This document shows positions 1-60,258 of a stretch of DNA of 60,258 nucleotides, piece after piece. Origin of the DNA: a virus. The stretch spans positions 1 to 60,258 of the IMG/VR virus record IMGVR_UViG_3300007514_000008; one strand, given 5' to 3'. Made by a program: the position numbers and the translations under genes. Positions within the stretch are counted from its first letter, which is position 1; the number at the start of each line of letters is the position of its first letter. Below the pieces are notes generated by a model. That model saw only the letters and a list, made by a program, of their open reading frames with translations, searched no databases and was not told the DNA's origin.

Positions 1-119
1 AGGCTCTAGTTAAGGATGCTAAAGAGCAATTTCCTAAGTACGATTTTTACTTAGTTGGTTCAATGGCAAGATTAAATCCACGACCAAATGATATAGATAT
101 AGGAATCATTCCTAATAAG
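1..119. repeat. Terminal direct repeat, left copy
   Basis: Bases 1-119 are identical to bases 60140-60258. The left copy starts inside the 3' end of the nozzle-like gene (its TAA stop lies at 11-13) and runs into the nucleotidyltransferase gene. A repeat that begins and ends in the middle of genes without any boundary signal fits the k-mer overlap left when an assembler closes a circular graph better than a biological terminal repeat. The true map is therefore circular (circularly permuted or concatemeric DNA) with length 60,139 bp. Confidence 0.95.
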
Positions 120-434
120 GGAAAGGTGCAACTAAAAGAATGGGAGAAGGTATTAGAATTTTTTGAAGATAAATATATTGATAATCTTAAAGTAGATGCT
201 CAGATAGTACCTGCTTATAGAAAGTTATTTAACTATAGCGGAGAAACTGTTAGGAAATTATCTAATAGTAAAATATATAGGTATATATATCATACTGAAA
301 TTCCTTCTAATAGTTTAAATGTTAAGTACTCAAGGGCTTGTGGTAATTTATGGAGAAAGAAAGTTCGAGTTGTCTCTGATAAGTATAGAGCAAGAGGATT
401 AATGGGGATGGAATTCACTAATATAAAATTATAA
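1..434 (+). CDS. Polymerase-beta-superfamily nucleotidyltransferase (5' end lies at 60130)
   Basis: The reading frame is already open at base 1 and continues from the other end of the contig, where a GTG at 60130 is a plausible start; joined, the protein is 147 residues. The first ATG (63) cannot be the start because it falls inside the catalytic motif. Just before and after it the frame reads LVGSMARLNPRPNDIDIGI, the hG[GS]..Dh[DE]h signature of minimal nucleotidyltransferases, and a third carboxylate is likely the Asp of KVDAQIVP (about bases 192-200). Such enzymes transfer a nucleotidyl group from NTP to protein, RNA or small-molecule acceptors; the acceptor here is unknown. Its start overlaps the end of the upstream nozzle-like gene and its stop overlaps the next ATG (TAATG), so the three genes are probably translationally coupled. 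No HEPN partner is adjacent, so a HEPN-MNT toxin-antitoxin pair is unlikely. Confidence 0.8.
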   Translation, partial: ALVKDAKEQFPKYDFYLVGSMARLNPRPNDIDIGIIPNKGKVQLKEWEKVLEFFEDKYIDNLKVDAQIVPAYRKLFNYSGETVRKLSNSKIYRYIYHTEIPSNSLNVKYSRACGNLWRKKVRVVSDKYRARGLMGMEFTNIKL

Positions 435-1597
435 TGGCTAATAAATCAGTAATAAACCCGGGGCTTTATCATTTAGGATTCTCTTTTGATTTTCCTCCTT
501 ATCATAATGAGGAGTATAGAGACGAGAATGAGATTAAGCAATTAAGATGGAAACACGCAGTTATGTTTAATAGAAGAGCCTATGTTGGTAACGTAGAGGT
601 TACTAATTATGATGGTTCTGTTGAGCATTTATCTGATTCCGTTTTTAAATCTAGGACTAATAAGTTTGATTCATTTAGTAAAGATAGAAGGATAGATGTA
701 GCGGTAGGCGATGGTGAGGATATATCTGCATTAGCTCACTTCGCAGATATGTTATTACAATTTAAACAAACTACTCTACATATTATAAATTGCTCAGGTG
801 CTTCTGAGTTCTTAGAAGGTACATATAAATTTAAAGGAGTTGATAGTTCTACTTCGGTATGCACAACAGCATATGGTGTTGTTTGGGCTAATAAACATGG
901 TTGTTTCTTTTTTGATGGAAGGCAAGTTAAGGATATATTAAATAAAAGAGGCACAAGGAGAGTAAGCCCATCTACTTGGACTGCATTTGCAACAGGAACA
1001 ATTAGAGCTGGGTTTTTCCCTCTTGAGAATCAAGTAGTTTTTATTAATGATGGTGGAGATTGGTTTGTATATGACCTAGTTACCCAATCTCTAGTTAAAG
1101 GAGATGCAAGAGTATCATCTGAGAATAAAACTAATATGATTAATGCTTGGGAAGGTAAACTACTATTAGGTTCTAATAACGGGTCTGATGCATTAGATGT
1201 AGATGCTTTGAAAGCAGTCGCTACAGAAACCAATACATTGGATAGTAAGAAATTTTCAGTATCCACAAGAGAATTAGATGGTGGAATACCGAGTGTGGAA
1301 AAGAAGTGGAAAAAAGTATATGTCACTTATAGAAATGCAGGGAGTGGTAAGTTAAAGATATATTATTCAGGAGTGGCAAAAAGTGGAGAGATTACATGGA
1401 CAGAAATAAGTCAAAGTTCAACCAATGGTCAGTTTGCAAGTTCAGGAAATTGGACTACAACAGGTTTTAAAATAAATACAAATGCCTATAGTATGAGAAT
1501 TAAAATAGAATCAGCCAATCCTGGAACTGATGCAGTACCTTATAATTTTGAGATAAATGATATAACTTTTGTCTATCGCACCAAGACGGTGAAGTAA
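434..1597 (+). CDS. Nozzle/stabilisation-like tail protein, C-terminal half
   Basis: The protein has 387 residues and starts at an ATG overlapping the nucleotidyltransferase stop. Residues about 35-260 carry beta-propeller-like blades: KHAVMFNRRAYVGNV, a gDGEDIsaL segment, lLQFKQTTLHIIN, LEGTYKFKGVDSST, YGVVWANKHGCFFFDG. This pattern belongs to tail nozzle or stabilisation proteins that close the tail end of short-tailed phages. The C-terminal ~110 residues look like a separate beta-sandwich. Its partner blades appear to be in the gene at 58353-60152, directly upstream on the circle, so this may be the second half of a protein split around the nucleotidyltransferase. Assignment rests on pattern and position; family membership is moderately sure, the split is inference. 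Confidence 0.6.
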   Translation: MANKSVINPGLYHLGFSFDFPPYHNEEYRDENEIKQLRWKHAVMFNRRAYVGNVEVTNYDGSVEHLSDSVFKSRTNKFDSFSKDRRIDVAVGDGEDISALAHFADMLLQFKQTTLHIINCSGASEFLEGTYKFKGVDSSTSVCTTAYGVVWANKHGCFFFDGRQVKDILNKRGTRRVSPSTWTAFATGTIRAGFFPLENQVVFINDGGDWFVYDLVTQSLVKGDARVSSENKTNMINAWEGKLLLGSNNGSDALDVDALKAVATETNTLDSKKFSVSTRELDGGIPSVEKKWKKVYVTYRNAGSGKLKIYYSGVAKSGEITWTEISQSSTNGQFASSGNWTTTGFKINTNAYSMRIKIESANPGTDAVPYNFEINDITFVYRTKTVK

Positions 1598-4500
1598 TGC
1601 CCCAGTCAGAAGATAGGCGAATACGACACTTAACGAAGTCGGTTACTCTCTCTTACATACCATCATCAGAGTATGGTAAAAATGGTGATACTGTATTTGT
1701 AAAGAGTGAGAAAAGTAATACTATCGAGCAATTTCTAAAGCAAGATGGTAAATGGATTTCTTTGGCTTCAGGTATAGGCGCAAATGATTCTAGGAGAAGA
1801 GCAGGTAAGAGAGGGGCAAGTGATGCTTCTACTACTACTGTTCAGAATATCACTGTTAACCAAGCCGAGTCTACTGGTACGGGAGATGGAACATCTACTA
1901 GTGACCATTCTTTATTAGAGAACCTAGACGATGATGACCATACACAATATGTTCATACTTCGACAGCTAGGACTGTTTCAGCAAATCATACTTATAGTGG
2001 TAATCCCGGATTCTCAGGAACTCCTAATTTCTCAGGACAACCACAATTTACTAAAGCTGATGGTAATACTCCATTTACTGTAACATCTACTACTAAAGTA
2101 GATAATTTAAAATCAAGTGATAGTGATAAATGGGATGGAAACCTATTTTCAAGTTATTTAGACCAAGCAGTTAAGACTTCATCTACTCCTAGCTTTACAG
2201 AGGTGACTTTACCTCAATCTGGTTTTAAGATGAAACATCCATCAGCTTCAAGTTACTATACTATATTAAAACTAGGAGACACTGAGCTTTCGGCTAATAG
2301 AACATTCTCTATTAATACTGGAGCAGATGCTGATATAAGTTTAAATGTTGAATCTGACTCTAAAATAAATCAAGATGTGACTACTGATGGAAGTGTGATA
2401 TTTGGTAATGCTACATTAAGTAATCTTGCGGCTAGTAGGCTTATTGCTTCTAATGGAAGTAAGAAAGTAGTCTCATCAGATTTAGCAAGTTGGGTAGCAG
2501 GTACTAGTAATCAAGTATCGGTAGCAGATGATGGTGATGGCACAATTACTTTATCAACTCCTCAAGATATACATACATCAGCTACTCCTACTTTTGCGAG
2601 TGCCACTTTAGGCACTGTTAGTGCAGGTGCTTCAGCAGGTACATTAACTACTACTACTGGAGATTTAGTTCTTGATGCATATTCTAATACTTTAAAGTTA
2701 AATGCCGATGTTGACATAGAATCTTCACTAGATGTGGGTACAAACCTTAATATTTTAGGCAATACAATATTAGGTGATACTACTGATTTTAGCTCAGGTT
2801 CTCCGGATACTGTTGAAATGAAAGCCAATGTCACCGTTAAGGGTGCATTAACTGTTGACGGAACTACTACTACTATTAATAGCACTACATTAACAGTCGA
2901 TGATAAGAATATTGAATTAGGAACTGTTGATTCTCCTAGTAATACAACGGCTGATGGTGGAGGAATAACGCTTAAAGGGGCTACTGATAAGACTATTAAT
3001 TGGATTAATTCAACAGGTTCTTGGACTTCTAATCAGCCTTTTGAAGTAAGCAATCAATCAAGTCAATTAAAATTAAGTTATGATGGCTCTAATTCTAGTA
3101 CTTTTGGAGTAGATAGTAATAGTATACTTACAATAGGGGCTAGTGATGTAAGATTTAATGCAAGTGGTCAGAATGTAGACCCTTCAGCTACTGTACATAC
3201 TGATTTAGGTGCTTACAATAGAATGTGGCGCAGCCTTTACGCTGCAGAACTTTATGTTGAGACTATCGTTGCTCAAGATGTAATGGCTACTATTGGTGGT
3301 CGCATTGTAGTCGCCCCAACTACAAAGTTAATAGCAGATTTATCTAGTGGTGCTACTACTATAGATGTTGAACATAATAATATAACTAATGCTTATATAA
3401 AAATGCAAACTGCTCCCGGTGGTGTTGCTCAGATAGAAATAATGAAGGTTGCAAGTGGCGCACCTACAACTATTACTGGTGGTTATAGATATGGAATTCA
3501 GAGGAATGAAGATGGTACGGGTGCTAATAGTTGGGTAGAAGGAGATGCAGTTGTTAATCTAGGTGCTGCGGCTGGAGAAGGATTTATAGATTTAACATCT
3601 ACTACTACATCATTAAGTCATCTCGGTCCGAATATGACAATCTACTCAAGGACTGGAACTGCTGATTGGGACGACCTAGAAGCAACAGTTTCAGTAGGAA
3701 ATTTAGAAAGTTGGGTAGACTATAGTTCTGATGAATTTGGAATTGCTATTGGTAGCAATATGCTTAATTCTCCAAATGCTGCGAGTAATCCTTTTCATGG
3801 ATTAACTGCTGATAGAACTAATGGTCTTAGAATGTTTAATACTCCTATTGAATTATATAAAGCAGGAGTTAAGAAGGCTAAGTTTACTGCTGATGGAGGT
3901 ATTAAACTCGGTGACCAGATTGATGGTGGTGGAGAATCTCTTAAATTTCAATGGGATGAGGTAAATAATGAGTTAACAATTACAGGCATTATTCATGTCG
4001 CTAGTGGGAGTACAGGGGTAGGTGATACTATCTCAGATGGTACAACAATATCAGCAGGAGGTATATATGTTAACAGCGGTACTGGGAAGTTTACAATATC
4101 TAATAGCTCAAATGATATTGATTATGGTGATGCTAGTGCTATATTTCTTGGGCTTGATTCTTCTGCTCCTAAATTTTCCTTAAAGGGGGCTGGAACACAA
4201 GGTTTAACGTGGGATGGTTCTAATCTAGGAGTTACCGGTACTGTTACTGTTCAAAATCCTGAAGATTTCGCAGGGAATTCACTACAGGAACAATGGGCAG
4301 GAAACGCATTAGATACTAATGTTTGGACAATCGTCAAAGAGTCTGGTCATACTGACCCTACTGCCACAGTTAGTGGTGGTACAATGCAACTAGCTACTAA
4401 TAATGAAAAATGGCAAGGATTTAGGTCTTCAACAACATTCGCTAGAGCAAATAGACCAGTATTTGAGTGGGATGTTACTATGCATCAAGATGGTAATGTC

Positions 4501-6738
4501 GGAATTATGATTGGTTTAGAAGATTCTGCTAATCAATACGCTGGATATTGGGGTGATTATCTTGTATTCTTTAGAAAAATAAGCAATACTGACGAAAGAA
4601 TTAGACTTTATTATTATAATGGAAGTACATATACTAATAATACAGACTTAGCAACTTCGAGTAATGATTCACTATGGGTGGTTGGAGATACATTTAGAGT
4701 TAGGTGGAAATTACTTGCTACTGGTTGTTATTTAGAAATTTTTAAGAATGGAAACTTTACATCTCCTTTATATACACACACTTTTACAAGTGGAACTGCG
4801 ACTCACTATCATTTAAAGATGACTGCAAATGATAACTCTACTTATCCAGATAATGATTTGACACATAATGGTATCGTAGCACAAGGTCATTTACCAATAG
4901 GCACAGTTATAAGTGGTGCTAATATAACTACTGGTTCCATAGAAAGTACGAATTGGAGTAGTAGTGCAGGTTCTCAAATGGATTTAGACAATGGTACAAT
5001 CAGTCTTGGTGGCTCTAGTTCTCCTAAATTCTCAGTCACGAGCGCAGGTTTAATGACTGCTCGTAGTGGATATATAGGTTCAGCCTCATCTGGTTGGTCT
5101 ATAACTGATGATAGATTATATAATGGTGATGGTGCTACAACAGGTACTGAACCATCTGAACTTCATTTGCAATTTAATACACAAAATTCTGGTAGTGGTA
5201 ATATTTATAGTTGGAATCAAAAATTAGCAGGTCTATCAGCCACTTGGCATAAAGCCGCACACGCAGGTCATATGGTATTTGGTCAAGTTGCAAGTAGTGG
5301 TACTGCAATAAAAACAAATTATTTCGGTATTCAAATGATGGATTATGAGGGTAGAGAATACTTTTGTTTATCTGCTAATGGAGCGGATGATAATAGTGGT
5401 TCGTCAGGTTCTGTTTATAATAAAATAGCAGGTTGGTCTTTCGATGAATCTGGTATATATAAAGATAGTAGTGGTCATATAGGTATAACAACTTCAGGAC
5501 ATTCTGATGTTGGTTCTGTGCCTTCTTTTTTCGCAGGTGCTACTGGTAGTACAGGAGCAGATTCTACTATATCCTTTGGTTCTGATGGTAAGATAAGAGG
5601 TTCTGGAATATACAATAGAGATAATCAAGACTGGGCTATTGAAGCGTCTAGAATATTTGGAGATGGTGGAGATGGTGATATAGAAATAAAGAGAAAAACT
5701 ACAAGTAATACTAACCCGGGTTTTACATGGAAAAAGGATGGGGTTACTCAGTCTGATGTTTATGTAAATGGTTTTATTACAAATGCCTCAGGTGATAATC
5801 TATTTAAGGTTAGCACATATAGATTAGTGCAACAGAGAGATATATATTTAGATACATTTACTGCTGATTTAGATGTTGCTGATTTACACATTGAACCTAA
5901 CGGATTTAGATTTTTCGTTAGGGATAGAATTATATTAAAAAATGGTGCTTCATCTGGTGCCGGTGCGTTGTTAGTGTTTAGGGCGCATGGTTATAATGGT
6001 GGAGCGGGAGGGAATGGTAGTCCAGGTAGTAATTCTGGTTCTGCACCTGTGTCAGGAGGGGGTGGTGGAACTGCAGGTAGTGCAGGAGGTAGACATTATA
6101 GTAATACTACTACACCGACTCCTAATTTATTACATGGTACTTTTGGAGAGACTGGAAGGGCTGGTGGAGACGGAGCATCTGCAATAGGGTTTGGAGCAGG
6201 CGCAGCTGCAGATGGTGACCCCGGTGATGGAGGAAACCCAGGTGACGCTCCTGTTAGCACAAGCAACATCACAGTTTTAGGTTTATCTGGAGCATCAGGA
6301 GGAGCAGGAAGGGAGGGGAAATCGGGTAGTGTTTCCTCAGGAGGGGATGGTGGTTCTCATGGTTCTGGTGGCTCAGGTGGAGCTGCAATCAATGCATCTA
6401 CTAAGATGGCATCTATTGACCCTCATTTAGTTACTACATTTAGAGATATATATACTAATACTGATAATGCTGAAAGAATTGCACCTAATCCCGGTGGTGG
6501 TTCAGGTGGCTCAGGTGGAGGTGGTGGAGCAGGTTGGGATGCACAAGAAGACGAGTATCTGAGTGGTGGCGGTGGAGGAGGCTCTGGAGGTTCTGGAGGT
6601 GGGGGAGGTATAATCATGGTTGTAGCAAGATTAGTAGAAAGGTCTGGGAGTAATTATGGTAAAATTAAATTCTCCAATCACGGTGGAAATGGCGGTGCAG
6701 GTGGAGATGGTGGTTTACCGGGACAAAAAATAGAGTAG
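1597..6738 (+). CDS. Large tail fibre/adhesin with lectin-like and polyglycine regions
   Basis: The protein has 1713 residues and starts at ATG overlapping the previous stop (TAATG). Near residues 105-120 is LLENLDDDDHTQYVH, a motif common near fibre N-termini. Residues ~410-490 carry a beta module (LTVDGTTTTINSTTLTVDD) shared with two other fibre genes in the window. Residues ~895-1085 look like a jelly-roll lectin (laminin-G/concanavalin-like) domain: LDTNVWTIV, GYWGDYLVFF, RLYYYNGSTYTNN, LEIFKNG. Residues from ~1460 to the end are extremely glycine-rich (runs of GGGGG, GGSGG), like the polyglycine-II sandwich tips of some phage adhesins. It probably forms the receptor-binding fibre, with the lectin-like domain and glycine-rich tip contacting surface glycans. 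The target is unknown. Confidence 0.8.
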   Translation: MPQSEDRRIRHLTKSVTLSYIPSSEYGKNGDTVFVKSEKSNTIEQFLKQDGKWISLASGIGANDSRRRAGKRGASDASTTTVQNITVNQAESTGTGDGTSTSDHSLLENLDDDDHTQYVHTSTARTVSANHTYSGNPGFSGTPNFSGQPQFTKADGNTPFTVTSTTKVDNLKSSDSDKWDGNLFSSYLDQAVKTSSTPSFTEVTLPQSGFKMKHPSASSYYTILKLGDTELSANRTFSINTGADADISLNVESDSKINQDVTTDGSVIFGNATLSNLAASRLIASNGSKKVVSSDLASWVAGTSNQVSVADDGDGTITLSTPQDIHTSATPTFASATLGTVSAGASAGTLTTTTGDLVLDAYSNTLKLNADVDIESSLDVGTNLNILGNTILGDTTDFSSGSPDTVEMKANVTVKGALTVDGTTTTINSTTLTVDDKNIELGTVDSPSNTTADGGGITLKGATDKTINWINSTGSWTSNQPFEVSNQSSQLKLSYDGSNSSTFGVDSNSILTIGASDVRFNASGQNVDPSATVHTDLGAYNRMWRSLYAAELYVETIVAQDVMATIGGRIVVAPTTKLIADLSSGATTIDVEHNNITNAYIKMQTAPGGVAQIEIMKVASGAPTTITGGYRYGIQRNEDGTGANSWVEGDAVVNLGAAAGEGFIDLTSTTTSLSHLGPNMTIYSRTGTADWDDLEATVSVGNLESWVDYSSDEFGIAIGSNMLNSPNAASNPFHGLTADRTNGLRMFNTPIELYKAGVKKAKFTADGGIKLGDQIDGGGESLKFQWDEVNNELTITGIIHVASGSTGVGDTISDGTTISAGGIYVNSGTGKFTISNSSNDIDYGDASAIFLGLDSSAPKFSLKGAGTQGLTWDGSNLGVTGTVTVQNPEDFAGNSLQEQWAGNALDTNVWTIVKESGHTDPTATVSGGTMQLATNNEKWQGFRSSTTFARANRPVFEWDVTMHQDGNVGIMIGLEDSANQYAGYWGDYLVFFRKISNTDERIRLYYYNGSTYTNNTDLATSSNDSLWVVGDTFRVRWKLLATGCYLEIFKNGNFTSPLYTHTFTSGTATHYHLKMTANDNSTYPDNDLTHNGIVAQGHLPIGTVISGANITTGSIESTNWSSSAGSQMDLDNGTISLGGSSSPKFSVTSAGLMTARSGYIGSASSGWSITDDRLYNGDGATTGTEPSELHLQFNTQNSGSGNIYSWNQKLAGLSATWHKAAHAGHMVFGQVASSGTAIKTNYFGIQMMDYEGREYFCLSANGADDNSGSSGSVYNKIAGWSFDESGIYKDSSGHIGITTSGHSDVGSVPSFFAGATGSTGADSTISFGSDGKIRGSGIYNRDNQDWAIEASRIFGDGGDGDIEIKRKTTSNTNPGFTWKKDGVTQSDVYVNGFITNASGDNLFKVSTYRLVQQRDIYLDTFTADLDVADLHIEPNGFRFFVRDRIILKNGASSGAGALLVFRAHGYNGGAGGNGSPGSNSGSAPVSGGGGGTAGSAGGRHYSNTTTPTPNLLHGTFGETGRAGGDGASAIGFGAGAAADGDPGDGGNPGDAPVSTSNITVLGLSGASGGAGREGKSGSVSSGGDGGSHGSGGSGGAAINASTKMASIDPHLVTTFRDIYTNTDNAERIAPNPGGGSGGSGGGGGAGWDAQEDEYLSGGGGGGSGGSGGGGGIIMVVARLVERSGSNYGKIKFSNHGGNGGAGGDGGLPGQKIE

Positions 6739-6746
6739 GTAATAAT

Positions 6747-7097
6747 ATGAGATGGATTAATACTAAGGTTATATATTCATGGAATGGTAGTAAGTATATA
6801 GAAAAATATGTAGAGGGCTATTATCACTATGGAGATTTGGCTTTATGTGATGTTTTAGTAGAAGCAGGAGCAGGAGGGGGAGGCGGTGGAGGTGCCGGAG
6901 GAAGTGGTGGAACAGTAGTTTTCATTACAAGTCACTTGACTCAACCACTAATAGATGATAGTAGTATCTATGCAACAGTTAATGGTGGCTCAGGAGGAGC
7001 AGGTGGAGAAACTGGTGGGGATGCTTCGACATATGGTACAACTGGCTATACTGGTGGAACAGGTACAACTGGCAAATATATCAAAATAATATTATAA
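6747..7097 (+). CDS. Small glycine-rich protein following the main fibre
   Basis: The protein has 116 residues. An N-terminal aromatic/beta part (WINTKVIYSWNGSKYIEKYV) is followed by two glycine-rich stretches (a run of seven Gly near residues 44-50, then GGSGGAGG and TGYTGGTGTTG). It lies 8 bases downstream of the large fibre, whose own C-terminus has the same composition. By analogy with phages that carry a separate polyglycine adhesin or fibre-capping protein after the long tail fibre gene, it may sit at the fibre tip. This role is inferred from composition and position only; no catalytic motif is visible. Confidence 0.65.
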   Translation: MRWINTKVIYSWNGSKYIEKYVEGYYHYGDLALCDVLVEAGAGGGGGGGAGGSGGTVVFITSHLTQPLIDDSSIYATVNGGSGGAGGETGGDASTYGTTGYTGGTGTTGKYIKIIL

Positions 7098-7149
7098 TTG
7101 TCTATTCTCAGGGAAACAGTTAAAATTGAAATGGTAAAATGGGCTTAAT

Positions 7150-8913
7150 ATGGCTAGAAGAAGTGGATTAAGAAGCGCAGCTGCGAAGTCTATGACTCGT
7201 CTGAAAGGACATGAGTATGATAGACACGTAGCTGAGTCTTTACGTCAAATAAATCAAAAAGCTTTCGAGGACAAAGAGAAACGAATTGATGAAAGATATG
7301 CTGCGGCTGGGCAGTTTATCAATCTTATGGATAAGATGTCTGCGGCAAGAGAGCAGGACGCTAAGGCTGAGAGAGGCGTAACTCAGATGCAGAAGGAGAC
7401 AGGAACTGAGGTATCGTATAAGAAGGTTGGGCTTGGGGACTGGCTTAAGGGTGAGAGTAAGTTTCGAGATATAGGTAAAGAGACTTTTACTTTTGGTGAT
7501 ACTGAGTATAGTAAAGCAGACATGATAGCTTATGATAAGACTTATAAAAAGAATAAGTGGGAAGATGTTGATTTTGACCAGTCTGATAAAAACCAAGCTG
7601 AAGTTGATGCTCAAGAGACAGATGTTGATGAGAATGAAATCAAGCCGTGGACTTATGAAGGTCAAAAATCTAAAGATAGGGCAATTAAGTTAGAAAAAAG
7701 AAAGCAAAAAGTGGAAGAATACAGAGCAAAGATGGATGAAAATAAGGCATTGAGAGAGGCAAAGAGAGAAGAAAGAAAAAATGCGAGGCTAGAAAAAGCT
7801 GAATTAAAAGAACAAGGTCTTATGTTGGCAGGCAAGGAAGGGAGTGCTTGGGATAAATTTAAAGGTCATTTTGCTAATATGTTTGGAGATGATAAAGATA
7901 TAGATACTATGGACAAGGATAGAAAGGATAGTGGAGTAAGTAATAAAGATACAGAGTATAACCCAGATGTAGAACCTGCGTCTACTGAAGAAATTGTTGA
8001 AAAATATACTGAAGGTACTGAAGAGGACTATACTAAAGCTGTTGACTTAACCGAAGGAGGAGATGTCCCCACAGAAGCACAGTCAGATATTGATTCAGAT
8101 GTTTCAGATGAAAATTTAAATAAACGCCTATCTAAGTCTCCAGATTCAGGAGGTAGTAGAGATTATTGGGGGGAATTCAAAGATAGTTTTACTGATGATA
8201 AAGGTCTTTTTCAAGGGGGAGAAAAGGGTCGTGTACTTGGAAGATTTTTAGATAAATTTGATAAGCCTGACTTAAAGACAGTAGAAACACCTGTTCTTGA
8301 AGAAGAACAAGACCCTCATATTGATGTAGAAGAGCAAGGTGATAAAGGTGATAAAGCAGTAGTCACTAGTTTAGATGCTATAGAAGAAGTAGCTAAGAAA
8401 TCTGTTGCTCAACAATATATTGATAAGAATCAGAAATTTGATGAGAATGTATTGAAACATCACTCTAAAAACCTTCGTGTTGGCTGGAGTGGGAAAGACA
8501 AGAAAGAAGGTACATCTATGTATAGTCTTTATGAAGGGGATAATGTGATAATGGAAAATATGTTTGAAGTTACTATTGACCCCGACACAGGTATGGATAC
8601 TAGAGTATTTGCCTCAAAAAATCCGATGGTAAAGGGTGTAGATTTCTCTATGTTATCCGGTATGGATAAATTAGGTGCGTCAAATAATAAGTGGAGGACT
8701 AAGCCAGATAGAACTCCTGAGAATCAAGCAAAAGCTGATAGCATTGTAACTGCAGCAAATCAACAATTATCTGCAAATTTGGAAGATTTGGATATGACAG
8801 ACTTATTTGATAAAGGAAAAATCACGCAAAGAGAGTTTGAGGATTGGATGGATGGTAAAGTTCCTGCTAGGAGAGGTTACAAACAAGGTGATAATTATGC
8901 ATTTGCTAACTAG
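7150..8913 (+). CDS. Putative internal virion protein (charged, helical)
   Basis: The 587-residue protein is very rich in Lys, Glu and Asp and has no recognised domain. Residues ~15-260 read as long charged helices (EKRKQKVEEYRAKMDENK and similar); residues ~265-400 are acidic and low-complexity. The C-terminus ends with a predicted helical pair (LFDKGKITQREFEDWMD). It opens a run of five closely spaced genes (7150-23528) that together encode about 5,450 residues of non-fibre virion protein. In podoviruses a block of this kind after the tail genes supplies proteins ejected with the DNA. Function is inferred from position. Confidence 0.55.
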   Translation: MARRSGLRSAAAKSMTRLKGHEYDRHVAESLRQINQKAFEDKEKRIDERYAAAGQFINLMDKMSAAREQDAKAERGVTQMQKETGTEVSYKKVGLGDWLKGESKFRDIGKETFTFGDTEYSKADMIAYDKTYKKNKWEDVDFDQSDKNQAEVDAQETDVDENEIKPWTYEGQKSKDRAIKLEKRKQKVEEYRAKMDENKALREAKREERKNARLEKAELKEQGLMLAGKEGSAWDKFKGHFANMFGDDKDIDTMDKDRKDSGVSNKDTEYNPDVEPASTEEIVEKYTEGTEEDYTKAVDLTEGGDVPTEAQSDIDSDVSDENLNKRLSKSPDSGGSRDYWGEFKDSFTDDKGLFQGGEKGRVLGRFLDKFDKPDLKTVETPVLEEEQDPHIDVEEQGDKGDKAVVTSLDAIEEVAKKSVAQQYIDKNQKFDENVLKHHSKNLRVGWSGKDKKEGTSMYSLYEGDNVIMENMFEVTIDPDTGMDTRVFASKNPMVKGVDFSMLSGMDKLGASNNKWRTKPDRTPENQAKADSIVTAANQQLSANLEDLDMTDLFDKGKITQREFEDWMDGKVPARRGYKQGDNYAFAN

Positions 8914-8922
8914 GAGGTATAA

Positions 8923-9423
8923 ATGTTTGCAGCTATAGGCGTAGGATTAACTGCTTTACAGATGATAGGAGGGGCAAGAAGAGGTGCTAAGCAGAGCAGA
9001 CACAATATTGGTGAATGGCAGTCTCAGATTGGTGACATTAATAAGTCTCTTGGTGAATTAGAAACTCAAGCTACTCTTCAAACAGAGGTTGCTAAGTCAG
9101 ACCTTACTGAGGATTTAACAAGGGAAGGGAAGAATCTTGGCAGAACTAAGACTGAAGCTTTAGAGAATGTAGAGGAGGCAAGTACAGAATTTGCATTTAG
9201 TGGAGAAGAGCAAGAGAGATTAACTGATGTCACAGAAAAGATTGATTTAAATTTTGAAGATACAAAGAAGGTAGCTGAGAGGGAATTAGATAAGACACTT
9301 GCGTCCATTGAAGAGTGGAAAGGCTCAGAGAGAAAAAGATTAGAAGGAGAAAGAAAGACCTTGCAAGGGCAGATTGGTGCGGCAAGGAATACTGATTCAT
9401 TTTTAGAAAACTTATTCGGGTAG
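8923..9423 (+). CDS. Small helical internal virion protein candidate
   Basis: The protein has 166 residues. It has a hydrophobic, Gly-rich N-terminal segment (MFAAIGVGLTALQMIGGARRG) followed by ~130 residues of charged helix likely to form a coiled coil. That layout resembles the short member of podoviral ejection-protein sets (T7 gp14-like: membrane-active N-terminus plus helix), but I see no sequence motif that proves homology. A good ribosome binding site (GGAGG) lies just before its ATG, which is nine bases after the stop of the previous gene. Confidence 0.55.
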   Translation: MFAAIGVGLTALQMIGGARRGAKQSRHNIGEWQSQIGDINKSLGELETQATLQTEVAKSDLTEDLTREGKNLGRTKTEALENVEEASTEFAFSGEEQERLTDVTEKIDLNFEDTKKVAERELDKTLASIEEWKGSERKRLEGERKTLQGQIGAARNTDSFLENLFG

Positions 9424-9429
9424 CATATT

Positions 9430-11229
9430 ATGGCAAATTTATCAGCGACAATCGCAGCATTAAATTCAATGTTAGCATCTCAAGAGAGAAGGCTACAAAC
9501 AGACGTTCAAGCTTCACTCGCGGCTATGGACTTAGGTTTAAAAGAAAGGCAGAGAAAAGATTTAAAAGCCTTTAGAGATAGAACTCTTGCTGATAGAGAG
9601 AAACAAACTAGTATCATGGAGAAGAGACAGCGAGATGAACGCAGGACAATGAGGGCTAATGAGTTTCATAAAAATGCTGAAGAGATACAAAATGTTATCA
9701 CTATGGAGAAGATAGAGTTTGCAAATGATATATGGAGTACTATGTTTTCTGCTACTTACGATAAGATTGTTGGTGGTACTACGAAATTAGAGGATAAGCA
9801 TTATACTAATATGTATAAATATCTATCTGGCGACAATGTTGGATTTAAACAGGAGGATGCTAGGAGAATAGGAAGGGCTATTTTGTCATATGGTAGTTGG
9901 ACAGGAGAACAGGGAGGAAAGCCTGCTTCGGTAATGATTGATATAGCTAGGTATATGGGTGGTAGAATGGCAGACGATACTACTAAAGCTGGATTTTCAT
10001 TCGCAGCTTACAATGCAGGGATGGCTCCAGACCCCAGAGACGTAAGTAAATCTGGGTTAATGAATAGTCATAACAATTTGGTTTTTTATGGTAAAGCCAA
10101 AGAATTGGATGCTATGCAAAAAGATTTAGATAAAGAGATTGAAGAGCTATCATTTGTATCATCTAAGCCGACAGAAGCAGAAAGATATGAAGAAGAAAAT
10201 TTAATTAAATATGATTGGGATAGAGCAAAAACCCAAAAAAGATTAGATTACGTAAGAAACGATGAAAAAGAAAAGAATGACCCCGGTAAAGGTTCATCTG
10301 TTATAGCACCTACTTTGAAAAATATTACTACACAATCATATACACCTATGACTCAAGTGGATAAAGCTAAAAAAGAACTCGATAAAATGATTGAGATGAG
10401 AGAAGCTGGTGACTATTCATATAGGACTACACAACCTTTTCTTGATTTAAACCCATATTTTCAAGGCACATACGATGCTTCAGGTCAAATCACGGGAGTA
10501 AATGTTCAAAGGATGACTGGTGCAAAATTTGACCAGCCTGCGGGTGCATGGGATTATGATATGAAGACTGATGAAAGATTGCAGATGACTGAAGACGAGC
10601 AATATGAATTCCAAGAAAATGTGATGACTGATTTAGGAGACCAAGTTAAAGATGCTCGTGACACTATTATGAAGATGAATAAGGATATGGCTTTGGTAAC
10701 TGAGAACGCTGCAAGAGAAGGTGTCACTACCTTACCTCAAAACTTTCATGCGATGGAAATTACTAGGTTCAGAGAAGAAGAAAGACTTGCTTATCTTGAA
10801 CAACAGCAAATGCAGTTATACGAACAAGTGGCTAATAGAACATTAGAAGGAAAAGATGAGTGGTGGTTTGGAAGAAATGAAAGAGAACTGAGAGAAATGC
10901 TTCCGGGAAAATACTTAACTGAAAGTGAAAGAAAAAGTAGGAAGCATCAAATTCAATCAAAAAGATTTAATACAGGTCTTCCTATCCCATACTCAAGAGC
11001 TAAAGGTATTAATCAACATGGAACTGCAGCTGGTGGCAGTCTTTATGATTATTTAGGGACTGAACCTTATAAAGTGCCTGAGAAAACAGAAGACGTTGGT
11101 AAGAACCAATCAAACGTCTATGACCCTAATAGTTTCGGTAATACAATGAAAAGAGGGTTTGAAAATATGGGACAAGGTCTTTTGACAACAATGGACTTAT
11201 TATCATTTAAACCTCCTTATAAGGGCTAA
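9430..11229 (+). CDS. Putative internal virion protein
   Basis: The 599-residue protein begins MANLSATIAALNSMLASQE and continues with ~90 residues of highly charged helix (residues 20-110, rich in Arg, Lys, Glu and Asp). The middle is mixed, and a second long helix runs at about residues 395-475. No catalytic motif, signal peptide or clear membrane segment is visible. It lies between the small hydrophobic protein and the 3181-residue giant, with 6- and 2-base gaps, so it almost certainly belongs to the same operon and structure. Comparable position in T7-type phages is held by gp15, but similarity cannot be claimed from sequence reading. Confidence 0.55.
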   Translation: MANLSATIAALNSMLASQERRLQTDVQASLAAMDLGLKERQRKDLKAFRDRTLADREKQTSIMEKRQRDERRTMRANEFHKNAEEIQNVITMEKIEFANDIWSTMFSATYDKIVGGTTKLEDKHYTNMYKYLSGDNVGFKQEDARRIGRAILSYGSWTGEQGGKPASVMIDIARYMGGRMADDTTKAGFSFAAYNAGMAPDPRDVSKSGLMNSHNNLVFYGKAKELDAMQKDLDKEIEELSFVSSKPTEAERYEEENLIKYDWDRAKTQKRLDYVRNDEKEKNDPGKGSSVIAPTLKNITTQSYTPMTQVDKAKKELDKMIEMREAGDYSYRTTQPFLDLNPYFQGTYDASGQITGVNVQRMTGAKFDQPAGAWDYDMKTDERLQMTEDEQYEFQENVMTDLGDQVKDARDTIMKMNKDMALVTENAAREGVTTLPQNFHAMEITRFREEERLAYLEQQQMQLYEQVANRTLEGKDEWWFGRNERELREMLPGKYLTESERKSRKHQIQSKRFNTGLPIPYSRAKGINQHGTAAGGSLYDYLGTEPYKVPEKTEDVGKNQSNVYDPNSFGNTMKRGFENMGQGLLTTMDLLSFKPPYKG

Positions 11230-11231
11230 CT

Positions 11232-14200
11232 ATGGGATTACCATTATTCGGTAGCACTGTTCAGGAAAAACTCAGGTCTACCACACAAAATGTAACTACA
11301 CCTACTGTTTCTTTAGGAGAATTTGATTTTCCTACTGAACATAAATGGTTCGATGAAATGCCTGAGATTCCTAAAACTGAGGCTTTAGCAGGAGTTCCTA
11401 AGCCACCTCAACCTAGAGAATCTGGTACCGCTAATGAATTTTTAGGTAGATTAATGTGGGGTGCTTTAGATAGTGCCACATTCAATGCTTTGAGATGGGC
11501 AACTGATGATAAGAGTAAGAGCCTTGCTGACACTATGATGGGAGAAGAATCTGGTCAGACAAGAGCTGGAATGTGGGGAGAAGGAATAGGTCAAGCCGCA
11601 GGATTCCTTGTTCCTTTTGGTACATTTGCTAAGGGGGGAAAAGTTTTAGTTTCTAGTGTTGGTAAGTATGGTTCAAAGAATGTAGCAAAGAAAATTACTG
11701 ATGAGATAGCTGAGGCTACTGCTAAGAAAGCAAGTGTTCAATTTACTACCAAATCTGGTAGTATTATGAAGGGTCCGAAGTATACTGAAGAACTTGCTCG
11801 TGATAAATTCCTTAAAATAATGGACAAGCAGTATAGTGGTAAGAAAGTAATGAACCATTATGCTGATGGCATGAAAAGTGTAGCTGAAAGAAATGTATTT
11901 AGAGAAAGAGTTACCAAGAATTTTGCTGAAAATCTTCAGGAAGAGATGGCTAAGAGTGGGTTAAGATTAGATGGGGCAACAGCAAAAGCAATAGAATCTA
12001 CATATGCTAAGTTTTTTACTAAGGCTGAAACAATGCCTGTGTCCAGTATAGCAGGGGCAATACAAAGATTTATGGCTAAGAGAGTTCCCGGTCTTGGATG
12101 GGATAGTAAGTTAGCATCTGCAGGTTCACTAATGATGGAAGAGGCTATTTTATTTGCTGGTGTTGAGTCAATGTTTGAAGGTATCAATGCATCTCAGAAC
12201 GATAGAGAAGCCCATTATGGAGAAACTATATCACACGCTGCGAAGATGGGTATGATGTTAGGTGCTGTTAGATTAATACCGGGTGGTAAAAAAGGTTATA
12301 ATAAGTTAGGATTAGCTGGTCCATTATCTGGTGCTGAGTCTGGTTTTGGTGGTTTTAGAAAGTTAATTCTAAATAGAGAACCATATAAGAATAGAATTAA
12401 TCATACTGTTGAGAAGCTAAAGGGTGGAGGCACTAAGCCTACTGAAGATACACAAGCATTATTTGAAGTATTCAATATGATTCAACAGGGAGGACAAACT
12501 TTAAAAGGTTCACCTGTTAAAGATATATTAATGAGGAGTGCTAAAGATAATCCGTGGGTTAAAAAAGGTATATTTGGTGGAAAGAGTGGGAAGAATTCTG
12601 TTAGTATATCAAACTTTGACGCAGGAGATATAGAGAGGATACTTGGACAGTCAGGTTCAGGTTGGAGAACAATAGGAGGAGTAAGGGTCAATCAAAAAGA
12701 AGTTGCTTCTCAAATTATGGCTGATGGCTTAGATGATGTGTTTAGAAATTTCAAAACATCTTGGCAAAAGAATTTTTTCAAGGAATATGCAGAGGACTTC
12801 TTAAGGTCTTCCCCTCGTATGGTTATTGGTGGCATTACTATGGCAGGAGGACCGGGCATTGTAATGGATGAGAACATAGAGTTTGTTGATAAAGTTTATC
12901 ATATTGCTCTCGGTGGTTTTATGATGAAGCATGGTAAGCAGTTAAAATGGTATGGTAAGGATGGTCGAGCAATAGAAGGTTCTCAGTTCTTCGGTAAAGC
13001 ACAGCCGTGGGGATTCCATGAGAAGTTTAAAGAACAGACTGCTATGATGGAGCTTCTTGGCGGTAACCCTAAAGACCATTATATGTGGCAAAGTTTTAAA
13101 GAGCAGATGGAGGGTAAGCCTTTGGTTTCCTATCTTGATTCTGTTATTAGGTCATCTAAAGAAACAAAAGATATACTTAAAGTTAAAGATGAATTTTTAA
13201 GGGAGAGTAAAGGAAAAAATATATACTTCACAGAAGGCACTCCAAAAGAAATAAAAGATAATAGTGAGATAGCTAATAATAAAGAAAATAAAGATTTGTA
13301 TGAAATATTTGTATCTCATGGTGCTAATAATTTTATGCCAGCAGAAAGTCCCAAGAATGGTAATGTCTTTTCTGTTAAGAAATGGGAACATCTTACTAAT
13401 CGTGAGAAGAAAAACTTCATTAAAAAGATGAAAGAAAAGAATGTTAAAAGCTCAGATGATTATTTAGATATTATTATTGATTCTAATATTGATGTAATCC
13501 ACGACATTCAAAACAGTATTCAAGGTGGTCTAGTTTCAGCATTACAACAGAAGTTTAAGAAAGGGACAAGAGGTGAAGAAGATGGTGCTATGTGGATGGC
13601 TTCCGACACTTCCGATGGTAAGATTAGGCTACCTAAAATAGATGCTGAGACTACAGGTTCTAAGAAGTTAAGCGAGTCTGAGCTTCAATCTGTTGTAAAG
13701 TACAATCAAATGGTTGATTTCTTACATGAAGCTGGTCGAGTAGAGATATTTTCTAAAAATGCTCAGGATACTGGAACTAAAGTCAATATGGATAGTCCTC
13801 GTCTTGGTGAATTTTTAAGTAGCATTGAGAGTGTTCATAAAACAGTTCAAGAAAAGCTTGGTCTAGGTGGGAGCGAGACTCATGAAATAGCCTTAAATGA
13901 CCCTGTATTTGTTACTGCTAATAGATTTTTTAATACACATAACAATATTAAGACCGCAGAGTCTTGGATTGGTAAGGTTATGTATGATAAGAATGTTGGC
14001 AATCGTGATATAACATTTGAAGGAGATACAAAACAAGAGGCTAAGTCTTTATTGAGAAAGATATTCTATGCAAGTGGAGATGGAAGAACAGGTAGGGTTA
14101 GTGAGCTTGATGTAGTACATGATTTAATCAAGGTAGATAAGAAAACTAAACAGAAAGATGGTGATGTACAACTATCTAGAGAACAAGAGTTTGTAGATTC

Positions 14201-17200
14201 ATTACATGAGATAATTAAGTTTCATGGAACATCTAGATTAAAATCTACTGGCAGTAAGGCTAAAGAATTTCATTATCCTGAGATGAAAAAAGATGTCAGG
14301 AGACTTCAAGAGCTTATGCAGCAAGATGGCATTACTCTATTTTCACATTGGAATCAAGGTATAAGAAATGAATTTGTTGACAATCTTAAGAAAGCTACTC
14401 TAAAGCAAAAACTTCAAGGTCAGATAAGAAATTCAGATGGGACTGTTCGTGATGTTGAGGCTTCAGATATTGATAATATTGTTAAACTTATGGATTCAGG
14501 TCTTGTTAATGAAAATTTAACCTTGCTTAATGTAAAAGGTATTTGGGGAGACGTAAGTGGTCAACATACTGAGTCTCTTATCAATTCTTGGAGAGCAGGT
14601 AAGAGAGGTAAACCAATTCAGGGTGTAGATAATAATGTACAATTAGAGTTCAATAAATTCCTAGATGACATCCTTCTTGCAGAGAAGGCTGATAGGAGAG
14701 GTAGGACAGATAAGCAGATTAAAGACGAAATACAGGGGATAGCTTGGGATACTTTTAAGCAGTACCAAGAAGCTGTTGAGCCTTACGTTATTAAAAATAT
14801 TAAAGATAAAAACGGAGACATTAGAAGAAGTGGGATACTCCATCTTAATAAAACCCAAGAGGTTTTTATGGATAGGGCTACCCTTATATCTATTAATGCT
14901 CAAATGCACTGGGCTAACCACAATAAGAAGGCTGGTTCGGTTGAAAATTTTATTAATGACCTAAGAGATGCTTCAAAGAGTGAGAATATAGAGATGAGGA
15001 ATTTCGCTACTAGGTTGCTTAGAAATTTTGCTAGAAGTGATGCTGATTACACAAGAGCATTGGAATTAGCCAATAGATATAAACTTTATGATAGTGGTAA
15101 GAGGAAGTTTAATGAAGCTAAGGCAAAAATAGATGGTACTTTTGTTGAGCCTAGTGAGAGAATGAAGTTGTTTTTAACTCAAGTTGCTCGACCTACCTAT
15201 GGAAGTAAAAAGCAAGTAGAAGCTAATTATGATAAATGGAAAGATATAGAGACTTTAGAGAATGGTAATGAGGGTTTTCACCAAGAGAATATGTCTACAA
15301 TATCTCAAAAATATAACTTCTTTGGTCATTCTTTTAAGGATGGTTCTGAAATTATCTCCTATGGTGAACAGTCTGTTGTAGACCAATTACATCAAATACA
15401 TGACGGTTATGTTAAATCAAATGGGACTATTGACACAGATGGATTTATTCGTGATTTAAGAAAAGCTGCGGAGAAAAATGGTCCAAAGGATAGAGATGGT
15501 GACAAATTTAGTGACAAAGAGCTATCTAATTTAGATTCTGATTTAAATAAATTAAGAATGGATATAGTTAACTCTGAGACTATTCCCTTAGTTACAATTA
15601 ATACAGATAGAACTAATAGAGAAGGCTCTCACTATCATGATTTAAAGAATAAGGTTAAGACGACTCCTGTTACTCTAGGCATAAGGAAAATATTGGAGGG
15701 GGTTGAGATGCCTTCTAACCATATGCTTGGCGACTTTGTTATGATTGAAAGAGACATCATGACTGATGGTAATAAATATAAACCAATATCTGGTGATGGT
15801 GTAAGGGCAGATATAAACAAGCAGTTGTATGACGCAGAGAGAACATCCACAACTAAGGATATGAAGATAGTAGATGAGTCTGGTGTAGAAAGACCAATGA
15901 CTCAAGAGCAACCTAATAGAAAGGTGTTATATAGTTTCGGTTCTTCTAAGCAGTCATTTGGCATTGTTGCTGAAAGAGGTAGTTTAAATGCTATGGCAGG
16001 AAACTATCTTAGTTTTCTAAGGGGGTTAAAAAGATTTAAAGGTAAAGAAGGGGAAGCAGAACTTCAAGCATATCTAAATGAAACTTTTGGTGTACACTCT
16101 AATGGAATTAATTCAAGAATTAAAATTGTAGAGAAAGATGGTGAAGTAAGAATAGAAAGCACAAAAGAAGATGGTCATATCAATGCAGAGTCAGCTCAGC
16201 AGGCAGTAAAGAATATGATAGATGATAGAATCTTCATAGATGTGGTAGGTGCTGATTTCTATTTTAACAATATAAAGACTTTAGATGCTAAGAGTCAATC
16301 TACCTTAAATGGGAGATTGAGTTTATTTAACAATATGAATTCCAATACCTTAAGTAAGGAAATATTAACAGACATATCTAAGTATCAATTAGATTTTGCT
16401 AAAAAGGGAGATACTCAGGCATTATCAAACGCAAAAGCTCTGAAAGACCTTGCTGATGGTAAGTTCGAGATGAAAGTTTTTAGAGATGAATTCGCTCCAG
16501 AGCAAATGAAAAAAGAAGTTCACCATATGCTGAATGAACAGATAAAGCATTATGAGAATGAATTAGCTGACCCAAATTTACCAAAAGATTTAAGAGAAGG
16601 TATAATAGCAGATAGGGATGTTGCGAAGGAATTATTAGCCGATAAGAGTGGTATGGATGGGTTTACACTTGTCAATCCTAGACTATTTGATGCACTGGCG
16701 TCTATTATGGGTGCTGGGGCTGGTGACCACATCGGGGCAATTAAACCTATTATGCTAAGACACGGAGACCAGTTCTTTGTTAATAAAACAGCGTTCCAAA
16801 AAGATGCTACCTACTCAGATTTCTTTAAAGCAAATGAAAATCTTGGTATGGTTACATTTACATCAGCGTCTAAGTCTTTGCTTCCTAAGAATCAAGCCGG
16901 GGAAAGTGTATATCATCCGTGGTTTCAAGATAAGATTATAGAAGTCAATCAAAGCAAGTCATTGATGGATTATATAGCTGACCCTGCTCATGCAGGTAAA
17001 GCTATAAAGATTAGACCAGAAGATATTCAGTTAATGCAAGTAAAGGGCTTTAAAGATAAAGCAAAGATGGCAGTAAATCATGCTTTAGGAATGGAAGGTG
17101 AAGCTAGGAAGGACTTTATAAAGAAGCATTTAATGGGCAAGTGGGAAACAAATGGTGAGGCTATTCTTAAGTTAGTTAATCATGAAGTCGATGCTATTGC

Positions 17201-20200
17201 CTTTAATCAATTAAGAAATAGAGATATGTATGATAGTCTTATTGACACAGAGACTGCAGTCGGTGTATCTCAAAGGTTTGCTAACGAAGGTCTCAATCCG
17301 TGGGCGATGCCAAATATAAGGTCTTGGCAAAATATTTTAAAGTCTCATTTTATAGACCCTATTGCTAATATAGAAACTAATGGTACTATTGCTACCTTAT
17401 CTCCAGATATGCAAGGTAGACTTCGTGGTACTATTATGGTGAAGGGTAATAACCGCTCAGAAATCTATAGAATGGGAGAGAGTTCTCTACCTCATGAGAG
17501 TAGGAATCAAAAGTTTAATCCATCAGAGACAATGATTATTGATGCCATTGGAACTGCTAAAGGTTCTGATAAAGGTCAAATGATTACTGCTAAGGAGTAT
17601 ATGGATAAGCATAACCTTAAGGCAGAGACTCTTGGTGAGTTATATGATGCTATTTCTGGTCCATCTACAACTGCTCCAAAGAAAGGTGGTCGTGTAGAGT
17701 TTACAACTGAGCTAGGTAGTACATATGTAGTAGACGGGACAACAACTAGAAGGACAAAAGTTCCCAAAACTGGTAAAGGACCGGGATTAAAAGAGAGGTC
17801 AACTGTTACTATGTATATGTCTGAAATGTCTGCCAAACAAGCATTTGGTCAACCATTTGGTGCTATGCAAGTATCTGGAGCAAAGAAAATTGAATTTGGT
17901 GAACTAGGTGTTACAATAAATGGTAAAACTTTTAGTGCGCAGAATAAACCTAAAAAGGGTTTACTCCCTGTTGAATTTATGCAGGGAGACACAGGGACAT
18001 CATATCATGTAGGTCATAAGATTATTAAGATAGGCACAGAACAAGTTGTTGTTCCAGCAAAACATAATAAGAGTATTCTAGTAGCTTGGGAAAGAAATCC
18101 TCATACCAAGCCAGATTCAGTTGTATTACTTAGACTTAAAGATTTTAAAGCCGCAGAAGATGGTGCTAATGGTCAAGTGTCATTTTCAGACGGAAGAAGA
18201 GGACTAGAATTTGACCATGATTTAGACACGGGTAATGCTAGATGGGATTTAGGTAGGAATGTAGCAGAGCATTATTTTAATCAAAGAGGGAGAGTTGCTG
18301 ATTCTCAAGCTAGAAAAGGTGTTACATCTGTAAATGAAAAGATGGATATATTTAAAGCAGAAGAACATCAGAATAGATTATCTCAAGAGCATCGAGGTGA
18401 CTTAATGAAGGGTATCGTTATGAAAACCCAGAGGGTCATCGACCATGTTAAGGATATGGTCAATAGAATTCCAAATGAAGATAAATTAATTCATTTAGGT
18501 GGAAACAGATATGCCAAGTTCAGAACAGATAGAGTTGCCATTGATGAGAAATTGCAACAGTTAGCAAACGATATACAGGGAGTCCTTGATTCAAAGAAAG
18601 GATATGACTCTGATTATTATGCTGATATGTATTCTACCGATATAGGAAATAAGTTTTTATTTGGACCAGACGGTTTATTTCAACCTTATGTGAAGAATAA
18701 AGTGGATGGTGGAATCGTAGTTGAACAATCTGGTCGTTTTACAGAAGTTGATTTAACTGCTTTAAGGGCAGGTATTATAGACCCAATAAATAGATTGGCA
18801 AGAATAACAAGTGCTGATTATTCTCAAACAGGAAAAAGAGAGCAGGTTAGCTTTGATGCTATGATGACTGCTATAGAATACTATAATGGTAACATGAGAT
18901 GGCAACATAAGGTCATACAGAAAGCATTAGAGAAGGCAGGTCTTGGTGGAACAAAGGAATGGTCTGGAGATGGTAAGGATTACGCGGCTAGATTTATGGA
19001 GAATGGCGAAAAAGCTAGTATGTTATTAAATCTGCGTGAAGGAGACTTGGGTTCTCATAGCGTTTTTGAGAGACAGATGTCTCTAATGTATGATTTAGGT
19101 AGGAAGGCAAGGATACGCCCACCTGCTAATAGAAATGAGCCAGAGTCTACCTTTATGAATGGTATTGAGAGCATGACACATAATAAGGATGTGTCTGGAT
19201 TTATGACTGAATACGGAAAATCTATTAAAGATACAGCTAGTAAACTTGGTGCTATAGATATGATAGAAAGAAAAATTAAAAGCACTCAGGAATTAGTCAG
19301 GGAATCATCTCTTCATAGTGATTTTAATGGTATGGACTATTTTAGGAACAGACTTGAAAGATTGAAGAGTGTCAAAAAAGGCATACAGGACAAATTAAAA
19401 TACAAGATTGATTCAGATGGTAATTCTATTAGAAAAGATAATGATGGACAATGGAAGACGCAGGGTAGTAGGGCTACTAATTTAGAAAAGGCTATGTGGA
19501 AAGCAGTTATTAGAGAAAAGAGGAGGGGATTATTAAATAGAGCTTTAAAAAAAGCAGATGGCAATAGGGAAAAGGAACTGGAAATCTTTGAGAAATTTGA
19601 AAAAGATAATAAAGATGATGCTCTTGTTATGAAAGAGCTTGAAAAGAATGGGATTGAATTTACTACTATGGGTACTAGAGAAATGATTTCAGCAGTTGCT
19701 ATGCAAAAGGCTTTTGGAACTTTATCTAATGTAGAAATGTTTATGGATGCTGGTTCAAATGTAAGGCAATTACATCATATGACTAGCTTTGTTAATCGTC
19801 AAGCCCGTGAAATGAGAGAATATATTGATTCACGATGGAATGATTTTAATAATAGTGACAAGCCTAATGAATTAGCTACTCAAGTTGCTAAGGACATACA
19901 AGCTTCTATGGAACAGAAATTCCTTACTATTTTTAATGAAAACCCAGATATGGCTAAATTATTTATCTTTAAGGTCATGACTCCTGAAATAAATTATGGT
20001 AAGTTAGTTAAAGCAGGTAATCGTATGATGTTTGCACCTAAAAATGCGAATCACCATAGGTTTGCTACCGCTGGATTTAAGTTCTTTAATGAAACCCAAC
20101 AAATACCTGAAGCTATGAAACAAGTTATATTTAAGGATATGACTGAAGTTATGAATAGTGCTTATAGGGAAATTATCCATCCAACCGAGACTAAATGGGA

Positions 20201-20777
20201 TTACGCTAATGGTGTAACTGATATTTTGGAGGTTTCATTTAATGGTAATGGAGAGCTTACTCATACATTAAGGAAAGGTCAGACTGCTGATGCTAAAATG
20301 GGTTCTATAGGTAAAGAATTGATTGAAGAAACTAATATATTCTATCAGTATGATAACCCACTTATGTATAATAGCACAGGTCTTGTTAGTGATGTTGTAA
20401 GAGAAGTTAATCCTAATCTTGGTAGTAGTAAGTGGGGAGCAGAGTATAGCCAATTAACTCAATATGAGATGATGAGAAAAGTATTTGGCACAGGGGGTAT
20501 ACGAGAAGCAATAAGTAAAAGAAGTATTCCATTCTTTCCAAGTGGAGCAATAGATAAAATGACAAAACATGGTCATGCTTATGGTATTGGTGGTATGGCA
20601 GACTATAGAAGGGCAATAGAGAGGGAGGCTACTGGGCTTTTAGGGGACTTACACGGAAAAGAAGGACTGTTAGGAGAGGGTAGTAATATGGATTTTAATA
20701 CAAATGTCATGCTTGGTAGACACAAGAAAGCAAGAGATGTTGTAAAAGAACAAATAGACAAACTATGTAATAAGTAG
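11232..20777 (+). CDS. Giant (3181-residue) putative ejection/internal virion protein
   Basis: This is the largest gene, 9.5 kb or about 16% of the genome. The N-terminal ~60 residues are Pro/Thr-rich. Residues ~100-145 contain a glycine-rich hydrophobic stretch (EGIGQAAGFLVPFGTFAKGG) that could act on membranes. The rest is mixed alpha/beta and helical with no signature I recognise. I looked for transglycosylase, peptidase, SNF2, methyltransferase and T7-type RNA polymerase motifs and saw none convincing. Size and position resemble the giant virion-packaged proteins of some phages (for example N4 virion RNA polymerase or polyvalent proteins ejected with DNA), but function is unknown. It is spaced 2 bases from the previous gene and 6 from the next. 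Confidence 0.6.
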   Translation: MGLPLFGSTVQEKLRSTTQNVTTPTVSLGEFDFPTEHKWFDEMPEIPKTEALAGVPKPPQPRESGTANEFLGRLMWGALDSATFNALRWATDDKSKSLADTMMGEESGQTRAGMWGEGIGQAAGFLVPFGTFAKGGKVLVSSVGKYGSKNVAKKITDEIAEATAKKASVQFTTKSGSIMKGPKYTEELARDKFLKIMDKQYSGKKVMNHYADGMKSVAERNVFRERVTKNFAENLQEEMAKSGLRLDGATAKAIESTYAKFFTKAETMPVSSIAGAIQRFMAKRVPGLGWDSKLASAGSLMMEEAILFAGVESMFEGINASQNDREAHYGETISHAAKMGMMLGAVRLIPGGKKGYNKLGLAGPLSGAESGFGGFRKLILNREPYKNRINHTVEKLKGGGTKPTEDTQALFEVFNMIQQGGQTLKGSPVKDILMRSAKDNPWVKKGIFGGKSGKNSVSISNFDAGDIERILGQSGSGWRTIGGVRVNQKEVASQIMADGLDDVFRNFKTSWQKNFFKEYAEDFLRSSPRMVIGGITMAGGPGIVMDENIEFVDKVYHIALGGFMMKHGKQLKWYGKDGRAIEGSQFFGKAQPWGFHEKFKEQTAMMELLGGNPKDHYMWQSFKEQMEGKPLVSYLDSVIRSSKETKDILKVKDEFLRESKGKNIYFTEGTPKEIKDNSEIANNKENKDLYEIFVSHGANNFMPAESPKNGNVFSVKKWEHLTNREKKNFIKKMKEKNVKSSDDYLDIIIDSNIDVIHDIQNSIQGGLVSALQQKFKKGTRGEEDGAMWMASDTSDGKIRLPKIDAETTGSKKLSESELQSVVKYNQMVDFLHEAGRVEIFSKNAQDTGTKVNMDSPRLGEFLSSIESVHKTVQEKLGLGGSETHEIALNDPVFVTANRFFNTHNNIKTAESWIGKVMYDKNVGNRDITFEGDTKQEAKSLLRKIFYASGDGRTGRVSELDVVHDLIKVDKKTKQKDGDVQLSREQEFVDSLHEIIKFHGTSRLKSTGSKAKEFHYPEMKKDVRRLQELMQQDGITLFSHWNQGIRNEFVDNLKKATLKQKLQGQIRNSDGTVRDVEASDIDNIVKLMDSGLVNENLTLLNVKGIWGDVSGQHTESLINSWRAGKRGKPIQGVDNNVQLEFNKFLDDILLAEKADRRGRTDKQIKDEIQGIAWDTFKQYQEAVEPYVIKNIKDKNGDIRRSGILHLNKTQEVFMDRATLISINAQMHWANHNKKAGSVENFINDLRDASKSENIEMRNFATRLLRNFARSDADYTRALELANRYKLYDSGKRKFNEAKAKIDGTFVEPSERMKLFLTQVARPTYGSKKQVEANYDKWKDIETLENGNEGFHQENMSTISQKYNFFGHSFKDGSEIISYGEQSVVDQLHQIHDGYVKSNGTIDTDGFIRDLRKAAEKNGPKDRDGDKFSDKELSNLDSDLNKLRMDIVNSETIPLVTINTDRTNREGSHYHDLKNKVKTTPVTLGIRKILEGVEMPSNHMLGDFVMIERDIMTDGNKYKPISGDGVRADINKQLYDAERTSTTKDMKIVDESGVERPMTQEQPNRKVLYSFGSSKQSFGIVAERGSLNAMAGNYLSFLRGLKRFKGKEGEAELQAYLNETFGVHSNGINSRIKIVEKDGEVRIESTKEDGHINAESAQQAVKNMIDDRIFIDVVGADFYFNNIKTLDAKSQSTLNGRLSLFNNMNSNTLSKEILTDISKYQLDFAKKGDTQALSNAKALKDLADGKFEMKVFRDEFAPEQMKKEVHHMLNEQIKHYENELADPNLPKDLREGIIADRDVAKELLADKSGMDGFTLVNPRLFDALASIMGAGAGDHIGAIKPIMLRHGDQFFVNKTAFQKDATYSDFFKANENLGMVTFTSASKSLLPKNQAGESVYHPWFQDKIIEVNQSKSLMDYIADPAHAGKAIKIRPEDIQLMQVKGFKDKAKMAVNHALGMEGEARKDFIKKHLMGKWETNGEAILKLVNHEVDAIAFNQLRNRDMYDSLIDTETAVGVSQRFANEGLNPWAMPNIRSWQNILKSHFIDPIANIETNGTIATLSPDMQGRLRGTIMVKGNNRSEIYRMGESSLPHESRNQKFNPSETMIIDAIGTAKGSDKGQMITAKEYMDKHNLKAETLGELYDAISGPSTTAPKKGGRVEFTTELGSTYVVDGTTTRRTKVPKTGKGPGLKERSTVTMYMSEMSAKQAFGQPFGAMQVSGAKKIEFGELGVTINGKTFSAQNKPKKGLLPVEFMQGDTGTSYHVGHKIIKIGTEQVVVPAKHNKSILVAWERNPHTKPDSVVLLRLKDFKAAEDGANGQVSFSDGRRGLEFDHDLDTGNARWDLGRNVAEHYFNQRGRVADSQARKGVTSVNEKMDIFKAEEHQNRLSQEHRGDLMKGIVMKTQRVIDHVKDMVNRIPNEDKLIHLGGNRYAKFRTDRVAIDEKLQQLANDIQGVLDSKKGYDSDYYADMYSTDIGNKFLFGPDGLFQPYVKNKVDGGIVVEQSGRFTEVDLTALRAGIIDPINRLARITSADYSQTGKREQVSFDAMMTAIEYYNGNMRWQHKVIQKALEKAGLGGTKEWSGDGKDYAARFMENGEKASMLLNLREGDLGSHSVFERQMSLMYDLGRKARIRPPANRNEPESTFMNGIESMTHNKDVSGFMTEYGKSIKDTASKLGAIDMIERKIKSTQELVRESSLHSDFNGMDYFRNRLERLKSVKKGIQDKLKYKIDSDGNSIRKDNDGQWKTQGSRATNLEKAMWKAVIREKRRGLLNRALKKADGNREKELEIFEKFEKDNKDDALVMKELEKNGIEFTTMGTREMISAVAMQKAFGTLSNVEMFMDAGSNVRQLHHMTSFVNRQAREMREYIDSRWNDFNNSDKPNELATQVAKDIQASMEQKFLTIFNENPDMAKLFIFKVMTPEINYGKLVKAGNRMMFAPKNANHHRFATAGFKFFNETQQIPEAMKQVIFKDMTEVMNSAYREIIHPTETKWDYANGVTDILEVSFNGNGELTHTLRKGQTADAKMGSIGKELIEETNIFYQYDNPLMYNSTGLVSDVVREVNPNLGSSKWGAEYSQLTQYEMMRKVFGTGGIREAISKRSIPFFPSGAIDKMTKHGHAYGIGGMADYRRAIEREATGLLGDLHGKEGLLGEGSNMDFNTNVMLGRHKKARDVVKEQIDKLCNK

Positions 20778-20783
20778 GTATTT

Positions 20784-23528
20784 ATGAGAAGATGTATAAC
20801 ATTAGATAAATCTGAGAAATCTAGAAAAGAAAATTGGCTAGATATAGCACTTGAGTTTGATAAAGATTCTGCCGTTAAAGCATATGGTTTTGGACATCAT
20901 CACTTTAATAGGTTATTTAAGGCATCTACTGGAAGAAATATGGAAGGGTCTAAGACACCTACAGTTGAAGAACTGAAATTATTAAAGAGAAATGTTGGTG
21001 ATTTTGTTAAAAGAATTAATAAGGGAGAATTGAGTTCTGCTCAAAAATTATTTTATCTAACTAAAGAAGTGGCAAAGCAATTCCCAGCATCAGAGAGATG
21101 GTATTCAGAAATGGAAGGTGCTAATGCAAGATTTAAGGGTGACAATCAAGCATTTTCTATATTAATGAGAGATATACATGGTAAGTTATCAAATGAGGCA
21201 GGTTCTAGCGTTTTGTCTACTATGTTTGGTGGTAAAAGTAATGCTCAAAAAGAATTAATAAAAAGAGAAGCCAAGTTTAAACAGCACGTCAAAGATGGTA
21301 ATTATGATTTGGCTATGAAATACAGAGAAAAGGAAATAGAGCCTTTTGTTAAAGAGGGGGAGGGTAAAGTATTCAAGGACTTTCTTGAACTAGCTACTAA
21401 TGATTCTAAATGGAATAATAACCCATCTAGATATTACTCTGCTAATGTTGTCAATGCTGTTGCCGTTTGGAGGAATAAGCTATTACCTCACCTTGATAGA
21501 TTAATTAAGACTGGTATGAAAAACTATATGGCTACCTACAAAGATGGCTATAGTGCTTTGGGTAGTTTTAAAGGGTATGGAGAAATACAAAACAAGCTAG
21601 AGACTATTGAGGCATATATTAATAAAATAGGTAAGGAAGGCTCTTCTTTCCCCATAAAAAACTTAGATATTCTACCTACTTTAGGTAAGACTAATGAATT
21701 AATAGCAGAGGGAACAAAAGATTCTATACTTGAAGCAAGTAAAGGATTGGATAAGCTAATAGAGACTGTTATAACAAATGATGTTGGTATTAATCAGTTT
21801 ATAACTAACGCTGAAGCTAAGAATGGAATGGTATCTTACAATGTCTTAGGTATTATGGATACATATACAAAGTCTGTTTCTAGATTTAACTTCGCAGCTT
21901 ATAATACAAGGTCTTATATAAAGGCTATTAAAGAATTAAGTAGGATGCAGGATAAGGCTGGTAAAGATACTGAGTTTGGGAAGGCTGTTGATTCTATGGT
22001 CGATTACATGAGTGATACATACTCAACTGCTATGGGATTAAAGGCTGATAAGAATACATCAAATGTGTCAAGAGCATTAACTGCTTGGCAGGCTATATCA
22101 AAATTAGGCTTTCCTAATTTAAAGTCACCTGCTAAGAACGCTACTCAATCATTACAAAATTGGGTTTACTTTGGTTGGAAGGGAATTAGAGAGACTCAAG
22201 CTGAGATGAAGAATACAGATATGTTGTCAAGGGTGAATGAAGGACTGGCTGACAATGGTATTCTGTTTCCTAATATTACTGAGGTATATAGTAAAGATTT
22301 CATGCCTAATAGAATAAAAGACCCTGAGACTGGTTTATGGGTAGATAGGATTGATACAAGTATAGGTGATGCATTTGTAGAGAGGATTGCTAGAGCTGCA
22401 GAGATTACTAATAAGCCAATGACTTGGGTTGAGAACAAGATTAACAGACGTTCAACATATAAAATGGCATACGTTCAGAAATGGAAAGCAGATAACGCAG
22501 ACATAGCATATTTGCAGCAGAGGTTTGAAAGACCTTTAAGTGAAAATAGGGTTAAGGAAATGATTGGGAAGGATAATTATAATCCAGATATGACTCCTGT
22601 AGAGAACTTAAGGGCAGGGCAGGATATTCTATTTGGGGAGAAGACATCTTCCTATGAAATGCAATTTGAGATGTATAGAAGAAAAAGGGCTGACCAATTT
22701 GCTAGAGACGCAGTAACTGAGCTTCATTATGATTATGATGTATCTGCTAAGCCCAATATCATGACTGGTCCTGTTGGTGCAGTAGCTACTCAGTTTCAAA
22801 CATTTTCGGTTAATTTCTTTAACTACCAACGTAAGATACTAAAACAAGGTAAGAATGAAGTTATGTCTGGTATGTGGGGAGGTGAAGGTGCTTGGAGAAT
22901 GTATAGACTTGGTATGCTATACACTATATTAGGTGGGTTAATATCTCCTATGATTAATAGTGACCTATTGAACCTAGTTGAGAATGATACGGCTAATAGA
23001 ATATTAGACATGAATGATTTCCTTTTCTCAGATGATGAAAAAAAGAGAGAAAGAGCTATGTTTGGAAGAGGTTTATCATCATTTGCTGGTCCAACTGTAA
23101 GTGACGCATTGAAGTTGGGTCAAATAGCAGGGTATATGAACCTTGATGACCAAGATTGGAAAAACTATGTATTTGGATATGAGAATTTTGCTGACCTTAC
23201 TAAAGATGAAAGAGCAGAGCAACTAGTAAGAACAATTTCTGTAGGAGCAGGTAGAACTCTATATGACCATATACCAAGAACTATTAATGGTCAAAATATA
23301 GGCACTACATTTACAAATGAATTAGGATTATATGATACTAAGTCCAATAAGGCTATGAAACATATAATAACAACTAGTGATTGGTCACCTGTCAAGCCTA
23401 TTTACGAAAAGGTTATAAAACCGTTTAAGAAACCATCTAAAGCAGAACAAAAGATAGCATTACAAAGAAGAGGTGGGGCAGGCTCTAGAGAAGATATTCT
23501 CAAGTCCTTAGGGAACTTTCAAAGATAA
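20784..23528 (+). CDS. Putative internal virion/ejection protein with C-terminal hydrophobic segments
   Basis: The protein has 914 residues and is mostly helical. Residues ~430-460 (AWQAISKLGFPNLKSPAKNATQSL) and ~545-560 (WVENKINRRSTYKMAY) resemble patterns in large phage structural or polyvalent proteins. Near residues ~650-685 is GPVGAVATQFQTFSVNFFNYQ, and around residues 705-735 a hydrophobic pair (RLGMLYTILGGLISPMI) that could insert into a membrane. The C-terminus is basic. It is the last gene of the + strand virion arm, and its stop is followed by a hairpin at the convergence point with the early arm. A role as DNA-ejection channel component is inference. Confidence 0.55.
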   Translation: MRRCITLDKSEKSRKENWLDIALEFDKDSAVKAYGFGHHHFNRLFKASTGRNMEGSKTPTVEELKLLKRNVGDFVKRINKGELSSAQKLFYLTKEVAKQFPASERWYSEMEGANARFKGDNQAFSILMRDIHGKLSNEAGSSVLSTMFGGKSNAQKELIKREAKFKQHVKDGNYDLAMKYREKEIEPFVKEGEGKVFKDFLELATNDSKWNNNPSRYYSANVVNAVAVWRNKLLPHLDRLIKTGMKNYMATYKDGYSALGSFKGYGEIQNKLETIEAYINKIGKEGSSFPIKNLDILPTLGKTNELIAEGTKDSILEASKGLDKLIETVITNDVGINQFITNAEAKNGMVSYNVLGIMDTYTKSVSRFNFAAYNTRSYIKAIKELSRMQDKAGKDTEFGKAVDSMVDYMSDTYSTAMGLKADKNTSNVSRALTAWQAISKLGFPNLKSPAKNATQSLQNWVYFGWKGIRETQAEMKNTDMLSRVNEGLADNGILFPNITEVYSKDFMPNRIKDPETGLWVDRIDTSIGDAFVERIARAAEITNKPMTWVENKINRRSTYKMAYVQKWKADNADIAYLQQRFERPLSENRVKEMIGKDNYNPDMTPVENLRAGQDILFGEKTSSYEMQFEMYRRKRADQFARDAVTELHYDYDVSAKPNIMTGPVGAVATQFQTFSVNFFNYQRKILKQGKNEVMSGMWGGEGAWRMYRLGMLYTILGGLISPMINSDLLNLVENDTANRILDMNDFLFSDDEKKRERAMFGRGLSSFAGPTVSDALKLGQIAGYMNLDDQDWKNYVFGYENFADLTKDERAEQLVRTISVGAGRTLYDHIPRTINGQNIGTTFTNELGLYDTKSNKAMKHIITTSDWSPVKPIYEKVIKPFKKPSKAEQKIALQRRGGAGSREDILKSLGNFQR

Positions 23529-23571
23529 TGGGCTAAGGCTGTGTTTTGCATGGTCGACCTACCTCAGCCCA
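23529..23571. terminator. Hairpin at the convergence of the two arms
   Basis: The arms TGGGCTAAGG (23529-23538) and CCTCAGCCCA (23562-23571) pair over ten bases with one mismatch, around a 23-base loop, immediately after the stop codon of the last virion gene and before the end of the opposite-strand arm. There is no clear T-run on either side, so this is a candidate bidirectional stop or 3'-end stabilising hairpin rather than a classical intrinsic terminator. Confidence 0.45.
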
Positions 23572-23595
23572 CTACCATTCCCTTGTAAAGGATAA

Positions 23596-23826
23596 TTAAT
23601 TTAAATACTTGCTTCCAATTTGACCATTTATCATATTATGTTTTTTAACATCAGTGTATCTAGGTAAGTTTTTTTTATCAATCCAATCTTTAGCTTCTTT
23701 TATCATAGCTTCTATCATTTTCAAATGAGTAATTAAATCTAAATGTGCTTTTCTTCCTTCAGTCGTTAGATTCAAATAATTTCTTAAGACTTTGGCATCT
23801 CTCAACTTCGTACTCTTGGTGTCCAT
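23596..23826 (-). CDS. Small basic helical protein, unknown function
   Basis: The protein has 76 residues, is Lys-rich and mostly helical (LDLITHLKMIEAMIKEAKDW), with no cysteine pairs or known motif. Its start overlaps the 3' end of the resolvase gene by 25 bases, so it is probably translated from the same message. It is the last gene of the early arm. Nothing else can be said about its job. Confidence 0.55.
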   Translation of the reverse strand: MDTKSTKLRDAKVLRNYLNLTTEGRKAHLDLITHLKMIEAMIKEAKDWIDKKNLPRYTDVKKHNMINGQIGSKYLN

Positions 23827-24269
23827 TTTCCTTCCTTATATCCTTTATTAATATACCATTGACCAATACAAATGGCATCCGCATTAACTAGTGTGACCTT
23901 AACTCCATTGGCAACTTTATTGGCTTCTGCCTTAAAGAAGTTCTTTCTGTCTTTCTTATCTTTAGGTACATTATCCCAGTTCTTCTGCCACATCTGAGGC
24001 GATACTAACATCGTCTCTTTTGATACAGATGCAAGGAATCCGTTCCACATACCATAATTATATCCAAATTTGAACGTACTGGCTACTCCTTGTCCGGGCA
24101 TACTGTGAACCCATTCTAATATTGCTATGTTTGATTTGATTATATCGTCTCTTACAAGTTCCCATGTCTCTGTTGATGTTGGCATACATTTATGAGTTGC
24201 TATTAGTTTTTCGTTTTTATATACTGCCATAGCCCCTTTCCATCCGGGGTCTATTGCTACAAATCTCAT
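23802..24269 (-). CDS. RuvC-like Holliday junction resolvase
   Basis: The protein has 155 residues. The RNase-H-fold signature is visible: VAIDPGWKGAMAV at the N-terminus (Asp7), AILEWV (Glu52), GQGVASTFKFGYNYGMWNG (residues 60-78, the conserved phage-RuvC loop), and LVNADAICIGQW near the C-terminus (Asp131). These acidic residues would bind the metal ions that cut four-way junctions. In phages such enzymes resolve recombination intermediates and branched replicated DNA before packaging. The start overlaps the stop of the upstream small Cys protein. Family is confident; substrate preference is not visible. Confidence 0.85.
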   Translation of the reverse strand: MRFVAIDPGWKGAMAVYKNEKLIATHKCMPTSTETWELVRDDIIKSNIAILEWVHSMPGQGVASTFKFGYNYGMWNGFLASVSKETMLVSPQMWQKNWDNVPKDKKDRKNFFKAEANKVANGVKVTLVNADAICIGQWYINKGYKEGKWTPRVRS

Positions 24270-24469
24270 ACTAGTTCTCCTTTAAACTTTTGTATTAAAT
24301 ATCGCACATTTTCATCTATTTCAATCCCTTCATATCTGGATTTTCTAAATTTACATCCGACATTATATATTTCTTTTGGGATAATCCTTCCACGATTAAA
24401 CCAATGACACTTATTTTTATATCTAAAAGAACACCCTGCACAAGTCGTAAACTCCTTTACCTGTTGCAC
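24266..24469 (-). CDS. Small cysteine-containing protein (possible zinc binder)
   Basis: The protein has 67 residues. Cys10, Cys13, Cys21 and Cys39 (TTCAGCSF...KCHWF...VGCKF) could form a four-cysteine metal site. The rest is basic. It lies between the DnaB-like helicase and the resolvase, and its stop overlaps the resolvase start. Function is unknown; small zinc proteins in early phage arms are often DNA-binding or host-takeover factors, but nothing here identifies which. Confidence 0.6.
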   Translation of the reverse strand: MQQVKEFTTCAGCSFRYKNKCHWFNRGRIIPKEIYNVGCKFRKSRYEGIEIDENVRYLIQKFKGELV

Positions 24470-24482
24470 AGGGTGAACTTAT

Positions 24483-25814
24483 TTAAGAGATAGCTGGTTT
24501 TAGGTTTTTAGAAGCGACCTTAACAGCGTCTGCTCTACTGTAATACATACGGCATTTGTCACCATTGAATCCCATAACATATGAACCTAATTGCCCGAAT
24601 CTAGATTTCTGACAAATAATTTCAGTTTCATAAGGGTCATTTTCTTCATCATCCACTGCATAGCCATAGTAAATAAAGAACGCTGATTCTGCCGTTTGTT
24701 CAATAACTCCACTTTCAGCAAAGTCACTTAACTTAGGCTTTCCATCTATTCTTCTCTCGATTTCACGATTTAACTGGCTCACGAGTATAGCTGAACAATT
24801 TAGCTTCTTACAAAGCCATTTATAATCCAGCATTATCTCTTCCAATTCAAATCGCCTATCGGGTTTTTGGTCATCTAGTTGAATAAGTTGAATGTAGTCA
24901 TCAATAACTACGTCTGGTTTTTCTCTCCCTAACTCTTTCATAGCATCGGCTAAAGTCCGAACATCATCATACATAATGAGGTTCTTATACTTTTCTTTCA
25001 AATCGTCTAGGTTTAATTCAACCGTAGTCAATTCTCCGTTAAGTTGGTCAGCCTTTCTAATTGCACCATAAGAGAGTTCTTGATGTTCCATTACTAATAT
25101 CTTTTTGAACATTTCAGTATTGCTCATTTCTCTATTGAACAGACACACCTTGTATCCTTGTTCAATTAATCTACGAGCTATATTGATTACAAGAGTAGTT
25201 TTACCATGTCCGGGACGACCACCAATAACTGTTACTTCCTTGCGAGTCATCCCACCAGCTGATTCATCTAGCTGTTCCATTCCAAATGGTATTATATTTG
25301 AGCTTGATTTCAATGCATCAATAGTTTCATCTATAATATCTGATGTATCCGTCTTTAATGCAGGCGAAATCAATTTTAATTCTTCTATTATTCTTTCATG
25401 TTCATGTAATATTTCAGTTATGTCTTTATTATCTTCTAACGATGTATCATATAGTTTATGTGCTGATTTAACTGCTTCTCTTTGTATAAATCTATGCCAT
25501 ACAATCTTACACCAATGTTCGATGTTTGCAGTTGTTACTACTGTTTCTGGTAATCCTGTTATATAATATGCATTTAAACTTTGATTAAATTGTTCTTTTA
25601 GTTCTGCTGATAGTATTATTATGTCTATTGGTTTGTTTGTCCTATTCAAATTTTTCATACAGAGCCATATTTTTTTATTAGCTTCAGAGTAAAATGCCTC
25701 TTCATCTCTAATCCAAGACTCGACAGTTGATATAATGTCATTGTCTTTTATTATAGAACCTAATATGGCTTCTTCTGCGTCTATAGCACTGGGCTGTACT
25801 TTCAGTTTTGGCAT
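24483..25814 (-). CDS. dnaB: Replicative DnaB-type helicase
   Basis: The 443-residue protein matches the usual length of DnaB. The N-terminal helical domain starts SAIDAEEAILGSIIKD (residues 9-24). The RecA-like motor has Walker A GRPGHGKT (199-206), Walker B DVVIDD (301-306), SQLNREIERR (346-355) and LSDFAESGVIEQTAE (362-376), the DnaB-specific arginine/ESG region. It unwinds DNA ahead of the replisome as a hexamer. No phage primase or DNA polymerase is encoded, so it presumably recruits host enzymes. No loader gene was recognised. It ends 13 bases before the start of the small Cys protein on the same message. Confidence 0.95.
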   Translation of the reverse strand: MPKLKVQPSAIDAEEAILGSIIKDNDIISTVESWIRDEEAFYSEANKKIWLCMKNLNRTNKPIDIIILSAELKEQFNQSLNAYYITGLPETVVTTANIEHWCKIVWHRFIQREAVKSAHKLYDTSLEDNKDITEILHEHERIIEELKLISPALKTDTSDIIDETIDALKSSSNIIPFGMEQLDESAGGMTRKEVTVIGGRPGHGKTTLVINIARRLIEQGYKVCLFNREMSNTEMFKKILVMEHQELSYGAIRKADQLNGELTTVELNLDDLKEKYKNLIMYDDVRTLADAMKELGREKPDVVIDDYIQLIQLDDQKPDRRFELEEIMLDYKWLCKKLNCSAILVSQLNREIERRIDGKPKLSDFAESGVIEQTAESAFFIYYGYAVDDEENDPYETEIICQKSRFGQLGSYVMGFNGDKCRMYYSRADAVKVASKNLKPAIS

Positions 25815-25823
25815 AGGCTTCTC

Positions 25824-26645
25824 CTAAAATAGTTGGTGTTGAATACCAACTGGTTCATAATTGGTAATTACCAATTCATTCTTTACGTTTTTATTGAATA
25901 ACTGACCAGCATATCTACAGGGAATCTTGTGAATATTATATTGAGAAAATGCATCGGTTACTTCCTTCCTATCATCATACGAAACCATGAACATTCCGTT
26001 TTCCGCATGAATCTGGTTACATAAATTTACAAAATCTTCGTGGTCTTTCTTATTGAAATCGTAAAAATAGTAGTCATTTCTCTCTCCTGCAACAACGTAT
26101 GGAGGGTCGAGATACCAAAAGTCAGTTCTCTTAATAGGGTATCTTTTTGGTAGTTCCCTAAAATCCAAATTTTCAATCATTACATTATCTAATTGTTTTC
26201 TAGAATGAGCAAGGTCTTCTAACATATTAACATTCCAATCTGCCTGTTTGGCAATAGGATTATTAAAATTATTATTAAAAGCACACTTTATGACATAGTA
26301 ATAAACTGCAGCTCTCTTAGGGTCAGGTAATTCAAATTCTTTATCTTTTAATTCTAATCTAAATCTGTCAAATATTTCTCTGGATTTTATTAACCATTTT
26401 GCATAATCACAAAACTCATCATAGTGACCAGCAACACTCAAATACAAGTTAACAACATCATTGTCTTTATCATTTAATATAGATTCCTTAACCTTTTTCT
26501 TCCGAAAGAACATAGAGGCTCCACCTGCGAATACCTCTATGTATCTCTCGTGGTTTGGTATCATTGGAACTAATTTTCTTGATAATTCAAACTTGCCACC
26601 CATATATGGAATGATGACTGGACATTCTAGCCATCTAAAATCCAC
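25824..26645 (-). CDS. D12-class (Dam-like) DNA N6-adenine methyltransferase
   Basis: I chose the GTG at 26645, which overlaps the upstream stop (TAGTG) and follows an AGGAG site by six bases; an in-frame ATG at 26663 lies inside the upstream gene with no ribosome site. The product is 273 residues. IPYMGGKFELS, then EVFAGGASMFF (SAM-binding motif I, residues ~39-44 for FAGGAS), a target-recognition region, and LDPPY (DPPY at 180-183, catalytic) in alpha-group order identify the D12 class. KNELVITNY near the end is also typical. The usual product is N6-methyladenine in GATC, yet I found no GATC in this genome, so its target may differ or it may act on host DNA. Confidence 0.9.
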   Translation of the reverse strand: MDFRWLECPVIIPYMGGKFELSRKLVPMIPNHERYIEVFAGGASMFFRKKKVKESILNDKDNDVVNLYLSVAGHYDEFCDYAKWLIKSREIFDRFRLELKDKEFELPDPKRAAVYYYVIKCAFNNNFNNPIAKQADWNVNMLEDLAHSRKQLDNVMIENLDFRELPKRYPIKRTDFWYLDPPYVVAGERNDYYFYDFNKKDHEDFVNLCNQIHAENGMFMVSYDDRKEVTDAFSQYNIHKIPCRYAGQLFNKNVKNELVITNYEPVGIQHQLF

Positions 26646-27421
26646 TAAGCAACTCCTGCCCATTTAGTTATGGTAGGATATATACTCTGTTCTAACTTAT
26701 GAGTTGCTTCATTACTTCTTTTCATACTATGTGTAGCAATCCAAGTAGCTGAGTTAAGCAAATCCCAATAGTTCTTAGGCTTATCTTTCATTAGATATTG
26801 AGTAAATGCTTCCATTTGATTACTAGGAATCATTTCTATTAACTCAACCAAGTGCTTTTCTTTTACTTTAGTATCTTTAAGTTTTGGTAAATCATCATTA
26901 AAGATACCTTTAGTAGCAAGAACAGTTTCTTGAATTGAAGGTTCTATGTCTTTTAAGTCCATATTGTAAACACTATGTTTATAGTTTTTTCTTGATATTA
27001 CAGTTCCTATTACAAGTCCATTAGAACATATGAATCTAAATGCACCTGCCAATATGTGTAATCCCCATTGACCATTATAAGAGTTCTTCAGGGTAATTTC
27101 AGGAGAGACTACATCTCCATCTCCTAAATCAACCTTAGTACCTTTTAAAGTCCATTTGAATTGAGTCTTAGCACCATTGGAAAATGATTCAACTTCTGTT
27201 AGTTCTGCATCCATTCCATTCATAACATCACTTGCTGTTTCATATATGTCATTATTTTGTATTAGTTTATATTCATCTGTCATGCAACTAAGTACTGCAC
27301 CTGTATCTTCCCTTACAATGAATTTAAATCCATTGTTTACTACTTCTTTATCATCTTGAAAGTAAATAGCATCTTTCTCTATTACAGGAACAAGTGCTTC
27401 ATTTAAACTGACATTAGCCAT
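26645..27421 (-). CDS. DUF932-like protein
   Basis: The 258-residue protein resembles the phage/plasmid DUF932 family: an N-terminal segment about residues 25-60 (NNGFKFIVREDTGAVLSCMT, EYKLIQNNDIYE) and a central region (ITLKNSYNGQWGLHILAGAF, FICSNGLVIGT). Members are common next to recombination or methylase genes; their biochemical role is not settled. The gene overlaps the methylase start by one base and its own ATG overlaps the upstream gene by eight bases, so the three are co-translated. Assignment is from pattern recognition. Confidence 0.65.
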   Translation of the reverse strand: MANVSLNEALVPVIEKDAIYFQDDKEVVNNGFKFIVREDTGAVLSCMTDEYKLIQNNDIYETASDVMNGMDAELTEVESFSNGAKTQFKWTLKGTKVDLGDGDVVSPEITLKNSYNGQWGLHILAGAFRFICSNGLVIGTVISRKNYKHSVYNMDLKDIEPSIQETVLATKGIFNDDLPKLKDTKVKEKHLVELIEMIPSNQMEAFTQYLMKDKPKNYWDLLNSATWIATHSMKRSNEATHKLEQSIYPTITKWAGVA

Positions 27422-27821
27422 TATTATACTCCTTTTTGTTGACTTCTTTTAGCGCAGGCGTTCTACCATAACGCTTAATTTCATTTTCTAATTGTTTCTC
27501 AGCATTTGTGTCTGTTCTTCTAATGATTCCACCTAGATAAGCGAAACCAAGTTGTCTGTCATATGTTTTTCTATGTAAGTATTCTCCTATGCCCTTACGA
27601 ACAAGCTTGTCGTCTATGTGAGAAATTCCTTGAAGAAACCTGTAATAATGAGTTATTGTTTCACTAGGTATCTCTTTAACAATGTAAACTTTTGCTTCTT
27701 TTATCAATTTTCTAGTTTGTTTACTTCGTTCTCTCAGTAATAATTGAATTTGACCAGAAGGATTAAATTCTAATTTCTCACTCCATCCACAACAAGGACA
27801 CTTCAATGATGGTCTTCCCAT
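27414..27821 (-). CDS. Zinc-finger-containing hypothetical protein
   Basis: The protein has 135 residues. An N-terminal LKCPCCGW (Cys8, Cys10, Cys11) is the only metal-binding hint; a second Cys pair is missing, so metal binding is uncertain. The rest is helical and basic, with RFLQGISHIDDKLVRKGIGE and YGRTPALKEVNKKE. Function is unknown. It overlaps its neighbours on both sides (eight bases with the DUF932-like gene, nineteen with the upstream gene). Confidence 0.55.
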   Translation of the reverse strand: MGRPSLKCPCCGWSEKLEFNPSGQIQLLLRERSKQTRKLIKEAKVYIVKEIPSETITHYYRFLQGISHIDDKLVRKGIGEYLHRKTYDRQLGFAYLGGIIRRTDTNAEKQLENEIKRYGRTPALKEVNKKEYNNG

Positions 27822-28018
27822 GATTGTTGGTCAACCACCTTTTGCATTTCATCATGTATCTCATTTAGTTTTTTATATTCAGGTTTATCTTTATTGTCTC
27901 TTATTGTTCTCGCAGCTTCAATGAATCCTCTAGCCATTTGTTCATCTCCTAACTCTTCAGTTAGTTCTTCCAAGTCTCCTTTCTCTGCTAAGTGAGCTAT
28001 CCACGGCATTTTGCTCAT
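27803..28018 (-). CDS. Small acidic helical protein
   Basis: I place the start at the ATG encoding MSKMPWIAH, which has GGAGG at proper spacing, rather than the ATG 18 bases upstream. The product is 71 residues, acidic and helical (EKGDLEELTEELGDEQMARGF). No motif is recognised. Its 3' end overlaps the next gene by 19 bases. Confidence 0.55.
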   Translation of the reverse strand: MSKMPWIAHLAEKGDLEELTEELGDEQMARGFIEAARTIRDNKDKPEYKKLNEIHDEMQKVVDQQSWEDHH

Positions 28019-28032
28019 GATATTCCTCCATT

Positions 28033-28329
28033 TCATTTTAATTTACCTTTTTGGACTTCAGTTTTATTAGCCCAAAATCTTTTTCCTAACCCAGATGTTT
28101 CTGGACATTCAGTAACTATAACTGTGGTTTGTCCTTCACTTTCTGCTATTTTAATTGCTTCCATTTGAATATTAGGAATCCTCACAACACTCCCAACTTC
28201 TACATCCTTTAGATATACATATCCTTTAGGGGGTTTCCATTTTGGTTTATCTTTAAGTGCTTTATTCGCAAGTTTCGCAATATGCTGGGTCTTGACTCCG
28301 TATGTATGATTCGGTTTCCTCTTTGCCAT
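28033..28329 (-). CDS. Small basic hypothetical protein
   Basis: The protein has 98 residues with a basic N-terminus (AKRKPNHTYGVKTQHIAKLANKALKDK in two helices) and a beta-rich second half (GYVYLKDVEVGSVVRIP, TTVIVTECPE). A strong ribosome site (AGGAGG) precedes the ATG. It overlaps the 3' end of the upstream gene by 68 bases in another frame, which is unusually long. Function is unknown. Confidence 0.55.
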   Translation of the reverse strand: MAKRKPNHTYGVKTQHIAKLANKALKDKPKWKPPKGYVYLKDVEVGSVVRIPNIQMEAIKIAESEGQTTVIVTECPETSGLGKRFWANKTEVQKGKLK

Positions 28330-28516
28330 TAGTTTCCTCCTTTTCTTTATCTAAACATTGTTGTTTTATTCTTTTTAAATCTTTTAACAATGACTCATAA
28401 GGCTTTTTCCATAATCCATTATCTTCTGTTGGTACTTGCGTTGTACAAGTCATTGTTAAACTGTTGATAAGTAATTCAAGTTCTTGTCTAGTGTATTTTA
28501 TTGTTACTGTAATCAT
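28262..28516 (-). CDS. Small hypothetical protein overlapping two neighbours
   Basis: I start it at the ATG of MITVTIKYTRQEL, which follows GAGGAAGAAG and overlaps the upstream stop (ATGA). The product is 84 residues: a short beta strand, two helices (LELLINSLTMTC, SLLKDLKRIKQQC) and an acidic tail ending YCETCE. The last 68 bases overlap the next gene in another frame. Both reading frames have good starts, so I keep both. Confidence 0.45.
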   Translation of the reverse strand: MITVTIKYTRQELELLINSLTMTCTTQVPTEDNGLWKKPYESLLKDLKRIKQQCLDKEKEETNGKEETESYIRSQDPAYCETCE

Positions 28517-28824
28517 TCTTCTTCCTCTTTGGATTTCCATAAGTTCACGTGTTTCATATTTTTATTTTCCCAGTATCCATCTCGTGAACCTTTAATTTGT
28601 TGTTCTTTTTGAAGTTCTTCTTCATTTTTGTAAAATCTTTCATCAGCAAGTTCTATCAACGTTGCGGCAAGATATACAACTAAATCAAATATTTCTTCAA
28701 GTGCTTCCTTAAGGTTGTCTCTTCCACCTTCACCTGCTAATGGTATACTCTGTCCATATTTTTCTTGTCCAAGATTTAATCTTTTTTTAATTAAGCTGAG
28801 TACTCTTTTATTATTATTCATCAT
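28513..28824 (-). CDS. MazG-like nucleotide pyrophosphohydrolase
   Basis: I start at the ATG after GGTGGAG (MMNNNKRVL), ten codons inside the longest frame. The 103-residue product carries an all-alpha NTP-pyrophosphatase pattern: RLNLGQEKYGQSIPL, then DNLKEALEEIFDLVVYLAA, in which E.LEEIFD supplies the metal-binding EExx(E/D) cluster. Family members hydrolyse (d)NTPs to monophosphates; phage versions adjust nucleotide pools or lower ppGpp-type signals. The family is short of full MazG and closer to single-domain dUTPase/MazG-like proteins. Substrate unknown. Confidence 0.7.
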   Translation of the reverse strand: MMNNNKRVLSLIKKRLNLGQEKYGQSIPLAGEGGRDNLKEALEEIFDLVVYLAATLIELADERFYKNEEELQKEQQIKGSRDGYWENKNMKHVNLWKSKEEEE

Positions 28825-29089
28825 TACTCCACCATAGTACTGGTATAGTATCACTTTTACCGCCTTTATACCAAGCTAATGCACCACCATCATTTCCTTC
28901 ATCATCAGACATAGGGAAAATCCATGTTCCATCTGTAAATTTTATACATAAGGGTTTTTGATTCCACATCATTCCCTCCATTTCATCATCGCTCATATAT
29001 TCAACTGTTTCAACTGTCTTGCCTTTCAAATATTCAAGTGCTTTAGCTACCCAGATAGCTTCTGTTGATTTATCATCTTTATTAGACAT
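28814..29089 (-). CDS. Conserved-type phage hypothetical protein (SDDEGNDGG motif)
   Basis: The protein has 91 residues: an N-terminal helix (STEAIWVAKALEYLKGKTV), then YMSDDEMEGMMWNQKPLCIKF and PMSDDEGNDGGALAWY. The DDEGNDGGAL string looks like a recurrent phage hypothetical family, but no function is known to me. It overlaps the MazG-like gene by eleven bases at its 3' end and is preceded by a gene-free spacer with an inverted repeat. Confidence 0.6.
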   Translation of the reverse strand: MSNKDDKSTEAIWVAKALEYLKGKTVETVEYMSDDEMEGMMWNQKPLCIKFTDGTWIFPMSDDEGNDGGALAWYKGGKSDTIPVLWWSNDE

Positions 29090-29109
29090 AAAAACTCCTT
29101 TATATAAAA

Positions 29110-29177
29110 ATGGGGAGAAACCGGATGCGGATGTGTGGAAGGAGTTGCTTGTTCTTTAGAGGATAGCCTCTCCCCAT
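29110..29177. repeat. Perfect 9-bp inverted repeat in the early-arm spacer
   Basis: ATGGGGAGA (29110-29118) and TCTCCCCAT (29169-29177) form a perfect nine-base inverted repeat around a 50-base loop, between the SSB gene and the next gene of the arm. It lies upstream of the ATG at 29089 and downstream of a terminator-like hairpin, so it could shape a leader RNA or bind a regulator. A 25-codon reading frame starts inside it on the - strand but lacks a ribosome site. Confidence 0.4.
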
Positions 29178-29188
29178 GAAAGAATTTA

Positions 29189-29222
29189 AGAAAAAGGAGA
29201 ACATCTTACAACATCCTCCTTT
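29189..29222 (-). terminator. Candidate intrinsic terminator after the SSB gene
   Basis: Read on the - strand, AAAGGAG and CTCCTTT (29216-29222 and 29193-29199) form a seven-base stem with a 16-base loop followed by TTCTT. It lies 27 bases after the SSB stop. The weak, AT-flanked stem makes it a moderate candidate that would divide the early arm into two transcripts. Confidence 0.4.
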
Positions 29223-29248
29223 CTCTATCACTCTCTTACCAAATCGGG

Positions 29249-29824
29249 TTAAAATGGTACATCATCAGATGATAATTCATCCGCTGATAAACGAGTGCCA
29301 TCGTTCCAAGGAAAGACTGAGGCTACTTTCATAGCTGTACGTTCTTCCCCCTCCTTATTCTTGAACGATTGCTGTTTAACATCGACTAAGCAAGGAAGTC
29401 CAATCACATCGGATTCTTCTACTTCTGCTAGTGTAACTTTACCTTCGCTTGAAGGAAAATCAACACCAAGAGCTTCAAAGAATTCCTTGTATCTACGATT
29501 CTTCCAACTTTCTCCAGCTTTCGGTTTTGGAGTTAGCCAGACACCGTTGTTCTTGAACTTTTTTCCTACCATATAATTACCGGGTACAGTAATTGGTTTG
29601 TTGTCACTATCTACCTGCTGAACAAATCCTCCATTACCATCACTAGCTAGTTTAGGTATTTTAAGAGCTTTTGCTTCATCTGCGATAGTAAATGTTAGGT
29701 TAAAGATTTTACTCTCTTTCCAATCATTAACATTGAATTCGCTACAATGAGCAGGGTAAGTGCCTTCAGCGACAGGTGTAAATCCATCAACGGCTTCATC
29801 GAATACTGCATCTATGCTTTTCAT
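29249..29824 (-). CDS. Single-stranded DNA-binding protein (DUF669-like)
   Basis: The protein has 191 residues. The first ~165 residues look like the DUF669/phage SSB beta-barrel: GTYPAHCSEFNVND, IFNLTFTIADEA, KKFKNNGVWLTPKP, FFEALGVDFP, GLPCLVDVKQQSFKNKEGEE. It ends in an acidic tail DELSSDDVPF, a close match to the bacterial SSB tip (DDDIPF) that recruits repair and replication partners. It coats single-stranded DNA and would work with the annealing protein and nuclease encoded just upstream. Confidence 0.8.
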   Translation of the reverse strand: MKSIDAVFDEAVDGFTPVAEGTYPAHCSEFNVNDWKESKIFNLTFTIADEAKALKIPKLASDGNGGFVQQVDSDNKPITVPGNYMVGKKFKNNGVWLTPKPKAGESWKNRRYKEFFEALGVDFPSSEGKVTLAEVEESDVIGLPCLVDVKQQSFKNKEGEERTAMKVASVFPWNDGTRLSADELSSDDVPF

Positions 29825-29840
29825 TAGGGTTCTCCTATTT

Positions 29841-30116
29841 TTATTTTGTTGTTTGTTTGGTTACTGTATGTTTTCTAATTACATCATTAACTGCTTGTCT
29901 TAAGGTGTTCATATCTTCGGAATAAGTCTTACCATTTAAACCTTGAAAGTATAACTGAGGTGATACCCAAGTTCCTTCCTTAGTTTTAATGAATCGTCTT
30001 TCTCCTCTTTTACGAGTACCAACAAGCCCATCTTTTTGCATCTTATTAAAAGCAGACTTAGATAAGACTCCTTTTTCTACAAGACCTTCAGCCTCTGTTA
30101 GTGTGATTTTACCCAT
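29841..30116 (-). CDS. Small basic protein, possible DNA-binding
   Basis: The protein has 91 residues. The N-terminal part (LTEAEGLVEKGVLSKSAFNKM, then GLVGTRKRGERRF) has a helix-turn-helix-like rhythm and many basic residues; a C-terminal helix follows (MNTLRQAVNDVIRKH). Its start abuts the stop of the upstream gene. DNA binding is a guess from composition; no known family is recognised. Confidence 0.5.
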   Translation of the reverse strand: MGKITLTEAEGLVEKGVLSKSAFNKMQKDGLVGTRKRGERRFIKTKEGTWVSPQLYFQGLNGKTYSEDMNTLRQAVNDVIRKHTVTKQTTK

Positions 30117-30388
30117 TATTTTTCCTCCTCATGAGTTTCATTTACTTCATTCAAATAGAAAACTTCGGGGTTCTCTAATGTATATGAATGATAGCTTGGG
30201 TTTATTGTGAGTTGTTGTTTGTTCTGTGTTGTAAAAACCATGATATGTTTGCCATTGTATAGTCTTGTACCTTTATAGATTACATTTCTAAAACAACATC
30301 CATCATTAGTTCCTACTGTGTATTCTTGCCCTTCGGCTAGAACATTTTCATTATAACTTCCATCATTTTGTTTTGGCAGTGGTTTCAT
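30116..30388 (-). CDS. Small beta-rich hypothetical protein
   Basis: The protein has 90 residues, mostly predicted beta strands (EYTVGTNDGCCFRNVIYKG, HIMVFTTQNKQQLTI) with an acidic C-terminal end. AAAGGAG precedes the ATG. It overlaps the 3' end of the annealing-protein gene by 26 bases, so it belongs to that message. Function is unknown. Confidence 0.5.
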   Translation of the reverse strand: MKPLPKQNDGSYNENVLAEGQEYTVGTNDGCCFRNVIYKGTRLYNGKHIMVFTTQNKQQLTINPSYHSYTLENPEVFYLNEVNETHEEEK

Positions 30389-30980
30389 TAGTCTTCTCCT
30401 TTACTAATCGTTCAAGTTTTGCTTTAGATGCTGCGTAGTTACTTCTTCCAATCTGTCCATTATCAATCATATCTGCAATACTTACATATTTACTTTTATC
30501 ACCTGTTTGTTCTGCAAGTGCAAGTATGTCTTTAATTTCTTCTTTAGTCAAAGGGTCATCTTTAGGTAAGTCCTCACCTGCAAAGATATATAGACCTAAA
30601 CCATGAAGTGCAATAGCCTTAGCTAAACATCTTTGTATCGATGTATTAATGTGAAAGGCATTTGGTTTTTCAATAGGTTGATTTCTATTGTCTAATACAG
30701 GATGTATTTGAGTTCTTTCAATAGGCTCACTTTCTCCTGTGGGTATGGATACAGTTACCTGAACAAAGTATCCAGCATCTGTTTTCATATAAGGTTGTTC
30801 TTTCTCAAGTTCTCCAAACTTATGTACTACCCACGTAGCATCTGGAGAAACTTTTAGTAATTCACGAACTGCCCAAGCCCAGCTAAGATATGTAAAGTTA
30901 CCTTTTTTCTTTGTGTATTCATTTACATTTAAATCATTCAGTTGTTCAAACGTTTTCTGTATTTTCGATTTTGTTGGCAT
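30363..30980 (-). CDS. Sak3/DUF1071-type single-strand annealing protein
   Basis: The 205-residue protein shows the DUF1071 pattern clearly: FTYLSWAWAVRELLKVSPDA (residues 29-48), QPYMKTDAGYFVQVTVSIP, IHPVLDNRNQPIEKPNAFHI, NTSIQRCLAKAIALHGLGLY, IFAGEDLP. This family anneals complementary single strands in phage recombination. A Cas4/RecB-like nuclease lies upstream on the same strand and an SSB downstream, which together make an exonuclease-annealase-SSB set. The C-terminal 55 residues are helical and basic. A strong AAGGAGG site precedes the ATG. Confidence 0.85.
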   Translation of the reverse strand: MPTKSKIQKTFEQLNDLNVNEYTKKKGNFTYLSWAWAVRELLKVSPDATWVVHKFGELEKEQPYMKTDAGYFVQVTVSIPTGESEPIERTQIHPVLDNRNQPIEKPNAFHINTSIQRCLAKAIALHGLGLYIFAGEDLPKDDPLTKEEIKDILALAEQTGDKSKYVSIADMIDNGQIGRSNYAASKAKLERLVKEKTNETTAKTK

Positions 30981-31149
30981 TTGTCACCTCCTTTGAGTTT
31001 TCAAAAACTAATTTTACTGTATCTGATGTATTATACATTGTTTGCACAAATACTTTAGTATGTTTTGTTAATCCATTAGCCTTCAGAAAAGATTTAGGTA
31101 ATGTTAATCTTCCCCTTTCATCTATGCTACATTCTGCTATCCACATCAT
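30946..31149 (-). CDS. AbrB/SpoVT-like swapped-hairpin protein
   Basis: The protein has 67 residues. WIAECSIDERGRLTLPKSFL is the N-terminal swapped-hairpin AbrB signature (D.RGRLTLPK), and the rest is a strand plus a short tail. AbrB-type domains bind DNA as dimers, as transition-state regulators or as antitoxins. No toxin is adjacent: the next genes are the annealing protein (35-base overlap) and a small acidic protein. It is therefore more likely a regulator of phage or host transcription than half of a toxin-antitoxin pair. Target unknown. Confidence 0.7.
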   Translation of the reverse strand: MMWIAECSIDERGRLTLPKSFLKANGLTKHTKVFVQTMYNTSDTVKLVFENSKEVTNANKIENTENV

Positions 31150-31406
31150 TCTTCTTCCTCCAGTGATATTATTCTTAGGTTATCTCCAAATTCAGGGTCA
31201 GTTGTATCCGTTATTTTAAGTTTGAATTGTTCCATCCATGCTGACACAAGCTTTATTGCCGTCATCTTATCCAATCCCATATCTTCCATAAGATACTGAT
31301 GTGCGACAAACATATTAGTAAATCCACTTTCCCTTAAATCATCAAGATATGGAAAAGCTTCTTCTGCTAATCCATCAAATATTACATCATTTTCTGTTGT
31401 TGCCAT
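31146..31406 (-). CDS. Small acidic protein
   Basis: I start at the ATG of MATTENDVIF, which has AAGGAG at good spacing, not at the upstream in-frame ATG. The product is 86 residues, acidic, ending in SLEEEE. Residues ~15-60 read as helices (YLDDLRESGFTNMFVAHQYL, GLDKMTAIKLVSAWME). The stop overlaps the AbrB-like start (ATGA-type). Function unknown. Confidence 0.55.
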   Translation of the reverse strand: MATTENDVIFDGLAEEAFPYLDDLRESGFTNMFVAHQYLMEDMGLDKMTAIKLVSAWMEQFKLKITDTTDPEFGDNLRIISLEEEE

Positions 31407-31407
31407 G

Positions 31408-31533
31408 TTATCTCCTTCTTTCAAATCTGTTAGCAAACCATAATGCTAAATGAAGAAATACCACTATTAATACAAGTGATGATAAAGTCCATATAGTATT
31501 GATTTGCCATTGTTCTAAACTAAATATAATCAT
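31408..31533 (-). CDS. Small single-pass membrane protein
   Basis: A 41-residue frame (MIIFSLEQWQINTIW start) fills the gap between the nuclease and the small acidic gene. Its ATG overlaps the nuclease stop (ATGA), and its last codons contain the ribosome site of the next gene. Residues ~14-34 (TIWTLSSLVLIVVFLHLALW) form one membrane helix, followed by a basic tail NRFERRR, so the C-terminus should be cytoplasmic. Function unknown; early single-pass proteins of this kind often alter the host membrane. Confidence 0.6.
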   Translation of the reverse strand: MIIFSLEQWQINTIWTLSSLVLIVVFLHLALWFANRFERRR

Positions 31534-32285
31534 CTCGTTAAGCCCTCACATAAAACTCCTTGATATTCACAATATCTACATTCCCAATTTTCAAAAGGAA
31601 CACCAACATCACCAACTTCAAGGTCTTCAGGTTCATCTGCTTCATCAGAGATTTCTTGTAATTCAGTCCAATATTCAAATGCATCATCAATATAAGAATC
31701 TGGTATATACTCTTTCTTAATAGAACTAGTATCTTTATTATACCATAATAATCCAAGAGTACTATGTTTAACATCAAGTTCTTCCATCATACCCATACCA
31801 TAAGTAGATACTTGCATAGCATATCTTTTATCTAGTTTATTGATAGCACCTCTTCCATATTTCAACCTCCATTTATATGTTCCACAGGTTTTATAATCCC
31901 ATATCTCAAGATTAGAGATTTCATTTTCTTCATCCATATAAGTACATAAATCAAGATGACCAAGAACATTTAAATCTTTTAAAACAACTTTATGTTCTGT
32001 GATAACTTTAAGATTATTAAGCTCATCTAATTCAGCAACTGCTATATAATCTTTTACTGCTTGTTCTATATCATTATGTACTATAGTGCCAAGCCTAAGA
32101 AGTCTCATATTTCTAGGTTTTAATTCTGTCCTTGAGTCCCCTCGTGCTTTATGTAATTGCTTTCTATAACAACTCCCAGCAGATGATGCACTAAACCATC
32201 CTTTGTACTTTTCATACTTTTTACTGTTTAATTCTTGTTCTTTTTGCAGGTAAGTATGATATACCTGTTCAATATCAAAATTCAT
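31530..32285 (-). CDS. Cas4/RecB-like PD-(D/E)XK exonuclease with iron-sulfur cysteines
   Basis: The protein has 251 residues. The four cluster cysteines are Cys39 (SAGSCYRKQ) and Cys236, Cys239, Cys246 (ECRYCEYQGVLC). The nuclease core shows His70 (GTIVHNDIE), Asp112 (LGHLDL), Asp130-x-Lys132 (WDYKT) and the Gln158/Tyr162 motif (MQVSTYG). That is the complete Cas4/AddB-type arrangement. Such phage enzymes are exonucleases that make the single strands used by annealing proteins. No Cas1, Cas2 or repeat array is nearby, so this is a recombination nuclease, not CRISPR adaptation. Confidence 0.9.
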   Translation of the reverse strand: MNFDIEQVYHTYLQKEQELNSKKYEKYKGWFSASSAGSCYRKQLHKARGDSRTELKPRNMRLLRLGTIVHNDIEQAVKDYIAVAELDELNNLKVITEHKVVLKDLNVLGHLDLCTYMDEENEISNLEIWDYKTCGTYKWRLKYGRGAINKLDKRYAMQVSTYGMGMMEELDVKHSTLGLLWYNKDTSSIKKEYIPDSYIDDAFEYWTELQEISDEADEPEDLEVGDVGVPFENWECRYCEYQGVLCEGLTR

Positions 32286-32374
32286 AAAATCTCCTTCAAC
32301 ACACCTCTAAAGTTAATAATATCAAGGGTTAAAGACAAGGGGAAAGTTGCCCATCCCCCTATCTTTGCGTACTC

Positions 32375-32590
32375 TCAAGGTATTAATCTATATTCGGCAT
32401 ATCTTTTTTTACCTTTACGGTTTTTATTGATAATTTTGTAACCTTCATCTCGTAAATCATGAATAATCGCAGCTAATCGCATACTTCTAATATTAGGATT
32501 GTTCATAGCATCAGCTGGGGTTAATGGTAGTCCACTTTTAAGATACCTTAATACTGCATCTTTTTGACTTTCTGTTCTTTTCTTTAGCAT
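32375..32590 (-). CDS. Small winged-helix DNA-binding protein
   Basis: The protein has 71 residues. SQKDAVLRYLKSGLPLTPAD, then IRSMRLAAIIHDLRDEGYKI and a basic KNRKGKKRYAEYRL follow the helix-turn-helix domain pattern found in many phage small regulators (RLAARI.dLr..Gy.I). It likely binds DNA as a transcription factor. It overlaps the end of the upstream zinc protein by seven bases. Target unknown. Confidence 0.65.
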   Translation of the reverse strand: MLKKRTESQKDAVLRYLKSGLPLTPADAMNNPNIRSMRLAAIIHDLRDEGYKIINKNRKGKKRYAEYRLIP

Positions 32591-33171
32591 ACCTGAAATC
32601 CTCCTGACTCTTCAATAAATTTTCTAAATTGAACTGCGACTTCAGCTTTGAATGGATAATTTGCCATAAAACTTTTTGTTGTACCCTTTCCTCTACATCC
32701 ATTACAAGTATAGTTAGGGTCTTCCTTTCTTGCTTCTCTTCCAAGTTTATCATTTCTCAATCCAGTTCCATCACAACAATGACAAGTTTCTTCAGGTAAT
32801 TGATTCATCCATTTTGTATGATTCTTTTCATATTCTTCATGATATTTATTTTTTTCAGCTTTTTTTAATTTTCTCACCATCTTCACAGCAGTAGTTTTAG
32901 GAACTGTATTCCCAGAATTGTCAGCACCTGCATCCATATGTTTAACTGTCATAACATCTTGACATACTTCACAAGTATATGCCCATAATGTTCTCCACCA
33001 CCATACGTTACTTCTCCAGTAATTACCCGGAACAGCTTTTTCATAAGCATCTAATTCAATCCAATATGCTTCCTTTGCTTCTTCAGATAAATCAGAGAAC
33101 CCTTCTGGGAAAATAGGTCTTTCTACATTAAGTTTGTTTATTGGGTTTAATCCATATACATCGAATCCCAT
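32584..33171 (-). CDS. DnaJ-type zinc-finger protein (MGFDVYG family)
   Basis: The protein has 195 residues. The N-terminus MGFDVYGLNP and NYWRSNVWWWRTLWAY are familiar from hypothetical proteins of environmental phages. Cysteines: CEVC (residues ~67-70), CHCCDGTGLR and CNGCRGKG near residues 134-163, the last two being CxxCxGxG DnaJ-type half-knuckles. No J domain is present, so the zinc module is probably used for protein or nucleic-acid contact. Function unknown. Confidence 0.65.
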   Translation of the reverse strand: MGFDVYGLNPINKLNVERPIFPEGFSDLSEEAKEAYWIELDAYEKAVPGNYWRSNVWWWRTLWAYTCEVCQDVMTVKHMDAGADNSGNTVPKTTAVKMVRKLKKAEKNKYHEEYEKNHTKWMNQLPEETCHCCDGTGLRNDKLGREARKEDPNYTCNGCRGKGTTKSFMANYPFKAEVAVQFRKFIEESGGFQVC

Positions 33172-33245
33172 GTTTAACTCCTTTATGTTAAAGGTAACGA
33201 CCCTACTAACTCAACAATCGAGGATTCAGGTCGCACCAGCTTCAA

Positions 33246-33911
33246 TTAACTACCTACAGAAAACTCAGTAATAATTTGCTTTCTTTCATTAACACACTTA
33301 ACCAGTGTATCAACAGGAATGAAATTGGCTATTGCCGCTTTCACTCTAAAGCAATTTTCCACATTTAATAGGTAATAAGCTACTTTTCTCGCATGAGAAC
33401 TAGTCACTTTACCAGTATATGTTCTGTAGATTCCAATACACATTTGATACGTATTAGCAGAATGACCGTTATCCAGTATTCTCTTAAACATACCAGTAGC
33501 ATATTTCTTACCCAACCACTTCTCAAGGCATTTAATCCTATTGAGATGTGTTTTAGGTATTTCAGCACCTTTCATGTATCTCCATAAATATTGATGACCA
33601 TTTAATAACATGGTATCTTTATTCGATGAGATAAATAAGGCATCATACAGTTCCTCAGACGTACTATTGTGCTGAACAATAGATACTTTTACATCACTGT
33701 ATTTAATACCATCCGATTTCGCTATCTGTTGCAAAGCAGACTTTCGCCTATGACCATCAATAATAGTCATTTTATCAGCAACTACGATAGGTTGCAGTAA
33801 TCCATTCTTCCTTATATTTGTAGCTAAGGAACTAATCCCTTTATCCGTCCGTTGTGGGGGATTATATGGAGAACTGACTAATTCACTTAAAGCGCAGATT
33901 CTGTACTTCAT
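33246..33911 (-). CDS. ParB-like N-terminal domain protein
   Basis: The protein has 221 residues. Residues 1-60 follow the ParB/Srx fold: SELVSSPYNPPQRTDKGISS, LATNIRKNGLLQPIVV, TIIDGHRRKSAL (GHRR motif). The remaining 150 residues are helical. ParB-like domains bind DNA or CTP, or act as nucleases in phage proteins. No ParA is present, so plasmid-type partition is unlikely. AGAAGGAG precedes the ATG, and its leader shares ACCATAAACAG with the gene at 36490. Confidence 0.75.
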   Translation of the reverse strand: MKYRICALSELVSSPYNPPQRTDKGISSLATNIRKNGLLQPIVVADKMTIIDGHRRKSALQQIAKSDGIKYSDVKVSIVQHNSTSEELYDALFISSNKDTMLLNGHQYLWRYMKGAEIPKTHLNRIKCLEKWLGKKYATGMFKRILDNGHSANTYQMCIGIYRTYTGKVTSSHARKVAYYLLNVENCFRVKAAIANFIPVDTLVKCVNERKQIITEFSVGS

Positions 33912-34417
33912 AATGAACTCTCCTTCTGTTTATGGTTATGAAAATCTTTATGAGTAATATAAGATATATCTGATGATACTAATATATGATACTAAAGAGA
34001 GGATAAAAGGCTGAGTTTTATATGCAAGACCACAGGTACCATTGTCTGCTAAACCTCTCAAATATGAACTATGTGTACACGAAAGGATATTTCAGCCCTT
34101 CCACCACTGCCTACCACTACTATGCTTAATGCATCCCCCTCTACATAGTTCAAAAACGGGGTATACTGGTCCGTTGTTTGGAATCATCCAGTTTCTTGGT
34201 TGCCTATAGGACTAACACCTCGAATACCCCGAAATTTTATGCGGGTGCAATCTCAGTTTTGCCAACCGCCACTTGCCAACCTTTGTGTTCTATTTCCATA
34301 TCGCACACCAATTCATCCAGCTTGGTTATGTATTCGCCTTACTGGTTTAATTGTCTTTAAGTTGTTTAGTTTATCACACCCGCACACAGGAGATGATATA
34401 TGAATACCATCAATCCT
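33912..34417. other. Gene-poor spacer in the early arm
   Basis: About 500 bases without a convincing gene. Just upstream of the ParB-like gene (33963-33997) lies a - strand direct repeat TTAGTATCAT/ATTAGTATCAT, a possible operator or promoter element. Frames on the + strand (34178-34403) have no ribosome site and oppose the operon. A - strand frame of 20 codons (34237-34299, MEIEHKGWQVAVGK...) looks peptide-like but lacks a ribosome site. No tRNA was found. Confidence 0.5.
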
Positions 34418-34750
34418 TTAGTCAAATCCATATTCTTGTTGAATTTTTGATAAATGGTCGCCTTCTACAAGTTGGTCATAATTATATCCGTACATGACCT
34501 TTAATCTGTCGTATGCATCAGTATATTCATCGTGGTATCTCTCATCACCATTTGGCAGACCATCAAATTCTTCTATAATGTATTCATGAGCAAATATATT
34601 CCTAAGAACAGAAGTAAATTCTGTTGCACTAGGTTTGGCTTGTTGAGAGTTAAAATCAAACCAATTTTTTAATGTACGAGAAATATGTATCTCTCTTCCA
34701 TTCTTATTGACTTGATATTCAAATTGGTTAATTGGTTGATGTTTATCCAT
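34418..34750 (-). CDS. Hypothetical protein
   Basis: The protein has 110 residues with mixed helix and strand (EYQVNKNGREIHISRTLKNW, TEFTSVLRNIFAHEYIIEEF) and an acidic, Tyr-rich second half (DERYHDEYTDAYDRLKVMYG). CAGGAG precedes the ATG. It lies 38 bases downstream of the 2H-phosphoesterase candidate and is probably on the same message. No family is recognised. Confidence 0.55.
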   Translation of the reverse strand: MDKHQPINQFEYQVNKNGREIHISRTLKNWFDFNSQQAKPSATEFTSVLRNIFAHEYIIEEFDGLPNGDERYHDEYTDAYDRLKVMYGYNYDQLVEGDHLSKIQQEYGFD

Positions 34751-34788
34751 AATATCTCCTGTATTTTATGATATGTGGTTTGGTTTAG

Positions 34789-35217
34789 TCAAGCAGTTAC
34801 TTCATGATACCCCCAGATACCTTTCCATTTAATTAACTTAGGCAATTTAACATAGCCGTCCATATTGGGTTTATCTTTGTATGACTCAAGCATATATTTT
34901 GATAAAATAATGCCTGCTTGTACTGGTGCTTTATTCACACCATGAGTCAAGGTAATGTGTAAAGGAATATCAGTATTACCATGTTGATACCTTAATGTTT
35001 GTTTCTTCAAGCCCTCTCCAAAGTAAGTATAACAAGAGAGTGCGTTCATATCTTCTGCACAACACATTCCATAGATATATACATCAGCAGGTTGCCCATC
35101 TTTAATACCAATGGGAAACTTTGATTTTTCCAAACTATAATCATATGTAACATGAAGTGGGGAAGTTTTAGCACTATCTGGGAAAAATATTCCTGTGTAA
35201 ATGACTTTATTTGCCAT
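34789..35217 (-). CDS. 2H-phosphoesterase (LigT-like) candidate
   Basis: I start at the ATG after AGGAGGTG (35217). The product is about 142 residues. Two hHxT motifs are seen: PLHVTYDYS (His23/Thr25 in the numbering from the GTG one codon earlier) and IPLHITLTHG (His88/Thr90), 65 residues apart. Paired HxT motifs at this spacing in a protein of about 150 residues mark the 2H phosphoesterase fold, which includes RNA 2',3'-cyclic phosphodiesterases and the phage anti-CBASS enzyme Acb1. Which substrate applies is unknown. The match rests on the motifs only; a fold prediction is needed. It overlaps the HTH-like gene upstream by eleven bases. Confidence 0.55.
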   Translation of the reverse strand: MANKVIYTGIFFPDSAKTSPLHVTYDYSLEKSKFPIGIKDGQPADVYIYGMCCAEDMNALSCYTYFGEGLKKQTLRYQHGNTDIPLHITLTHGVNKAPVQAGIILSKYMLESYKDKPNMDGYVKLPKLIKWKGIWGYHEVTA

Positions 35218-35404
35218 CACGCACCTCCTTTGTCTTCTTTGATGACTTTTTAGGTAATGCTTTTAGTGTAAGAAACACTGGTTGAGGAGCAGTATATTTT
35301 TTCTTCTTTCCATCTTTCCATATCCATCCACGTTTACGAGACTTACTAATCTGTCTTGATGTAACGCCTTGTTCTCTTCCGAGTTCTTTATTTGTTTTGT
35401 TCAC
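35207..35404 (-). CDS. Small basic helix-turn-helix-like protein
   Basis: It starts at GTG (35404) after GGAGGAAAC. The product is 65 residues: NKELGREQGVTSRQISKSRK reads as a helix-turn-helix (LgxxxGVtxrqIsksR), followed by a Lys-rich tail. It probably binds DNA or RNA. It overlaps the upstream gene by seventeen bases and the 2H candidate by eleven. Confidence 0.55.
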   Translation of the reverse strand: MNKTNKELGREQGVTSRQISKSRKRGWIWKDGKKKKYTAPQPVFLTLKALPKKSSKKTKEVRDGK

Positions 35405-35579
35405 GTTTCCTCCAGTGGTTATAACACAATGTTGGTGGATAATCTTTCTGTATTGTTAATCTCGTCTTTATAAATTTTCCACATAAATCTCCATCTTTAT
35501 TAACAACCTGTCTACATTTATGAGATTTACTCACATCTGTGTAAGGATGCTCTCTTTTAAGTTTTTTAGTATTCGACAT
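35388..35579 (-). CDS. Small Cys/His protein
   Basis: The protein has 63 residues. Cys and His residues (SHKCRQVV, GDLCGKF, TLCYNHWRKRE) could chelate zinc: Cys22, Cys33, Cys52 and His55. Otherwise basic. CAGGAG precedes the ATG. Function unknown. Confidence 0.5.
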   Translation of the reverse strand: MSNTKKLKREHPYTDVSKSHKCRQVVNKDGDLCGKFIKTRLTIQKDYPPTLCYNHWRKREQNK

Positions 35580-36109
35580 TATTGTCTCCTGTTTGTTTTA
35601 AAATTAGAGAGTTGCTCTGTCCCGCCTTTGGTTAGATTACTCTACTACAGAGCTTCATATCAATCAAGGATAGCCCAGTTAAGACATAACCTTGAGTACA
35701 TCTGGAATACAAAAGACATAGGTAATTAATCCACATCTTAGGCATCCCGTTTGCCGATGCCTGCAAGACACGATAATCTTACAGTAACCTCCCGTCTCTA
35801 ATTCACAATGTTCGCACACTGCTAGGTCTTTTTTTAGGATAGACCAAATTCTCCACCTTTCTCTGGTTACAGAGCTTGAATACCCATATATCTGATACTA
35901 TGTACCAGACCTGTCCTTTAGGGACTGCAAATTTGATATTCTATCCTACCACAGGATGAAAGTGTTTGCTTAATAGCCGAGAAGACCTAAGCGAGAATAC
36001 CCTAACTGTTCGTTATCTTTGTTTAACGGTTAGCTTGATAATCTGATAGTTACTTCAATCAAAGCAACTCTCAAGTTTGAAAATTTTGGGGAATGGATGA
36101 CATACCGGG
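35580..36109. other. Gene-poor spacer with a cysteine-rich open frame
   Basis: About 530 bases without a confident gene. It contains the cysteine-rich frame listed at 35679-35819 and a TAGTATCAGATATAT element (about 35889-35903, - strand) similar to the one upstream of the ParB-like gene. Short frames elsewhere (for example a 19-codon frame at 36110-36169 starting at TAATG) are too short to call. No tRNA or strong terminator was seen. Confidence 0.4.
35679..35819 (-). CDS. Possible cysteine-rich mini-protein with non-ATG start
   Basis: From a GTG at 35819 the frame encodes 46 residues with an ordered cysteine pattern (VCEHCELETGGYCKI, IVSCRHRQTGCLRCGL, VFC) that would suit a zinc ribbon. The frame stays open upstream to 35849 and beyond, but no ATG and no ribosome site sits in front of the GTG; a purine-rich AAAGGTGG precedes a possible ATT at 35849. 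The regular CxxC spacing makes chance less likely, but start evidence is weak, so it may be a degraded gene. Confidence 0.3.
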   Translation of the reverse strand: MCEHCELETGGYCKIIVSCRHRQTGCLRCGLITYVFCIPDVLKVMS

Positions 36110-36168
36110 CTAATTACCGTCATCATGCAATAGTAATACACCGAATTGCTCATTCCCCATTGTATCCA

Positions 36169-36270
36169 TTAATGGAACGGTGCCCCATCTAAAATGAACA
36201 TAATAACCATCAAGAAATACATAAGCACAACCAATATGATTGCGCCTAGTACTTCTTTCACCTTATCCAT
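36169..36270 (-). CDS. Small single-pass membrane protein
   Basis: A 33-residue frame (MDKVKEVLGAIILVVLMYFL start) begins inside the last codons of the gene at 36263-36490 and overlaps it by eight bases. Residues ~8-28 form one strongly hydrophobic helix (LGAIILVVLMYFLMVIMFIL) after a charged MDKVKE. Its stop overlaps a further ATG (TAATG) that opens a 19-codon frame. Tight coupling and the perfect membrane helix support it; function unknown. Confidence 0.5.
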   Translation of the reverse strand: MDKVKEVLGAIILVVLMYFLMVIMFILDGAPFH

Positions 36271-36490
36271 GAATCGTCACCCAATCACTTAACCAATCTC
36301 TGCACTTGCGGAGTCCAGATGGTCCAACGCCTTTATAACGCTTCAGGTCCAATGGATTAGTATTAGCGATTGCCCACCAACAAGCATTTATATCGCTGTG
36401 GTTCAATTCAATTTGATGATGTCTCTCAACCGCTTTAATGATAGCTGGAGAAACATATCGAGTGATGGTATCTTTCACGGGTTTATACAT
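36263..36490 (-). CDS. Small protein with a helix-hairpin-helix-like end
   Basis: The protein has 75 residues, is helical (YVSPAIIKAVERHHQIELNH) and contains LKRYKGVGPSGLRKCRDWL, where GVGPSGLRK resembles a helix-hairpin-helix DNA-binding turn. CAGGAGG precedes the ATG, and the leader contains ACCATAAACAG as in the ParB-like gene. DNA binding is likely but unproven. Confidence 0.55.
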   Translation of the reverse strand: MYKPVKDTITRYVSPAIIKAVERHHQIELNHSDINACWWAIANTNPLDLKRYKGVGPSGLRKCRDWLSDWVTIHG

Positions 36491-36714
36491 GAAGACCTCC
36501 TGTTTATGGTTTTAGGGAACAGAGGGGATGGAACAGCCTAATCCACTCTTACCAGAACTAAATCTTCATCCACTTAATCAATATGTGGAGAGGTGTGATT
36601 AGCACTAATAGACTGAACTCATATGCCTCTGTATGTTATTGCCCATGTTATTGGGTTTCCTATATATATATATGAGATAGTATGTACACATATATCCCAT
36701 TAATAATAAGGAAT
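36491..36714. promoter_or_regulatory. Early-arm leader with TA-rich promoter-like stretch
   Basis: This spacer lies between the first gene of the early arm (ending 36766) and the gene at 36490. It contains an alternating TA tract (about 36661-36674) and a TAGTATGTACACATATAT element, and leads into the ACCATAAACAGGAGG leader. A promoter for the downstream early genes may sit here because a terminator precedes it, but no clear -35/-10 pair can be fixed. Confidence 0.3.
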
Positions 36715-36759
36715 AAAAGATAAAAAGAATAAAAGCGGTGACAGTAGGACACTGCCACC
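36715..36759 (-). terminator. Intrinsic terminator after the first early gene
   Basis: On the - strand GGTGGCAGT (36751-36759) pairs with ACTGTCACC (36737-36745), with one mismatch, around GTCCT, and is followed by GCTTTTATTCTTTTTATC. A nine-base stem with a short loop and a T-rich tail directly after the stop at 36766 is a good rho-independent terminator. It would separate the first gene of the arm from the rest. Confidence 0.7.
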
Positions 36760-36765
36760 TAACTT

Positions 36766-37074
36766 CTACTTAACCTTAGCCTGCAATAGCTTTATCTCTT
36801 CCTGTAACTCAAGGATAGTAGGCTCATTGGAAGGTTTATCATCTTTCTTTATTTCATCTGTACCAGAGACAAGCATTTCTTTCATGATTTCAGTAAGCAT
36901 AGCTTTCATCTTGGATTTCTGGTCATCAGACGTATCAAGGTCACTTTGCAGTGCTTGAATAAAGTTTGATGTTTGTTGAGGGGATGCACCAAATCTACGT
37001 GTTTTACGCTCCCACGCTGCCATGTGTGCTTGGATAGTTAGAGCTTTCATGAGTTTATCTGTGTTTACACTCAT
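36766..37074 (-). CDS. Leading gene of the early arm, helical hypothetical protein
   Basis: The protein has 102 residues, all helical (NTDKLMKALTIQAHMAAWER, DDQKSKMKAMLTEIMKEMLV) with a C-terminal coiled-coil segment (TILELQEEIKLLQAKVK). A strong AAAGGAGG site precedes its ATG and a good terminator follows its stop, so it is probably transcribed alone and strongly, from the divergent region. Function unknown; the position is typical of immediate-early host-takeover genes. Confidence 0.6.
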   Translation of the reverse strand: MSVNTDKLMKALTIQAHMAAWERKTRRFGASPQQTSNFIQALQSDLDTSDDQKSKMKAMLTEIMKEMLVSGTDEIKKDDKPSNEPTILELQEEIKLLQAKVK

Positions 37075-37255
37075 AGTTGTTATACCTCCTTTACAAGGTG
37101 TTTAGTATTGATTGACTTCTAACTTGATAAGTTATTATCAGAAACCTCATAAAGACCGGGGCGTGTGTATATATGGTTGTCTATCAAAATGCTATAAATT
37201 TTTGTTGTAAATAACCTGGGCAACCTCTACATTCTTTTAAATAAAGGAGTTAATT
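37075..37255. promoter_or_regulatory. Divergent control region between the two arms
   Basis: 181 bases separate the first - strand gene from the first + strand gene. On the + strand an extended -10-like TGCTATAAA lies at 37190-37198, and TTGACT followed 15 bases later by TATTAT lies further left (about 37113-37139). On the - strand TGATAAT-like sequences occur. AAGGAGG sites lie at both edges. The arrangement marks the region as the bidirectional promoter; exact start sites cannot be fixed by reading. Confidence 0.45.
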
Positions 37256-37450
37256 ATGACTATTACATCAAAAGATTTATCTGGTCCAGAAGCTCATACA
37301 GGAGTGGCTAGAGATGAACACGATAAAAAGTTAAAAGAACTACAGGAACTTCAGGCAAAGATAGATAAATTAAAGCCTAAGTTTGAAGGTCCACATGACC
37401 CGGGTGACGAGGATGACTCTAAAAAGAAAAGTAAGCAAAAGAAAAAGTAA
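37256..37450 (+). CDS. Small Lys-rich protein
   Basis: The protein has 64 residues, a helix rich in Lys, Glu and Gln (EHDKKLKELQELQAKIDKLK) and a very basic end (DDSKKKSKQKKK). AAAGGAG precedes the ATG. It is the first gene of the + arm. Function unknown. Confidence 0.55.
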   Translation: MTITSKDLSGPEAHTGVARDEHDKKLKELQELQAKIDKLKPKFEGPHDPGDEDDSKKKSKQKKK

Positions 37451-37452
37451 TA

Positions 37453-37497
37453 AAGTATTATATAATATATATAATATAATATATATATATGTAATAG
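37453..37497. repeat. AT-alternating tract
   Basis: An almost pure TATATAATATATATAATATA-type tract of about 40 bases lies between the first two + strand genes. It could ease DNA melting or act as a promoter element. There is no iteron array around it, so an origin is not supported. Confidence 0.6.
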
Positions 37498-37514
37498 GCT
37501 GTCGGTAGGTTCTT

Positions 37515-37763
37515 ATGGCAGTTAAAATAGAAGCGTTAAGTGATTTAAGCTTGGAGGAACAATCAGAAGTTCTAGAAAAAATGGCAGAATATTTTTTGGA
37601 TAGTAATAAGTGGAAAACTTTTAATAATGAATCCGAAAGCATGACAGTAGATATAGAAGTTGATGGCACTGTCTATAAAGTCCCTAAACCAGTAAATGAA
37701 CTACTAAATGCTATCTATAGGATGTATGAACGAGAAGTAATGCTTAGGGATAAAAAAGATTAA
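37515..37763 (+). CDS. Small acidic protein before the terminase genes
   Basis: The protein has 82 residues. Helix SLEEQSEVLEKMAEYFLD, a beta hairpin (MTVDIEVDGTVYKVPKPV) and a C-terminal helix (LLNAIYRMYEREVMLRDKK). Its stop is immediately followed by the next ATG (TAAATG). Function unknown. Confidence 0.55.
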   Translation: MAVKIEALSDLSLEEQSEVLEKMAEYFLDSNKWKTFNNESESMTVDIEVDGTVYKVPKPVNELLNAIYRMYEREVMLRDKKD

Positions 37764-38528
37764 ATGGAATACAGGGAGATAAAGAGGGTAAAACATTATG
37801 TATATGATGATATTGAAGAATTCCCACACAAGGATGTTGAACCTGTTAAAAATTGGAGAGAGGGTAAACAAGGTGACTGGGTTTACTCAGACGATAATAG
37901 GATAGTTCAATTACTTAAAGTAAGCGAAAAGCTGAAACATCCTCATGACCGACCAAACTATAGTCATAGTAAAGGTTATGTTAGGACTATCGTTGGCACT
38001 TTCCTACGAAATGATAAGACGCAAATGGATACCAACTTTGAAGAACATCCTAACAGGTATACTTTCTCGAAAAAAATTAAAAACACCAATTCACGAGTTA
38101 GAGAGAGAAAGAACGCAACGAATAAAGAAAAATTATTTGCAACAACTGTGGCGGTTGGAACTGACGCAGTTAAAGCATACATGGAAGCTTTTGAAGAAGA
38201 TAATAGGGATAAAGCTAGGAAAAAAGCCGTAGTCCTGTTAAAACAAAGGAGAGTTATGGAAGAGATACAGAAGAGTGTAAAGGATGTCGCAGAAAATCTA
38301 GGCATCAATCACGAATATGTACTTCGTTCTCTGAAGCACTTAGCTGATTTTAGTGAGGATGAGAATATATCTCTGCAATCACTAAAGGAATTAGGAAAAG
38401 CAGTAGGAACTTTAGGAGGTGGACCAAAAAGAATTGAAACCGGGGTGGTCGGTATGTTTCAAGGTTTTTCTCCTGAGCAGATACAGGGAGCAAGAAGAGA
38501 GCTTAAAGACACAAATGAGGTTGAATAA
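37764..38528 (+). CDS. Terminase small subunit candidate
   Basis: The protein has 254 residues. Residues ~120-190 have the helical pattern of terminase small-subunit DNA-binding domains: TTVAVGTDAVKAYMEAFEED, RKKAVVLLKQRRVMEEIQKS, VAENLGINHEYVLRSLKHLA (the last like a small helix-turn-helix). The first ~110 residues are basic and beta/loop-like, and no ATPase motif is present. It lies two genes upstream of TerL. It would recognise the packaging site and present DNA to the large subunit. Assignment is moderate. Confidence 0.6.
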   Translation: MEYREIKRVKHYVYDDIEEFPHKDVEPVKNWREGKQGDWVYSDDNRIVQLLKVSEKLKHPHDRPNYSHSKGYVRTIVGTFLRNDKTQMDTNFEEHPNRYTFSKKIKNTNSRVRERKNATNKEKLFATTVAVGTDAVKAYMEAFEEDNRDKARKKAVVLLKQRRVMEEIQKSVKDVAENLGINHEYVLRSLKHLADFSEDENISLQSLKELGKAVGTLGGGPKRIETGVVGMFQGFSPEQIQGARRELKDTNEVE

Positions 38529-39596
38529 ATGGGTATCAATGAACATCTCGATAACGAGACTTTCACTACAGACAATGATGATAATATTATCGGTTGTCCT
38601 CACTGTGGGACTCGTCACTTAAGGAGGGATGGATGGAACTATTACAAAGACTCGAAGAAACAAATGTGGCTTTGTTATGGTTGTCATAGAAAAACATTAA
38701 AACCAAAAATACTACAACCAAGTCCCTTCAAAAAGGAAGTCCCCATTACTGAGGATTTACCAGTTGAAGATATTATAAAGCACAGGAGTAAACAATATAC
38801 TCAAAAAGTAAAAGGAAGGGGCAGTAAGAAATTAATTAACGTGGATGTTAATATAGATGGACCAATAGGAATTGCCCATTTTGGCGACCCTCACGTTGAT
38901 GATGATGGAACAAATATTGCACAAATCATTCAATACACAAATATTATCAACAAGACAGAAGGATTGTTTGCTGGGAATCTCGGTGATATTCAGAACAACT
39001 GGGTTGGTCGTCTTTCTCACCTATATGGACAACAATCCACATCAGCCAAAGAGTCTTGGAGGTTATCTGAGTATTTCGTGAATAGTGTAGAATGGCTATA
39101 TCTAATTGCAGGTAATCATGATGTATGGTCAGGAGATGGTGACCCATTGGATTTTCTGATGCGTGACCACAAAGGAGTATATGAAAAATGGGGAGCGAGA
39201 ATGAATATAAGATTCCCTAATGGCAAGGAGGTAAGAATAAATGCTAGGCACACATTCAAGGGGAATTCTATATGGAATACTGCACACGGAGTTTCAAGAG
39301 CTATCCAAACTGGATGGCGTGACCATTTGCTTACTTGTGGTCATACTCATGTATCTGGCTATCAAGTACTCAAAGACCCATCAACAGGGTTAATAAGTCA
39401 CGGACTGCAAGTGGCATCATTTAAGATTATTGATAATTATGCAGATAAATTAGGACTAGATGATAAGAATATTTTCAACTGTCCTATAACTATAATCGAC
39501 CCTCAGTATGAGGATTACGATAATAGACTAATAACAGTCATATTCAATCCAGAAATTGGAGCAGAATATCTAACCTTCTTGAGGAATAGGAAATGA
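38529..39596 (+). CDS. Calcineurin-like metallophosphoesterase with N-terminal zinc ribbon
   Basis: The protein has 355 residues. Residues 23-52 are a zinc ribbon (GCPHCGTRH ... WLCYGCHRK; Cys23, Cys26, Cys49, Cys52). The catalytic domain has every metallophosphoesterase motif: HFGDPHVDDDG (Asp120, His122), GNLGDIQNN (Asp153), AGNHDVWSGDGD (Asn197, His198), ARHTFKG (His241) and CGHTHVSG (His272, His274). Members include Mre11-type nucleases, cyclic-nucleotide phosphodiesterases and protein phosphatases. Sitting between terminase subunits, a DNA-end nuclease role in packaging is plausible but unproven. Confidence 0.85.
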   Translation: MGINEHLDNETFTTDNDDNIIGCPHCGTRHLRRDGWNYYKDSKKQMWLCYGCHRKTLKPKILQPSPFKKEVPITEDLPVEDIIKHRSKQYTQKVKGRGSKKLINVDVNIDGPIGIAHFGDPHVDDDGTNIAQIIQYTNIINKTEGLFAGNLGDIQNNWVGRLSHLYGQQSTSAKESWRLSEYFVNSVEWLYLIAGNHDVWSGDGDPLDFLMRDHKGVYEKWGARMNIRFPNGKEVRINARHTFKGNSIWNTAHGVSRAIQTGWRDHLLTCGHTHVSGYQVLKDPSTGLISHGLQVASFKIIDNYADKLGLDDKNIFNCPITIIDPQYEDYDNRLITVIFNPEIGAEYLTFLRNRK

Positions 39597-39748
39597 TGAG
39601 ATACTATTGGGAAGCAATATTCAGCACAGAGTATTTCCCCTATTGGGAATTTACAATGTTGATGATGTTAATGATGCTTCTTAGTGTTCTATGGAGATTA
39701 AATCGCATAGAAAAAAAGATAGATGGAAGTTGGTGGGCTAAGTCCTAA
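39593..39748 (+). CDS. Small membrane protein
   Basis: A 51-residue frame begins at the ATGATG overlapping the phosphoesterase stop, and its own stop overlaps the next start (TAATG). Residues ~21-38 form a membrane segment (FTMLMMLMMLLSVLW), flanked by an aromatic N-terminus (YYWEAIFSTEYFPYWE) and a basic C-terminal end (RLNRIEKKIDGSWW). GAGG precedes the ATG. Function unknown. Confidence 0.6.
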   Translation: MMRYYWEAIFSTEYFPYWEFTMLMMLMMLLSVLWRLNRIEKKIDGSWWAKS

Positions 39749-39987
39749 TGCCGACTCCATTTATGTGTCACGAGTGTGACAAACCAACAATGAATAACAC
39801 AGGAATCTGTGATAGTTGCGTAGAACCAACAACCGCAGACGAATACAATGAGGAGTATTATGAGTATAAAGAGAAAGGGCGTGACAAAAGGCGAGATAGT
39901 CTCAAACTTAAAAGGTCTTATAGAAACGCAGGACAAGATAGTTCAATGGTTAAAAGCTATAAACGAAAAGCTAAGTTTGGTAGATAA
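39748..39987 (+). CDS. Small zinc-ribbon protein overlapping the next gene
   Basis: The protein has 79 residues. MCHECDKP and GICDSCVEP (two CxxC pairs) form a zinc ribbon, followed by a highly charged, Lys/Arg-rich tail. The last 128 bases overlap the next gene in another frame. Function unknown, but zinc-ribbon proteins next to TerL are frequent in packaging modules. Confidence 0.6.
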   Translation: MPTPFMCHECDKPTMNNTGICDSCVEPTTADEYNEEYYEYKEKGRDKRRDSLKLKRSYRNAGQDSSMVKSYKRKAKFGR

Positions 39988-40132
39988 TGTTCTTGGGGCT
40001 TATGTAGGATTTAAAGGAGATAGTGATGAGTTCACAAAATACATCGAAGAAAAAAATAAGGAAGCCGAAAAAGAAGAACCAAAGCCAAAAAAAGGTAAGG
40101 GTCGTGCTGGGCTATCTAAGTCAAAGAAGTAG
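39860..40132 (+). CDS. Small basic protein before TerL
   Basis: It starts at the ATG of MSIKRKGVTKGE after GAGGAG. The product is 90 residues: helical (GEIVSNLKGLIETQDKIVQW, LKAINEKLSLVDNVLGAYVG) with a charged middle and a Lys-rich end (EPKPKKGKGRAG). The sequence looks selected (hydrophobic heptads) even though its first 128 bases double as coding DNA for the zinc-ribbon gene. Function unknown. Confidence 0.65.
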   Translation: MSIKRKGVTKGEIVSNLKGLIETQDKIVQWLKAINEKLSLVDNVLGAYVGFKGDSDEFTKYIEEKNKEAEKEEPKPKKGKGRAGLSKSKK

Positions 40133-40159
40133 TATTACTACGACTCCATATCCCGGTCC

Positions 40160-41719
40160 GTGGCAAATATAAATACACAGAATGTAAGTGAAGCTGAAGA
40201 GATACTTGAGTTAGCTAGTAAAGACCTTATTGCTTTCGGAAAGTTATTTCTGCCAGATGACTTCATGAGAAGTGAAACACCTGCCTTCCATTTTGAGATG
40301 GCAGATGCGATTGACGATGCTCAATGTAAGCAACTGGCGATTATACTCCCCAGAGGTCATGGTAAAACGGTGCTTACAAAGGCTAGTATCATTAAAGACT
40401 TTTGTTTTTTAGATACTGATATGCATTTCTATGCTTGGGTATCTGCTACACAAAGACTATCCGTAGGGAATATGGATTACATTAAACACCATTTCGAGTA
40501 CAATGAAAAACTCATTTATTATTTTGGGAGACTCAAAGGGAAGAAATGGACAGAGGAAGATATAGAGTTAACAAATGGATGTAAACTTATTAGTAAGAGC
40601 AATGTCGCAGGAATCAGAGGTGGAGCGAAACTTCATAAACGATACGACCTCATCATCCTTGACGACTTTGAACACGAACAAAACACAATCACGCCAGAAG
40701 CAAGGGCAAAAAATGCGAATCTTGTTACTGCCGTTGTCTATCCTGCTCTTGAGCCTCACACTGGTCGCCTTCGTGTCAATGGTACTCCTGTACATTATGA
40801 TTCTTTCATCAATAATCTTCTTACTAGTAATGCAAAGGCTCTTAAAGGGGATAAAGAATTTGCTTGGAGGGTGATTACTTATAGAGCTATTCGAGATGAT
40901 GGAACTGCATTATGGGATAGTTGGTTTCCATTAAGCAAATTAGAAGAAAAGAAGAAGTTTTATAGAGATTCTGGAACTCCTTCTAAATTTTACCAAGAAT
41001 ATATGATGGAGGTACAGAGTGAAGAAGATGCAGTCTGGACTTATAAACATATTAAATACTATGAAGGATTTTATACCCACGAGGATGGAGTCAACTACAT
41101 TAGTATTGATGGCGAAAGGATTCCTGTTAATACCTTTATTGGCTGTGACCCTGCTACTGACATTGACACTAAGGAGTCTGACTTTTCTGTTATCATGGTT
41201 GTTGCGGTGGATGTCAATAATAATTTATACGTCTTAGAATATGAAAGGCATAGGAGTATACCTACTCTAGGTGCAAAGGATAAGGATAACAAGATAATCG
41301 ATAAGAAGGGAGTTTGTGATTATATTATGGAACTTCATGAGAAGTATCATTGTACAAGCTCTTGTGTTGAAGACGTTGCTATGAATAGGTCTATTTTCCA
41401 AGCATTAAATGACGAGAGAAGAAGGCTTAATAAGTATAATATTGCAGTAATCCCAGAGAAGCCCGGAGGTACACAGAAGAGAAATCGTATTTATAGTGGA
41501 CTTTCTGGTAGATTTTCACTAGGCGCAATATTTGTTAGAGAAAACCAGTTTGATTTAATTAACGAAATAGTTACATTTGGACCTAGAATGGCTCATGATG
41601 ATACCATTGAGGCACTTTATTATGCTAATTTATACGCATTTCCTGCTAATTTGACGCAAAATAAGGAAAAAAAGTGGTATAAAAAGAAAAAAAGAGCAAA
41701 AAGTTGGATAATAGCTTAA
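40160..41719 (+). CDS. terL: Terminase large subunit
   Basis: The protein has 519 residues; the only usable start is GTG at 40160, because the frame is closed by a stop at 40130-40132. The N-terminal ATPase shows Walker A LPRGHGKT (residues 63-70) and Walker B LIILDDFEHE (164-173). The C-terminal RNase-H-like nuclease shows GCDPATD (Asp330), SCVEDVAMN (Glu404/Asp405) and RMAHDDTIEAL (Asp480/Asp481). It cuts concatemers and pumps DNA through the portal. No ribosome site is obvious ahead of the GTG, so its translation may depend on coupling. Confidence 0.95.
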   Translation: MANINTQNVSEAEEILELASKDLIAFGKLFLPDDFMRSETPAFHFEMADAIDDAQCKQLAIILPRGHGKTVLTKASIIKDFCFLDTDMHFYAWVSATQRLSVGNMDYIKHHFEYNEKLIYYFGRLKGKKWTEEDIELTNGCKLISKSNVAGIRGGAKLHKRYDLIILDDFEHEQNTITPEARAKNANLVTAVVYPALEPHTGRLRVNGTPVHYDSFINNLLTSNAKALKGDKEFAWRVITYRAIRDDGTALWDSWFPLSKLEEKKKFYRDSGTPSKFYQEYMMEVQSEEDAVWTYKHIKYYEGFYTHEDGVNYISIDGERIPVNTFIGCDPATDIDTKESDFSVIMVVAVDVNNNLYVLEYERHRSIPTLGAKDKDNKIIDKKGVCDYIMELHEKYHCTSSCVEDVAMNRSIFQALNDERRRLNKYNIAVIPEKPGGTQKRNRIYSGLSGRFSLGAIFVRENQFDLINEIVTFGPRMAHDDTIEALYYANLYAFPANLTQNKEKKWYKKKKRAKSWIIA

Positions 41720-41734
41720 AAAAGAGGAGGAAAA

Positions 41735-42127
41735 ATGTATAAATACGGAAAACGGTCTAAAAGTAGGATGAAGGGGATTGACCCTAGATTAAAAGAAGTC
41801 CTTGACCATTTGATTGAAATAATGGATGTCACAATTATCGAGGGAGTTAGAAGTGCTAAGAAACAAGCAGAGTACTTTAAAAATGGTAAAAGTAAAATTG
41901 ATGGAAAGTCTAAGAAGTCTCAACATCAAAAAGGTAAAGCCGTTGACCTTGCTCCATATCCTATTGACTGGGATGACCGTGATAGGATGCATTATATGGG
42001 AGGTATGCTCAGAGGTATAGGGCATATGTTAGGCTATAAACTCCGTTACGGAGGAGACTGGGATGGTGATGGTGTGACAAAAGACAATAAATTTGATGAT
42101 TTAGTTCATATTGAGATAAGAGATTGA
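41735..42127 (+). CDS. M15-family L,D/D,D-peptidase endolysin
   Basis: The protein has 130 residues, standard for a single-domain T5-type endolysin. IEGVRSAKKQAEYF (Arg39), SQHQKGKAVDLAP (His64, Asp71) and DDLVHIEI (His125) give the zinc site of VanY/M15C peptidases. It cuts the peptide stem of peptidoglycan. There is no signal peptide or SAR segment, so it depends on a holin; the small membrane gene cluster at 56805-58346 lies far away. GAGGAGG precedes the ATG. It sits between TerL and portal, an unusual but known position. Confidence 0.88.
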   Translation: MYKYGKRSKSRMKGIDPRLKEVLDHLIEIMDVTIIEGVRSAKKQAEYFKNGKSKIDGKSKKSQHQKGKAVDLAPYPIDWDDRDRMHYMGGMLRGIGHMLGYKLRYGGDWDGDGVTKDNKFDDLVHIEIRD

Positions 42128-42303
42128 AGTCTCTTAACATACAAAAGCCGTGGAGGGTTACAAAAAATTGGAAATATCCGTATTCTGGTTTAAATGACCC
42201 AAACTATATAAAAGATAGGAACGAGCTTTTTAGAGAAAATGGTAACGGATGGTGGTGGGGAATGGACTCAGACTTAAAACCTATAATAAAAAAGAGGTCT
42301 TAA
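42124..42303 (+). CDS. Small gene with TTG start before the portal
   Basis: The frame starts at TTG overlapping the endolysin stop and ends with the TAA directly before the portal ATG. It encodes 59 residues with no internal stop: basic, aromatic-rich (KPWRVTKNWKYPYSG, NGNGWWWGMDSD). It fills the 176-base gap exactly. An in-frame ATG occurs late only. Function unknown; may be a minor head protein. Confidence 0.55.
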   Translation: MKSLNIQKPWRVTKNWKYPYSGLNDPNYIKDRNELFRENGNGWWWGMDSDLKPIIKKRS

Positions 42304-44535
42304 ATGCCAAGAGGTAGAAACAAGAAAGCTGATGTAGTGAGGGACTTATGGAAAAAGACTAATACATTTCATAGAAGGAAATGGTATAATGATAGTCAAC
42401 AGGGAGTAGACTTCTATTTAAATGACCAATTATCACAGGCTGAAAAAGACTCTTTAACAGAATCCGGGATGCCAGATTTTGTTATTAATAGAATTACACC
42501 AGCTATTGATATTATGAAGTACTTTGTAACAGCCAATAACCCAAGATGGCAGGCTGTAGGGGCAGAGGGTAGTGATTCAGATATTGCTCATATTCATGGT
42601 GCTATTTCTGAGTATTGTTGGCATAGGTCAGGTGGTAAGAGCCTTTTTGGTCAAGTAATTCATGATTCATTATCAAAGGGTATTGGTTTTTTTGCAGTTA
42701 CAGTTGATACTAATGCGGACCAAGGGCAGGGTGAAGTTGTATTTTCATCTGTTGACCCTTATGATGTTTATGTAGACCCTACATCTAGAGATATTCAGTT
42801 TAGGGATGCTAATTATATTATTATTCAGAAGAATATGTCTAAAGAAGCATTAAAGAAATTAATGCCTCAGTATAAAAATAAGATTTCTAGGGCAACTGGA
42901 AGCCCTGAGGCGAAACAAACTTCCAATAGGGATAAAGACGCAAGTTATTCTATACAACATTCTGATATAGATTTTGCTGATACATTCAAGCCAGATGATG
43001 GAGAAAGAGATGACACTCTTGATTTTTATGAGTGTTACCAAAGAGTATCTGTCCCATTTATTTCTGCTTTAGTGAAAATACCTCCCTCTCCTGCTGAGAT
43101 GGAAATTATTCAACAACAAGTCCAACAAGAAATGGAAATGGCTAAGGCTGAGTTACAAGTTTCTATGCAAGAAAGGCAGTTAGAGTTAGAAACCGCTGTT
43201 CAGCAAGGAGATATGATTCAAGAAAGGGCAGAACTTGAGATGACTAAAGCCCAACAGGAGATGCAGTCTCAACTTGAACAACTTCAAAAAAGTATGGAAG
43301 CTAAACTTGTTGAAGCAAAAACTGCCACAGATACTCAGATTCATGAGAAATCAGTATTTGATAATTTTATGGAAGAAAAGGGTTACGCAGAAAATGTCAT
43401 AAGTTATAATGAATTTTACGAACAACGAATAAAGCTTACTTGTGTTGCAGGGGATATGTTCTTATACGAACAAAGACTTGCTGTTGATAACTATCCTCTT
43501 GTCCCTATTTGTTATACACATACTGGGACTCCATATCCGATGAGCGCAGTGACTCCTATGATAGGTAAACAACAAGAATTAAATAAATCCCATCAAGTTA
43601 TGTTACATAATGCTAACCTCGCTTCTAATCTAAGGTTTGTTTACCAAGAAGGTTCTATTGACGAGGATGAATGGGAGCAGTATTCATCTGCCCCCGGTGC
43701 ATTGTTGAAGACTAGACAAGGATTTGAAGTTCCAACAGTAATAAATCCTCAGCCAATTAATAATGCATTTTTTACTATAACACAACAAGGTAAAGAGGAC
43801 TTAGAACATATTTCTGGTGTTACAGGTCAGATGCAGGGAGTTGGGCAACCCCAACATGAAACTTATAGAGGTATGTTAGCATTAGATGAATACGGAACTA
43901 GAAGAATTAGACAGTGGACAAATAATGTTGTAGAACCAGCTCTTGAGAGCTTAGGTAAGGTTTTTATGCAGGTTGCTCAAATTGTATACAGTTCTAATAG
44001 GGTGTTTAGAATTGTTCAACCAGAAGAAGGAATGTCTGAGCCTGAGGTTAGTCAAGTAGAGATAAATATCCCAGTTTATAATGATTATGGTCAAGTAATA
44101 AAAAGATGGAATGACTATGCTAGTTCAAAATTTGACGTAAGGATTATTGCAGGTTCTACACAACCAGTCAATAGATGGGCTTTACAAGACGAATATTTTA
44201 AGTTTTTTGAAGCAGGTCTTATTGATGATATTGCCATGATTCAACAAACTGATATAAGAAATAAAAAACAAATACTTCAAAGAAAGTCTTTATATTCTCA
44301 ACTACAAAATACTATACAACAACTTGAAGGAACAGTTAAAGACCAACAGGGAACTATACAGACCCTTGAACGTCAAGTAGTTCAGGCAGGGATAAAAGAT
44401 AAAGTTAGAACTGCTGATGTTGAGATTAATAAAGCGGTTAATGAGACAACTGCTCAGCAAAAACTGGTGCAGAATATCATGAAGACGGAACTTAGTTCTG
44501 CTAAGAAAGAACAAGTTGCAAAAGAAAAAGGGTAA
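42304..44535 (+). CDS. Portal protein
   Basis: The protein has 743 residues, matching the larger (P22-like) portal class. Residues ~1-240 look like the portal wing and clip (SGMPDFVINRITPAIDIMKY, DPYDVYVDPTSRD). Residues ~259-349 carry an unusual Gln/Glu/Met-rich coiled-coil insertion (QQQVQQEMEMAKAELQ). The crown/barrel end is helical with a second coil (~665-700). It forms the dodecameric vertex through which DNA enters and leaves. It lies directly after a small gene and before scaffold and capsid. Confidence 0.85.
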   Translation: MPRGRNKKADVVRDLWKKTNTFHRRKWYNDSQQGVDFYLNDQLSQAEKDSLTESGMPDFVINRITPAIDIMKYFVTANNPRWQAVGAEGSDSDIAHIHGAISEYCWHRSGGKSLFGQVIHDSLSKGIGFFAVTVDTNADQGQGEVVFSSVDPYDVYVDPTSRDIQFRDANYIIIQKNMSKEALKKLMPQYKNKISRATGSPEAKQTSNRDKDASYSIQHSDIDFADTFKPDDGERDDTLDFYECYQRVSVPFISALVKIPPSPAEMEIIQQQVQQEMEMAKAELQVSMQERQLELETAVQQGDMIQERAELEMTKAQQEMQSQLEQLQKSMEAKLVEAKTATDTQIHEKSVFDNFMEEKGYAENVISYNEFYEQRIKLTCVAGDMFLYEQRLAVDNYPLVPICYTHTGTPYPMSAVTPMIGKQQELNKSHQVMLHNANLASNLRFVYQEGSIDEDEWEQYSSAPGALLKTRQGFEVPTVINPQPINNAFFTITQQGKEDLEHISGVTGQMQGVGQPQHETYRGMLALDEYGTRRIRQWTNNVVEPALESLGKVFMQVAQIVYSSNRVFRIVQPEEGMSEPEVSQVEINIPVYNDYGQVIKRWNDYASSKFDVRIIAGSTQPVNRWALQDEYFKFFEAGLIDDIAMIQQTDIRNKKQILQRKSLYSQLQNTIQQLEGTVKDQQGTIQTLERQVVQAGIKDKVRTADVEINKAVNETTAQQKLVQNIMKTELSSAKKEQVAKEKG

Positions 44536-44558
44536 TCGTAGATTAAAAGGAGTAAATA

Positions 44559-45428
44559 ATGAGTGAAGCAATAAAAAAGGACAACGCAGAGGTTGATTTA
44601 GAGAATCTGCCCCCTGAGACTGATACTCAGAAAATAACAAAACAGGACGATTTTTTCGACCAGCTTGATAGACAGGTCATGGGTTCGGCTCTTAGTGAGC
44701 CTTCGGAATCTCATCCAAAACAGCAAGTTGAGACAACTTCTCCTCAGGAGAACCCTCAAAACGCTGAGGTCGATTACGACCAACTTGAGAAAAGGTATAG
44801 TGATTCTTCTCGTGAAGCAAAACGACTTAACACTCGTTTAAAAGAGTTAGAACCATATTTACCAGTTCTTGAAGCGATGAAAGAAGACCCCAATCTAGTT
44901 TCTCATGTGAGAGGCTACTTTGAGGGTGGTGGTTCAGCCCCTAAAAGCCTTAAGGAAGAACTTAATTTAGGAGAAGACTTTATGTTTGATTATGATGACG
45001 CAGTTTCAGACCCAAATTCTGATAGTGCTAAATTATTTCAAGCAACTGTTGATGGTGTAGTTCAGAAAAGAATCAGGCAGTTTTCAGATGAGCAATCTCG
45101 TCAAAACCAGAAATTAGCTGATGAGCAGGATTTTCGTGCTAAGTATCAGTTGACAGATGGCGACTATGATGACCTTGTAGAATTTGCAAAGCAGAAGAAA
45201 TTGACTCTTGAAGATGTATACTATCTAAAGAACCGTGAAAGCCGGGACAAAAGTATTGCCGATAATGTTAGGCAAGAACAAGTCCAGCAATATGATAGGG
45301 TCCGACAAGGAACTCCTCAGAGTATTGCTAGTGTAGGTAACGAGGTTCGAGAAGAGACTTCTCTTGATGACCAAGTATTCGACCAATTATTAGGCGTAGG
45401 GGAGCGAATCAACGACATCGGATTATAG
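44559..45428 (+). CDS. Scaffold protein
   Basis: The protein has 289 residues, acidic and mostly helical, with a disordered N-terminus (residues 1-75, rich in Pro, Gln and Glu). The middle has a helical stretch (LEKRYSDSSREAKRLNTRLK), then YFEGGG and NLGEDF, and the C-terminus is helical (QTLEDQV type). Placement between portal and major capsid, no enzymatic motif and an acidic N-terminus make a scaffold the natural call; no protease is recognised, so it may be recycled rather than cleaved. Confidence 0.7.
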   Translation: MSEAIKKDNAEVDLENLPPETDTQKITKQDDFFDQLDRQVMGSALSEPSESHPKQQVETTSPQENPQNAEVDYDQLEKRYSDSSREAKRLNTRLKELEPYLPVLEAMKEDPNLVSHVRGYFEGGGSAPKSLKEELNLGEDFMFDYDDAVSDPNSDSAKLFQATVDGVVQKRIRQFSDEQSRQNQKLADEQDFRAKYQLTDGDYDDLVEFAKQKKLTLEDVYYLKNRESRDKSIADNVRQEQVQQYDRVRQGTPQSIASVGNEVREETSLDDQVFDQLLGVGERINDIGL

Positions 45429-45471
45429 CTAATAAAACCGTGGGTTTATCCCACACATAAAGGAAAATAAC

Positions 45472-47010
45472 ATGGCTGACACAAGTTATCCTCAGAATAC
45501 CCCTCTGAAACTAGCTACCAGCTCAGGACTTTCCGAAAACAGTAAAGCTATTGCCGCGTCTGGTCTATCAACTGGTGACCTCAGGAGACGATATGACTTC
45601 TCCGAAAGGTTTGCAGAATTAGCAATCGACCAAACACCATTCTTCCGTTTGGTGTCAGGTCTTGCAAAATCCCCAGTAGACGACCCGCAGTTTAAGTTCA
45701 CAGAAAAAAGACAATCATGGATGAAGCGTTATGCTTACGTGGTTGGTCATGTAATTACAGGTAGTGTTGATAAATTTGACAATGCTGGTTTCTGTAATTT
45801 CAATGATTCAGAATCAAGCGCAGCGAATGAAGCGATTGCTCTCCAAGATACTGTGAAATTATACATGGCTACTGATTATAAGTCCGCTGGTAATTTACAA
45901 AACATCTCCGGTCAAGCGAACGGAGCTATTGCGATAGGTGCGGCAGGAACAGCACCTGAATTCCTAATGCCTAACCAAATTCTTAGAATTAATCTCTCTG
46001 CAACTGCTGGTGGTGGAACTGCGATTAGTGATTATGCACTAGTTAAAGTTTCCTCTGTTGGCGCAGAAGTAACTAAGAATAGTATGCAAGTTAAACTTGT
46101 TACTGGTGAGGTTGTAAGAGCTGCAAGTGGAGAGTATTGCTCATATGCGAGTAACGCACCTCTAACTGATGCTTACGACAAAGACATCGCTACTCAATTA
46201 GAGGCTATGCGTTCTTATGTCGCTGGTACTTCTTACGAAGAAGGTAGTAGCTTACTTGGAAAATCATGGAAAGATAATCCATATAGTACAGGTTATGGAC
46301 AAACTCAGATTTTTAGGTCTGAATTTGGTATGACCAATACTGCAAGAGCAACAGCACTCAAATACGAGCCTAACGAATGGGCGCGTGTATGGCGTGATAA
46401 GTTGATTGAACACAAGTGGGAAATTGAATATGCTGGACTTTTTGGTTCGCAGGTTGAAGATGCCGCAGGTGTAGGTCACACACAAGGTGCAGTTGATTAT
46501 ATCTTGAAGTATGGAAACATCTTCTCTTGGAATACATCAAAAACTGTTGATAGTTTCCTTGATGATATGTCTAAGTATGTTGACCCTCGTTACAACCAAT
46601 CAAAAGCAACTGTCTACTTCTGTAGCACGGATGTGTATAACTGGATTCATAAACTAGGTGGATATTTTAAACAGAATATCGGCATTGATGACCAGTTTCG
46701 TGCAGACCTTGCAGTTACAGGAAGAAAGAAAGTTATGGGCTTAGATGTTAGTACTGTTAGTACTGTCTATGGCGACATGAATCTTTCTAGATGTATTGCT
46801 CTTGATGGCTCAGCAGTTAAGATTCTTGGTATTAACATGAATCATGTCAAATATCGTCCATTGGTCGGTAATGGTGTGAATCGTGATACCGCTATCTACG
46901 CAGGAGTTCAATCACTAGAGAATTCTGGTATTGATAAAAGAGTAGATATGATTCTAACTGAAGCTGGTTTCGAGTGGCAAATGCCTGAAGCACACGCAGT
47001 TTGGAAATAA
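45472..47010 (+). CDS. Major capsid protein
   Basis: The protein has 512 residues, with a position and length right for an HK97-fold capsid protein. The N-terminal arm is low-complexity (Thr/Ser/Ala), then LRRRYDFSERFAELAIDQTP, DDPQFKFTEKRQSWMKRYAY. The C-terminal part (CSTDVYNWIHKLGGYFKQNI, RKKVMGLDVSTVSTVYGDMN, HAVWK end) fits the A/P domains. Residues ~85-190 form a sheet-rich insertion. GC content is slightly higher and codon choice cleaner than in the neighbours, as is usual for the most abundant gene. Confidence 0.88.
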   Translation: MADTSYPQNTPLKLATSSGLSENSKAIAASGLSTGDLRRRYDFSERFAELAIDQTPFFRLVSGLAKSPVDDPQFKFTEKRQSWMKRYAYVVGHVITGSVDKFDNAGFCNFNDSESSAANEAIALQDTVKLYMATDYKSAGNLQNISGQANGAIAIGAAGTAPEFLMPNQILRINLSATAGGGTAISDYALVKVSSVGAEVTKNSMQVKLVTGEVVRAASGEYCSYASNAPLTDAYDKDIATQLEAMRSYVAGTSYEEGSSLLGKSWKDNPYSTGYGQTQIFRSEFGMTNTARATALKYEPNEWARVWRDKLIEHKWEIEYAGLFGSQVEDAAGVGHTQGAVDYILKYGNIFSWNTSKTVDSFLDDMSKYVDPRYNQSKATVYFCSTDVYNWIHKLGGYFKQNIGIDDQFRADLAVTGRKKVMGLDVSTVSTVYGDMNLSRCIALDGSAVKILGINMNHVKYRPLVGNGVNRDTAIYAGVQSLENSGIDKRVDMILTEAGFEWQMPEAHAVWK

Positions 47011-47098
47011 TCTAAACTAATAATAGATGGCAAGGCTTCCTTCCGCTTTTAACCCTCCTTTCTCCGGTTGGAAGCTGCGCCGTCTTGTGAGGACTTAA

Positions 47099-50000
47099 AT
47101 GAAACTTTGGGAAAAAGTAAATAATTTTACTGGTCATAATACTAAGGCTAGATATTTAGTAGAGCATATTAATGCAGGTGCTAAGTTTATTCTTAGTGCG
47201 TTACCTGAAAAGTTCCTATGGACTGTTGCTGATGAAGTAGAGATAGACGGTTTTGATTCAACGGGTGCATCTCTTATAGGTAATGGTTCTCCTGTGGCTT
47301 ATGATAAAATATTAGCAGTTTATCGTTATGACAATGGTAAGAAAAGAGTGTGTGCTGAAGCACCAGATAAGAGTATACATATCTTTGATGAAGGCAATAG
47401 TCTTCTTAGGGCTACCGAGATGTTTCCAAAGTTCTATAAATTATCTGGAAAGATTTATATTAAACCCGACCCTGACTATAATGCTCATGTTGGAAGTGGT
47501 AATGCTTTTCAACACGCTTATACTGACCTTGATGGAAATACCATTACTGTAGACTCAGAAGAGGGTGATAAAGGAGTGGTTGTTTATTCAGCACCTCCAG
47601 TAGTAGATGCCAATACAGATACTTGGATATTGGTTGAATATGAGAATATTGCATTGTTATACGCAGCATCTTTAGATGCATTGAGACTCGTTCAGTCTTA
47701 TAGGAGTAAATGTGAAGATGAAATAAAGGAAATTACCACTGCGAGTACAGGGCTTTTATCTCTTTTTAGAACTAATTTTGAAGCAATAGATTTGACTAAA
47801 GATACAAGTGGGGCTACAATTACTATTCCCACTCCTAACTTTACTTTCTCAACATCTCAATCTTTACCAAGTTTTAGTTTTTCTGAGACTCTCCCAACAT
47901 TCTCATTTAGTGAGTCTGTTCCAAGTGCTATTAATTTAAGTTTAAGTCTTCCTTCGTTAGATATTACTAGCCTCTCAGAACCAACAGGATTATCTATTAC
48001 ATCACCATTACCAACGGCTATTAATGTAGCTACATCATTACCAAGTTTAACTGGTATGCCTAGTTCATTACCAAATGCGTTTACATTAACTGAGACATTT
48101 CCTACTTTTGCTTTTGCTAGGGCTATTCCAGATGGTATTAATGTAACTAAATCATTACCTTCTGACTTTGAATTAACTAGACCATTTCCAGTTCCAATTC
48201 AAATAACATCTGATTTTCCTACGGATTTTTCAATTTCTCAAGAGTTTCCTGAGTTTACTTTTACTGGTGTCCCTCCTAGTTCTTTACAGTCAACTAAGCA
48301 ACTACCAGATAGTATGACGAATGAGATGACGACTCCATTACCTTCTTGGGCATTATCAACTACTATCCCTAGTGAAGTTAATGTAGAGGCTAATTTACCC
48401 AGTGCTTTCAGTATAACTAGCTTATTCCCAACGGATTTAGCTATAGGAAGTAGTCTTCCAAGTGCTTTTGATGTTGGCGAACTTACATTACCATCTGGAT
48501 TAACTGTAACAACCCCTAAGCCTGAATGGAATCCTTCTTTCTTAGATTTAGATTCATCGGCAATCACAACTAAGATAAATAATGCAAATGATTTATTATT
48601 AGGAGGGCTTGATAGCACTGATTCAACATCTGTGACATCGACTTCTGCAATCTCTTGGTTAGATGAAGAAGACCCTGACATGGTTAATTCAACCTTACAA
48701 ACTGTTAACTCAGCTATCGGTCTAGCAAGTGGAGAGATTCAAAAACAAGCACATTTTATAGATAAGTATAGAGGGGAAGTGCAAAGTGAGGTTTCAAGAT
48801 TTAGTAATTTAGTACAAATGTTTAACACAGAACATCAAACTGAGGCTACAAGAGTAACAACCGATGCTAATCTATATAAGACTGCAGTTGAGACTGAAAG
48901 GTCTAGAATCAATGCTGAAATAGAGAAGTATAATGGTGAGTTATCTAAAGAAGCCAAGAGAATTGATAGTCAATTACAGAGATACTCTATAGAATCACAA
49001 TCAGAAAAGACTAGAATTGATGCAGAATCTACCAAATATCAATTAGAGCTTGAGAAAGAGAAGACAAGAATTAACTCAGGATTAAAAGTATTGGAAACCG
49101 ATGTTTCTAAAGAGTCTACAAGATTACAAACTGAATTAGGCAAGTATCAAGCTGAAGTAGGGTTCTTAACTGCTAAGAGTGAGCAAGATATTAAAATATT
49201 CTTAGGAGAGATTGATGGAGAAAAAACGAGAATAGAAGCTGAAGTCACTAAATATGGTAAAGATTTAGATGCTGCAGTTGCAGTTCACAAGCAAGAAGCT
49301 GAACAATATGCCTTAGATTTACAGAAAGAGACTAGTAGAATTGAGAATGGTATTAAGAAGTATCAAATTGAGATGGAGAGTGAAGTTTCTAGATATAAGG
49401 CTGAATTAGATGCTTATAGTGCAGAAGTGGCTAAGGAATCAGCTAAGAGTAATGTAGATGTTCAAGCATACTCAGCAGAACTTCAAAAAGAAAGTACTCG
49501 TATTGATTCTGATTTAAAGATTTGGACTAATGATTTTCAAAAAGCAGTTCAGGAGTTTCAGGCTAAATTACAGGCATTTACCACAGAGGTAGAGAAAGAA
49601 AGTGCTAGGTTTAATGCAGATTTAGCAAGATACAATGCTGAAACAAATAAAGCTCTTCAGGAGTTTGGAAGTGATGTGCAGAAATATCAAGCAGAGTTAG
49701 GGAAAGAAGCTAATCGACATCAAGCTGAATCATCTAATTATCAACTTGAACTCGGCAAGGAATCGGCTAGATTACAAAGTGCTATCTCTTCATACCAAGC
49801 CGAATTAGGTAAGTTAGCTCAAAAATTCACAACAGATATAAATGCATATTCAACAGAATTGGGTAAAGAAGTACAAAGAGTAAATACTGAACTTGGTAAA
49901 TACCAAGCAGGATTAGGTAAGGAACAGCAAAGGGTACAAACTGAATTATCTAAGTACCAAGCTGAGTTAGGAAGAGAAACTCAAAGATTTAATGGAGAAA

Positions 50001-50335
50001 TTGGGAGATATAACGCAGAATTAGGGTTGAAAGTTCAAGATTTGCAAAAACAAGTAAATCAATATACTAGTGAGATGACTAAATACACTACATTAATACA
50101 AGCCAAAACATCTAAATGGAGTTCAGATTCTCAGAAAGCTAAAGGATATTTAGAAGAAGCTGGTATGAGATTACAAACTGCAGGCACTTATATGCAGAAG
50201 AGTCAAAGTTTCTTTGCAAATTCTAGGGATTTTTACCAAAGAGCATTACAAGAACTATCAGCAATTAGTGGTGCCGTTACTGCTCCTCCTCAAAAACAAG
50301 CCACTCAAAGACAAGAGCAAGGAGCGACATCATAA
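47099..50335 (+). CDS. Head-tail adaptor fused to long repeat fibre
   Basis: The protein has 1078 residues in three parts. Residues 1-230 look like an adaptor or tube-like domain (KFILSALPEKFLWTVADEVE, KSIHIFDEGNSL, YENIALLYAASLDAL). Residues ~243-480 are ~22 decapeptide repeats with consensus [LFI]P[ST]xhxhTxx. Residues 557-1006 are 25 consecutive 18-residue helical repeats (consensus YxAELxKExxRxxxElxK). A collar or whisker fibre attached to the neck is the best explanation. GTGAGG precedes the ATG; a 23-codon frame in front lacks a ribosome site. Confidence 0.65.
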   Translation: MKLWEKVNNFTGHNTKARYLVEHINAGAKFILSALPEKFLWTVADEVEIDGFDSTGASLIGNGSPVAYDKILAVYRYDNGKKRVCAEAPDKSIHIFDEGNSLLRATEMFPKFYKLSGKIYIKPDPDYNAHVGSGNAFQHAYTDLDGNTITVDSEEGDKGVVVYSAPPVVDANTDTWILVEYENIALLYAASLDALRLVQSYRSKCEDEIKEITTASTGLLSLFRTNFEAIDLTKDTSGATITIPTPNFTFSTSQSLPSFSFSETLPTFSFSESVPSAINLSLSLPSLDITSLSEPTGLSITSPLPTAINVATSLPSLTGMPSSLPNAFTLTETFPTFAFARAIPDGINVTKSLPSDFELTRPFPVPIQITSDFPTDFSISQEFPEFTFTGVPPSSLQSTKQLPDSMTNEMTTPLPSWALSTTIPSEVNVEANLPSAFSITSLFPTDLAIGSSLPSAFDVGELTLPSGLTVTTPKPEWNPSFLDLDSSAITTKINNANDLLLGGLDSTDSTSVTSTSAISWLDEEDPDMVNSTLQTVNSAIGLASGEIQKQAHFIDKYRGEVQSEVSRFSNLVQMFNTEHQTEATRVTTDANLYKTAVETERSRINAEIEKYNGELSKEAKRIDSQLQRYSIESQSEKTRIDAESTKYQLELEKEKTRINSGLKVLETDVSKESTRLQTELGKYQAEVGFLTAKSEQDIKIFLGEIDGEKTRIEAEVTKYGKDLDAAVAVHKQEAEQYALDLQKETSRIENGIKKYQIEMESEVSRYKAELDAYSAEVAKESAKSNVDVQAYSAELQKESTRIDSDLKIWTNDFQKAVQEFQAKLQAFTTEVEKESARFNADLARYNAETNKALQEFGSDVQKYQAELGKEANRHQAESSNYQLELGKESARLQSAISSYQAELGKLAQKFTTDINAYSTELGKEVQRVNTELGKYQAGLGKEQQRVQTELSKYQAELGRETQRFNGEIGRYNAELGLKVQDLQKQVNQYTSEMTKYTTLIQAKTSKWSSDSQKAKGYLEEAGMRLQTAGTYMQKSQSFFANSRDFYQRALQELSAISGAVTAPPQKQATQRQEQGATS
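47864..48536 (+). repeat. Decapeptide (30-bp) repeat block
   Basis: The block lies inside the adaptor-fibre gene and has about 22 units of 9-11 residues, for example LPSDFELTRP, FPTDFSISQE, LPNAFTLTET, IPSEVNVEAN. The proline and following Ser/Thr, then an alternating hydrophobic pattern, are the shared feature. Nucleotide identity is low, so the repeats are old and kept by protein structure rather than by recent slippage. A beta-spiral-like shaft is likely. Confidence 0.75.
48767..50116 (+). repeat. Array of ~25 exact-length 18-residue repeats (54 bp period)
   Basis: Starting at residue 557 of the adaptor-fibre protein, units such as YNGELSKEAKRIDSQLQR, YQLELEKEKTRINSGLKV and YQAELGRETQRFNGEIGR follow each other with no insertion or deletion I can find. 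Each begins with Tyr/Phe/Trp/Leu. A period of 18 residues equals five alpha-helical turns, so the pattern is that of a straight helix. Sequence identity between units is low except in the last seven. Confidence 0.9.
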
Positions 50336-50616
50336 TGACCGTATTAGAAATGATGGAACGAGCAAACACCAGAGAAACTAATCTGGCTATTGCATTTATT
50401 AAAGATGCTATTGTAAAGATACAAAGCACTCATGAGGTTACTCTAGAGAATGAAAAGCAAAATGTCGTCAAAGACCAAAGGGATTATATATTACCAACTA
50501 AGTTAATTGCACTTGAAGGTGTTTCTATACTAGATACTGAGGATGGTAATAAATATAAAAGGATTAGAAGATTGACACATGACCCTCTAGTAGCAGAAGA
50601 TAAGGATTTAGGTTAA
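50335..50616 (+). CDS. Head-tail connector (neck) protein candidate
   Basis: The protein has 93 residues. Helical first half (MTVLEMMERANTRETNLAIA, FIKDAIVKIQS), beta second half (DYILPTKLIALEGVSILD). Start overlaps the adaptor stop (TAATG). Small helical-beta proteins in this slot usually close the connector. No family is recognised. Confidence 0.55.
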   Translation: MTVLEMMERANTRETNLAIAFIKDAIVKIQSTHEVTLENEKQNVVKDQRDYILPTKLIALEGVSILDTEDGNKYKRIRRLTHDPLVAEDKDLG

Positions 50617-51077
50617 TGAGCTACGATACTAATAAGCACTATTTTTACAAAAGGCATGGTAAGGTTCTAAGATTATACAGATTAAGAAAGAATTCATCTA
50701 GAGTTGTCGATAATGAAGGAAGAGTAGAGCCTTCTAATTCTGATGAATTGAAATACCCCGATGAGAATATTACATTAGGGTTAAGACTTGAATTTACAAC
50801 TTTAAAGAAACCATTTGTTGAATCGGACCCAGATGTGACAGCTGATGCTTCAAATAATGAAGTTACTAGCCCAAAAGAGGGTTCACATATTAATTTGAAC
50901 AGAGTTCTTTCTTTAGCAGTTGTAGAATACCTAAAGGCACAGTTCGCAGAACGTAATGGCGATGTGCAGGGAAAAGAGTATTTTATGAGAGAATTTCATA
51001 ATAAATTAGCAGATAACGAGAGCAACAGGAATGACATTTTCGTAGCAATTCCAGTATCTCCATATGCAATTAGATAG
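50616..51077 (+). CDS. Neck/tail completion protein candidate
   Basis: The protein has 153 residues with its start overlapping the previous stop (TTAATG). An N-terminal beta region (KHYFYKRHGKVLRLYRLRKN) is followed by a mixed region with a long helix (LAVVEYLKAQFAERNGDV). No catalytic motif. Position between connector and fibre genes suggests a structural role. Confidence 0.55.
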   Translation: MSYDTNKHYFYKRHGKVLRLYRLRKNSSRVVDNEGRVEPSNSDELKYPDENITLGLRLEFTTLKKPFVESDPDVTADASNNEVTSPKEGSHINLNRVLSLAVVEYLKAQFAERNGDVQGKEYFMREFHNKLADNESNRNDIFVAIPVSPYAIR

Positions 51078-51086
51078 GAGTAATCT

Positions 51087-51590
51087 ATGGCAAATATAAA
51101 AGCAAGGGTTGACGTTAGTATAAGTCCTTATTTGACAATACCAACAGCCGCGAATCAACCTGAAATAACAAGTGGGCTAACATCAGCCACATTTCCTTCA
51201 GGATATATCGGTGGAGGTAGTTATTTAGCTACCATTGATGCATCTGATAATAATATCTCTGTTACAGATGTAAGCGCAGTATTAGTTTCTAATTCTGCCA
51301 CTAGAGTGCAAATTAGTGCATTAGGTAAGCAGGGTACTTTAATATTAAAGAATAGTGGTTTTGAAGAAGCCGCGAAAACAAATGCAGCAAATGCAGGTTC
51401 AGATGTTCTAGTATATGTGACAGATGCTGAAACCACAATCATAACAAAGTTAACGGTTGAGAATAAAGATGTTTTCGTTATTCCATATACTGGTCTGAAT
51501 ATTTCGTCTTATTATTTTAGGAATGTCAATTCAACTGCTTCTAAACCTGTGTATGTTGAAGGCTTTTTTATGCACGATACTAATACTTAA
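51087..51590 (+). CDS. Beta-rich virion protein
   Basis: The protein has 167 residues, nearly all beta (ANIKARVDVSISPYLTIPT, RVQISALGKQGTLILKN, FVIPYTGLNISSYYFRNV). Compact and without repeats, it could be a decoration, tail-tube-end or fibre-base protein. TAGGAG precedes the ATG. Confidence 0.5.
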   Translation: MANIKARVDVSISPYLTIPTAANQPEITSGLTSATFPSGYIGGGSYLATIDASDNNISVTDVSAVLVSNSATRVQISALGKQGTLILKNSGFEEAAKTNAANAGSDVLVYVTDAETTIITKLTVENKDVFVIPYTGLNISSYYFRNVNSTASKPVYVEGFFMHDTNT

Positions 51591-51600
51591 GGAGTAAAAT

Positions 51601-51840
51601 ATGGCTAAAACAATACAAGATTATACTGTAAGTGAAAGTGTTTCACCTTACGTTAAAGTAGTTGTTTCAACTACAAGCGATATGGATGTTTGTAGAGGAG
51701 TTATGCTAAGTGGCGCGGCTTCTGGAGCGATTACATTAACAGTAGGTGGCTCAGATGTTTCAGTATATATGCTAAGGGGTCATGTTTATCCCATAGCTTG
51801 TACAAAATCTAGTTCAGCAAACGTACTACATTTATATTAG
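51601..51840 (+). CDS. Small beta-sandwich virion protein
   Basis: The protein has 79 residues, with alternating beta pattern (VKVVVSTTSDMDVC, GAITLTVGGSDVSVYML) and a Cys pair (Cys31, Cys68). AAGGAG precedes the ATG and its stop abuts the next ATG. Related in style to the previous gene. Possibly a decoration or trimerisation subunit. Confidence 0.5.
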   Translation: MAKTIQDYTVSESVSPYVKVVVSTTSDMDVCRGVMLSGAASGAITLTVGGSDVSVYMLRGHVYPIACTKSSSANVLHLY

Positions 51841-52230
51841 ATGATAACAGCAGAAGCATACCAAGATATTCAAATCCTTCAGGATAGTGACTTTGAGAAC
51901 ATTATAACATTTGATAGTTCTCACGATATGAATGGAAAATCATATAAAGCCTACATCTCTAAGGATTATGTTCCCACATCTTTTAATGGTCCAAAACATG
52001 ATGGTAGTTCTTGGTCTACAGATACAATCACTAGATTTGCATTTACCATAGCGACTGGTGCTAATTCAGTAACCCTTACTATTCCAGCTGAAGTTACTTC
52101 TTTCTTTGAAGATGGTTGGGAAGGTGTATGGGATTTACTAGAGAAGGACTCTGATGATACTTCTTACAAAAGACAAATACAAGGAGATGTTGTTATTTCT
52201 AATTCTGTAGCTAAGGTGTCTGACTTCTAA
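51841..52230 (+). CDS. Baseplate/fibre-base protein candidate
   Basis: The protein has 129 residues. DIQILQDSDFENIITFDSSH, MNGKSYKAYISKDYV, and FTIATGANSVTLTIPAEVTS match the N-terminal pattern of upper-baseplate (BppU-like) proteins that hold fibres. It begins immediately after the previous stop and is overlapped by the next start. Family call is moderate. Confidence 0.55.
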   Translation: MITAEAYQDIQILQDSDFENIITFDSSHDMNGKSYKAYISKDYVPTSFNGPKHDGSSWSTDTITRFAFTIATGANSVTLTIPAEVTSFFEDGWEGVWDLLEKDSDDTSYKRQIQGDVVISNSVAKVSDF

Positions 52231-52568
52231 TGCCTATTACTACAAAAATTACTAGTACATCAGCTACTAAGTCATTTGGGACTCAAACTGCTTCAAAGGC
52301 TTCAGAAACTTTTAGTATAGATGCAAGTGAGATACCAATTACCTTATCGTCTCTTCCAAGCTCAAAGAATGTGCAAGATGCACTAGAAGCGTTACAGGGA
52401 GCAAAGGGAGTATCAGTACAAGCATCAGCACCATCATCACCAGTAGAAGGAGACTTATGGTTTGAAACTGGGACTGATAAATTATATGTTAGAGATGATG
52501 ACTCATGGAATCATCTAACGGACGCAACAACTCAAGTTAACAATGTAGACGGAGGGACATTCACGTAA
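52230..52568 (+). CDS. Small fibre-connector protein
   Basis: The protein has 112 residues. Ser/Thr/Ala-rich N-terminus; SAPSSPVEGDLWFETGTDKL then YVRDDDSWNHL is the beta 'GDLWFDT..LYVyDG.W' hairpin frequent in phage fibre bases; it ends VDGGTFT. A second fibre (52580) also ends in DGGTF, hinting at a shared C-terminal assembly motif. Confidence 0.6.
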   Translation: MPITTKITSTSATKSFGTQTASKASETFSIDASEIPITLSSLPSSKNVQDALEALQGAKGVSVQASAPSSPVEGDLWFETGTDKLYVRDDDSWNHLTDATTQVNNVDGGTFT

Positions 52569-52579
52569 AGGAATAAATT

Positions 52580-53686
52580 ATGGCTATTCAAATTAAAAGA
52601 GCAAACAGCAACACCTCAACTAGCTTACCCGGCAGTCTTGCATCTGGCGAACTTGCTCTCGTACAAGCTGCGAAGAAGTTATTTATTGGAAGACACAATA
52701 ATTCAGATGTAGAGGTATTCCACCTATCTACATTAAATGATTTAACTGGTGGGGTAGGTATTACATCAACTATACCTGCTTCTGCTGATGATAATAGTGC
52801 TACTTTAGCAGTTGATTTAACTGACTCTAATGCATGGGGAAATACTACTAGAAAAGGTCTATTACAAGCTGACTCTGATGTATTTCAGGTCACTGCAGGT
52901 GTAATTGATATAAAAGATGATGCTATAGATGATTCACATATAGATTTTGGAACAAGTGCTGGGCAAGTTGATACCGATGTTGTCCCTGAGGGAAGTACTA
53001 ATCTTTTTCATACAACTGCAAGGGCAAGAGGTGCGGTATCAGCATCAGATGCAGGTGGAGATGGTTCATTCGCATACAATTCTAGCACAGGTGCTTTTAC
53101 ATACACTGGTCCATCAGCCGCGGAAGTCCGTGCCCATTTCTCAGGAGGAACTGGTGTTACAATCAGTAATGGTTCGGTAGCAATAGGTCAAGCAGTAGCT
53201 ACTAGTGATTCTCCTCAGTTCGCAGGATTAGATATTAATGGAAGTGCAACAGTAACTGGAAACCTGACATTTGACCACGCTTCAGCCGATTCGACAATAG
53301 CATCCACTAATGGTAAAGTTTTTGTAGAGGGAATGGAGTTTGATGGAAATAATTTAAAAATCCCCGGAAATCTAACTGTCGAGGGTGCTACTACAACTGT
53401 TGAATCCAATACTGTAGTTATTGATGACCCGACATTCTCCTTAGGTGCAGTCGATGGAGCCGCACCTTCAAGTGATGATAATAAAGATAGAGGAATAATG
53501 GCTCATTATTACTCAGGTTCTGCTAAACAAGCATTTTTTGGTCTTGATGACTCTACTGGTAGATTTGTATTTATTCCAGACGCTACAGATACTCTTGGTG
53601 TAATGAGTGGTACTTTAGGTCATGCTCAATTTGAAGAAGTAACAGCAACTACACTTAATGGCACTCTTGATGGAGGTACTTTCTAA
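52580..53686 (+). CDS. Tail fibre protein
   Basis: The protein has 368 residues. The N-terminal module (IQIKRANSNTSTSLPGSLAS, GELALVQAAKKLFIGR) resembles attachment modules of fibre proteins. The middle is beta-repeat shaft (VTISNGSVAIGQAVATSDSP). Residues ~260-330 carry the shared beta module (NLTVEGATTTVESNTVVIDD). It ends LNGTLDGGTF. It likely trimerises as a side fibre. Confidence 0.7.
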   Translation: MAIQIKRANSNTSTSLPGSLASGELALVQAAKKLFIGRHNNSDVEVFHLSTLNDLTGGVGITSTIPASADDNSATLAVDLTDSNAWGNTTRKGLLQADSDVFQVTAGVIDIKDDAIDDSHIDFGTSAGQVDTDVVPEGSTNLFHTTARARGAVSASDAGGDGSFAYNSSTGAFTYTGPSAAEVRAHFSGGTGVTISNGSVAIGQAVATSDSPQFAGLDINGSATVTGNLTFDHASADSTIASTNGKVFVEGMEFDGNNLKIPGNLTVEGATTTVESNTVVIDDPTFSLGAVDGAAPSSDDNKDRGIMAHYYSGSAKQAFFGLDDSTGRFVFIPDATDTLGVMSGTLGHAQFEEVTATTLNGTLDGGTF

Positions 53687-54072
53687 TGCCTGGGGCGACT
53701 ATTAAACATTATCGCACCGGAGTAGCAGGAAGAGTACCAAGTGCAAGTAATGTAGAAGTTGGTACTATTGCTATAAATTACAATGATGGAAAACTTTTCT
53801 ATAAAAATTCTAGTAACGCTATAGCTGAAATTTCTGGTGGTGGAAGTGGTAATACTTTAACTAAAACTACTGATAGTAATGGATGGTTAGAATTTGCTGA
53901 TACCACTACGGCTGTTGCTGGTGTTTTATTTAAAATTAAAAATAATAATGTTACAAAATTTGAAGTTACCTATGATGGTCAGTTAACAATGGATAAGGTT
54001 AATAGTAAAGGAACAGCAAGAGAAGGTGGATTCGTTTACGATGGCGATGACTTTTGGGTAGGAGTAGAGTAA
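53686..54072 (+). CDS. Small fibre protein
   Basis: The protein has 128 residues with its start overlapping the previous stop. It carries the same attachment-type N-terminus (GATIKHYRTGVAGRVPSASN, VEVGTIAINYNDGKLFYKN) as the fibre at 52580, then a beta domain ending FVYDGDDFWVGVE. It may be a short fibre or the cap of the preceding one. Confidence 0.6.
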   Translation: MPGATIKHYRTGVAGRVPSASNVEVGTIAINYNDGKLFYKNSSNAIAEISGGGSGNTLTKTTDSNGWLEFADTTTAVAGVLFKIKNNNVTKFEVTYDGQLTMDKVNSKGTAREGGFVYDGDDFWVGVE

Positions 54073-54090
54073 TGAAAAAGGAGAAAAATA

Positions 54091-54282
54091 ATGTCAAATA
54101 TCACAAAAATTGCAGAAGAGCCTCGAAAGAATATGAGTTTCACTGCAAAGGAGATAGGGTTTCTAATTAGTATGATTGAAGAAATGGCAATCTCAGGTAA
54201 AGTCCTAGAGTTGGCTTACTCTACTAAGGTTAAGCTTCAGGCAAAATTAAATAAAATAGCAAATAAGGAAATGGAGTTCTAA
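54091..54282 (+). CDS. Small helical protein between fibre genes
   Basis: The protein has 63 residues, all helical (FTAKEIGFLISMIEEMAISG, LELAYSTKVKLQAKLNKIAN). It sits between two fibre genes and resembles in size and composition the protein at 55876, also after a fibre gene. A fibre-assembly chaperone is possible, but no homology is shown. Confidence 0.55.
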   Translation: MSNITKIAEEPRKNMSFTAKEIGFLISMIEEMAISGKVLELAYSTKVKLQAKLNKIANKEMEF

Positions 54283-54283
54283 T

Positions 54284-55855
54284 ATGGCAACATGGAAAAA
54301 GGTCTTAACAAGTGACCACTCAGATAGTCATCCTGTACCTACCAATCGAGATACTCGAAATCAAGTTGCAGGGACTTACAACACAGTAATAGGCACCGAT
54401 ACCGATATAGATTGCGGTCCGGCAGAACACATTGACCAAATCAATGTAACTGATGGTGTTATCACATCTATGTCAAAACAAACATTAACTGCTTCAGAGC
54501 TTGGAGCTTGGGTATCTACTGGCACCACCGATGATAGTGAGTTTATGGTAACAGATGATATTAACACTAAGGAGTTCGCTACCAAAAGCGCAGCTGAAGT
54601 GAGAACTATGCTGAATGTCGCAAATGGTGCAACTGCAAACACAGGTGATATAACTGCTGTAACTGCAGGTACGGGAATGAGTGGTGGTGGCACAAGTGGA
54701 GATGTTACTCTAAATTGTACTATCACAAATAATAATCAACTTACCAATGGTGCTGGTTATACAACTAATTCAGGTGATATAACAGGAGTTACTGCTGGCA
54801 CAGGATTGTCTGGTGGTGGTTCATCCGGTGGTGTCACACTAGCCTTAGATTTCTCTGAATTAACAGATATGACAGGAGGTATTTCAGGCACAACTGAATT
54901 TATCGTACAAGATGGTACAACTGAAAGTAGGAAAGCCGCATCTGAAATAGCATTATCTAATTTTAGTAATGATTCAGGTTGGACATCAAATTCAGGAGAT
55001 ATTACTGGGGTGACCGCAGGAACAGGTTTATCTGGGGGTGGTAGTTCTGGTAGTGTAACTTTAAATGTTTCTGGTGTAACAGTTTCAGAACTTGCAGGTT
55101 CAGCTATACAACTTAGTTCTGAATCATTTGCAGATAACGATACAAGTTTAATGACTTCTGCGGCAATACAAGATAAGATAACAAGTTATGGATACACATC
55201 CAACTCTGGAGATATAACTGGAGTTACCGCAGGCACTGGGCTGACTGGTGGAGGTAGTAGTGGGGGAGTAACTCTCGCTGTTAATACAGGTGCAGTAGCA
55301 AACAACGCAGTAACTATTCCAACTGGTGACCATGTTTATGATTGGGTAACGGCTCAGGGCTATACATCCAATTCTGGAGACATTACGGGAGTAACAGCAG
55401 GTACTGGATTAAATGGTGGCGGTTCAAGTGGTGGAGTTACATTGAATGTAGATGCAACTCAGAACGGCATTACCACGATAGGTCCGGCATCTGGTGTATT
55501 AACAGTTGATGATGACCTCACGGTTCAAGGTGATTTAATTGTATCCGGGGCAACGACTACTGTTAATACTGAAACTGTTACAATCAATGATAACATTATG
55601 GTATTGAATAACAATGCTTCAGGTACTCCATCAGAAGATGCTGGTATTGAGATAGAAAGAGGTAGTTCAACTAATGTTAAGATGTATTGGAATGAAGCTA
55701 AAAATCAATGGTTTGGTGAAAATGAGACAGGTAATGGTCAAATCATGATGGCTAACCGCAAACAAGGCGCACCAACTTCAAGTGATGATGGAGCAGGAGT
55801 TGGTCAGTTTCTTTACGATACTTCCAATCAAGCTTTCTACATTAGAACGGCTTAA
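54284..55855 (+). CDS. Tail fibre with five GDITGVTAGTG repeats
   Basis: The protein has 523 residues. Residues ~115-390 contain five copies of a 24-residue unit, SGDITGVTAGTGLSGGGSSG followed by GVTL or SVTL, spaced by variable segments, forming a beta shaft. Residues ~405-490 carry the shared module (DDLTVQGDLIVSGATTTVNT then ETVTINDNIMVL). N-terminus begins ATWKKVLTSDHSDS. Probably a trimeric side fibre. Repeat identity at protein level exceeds that at DNA level. Confidence 0.75.
   Translation: MATWKKVLTSDHSDSHPVPTNRDTRNQVAGTYNTVIGTDTDIDCGPAEHIDQINVTDGVITSMSKQTLTASELGAWVSTGTTDDSEFMVTDDINTKEFATKSAAEVRTMLNVANGATANTGDITAVTAGTGMSGGGTSGDVTLNCTITNNNQLTNGAGYTTNSGDITGVTAGTGLSGGGSSGGVTLALDFSELTDMTGGISGTTEFIVQDGTTESRKAASEIALSNFSNDSGWTSNSGDITGVTAGTGLSGGGSSGSVTLNVSGVTVSELAGSAIQLSSESFADNDTSLMTSAAIQDKITSYGYTSNSGDITGVTAGTGLTGGGSSGGVTLAVNTGAVANNAVTIPTGDHVYDWVTAQGYTSNSGDITGVTAGTGLNGGGSSGGVTLNVDATQNGITTIGPASGVLTVDDDLTVQGDLIVSGATTTVNTETVTINDNIMVLNNNASGTPSEDAGIEIERGSSTNVKMYWNEAKNQWFGENETGNGQIMMANRKQGAPTSSDDGAGVGQFLYDTSNQAFYIRTA
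54637..55449 (+). repeat. Five-copy fibre-shaft repeat
   Basis: Units encoding SGDITGVTAGTGLSGGGSSG occur five times in the fibre gene with gaps that differ in length (about 40 to 90 residues). Codon use differs between copies, so amplification was not recent. Confidence 0.8.
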
Positions 55856-55875
55856 TAAAATGAAAAGGAGGAAAC

Positions 55876-56040
55876 ATGAAGGCTATAGAATCAAGTGAAT
55901 GGCAATATATATTAAAGGCTTTATTATCTCTACAGATAAACGCTGCAGATGCAAAAGCTTTTGTAGTATTAATTGAGAAAATTGAGCATCAAGGTGAGTT
56001 GTCAATTAAAAGAGAACAAAAAAAGATGGAGAGTACATAA
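55876..56040 (+). CDS. Small helical protein between fibre genes (second)
   Basis: The 54-residue frame starts at ATG after GGAGG and fills the gap between two fibre genes; it is easily missed because of its size. Helical: KAIESSEWQYILKALLSL, ADAKAFVVLIEKIEHQGE. Same size and layout as the protein at 54091. Function unknown, perhaps fibre assembly. Confidence 0.6.
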   Translation: MKAIESSEWQYILKALLSLQINAADAKAFVVLIEKIEHQGELSIKREQKKMEST

Positions 56041-56805
56041 TTGGCGACATTTAAAAAGATAATAGCAGGGACTGAATTACAATGGGAAGATAATGCACCT
56101 GCTGCGGATTTAACTGTTGGAGATAGAACAATCACTCTCAACGAGGGTCCGGGCATTTCTTGGGACGCAGCCTCTGATGATTCTTGTACTCCAACAGTCT
56201 CAATAAGTAATCAACATTGGTCTGGAACTGATTTATCTATTGCAAATGGAGGAACAGGTGCTTCAACTGCTAGTTCTGCTAGGGGAAATTTAGGTACAAA
56301 TAACGCAGCTAATCTAACGGCAGGGACAGTCGCCACAGCTAGGCTAGGGTCTGGTACTGCAAATTCAGGAGTATTTCTAAGAGGTGATTCTACATGGGCT
56401 TCGGCTGGTGGTAGTTCGATTTATATTTCTGCTCATGTTGATTTTAGAGGGGCTTCATCTGAAAGGTGGTTGCCTTTAGTTGGTGCAGTCTCTCAAAGTG
56501 GGGATGATTATGGCAATAAGATGGCTAATGGTATATATTATGTTTGTCCTGAAGCTGGGACTTTAGATGCATTTCGTGTGCATACAGAATCATCGCTAGG
56601 TTCATCTTGTCAGGTAAAGATTTATAAGAACGATAGTTTACAACAAACAATAACTAAAAGTATGACATCTTCTGGAGCTTCTAATGACTATTCTGATACT
56701 AGTGCAAATGTAAGCTTTGCAGCAGGAGATTCTATGACTATAAGAATTAACCCGTCTACTGGAACACAGGCTTCTAGTTGGACTTTTACATACGACCTTT
56801 CATAA
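56041..56805 (+). CDS. Tail fibre protein
   Basis: The protein has 254 residues and starts at TTG immediately after the upstream stop (no ATG available). LSIANGGTGASTASSARGNL is a classic fibre 'GGTGA' motif; LGSGTANSGVFLRGDSTWAS is another. The C-terminal ~120 residues form a jelly-roll-like domain (GTLDAFRVHTESSLGSSCQV, KIYKNDSL, DSMTIRINPSTG) that could bind glycans. Short fibre or receptor-binding protein. Confidence 0.7.
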   Translation: MATFKKIIAGTELQWEDNAPAADLTVGDRTITLNEGPGISWDAASDDSCTPTVSISNQHWSGTDLSIANGGTGASTASSARGNLGTNNAANLTAGTVATARLGSGTANSGVFLRGDSTWASAGGSSIYISAHVDFRGASSERWLPLVGAVSQSGDDYGNKMANGIYYVCPEAGTLDAFRVHTESSLGSSCQVKIYKNDSLQQTITKSMTSSGASNDYSDTSANVSFAAGDSMTIRINPSTGTQASSWTFTYDLS

Positions 56806-56897
56806 TGACTGAAAAGTATAAAGATTATTGGAGAGCAGTAGGTGTAGTAATATTTATTTTACTATTTGCTTTACTACTTATTCCGGGGTGTAAGTGA
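56805..56897 (+). CDS. Very small membrane/lipoprotein-like protein
   Basis: A 30-residue frame at the TAATG overlap with the fibre stop. YWRAVGVVIFILLFALLLIP is one membrane helix and the end LIPGCK resembles a lipobox ending in Cys (position 29), so it may be a tiny lipoprotein or spanin-like piece. Its stop overlaps the next start (GTGA). Function inferred from the lysis-like neighbourhood. Confidence 0.5.
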   Translation: MTEKYKDYWRAVGVVIFILLFALLLIPGCK

Positions 56898-57196
56898 GTG
56901 AAGGCGGTAAACCTAAGACAGCCCGGTCGTACCGTGGGAGTGTCGTGGATGATAACGCCATCATTAGTATTAATATTAAGTGGCTTATTCAGATGTGCGT
57001 GGTTATCGCTGGTATTGTGTATGGATACTTTACGATTGAAATGCGAATTAGAAGTCTTGAGTCAAGATTGGCAGAAGCTGATACCACAATTACAGAGCTT
57101 GTCGAAAAGCATATAATTGAGGAACAAGCAAGATATGATGAAATGGAGGAAGAATTAAAATGGCATCAAAAATTATTGAAAAAGAAGAAGAAATAA
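56894..57196 (+). CDS. Membrane protein with coiled coil (lysis cluster)
   Basis: The protein has 100 residues and starts at GTG overlapping the upstream stop. One membrane helix (WLIQMCVVIAGIVYGYFTIE, residues ~30-49), then coiled coil (IRSLESRLAEADTTITELVE) and a Lys-rich end. The layout, short N-terminus plus one helix plus coil, fits spanin or holin-accessory proteins. Which role is unproven. Confidence 0.55.
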   Translation: MSEGGKPKTARSYRGSVVDDNAIISINIKWLIQMCVVIAGIVYGYFTIEMRIRSLESRLAEADTTITELVEKHIIEEQARYDEMEEELKWHQKLLKKKKK

Positions 57197-57514
57197 ATGG
57201 AAAATTTTTTAGAATTATACGCAGAAGCAGGAATGATAGGAGTCGTAGGGGCAATGTTTGTCTTTATGGTATATCAAAATGCTAAGAGAGCAGAGTCACA
57301 AGCTGAGGCTATACAGAATCTTAAAATTGAAAATGAAGCACAGTCAAAAGATTTAGAGAATATTGAGTCGATTGTGCTTAAATTCTTAGATAGATGGAAC
57401 AGGTCTGATGAAGTCAGAGACAGACGACATGAAGATATGATTAAAGAGATTAATGATTTGTCTGATGTAATGATGGAAGTAAAAGGCTCAGTTTCTAGAA
57501 TAAATGGTAAGTAA
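57197..57514 (+). CDS. Holin-like/BhlA-type membrane protein
   Basis: The protein has 105 residues and starts right after the previous stop. A hydrophobic N-terminus (AEAGMIGVVGAMFVFMVYQN) precedes a long charged coil (IQNLKIENEAQSKDLENIES, DRWNRSDEVRDRRHEDMIKE). That is the BhlA/UviB holin-like arrangement. Candidate holin component for the M15 endolysin. Confidence 0.55.
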   Translation: MENFLELYAEAGMIGVVGAMFVFMVYQNAKRAESQAEAIQNLKIENEAQSKDLENIESIVLKFLDRWNRSDEVRDRRHEDMIKEINDLSDVMMEVKGSVSRINGK

Positions 57515-57526
57515 AGGAGAGTTGAA

Positions 57527-57712
57527 ATGAAAAGTAAAAGTAAAATGGCAACTGCACAAGCAGAGCAAAAACAAATTAATCTTGATGAACAGATGAAGGC
57601 AATAGAGAATCAGATAGCAGAGCTAAGGGGAGTCTATAATTACTTAAAGTCTCTTTCTGAACAAGGTGCTTCTGTCTCAATATCTAGTAATGGCTCAGAA
57701 GAAACAAACTAA
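57527..57712 (+). CDS. Small Gln-rich helical protein
   Basis: The protein has 61 residues, soluble and helical (AQAEQKQINLDEQMKAIENQ, IAELRGVYNYLKSLSE) with a Ser-rich end. AAGGAG precedes the ATG. It overlaps the next gene by 23 bases. Function unknown; may bind a neighbour in the lysis cluster. Confidence 0.5.
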   Translation: MKSKSKMATAQAEQKQINLDEQMKAIENQIAELRGVYNYLKSLSEQGASVSISSNGSEETN

Positions 57713-57935
57713 AGAATGGGAATGGAGATATGGTCTTGAAGGCGTTCTTGGAGAGTTGAACGCCCATAATAAGAATGTCTATCATCACATTAAAAGAATT
57801 GATAAGCATCTCGCAGAGATAAATGGCTCTGTTAGAAAGCATGATATTATCATTTCAAAATGGAAAGGCGTAGCTATTGGTGTAATAGCAGTATCTACAC
57901 TTGTTTCAAGTATAGTTGGACTAATAATAAAATAA
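57690..57935 (+). CDS. XhlA-like holin component
   Basis: I start at the ATG of MAQKKQTKEW, since the longer frame lies inside the previous gene. The 81-residue product has an N-terminal charged region and coil (GELNAHNKNVYHHIKRIDKH, LAEINGSVRKHDIIISKWKG) followed by one C-terminal membrane helix (VAIGVIAVSTLVSSIVGLII). That is the haemolysin XhlA arrangement, which with a partner opens the membrane to the endolysin. Confidence 0.65.
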   Translation: MAQKKQTKEWEWRYGLEGVLGELNAHNKNVYHHIKRIDKHLAEINGSVRKHDIIISKWKGVAIGVIAVSTLVSSIVGLIIK

Positions 57936-57945
57936 GGAGTAAATA

Positions 57946-58107
57946 ATGGATATTTCACAATGGTTAGTGGAAAATTGGGAATACGTAGCAATTGGAATCC
58001 TCCTGCTAGATAAGGCAGTTGCACTATCCCCGATGAAACAAGATGACTTAATTTGGGCATCTGTTAAGGGAGCAGTAATGAAACTAGCAGGAAAGGACAA
58101 AAAATAA
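57946..58107 (+). CDS. Small protein with amphipathic helix, lysis cluster
   Basis: A 53-residue frame with GGAG before the ATG and stop overlapping the next start (TAATG). It begins ISQWLVENWEYVAIGILLL, a membrane-type helix, then AVALSPMKQDDLIWASVKGA. The pattern, a short hydrophobic helix followed by LSP..QDDLI, recurs in phage small proteins next to structural genes, function unknown. Possibly a holin partner. Confidence 0.6.
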   Translation: MDISQWLVENWEYVAIGILLLDKAVALSPMKQDDLIWASVKGAVMKLAGKDKK

Positions 58108-58346
58108 TGTTAAAATCTTATAAATTACTTGGAAGATTCATCGCAAGGCAAAAGCATAACATGGGTATTGCTAAAGCAGTTGTTGAGTTTGCTGAATTCG
58201 CAGCTAAGATGACTCCATCTAAGAAAGATGACAAGTTTGTTGAAGACCTCAAGAAGTTTGTTGGCAAAGCTAGTAAGTCCGTTTCAAAAGCTTCTAAAGT
58301 TAAAAAAGAAGTTGATGACGTAGTAAAAGCAGTAAAAAAGAAGTAA
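58107..58346 (+). CDS. Small basic helical protein, lysis/tail boundary
   Basis: The protein has 79 residues: LLGRFIARQKHNMGIAKAVV, EFAEFAAKMTPSKKDDKFVE, then Lys-rich repeats (ASKSVSKASKVKKEVDDVVK). Start overlaps the previous stop. Shares the 'TPSKKDD' element with the preceding gene's QDDL. Basic and amphipathic; might bind DNA or membranes. Confidence 0.5.
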   Translation: MLKSYKLLGRFIARQKHNMGIAKAVVEFAEFAAKMTPSKKDDKFVEDLKKFVGKASKSVSKASKVKKEVDDVVKAVKKK

Positions 58347-58352
58347 TGTTTA

Positions 58353-60152
58353 ATGGCAAACAAGGCAGAAAAGTTAGTAGCCTTTCATGGGGGCTTAAAC
58401 GATAATACTGACCCTAAAGACATATCTGAAGATGAATTATCTGATGTTGTAGATTGTTCTGTTAGTAGAGTTGGTAGAATAGGAGTTCTTGGAGGTTCTG
58501 GCGGTACTTTAACTAGTCTTAACGACGCTACTGTCAAACCTGTAAAGGATTATGGATTATTTTACTTTAGTACAGACAGGGATAAAGATGGGGCGCAGAA
58601 ATCTGAAGATTGGTTAGCTTTGTATGATTCTGCTGATGGTGAAATTAAGTTCTATTACAGGGATAAGCAGGGAAGTTCCCCAGCTATATCCTCAACCATA
58701 AAAGATTCATTTGTAGAGGAAGGAGGTTGGGCATCTGCCAAGCCTTCATTTTATTTAGCCGATGGTATATTAAGATATTCTAATGGTGACTTTGGTTCAA
58801 GCACCAATAATAGGGTACATCAATACTCTGATAGAAAATTTTTTGAAAAAGATACTGTTACTCCTCATTTAGAAACTACAGGTAATTGGGATGCTACTAG
58901 TTCTGAGGTTACTAATTTAGCAAGTGTAAGTGGATTAAATGTCGGAGATTTAGCCGTGGGGACTGGGATACCTGCAGACACAACAGTATTATCTATTGAT
59001 GGTTCTTCTTGTGTTCTCTCTAATGTTCCTACATCAACACAAACTGGAGGTGATATAGATTTTTCTAATCCAGCTATCGTTTTAAGACAAGGATGGAATA
59101 ATTTCGACCAAGAATTAAAATCATTTGATAGTATTGGAGTTTCTCTTGCAATAGATAATTCCCAAGATGAAGGTCCAGATGATGCTACTGTTGGTACTGC
59201 TTTAGGAAAAATTATATTATCTTATTGGACAAGTGCAGATGGACAATGGAATGGCTCATTTCAATTTGCAGCATCTCCAATATATCATCAAGGTGGAATC
59301 GGTCCATTGTCTGAATTTGGCACTACTGTTAATTTTCACGAGAACAAGGTATCGTTTCAGTTACATATTTCTAGAACTAATTCTACATCGGCTACTGTCC
59401 ATCCATTTTCAGATGATAGAATTATTGGAGTAAGGGTTCACTTTAGAAGTCATGGTGCTGATAAATGGCATAAATTAAAAGATTTTGATATGTTAAAGGG
59501 GGGAAAATTTAATTGGCTTGAGTATGATGGGGCTTCAGATAAGGCAAAGGGTATCTTTAATGGGAATATCTCTGATGTTACTATTGCAAATAATACTTTA
59601 ACAAATTATACAAGGTCTTGTAGTTATAATAATTCTTCTTCTACTATAACGCATAGTGAAGATTCTAATATCATAAAAGGTCTTGATGTTGATGGGACTG
59701 ATATTCCTGCTAACGCTACTATTAGCAGTATTATTTCTCCTGTTCAATTCTCTATAGCACCTTATACAACCACAGCTGCGTCAGGTAGTGCAACTTTAAC
59801 CTTTAATGATTTACCTGCTCAGAAAAGGTCTTATACTTCGTCTGTGGCTAGTTTTACCGTTACTAATAGTGCTAGTGGGTTTTCAGGCAGACAGGGCTTC
59901 TTAAGATTATGGGGTCCACACAATGAACCCATATGGAAAAATATTAATGATGATGGTACTCCTATTCCTTTATCTGGAGCATCTCATTCAATGAATATTA
60001 CTACACCGGGAGAGGGGTCAAGGGAGTTTCAAGTTGAATTACTTGATGAAACTTTTGCGGTTGTGGCTAAAAGCGATAAGGTCAAAATTGTCATTTCTGA
60101 TTCAGGAAACACACCACCACCAGTATATAGTGACAACACAGGCTCTAGTTAA
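58353..60152 (+). CDS. Nozzle/stabilisation-like tail protein, N-terminal half
   Basis: The protein has 599 residues. The start VAFHGGLNDNTDPKDISEDE, then LSDVVDCSVSRVGRIGVLGG is typical of tail nozzle/stabilisation proteins, and blade-like strands follow (YGLFYFSTDRD, DWLALYDSADGEIKFYYRDK, NFDQELKSFDSIGVSLAIDN). The end (residues ~500-599) is an Ig-like beta sandwich (PIWKNINDDGTPIP, FQVELLDETFAVVAKSDKV) closing with TPPPVYSDN. The rest of the propeller appears to be in the gene at 434-1597, on the far side of the nucleotidyltransferase. Confidence 0.6.
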   Translation: MANKAEKLVAFHGGLNDNTDPKDISEDELSDVVDCSVSRVGRIGVLGGSGGTLTSLNDATVKPVKDYGLFYFSTDRDKDGAQKSEDWLALYDSADGEIKFYYRDKQGSSPAISSTIKDSFVEEGGWASAKPSFYLADGILRYSNGDFGSSTNNRVHQYSDRKFFEKDTVTPHLETTGNWDATSSEVTNLASVSGLNVGDLAVGTGIPADTTVLSIDGSSCVLSNVPTSTQTGGDIDFSNPAIVLRQGWNNFDQELKSFDSIGVSLAIDNSQDEGPDDATVGTALGKIILSYWTSADGQWNGSFQFAASPIYHQGGIGPLSEFGTTVNFHENKVSFQLHISRTNSTSATVHPFSDDRIIGVRVHFRSHGADKWHKLKDFDMLKGGKFNWLEYDGASDKAKGIFNGNISDVTIANNTLTNYTRSCSYNNSSSTITHSEDSNIIKGLDVDGTDIPANATISSIISPVQFSIAPYTTTAASGSATLTFNDLPAQKRSYTSSVASFTVTNSASGFSGRQGFLRLWGPHNEPIWKNINDDGTPIPLSGASHSMNITTPGEGSREFQVELLDETFAVVAKSDKVKIVISDSGNTPPPVYSDNTGSS

Positions 60153-60258
60153 GGATGCTAAAGAGCAATTTCCTAAGTACGATTTTTACTTAGTTGGTTC
60201 AATGGCAAGATTAAATCCACGACCAAATGATATAGATATAGGAATCATTCCTAATAAG
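60130..60258 (+). CDS. Nucleotidyltransferase, 5' part (continues at base 1)
   Basis: This is the start of the gene completed at 1-434. The frame enters from the terminal part of the nozzle-like gene in the +1 phase; GTG at 60130 is the nearest usable start and gives VTTQALVKDAKEQFPKYD before the catalytic LVGSMAR. No ribosome site precedes it, so translation likely depends on re-initiation after the overlapping gene, or possibly on a frameshift. Confidence 0.55.
   Translation, partial: MTTQALVKDAKEQFPKYDFYLVGSMARLNPRPNDIDIGIIPNK
60140..60258. repeat. Terminal direct repeat, right copy
   Basis: Identical to bases 1-119. Counting the genome once, unique sequence ends at 60139. Confidence 0.95.

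Follow-up and report, generated by a model that had tools for sequence, protein, structure and literature searches.

The window, that is, the whole stretch of DNA analysed here (a virus record of 60,258 bases with 36% G+C), contains on its plus strand a 1078-aa ORF that is the first gene 3' of the major capsid protein (MCP) gene, a position equal to that in its relatives. This gene of a marine phage appears to encode a rod-bearing portal adaptor. The order portal-MCP-adaptor is the one described for SU10 (PMC9509320), and the candidate adaptor gene adjoins those of the portal and the MCP, ahead of the tail genes. The features to which the text refers are the following:

40160-41719, plus strand: terminase large subunit (phrog_38, E 4e-75)
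42304-44535, plus strand: P22-type portal protein (Pfam PF16510, E 2.1e-45)
45472-47010, plus strand: SU10-type MCP (Pfam PF17236, E 2.6e-17)
47099-50335, plus strand: whole gene, predicted portal adaptor with a putative inserted hairpin rod (1078-aa ORF)
47099-47737, plus strand: predicted adaptor core with helices 1-2, beta dock-like domain and helix 3 (residues 1-213; 24-sequence alignment, AlphaFold, structural and profile match)
47807-48556, plus strand: outgoing arm, about 24-26 Pro-rich decapeptides (residues 237-486; Fourier peak of Pro at 10.0)
48557-48682, plus strand: conserved tip with WLxDEDxEM (residues 487-528), kept in rodless relatives
48767-50116, plus strand: returning arm, predicted helical, of 25 gapless units with 18 residues each (residues 557-1006; Fourier analysis, decoder and shuffles)
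50159-50269, plus strand: predicted adaptor helix 4 with YYQRAxxEL (residues 1021-1057), conserved also in rodless relatives
50270-50332, plus strand: C-terminal tail (AITGAxTAPxQQQxxQRxEQ), probably portal-embracing, conserved in relatives

In T7 and SU10, a helix bundle and a domain for docking fibres make up the adaptor, together with a segment at the C-terminus by which it embraces the portal (PMC6702177, PMC9509320), and several comparisons point to the same type of protein here. With the predicted structure of L018, one of the short relatives, as query, Foldseek placed portal-tail chains of VP1 and GP4 at ranks 1 and 2 (weak, E 0.014), and VIA-align matched over 155-160 residues the chains 8jov_G (Z 9.3), 7z47_B (Z 8.5) and 9k09_d (Z 8.4), which are adaptor-sized chains of GP4, SU10 and cyanophage A4 taken as adaptors by their length and entry titles; Z values of 8.4-9.3 are moderate and fall within the chance range of helical bundles. 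The matched range of the model runs from residue 1 to 517-518 and thus includes both the conserved N-terminal part and the C-terminal end, which argues for the rod being inserted within the adaptor. Most of the high structural matches (ClyA-like proteins, AhlB, designed bundles) were set aside as long-helix look-alikes. At the profile level, hhalign of A1 against seven SU10-like adaptors gave a weak but collinear match (probability 49%, E 1.8e-4, 59 columns) that covers the stretch VxYSAPPxxDxNTDxWxLxEYENIxLxYAASLD; the profile of the rodless relatives gave no match to the SU10 adaptor alone. With the gp11-type adaptors (T7 gp11, SU10 gp11, GP4, VP1 and that of cyanophage A4) the protein would have in common the four-helix bundle, the beta dock domain that follows helix 2 and precedes helix 3, the C-terminal tail, the location of the gene after that of the MCP and the structural similarity. 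The known representatives, however, have about 200-250 aa and a short turn between helices 3 and 4, whereas here that turn is represented by the tip and a two-armed rod, with up to about 850 aa.

The modelled fold therefore suggests a gp11-type portal adaptor of a short-tailed phage in which, by this map, the insert would lie between helices 3 and 4 of the bundle, and whose C-terminal tail may be, by analogy, the equivalent of the embracing segment of T7 and SU10 (PMC6702177, PMC9509320). This tail comes after the rod in the chain, and the rod would exit the bundle on the side away from the portal. A preliminary description of this DNA had considered a long helix fused to a neck adaptor, as a possible whisker or long collar fibre. 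The attachment stands, as the fold match brackets the insert, but the helix is not a C-terminal add-on: instead, it would lead back, as the second arm of a hairpin, into the adaptor helix bundle within which this hairpin is inserted.

That description had recognized in the helix about 25 gapless repeats of 18 residues, each starting with an aromatic residue or Leu. Indeed, residues 557-1006 split into 25 consecutive 18-mers with zero gaps, whose position 1 is occupied by Y (20 units), F (3), L (1) or W (1) and whose consensus is roughly YQAELxKExxRIxxELxK. The Fourier and repeat analyses then proposed as a check agree with it: hydrophobic residues peak at 3.60 (the main peak) and 2.25, which correspond to 18/5 and 18/8; at lags of 18, 36, 54 and 72 residues the identity amounts to 28-31%, 5.5 to 6.2 sd over the other lags; and the 18-mer columns hold 37.3 bits of information vs 17.1 ± 0.6 in 1000 shuffles (z about 33). 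Weaker identity peaks at lags 7 and 11 indicate that the 18-mer is composed of a hendecad and a heptad (an 11+7 sub-structure), and with its main peak at 3.60 the arm departs from the 3.5-residue period of a canonical heptad coiled coil. Neither of the two outcomes named in advance as contrary to the repeat was encountered, since a cyclic decoder with gap penalties stays ungapped over residues 554-1015, and AlphaFold2 predicts helix at 526-784 and 789-1061, although with partly low confidence. The length of ~67 nm attributed to the helix is supported by both the gapless 18-mers and the AlphaFold helix.

Eighteen residues over five turns is an accepted near-straight periodicity (18/5 and hendecad, alpha/beta coiled coils; PMC4786415). 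The idea of a straight helix devoid of supercoil holds in its first part, the helix being predicted as nearly straight, but not in the second: 18/5 equals 3.60 and is slightly below the 3.63 residues per turn of the undistorted helix (PMC4786415), so a slow left-handed twist is expected, with a computed pitch of about 65 nm vs about 15 nm for heptads. The hydrophobic stripe is narrow (positions 1, 5, 12 and 16) and flanked by acidic residues at positions 4, 8 and 15 and basic ones at 7, 11 and 18. The helix wheel displays four faces, occupied by large hydrophobics (0-60 degrees), by almost uncharged Q/N (100-180 degrees), by small A/S/T residues (about 200-220 degrees) and by charged residues (-20 to -120 degrees). 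Tandem repeats are undetectable at the DNA level, which implies that the units are old. In some relatives the helix arm needs a small register change (of 4, 7 or 11 residues), and a conserved mid-helix kink, which was also searched for, fails to hold across them. A match to Pfam Suprabasin and two PHROG matches within the helix were set aside as repeats of similar composition.

The 18-mers account for no more than half of the rod. Before the helix comes the decapeptide arm, overlooked in the preliminary description together with the 1:1 coupling of both arms. Its units follow the consensus LPSxFxITxS, with Pro recurring every 10.0 residues and hydrophobics at positions 1, 5 and 7 in >90% of them. 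Judging from the sequence, these three positions would share a face of an extended strand; the period being even (10), this hydrophobic face would be kept from unit to unit.

How the two arms relate to each other can be seen in the relatives with the same gene neighbours that were gathered from viral contigs, all of them metagenomic. Every one of them conserves residues 1-213 and the final 60, while the middle ranges from about 55 to 850 aa, and in every complete rod-bearing relative the rod and the adaptor constitute a single ORF. With the tip taken as the divider, the lengths of strand and helix correlate with r 0.997 and a slope of 0.58 over 53 distinct relatives that bear a rod. Phylogenetic contrasts on the adaptor-domain tree give practically the same value (r 0.995), with signs that agree in 33/33 large contrasts. 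The number of decapeptides per 18 residues of helix arm is 1.026 ± 0.014; this count depends on a Pro-based segmentation, of which the arm-length regression is independent. A misplaced tip would yield a negative correlation, and the adaptor domain does not lengthen with the rod (r -0.31). Eight of the 16 distinct helix-arm lengths (521, 413, 359, 341, 305, 269, 215 and 161) fall in one class, all being 17 modulo 18, and the others lie outside it. The arrangement of the arms recurs, with a ratio of about 0.5, in four distant relatives. Among more distant MCP relatives, L068, L070, L071 and L082 carry adaptor-like proteins that show the strand-tip-helix layout, with irregular 11/7/18 spacing in the helix. 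Ten relatives are rodless yet conserve adaptor, tip and tail, and in a further rodless one (L073) the tip is absent too; a plausible series thus leads, across the relatives, from the plain adaptor up to rods of 25 units. Searches of cultured phage records with tblastn returned no match for the protein, the adaptor part, the MCP or two of the relatives, the PDB gave none by sequence, and no report of a strand/helix rod architecture was found in the open-access literature. In genome assemblies, the sole match was L166, a relative with 37% identity on a 7.1-kb contig of a Roseobacter metagenome bin, which is weak evidence hinting at a Roseobacter host.

The reading that we consider probable, with appreciable room for others, is that of a hairpin rod, with an extended strand that leaves a gp11-type adaptor, a conserved tip and a near-straight helix that comes back, the whole being probably a neck or tail fibre. 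After helix 3, about 25 decapeptides, kinked by Pro, would take the chain outwards in an extended amphipathic strand. The chain would then turn at the WLxDEDxEM tip, which would be the far end, and return as one near-straight helix of about 25 18-residue units that leads to helix 4 and to the tail embracing the portal, the insert beginning and ending at the adaptor. Assuming that the arms pack in an antiparallel manner, one decapeptide would lie beside one 18-mer, and both arms would repeat axially at about every 27 A (18 residues at 1.5 A in the helix vs 10 residues at 2.7 A in a kinked strand), and each added unit pair would lengthen the rod by one 27-A step. A register between strand and helix needs a near-straight, gapless helix, and this would explain why the 18-mers are uninterrupted. 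Since the narrow hydrophobic stripes need burial, chains of neighbouring adaptor subunits would have to associate, although a dodecamer alone would not tell rod pairs, trimers or a tube apart. The rod would measure roughly 70 nm in the phage of the window and project 24-79 nm among the relatives. Two AlphaFold monomer models, made from thin alignments, reach pLDDT 69 and 59 and pTM 0.48 and 0.35, and in them the strand is not packed on the helix; the AlphaFold fold of L018, with its long helix broken at 411-416, was distrusted for the rod. As for the function, the T7 and SU10 adaptors hold long tail fibres, and by analogy the most likely role would be that of a fibre built into the neck or tail, tunable in length, that presents the tip for adsorption or holds other fibres.

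Long appendages attached to the neck or the adaptor, as proposed here, are also represented by the long tail fibres of SU10 and T7 and by the fibritin whiskers of T4, but these are encoded by separate genes and form separate trimers, whereas here the rod is within the adaptor chain. An extended chain running antiparallel along a helical core is found in the leash-in-the-groove coiled coils (e.g., in HA2-type fusion proteins). Those are non-repetitive, unlike the strand and helix repeats described here, which are matched 1:1 and grow together. Coiled coils with the 18/5 periodicity, in turn, are rarely ungapped for 25 units, as this one is, and here a coupled decapeptide arm is added.

If the rod does not end in separate fibres, could the twelve hairpins of an adaptor ring join, through laterally adjoining straight helices, in a single 12-fold tube prolonging the tail channel, with the rod setting the tail length and the nozzle sitting at the tip? 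We regard this as unlikely, albeit the foremost of the alternatives. Two faces for side packing, on roughly opposite sides of the helix, and a Q/N face suit a helical barrel, and the H tube of phiX174, a decameric helical DNA conduit with a lining mostly of Q, N and R (PMC7354561), has long helices with such a face; it has neither an adaptor nor a strand arm, and a tube in the present case is only a candidate. The turn between helices 3 and 4 should face away from the portal, given that the C-terminal embracing helix faces it (PMC6702177), and the tip conserved in rodless forms would sit there near the nozzle. However, a tube offers no evident place for the strand arm, the narrow hydrophobic stripe fits dimers or trimers equally well, and no nozzle or long tail was identified. 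Marginally less credit is given to a new kind of rod, a split repeat, in which a decapeptide and an 18-mer that are remote from each other along the chain are added in pairs and the 12 hairpins make a straight tube that extends the tail channel, the tail length being set by the adaptor repeats without a tape measure.

A conventional trimeric helical whisker on the adaptor, whose Pro-rich region would be a separate element, either a flexible linker or a beta fibre, with no packing between the arms, is a somewhat weaker contender still. It agrees with the confirmed helical repeat and with the role of the SU10 and T7 adaptors as attachment sites of long fibres (PMC9509320, PMC6702177), but it predicts neither the 1:1 unit coupling nor a decapeptide array spanning the same length as the helix, and the insert returns to the adaptor at both ends. 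A whisker or long fibre would, moreover, be expected to be a separate gene product, and the rod is within the adaptor ORF. Very improbable is a tape-measure or ejected internal protein with the helix length as the ruler: variable-length long helical repeats do occur in tape-measure proteins, and one distant relative weakly matches a tape-measure family (E 0.008), but the gene follows that of the MCP, the adaptor fold flanks the insert on both sides, the portal is of the P22 type, and otherwise similar gene clusters include rodless forms. Nor is it, as tape-measure proteins are, a protein of its own that lacks an adaptor domain and is encoded between the tail tube and tip genes.

To our knowledge, the podophage adaptors known so far only hold fibres, and the one described here seems to grow its own appendage, its related phages being a natural series that goes from no rod to 25 units. 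Two unlike repeats that grow in pairs, 1:1 over a several-fold length range, point strongly, and in a testable way, to an unusual protein rod, and the natural length variants are ready for structural work and for the design of straight fibres of a chosen length.

Some other elements of the locus are worth mentioning. On the minus strand, an antisense 147-aa ORF (48238-48681) overlies the decapeptide arm and is also open in the close relative L003 (43% identity), being probably a by-product of the codon pattern of the decapeptide repeat. A 3181-aa ORF (11232-20777), for which Pfam and PDB gave no match, makes up most of one genome arm together with ORFs of 1713 and 914 aa; it is possibly an ejected giant protein. 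Between its terminase and portal genes, L003 carries (710-1186) a 158-aa gene (MRFEEIIEHTLKHEGGYVDDPKDLGGETNMGI) read by eye as lysozyme-like, at whose place the window has a different 130-aa gene. Lastly, at 51087-51590 and the same place in the relatives, rod-bearers have mostly a gene of 141-171 aa, either of the MARIDYAxSVTxIQ.. type or of that of the window, and the rodless loci have a different gene of 78-80 aa (11/11 of those tabulated), with L022, L033, L104 and L147 as exceptions to the pairing of this gene with the rod. The gene at 51087-51590 may be a partner of the rod, or the pairing may reflect lineage history alone.
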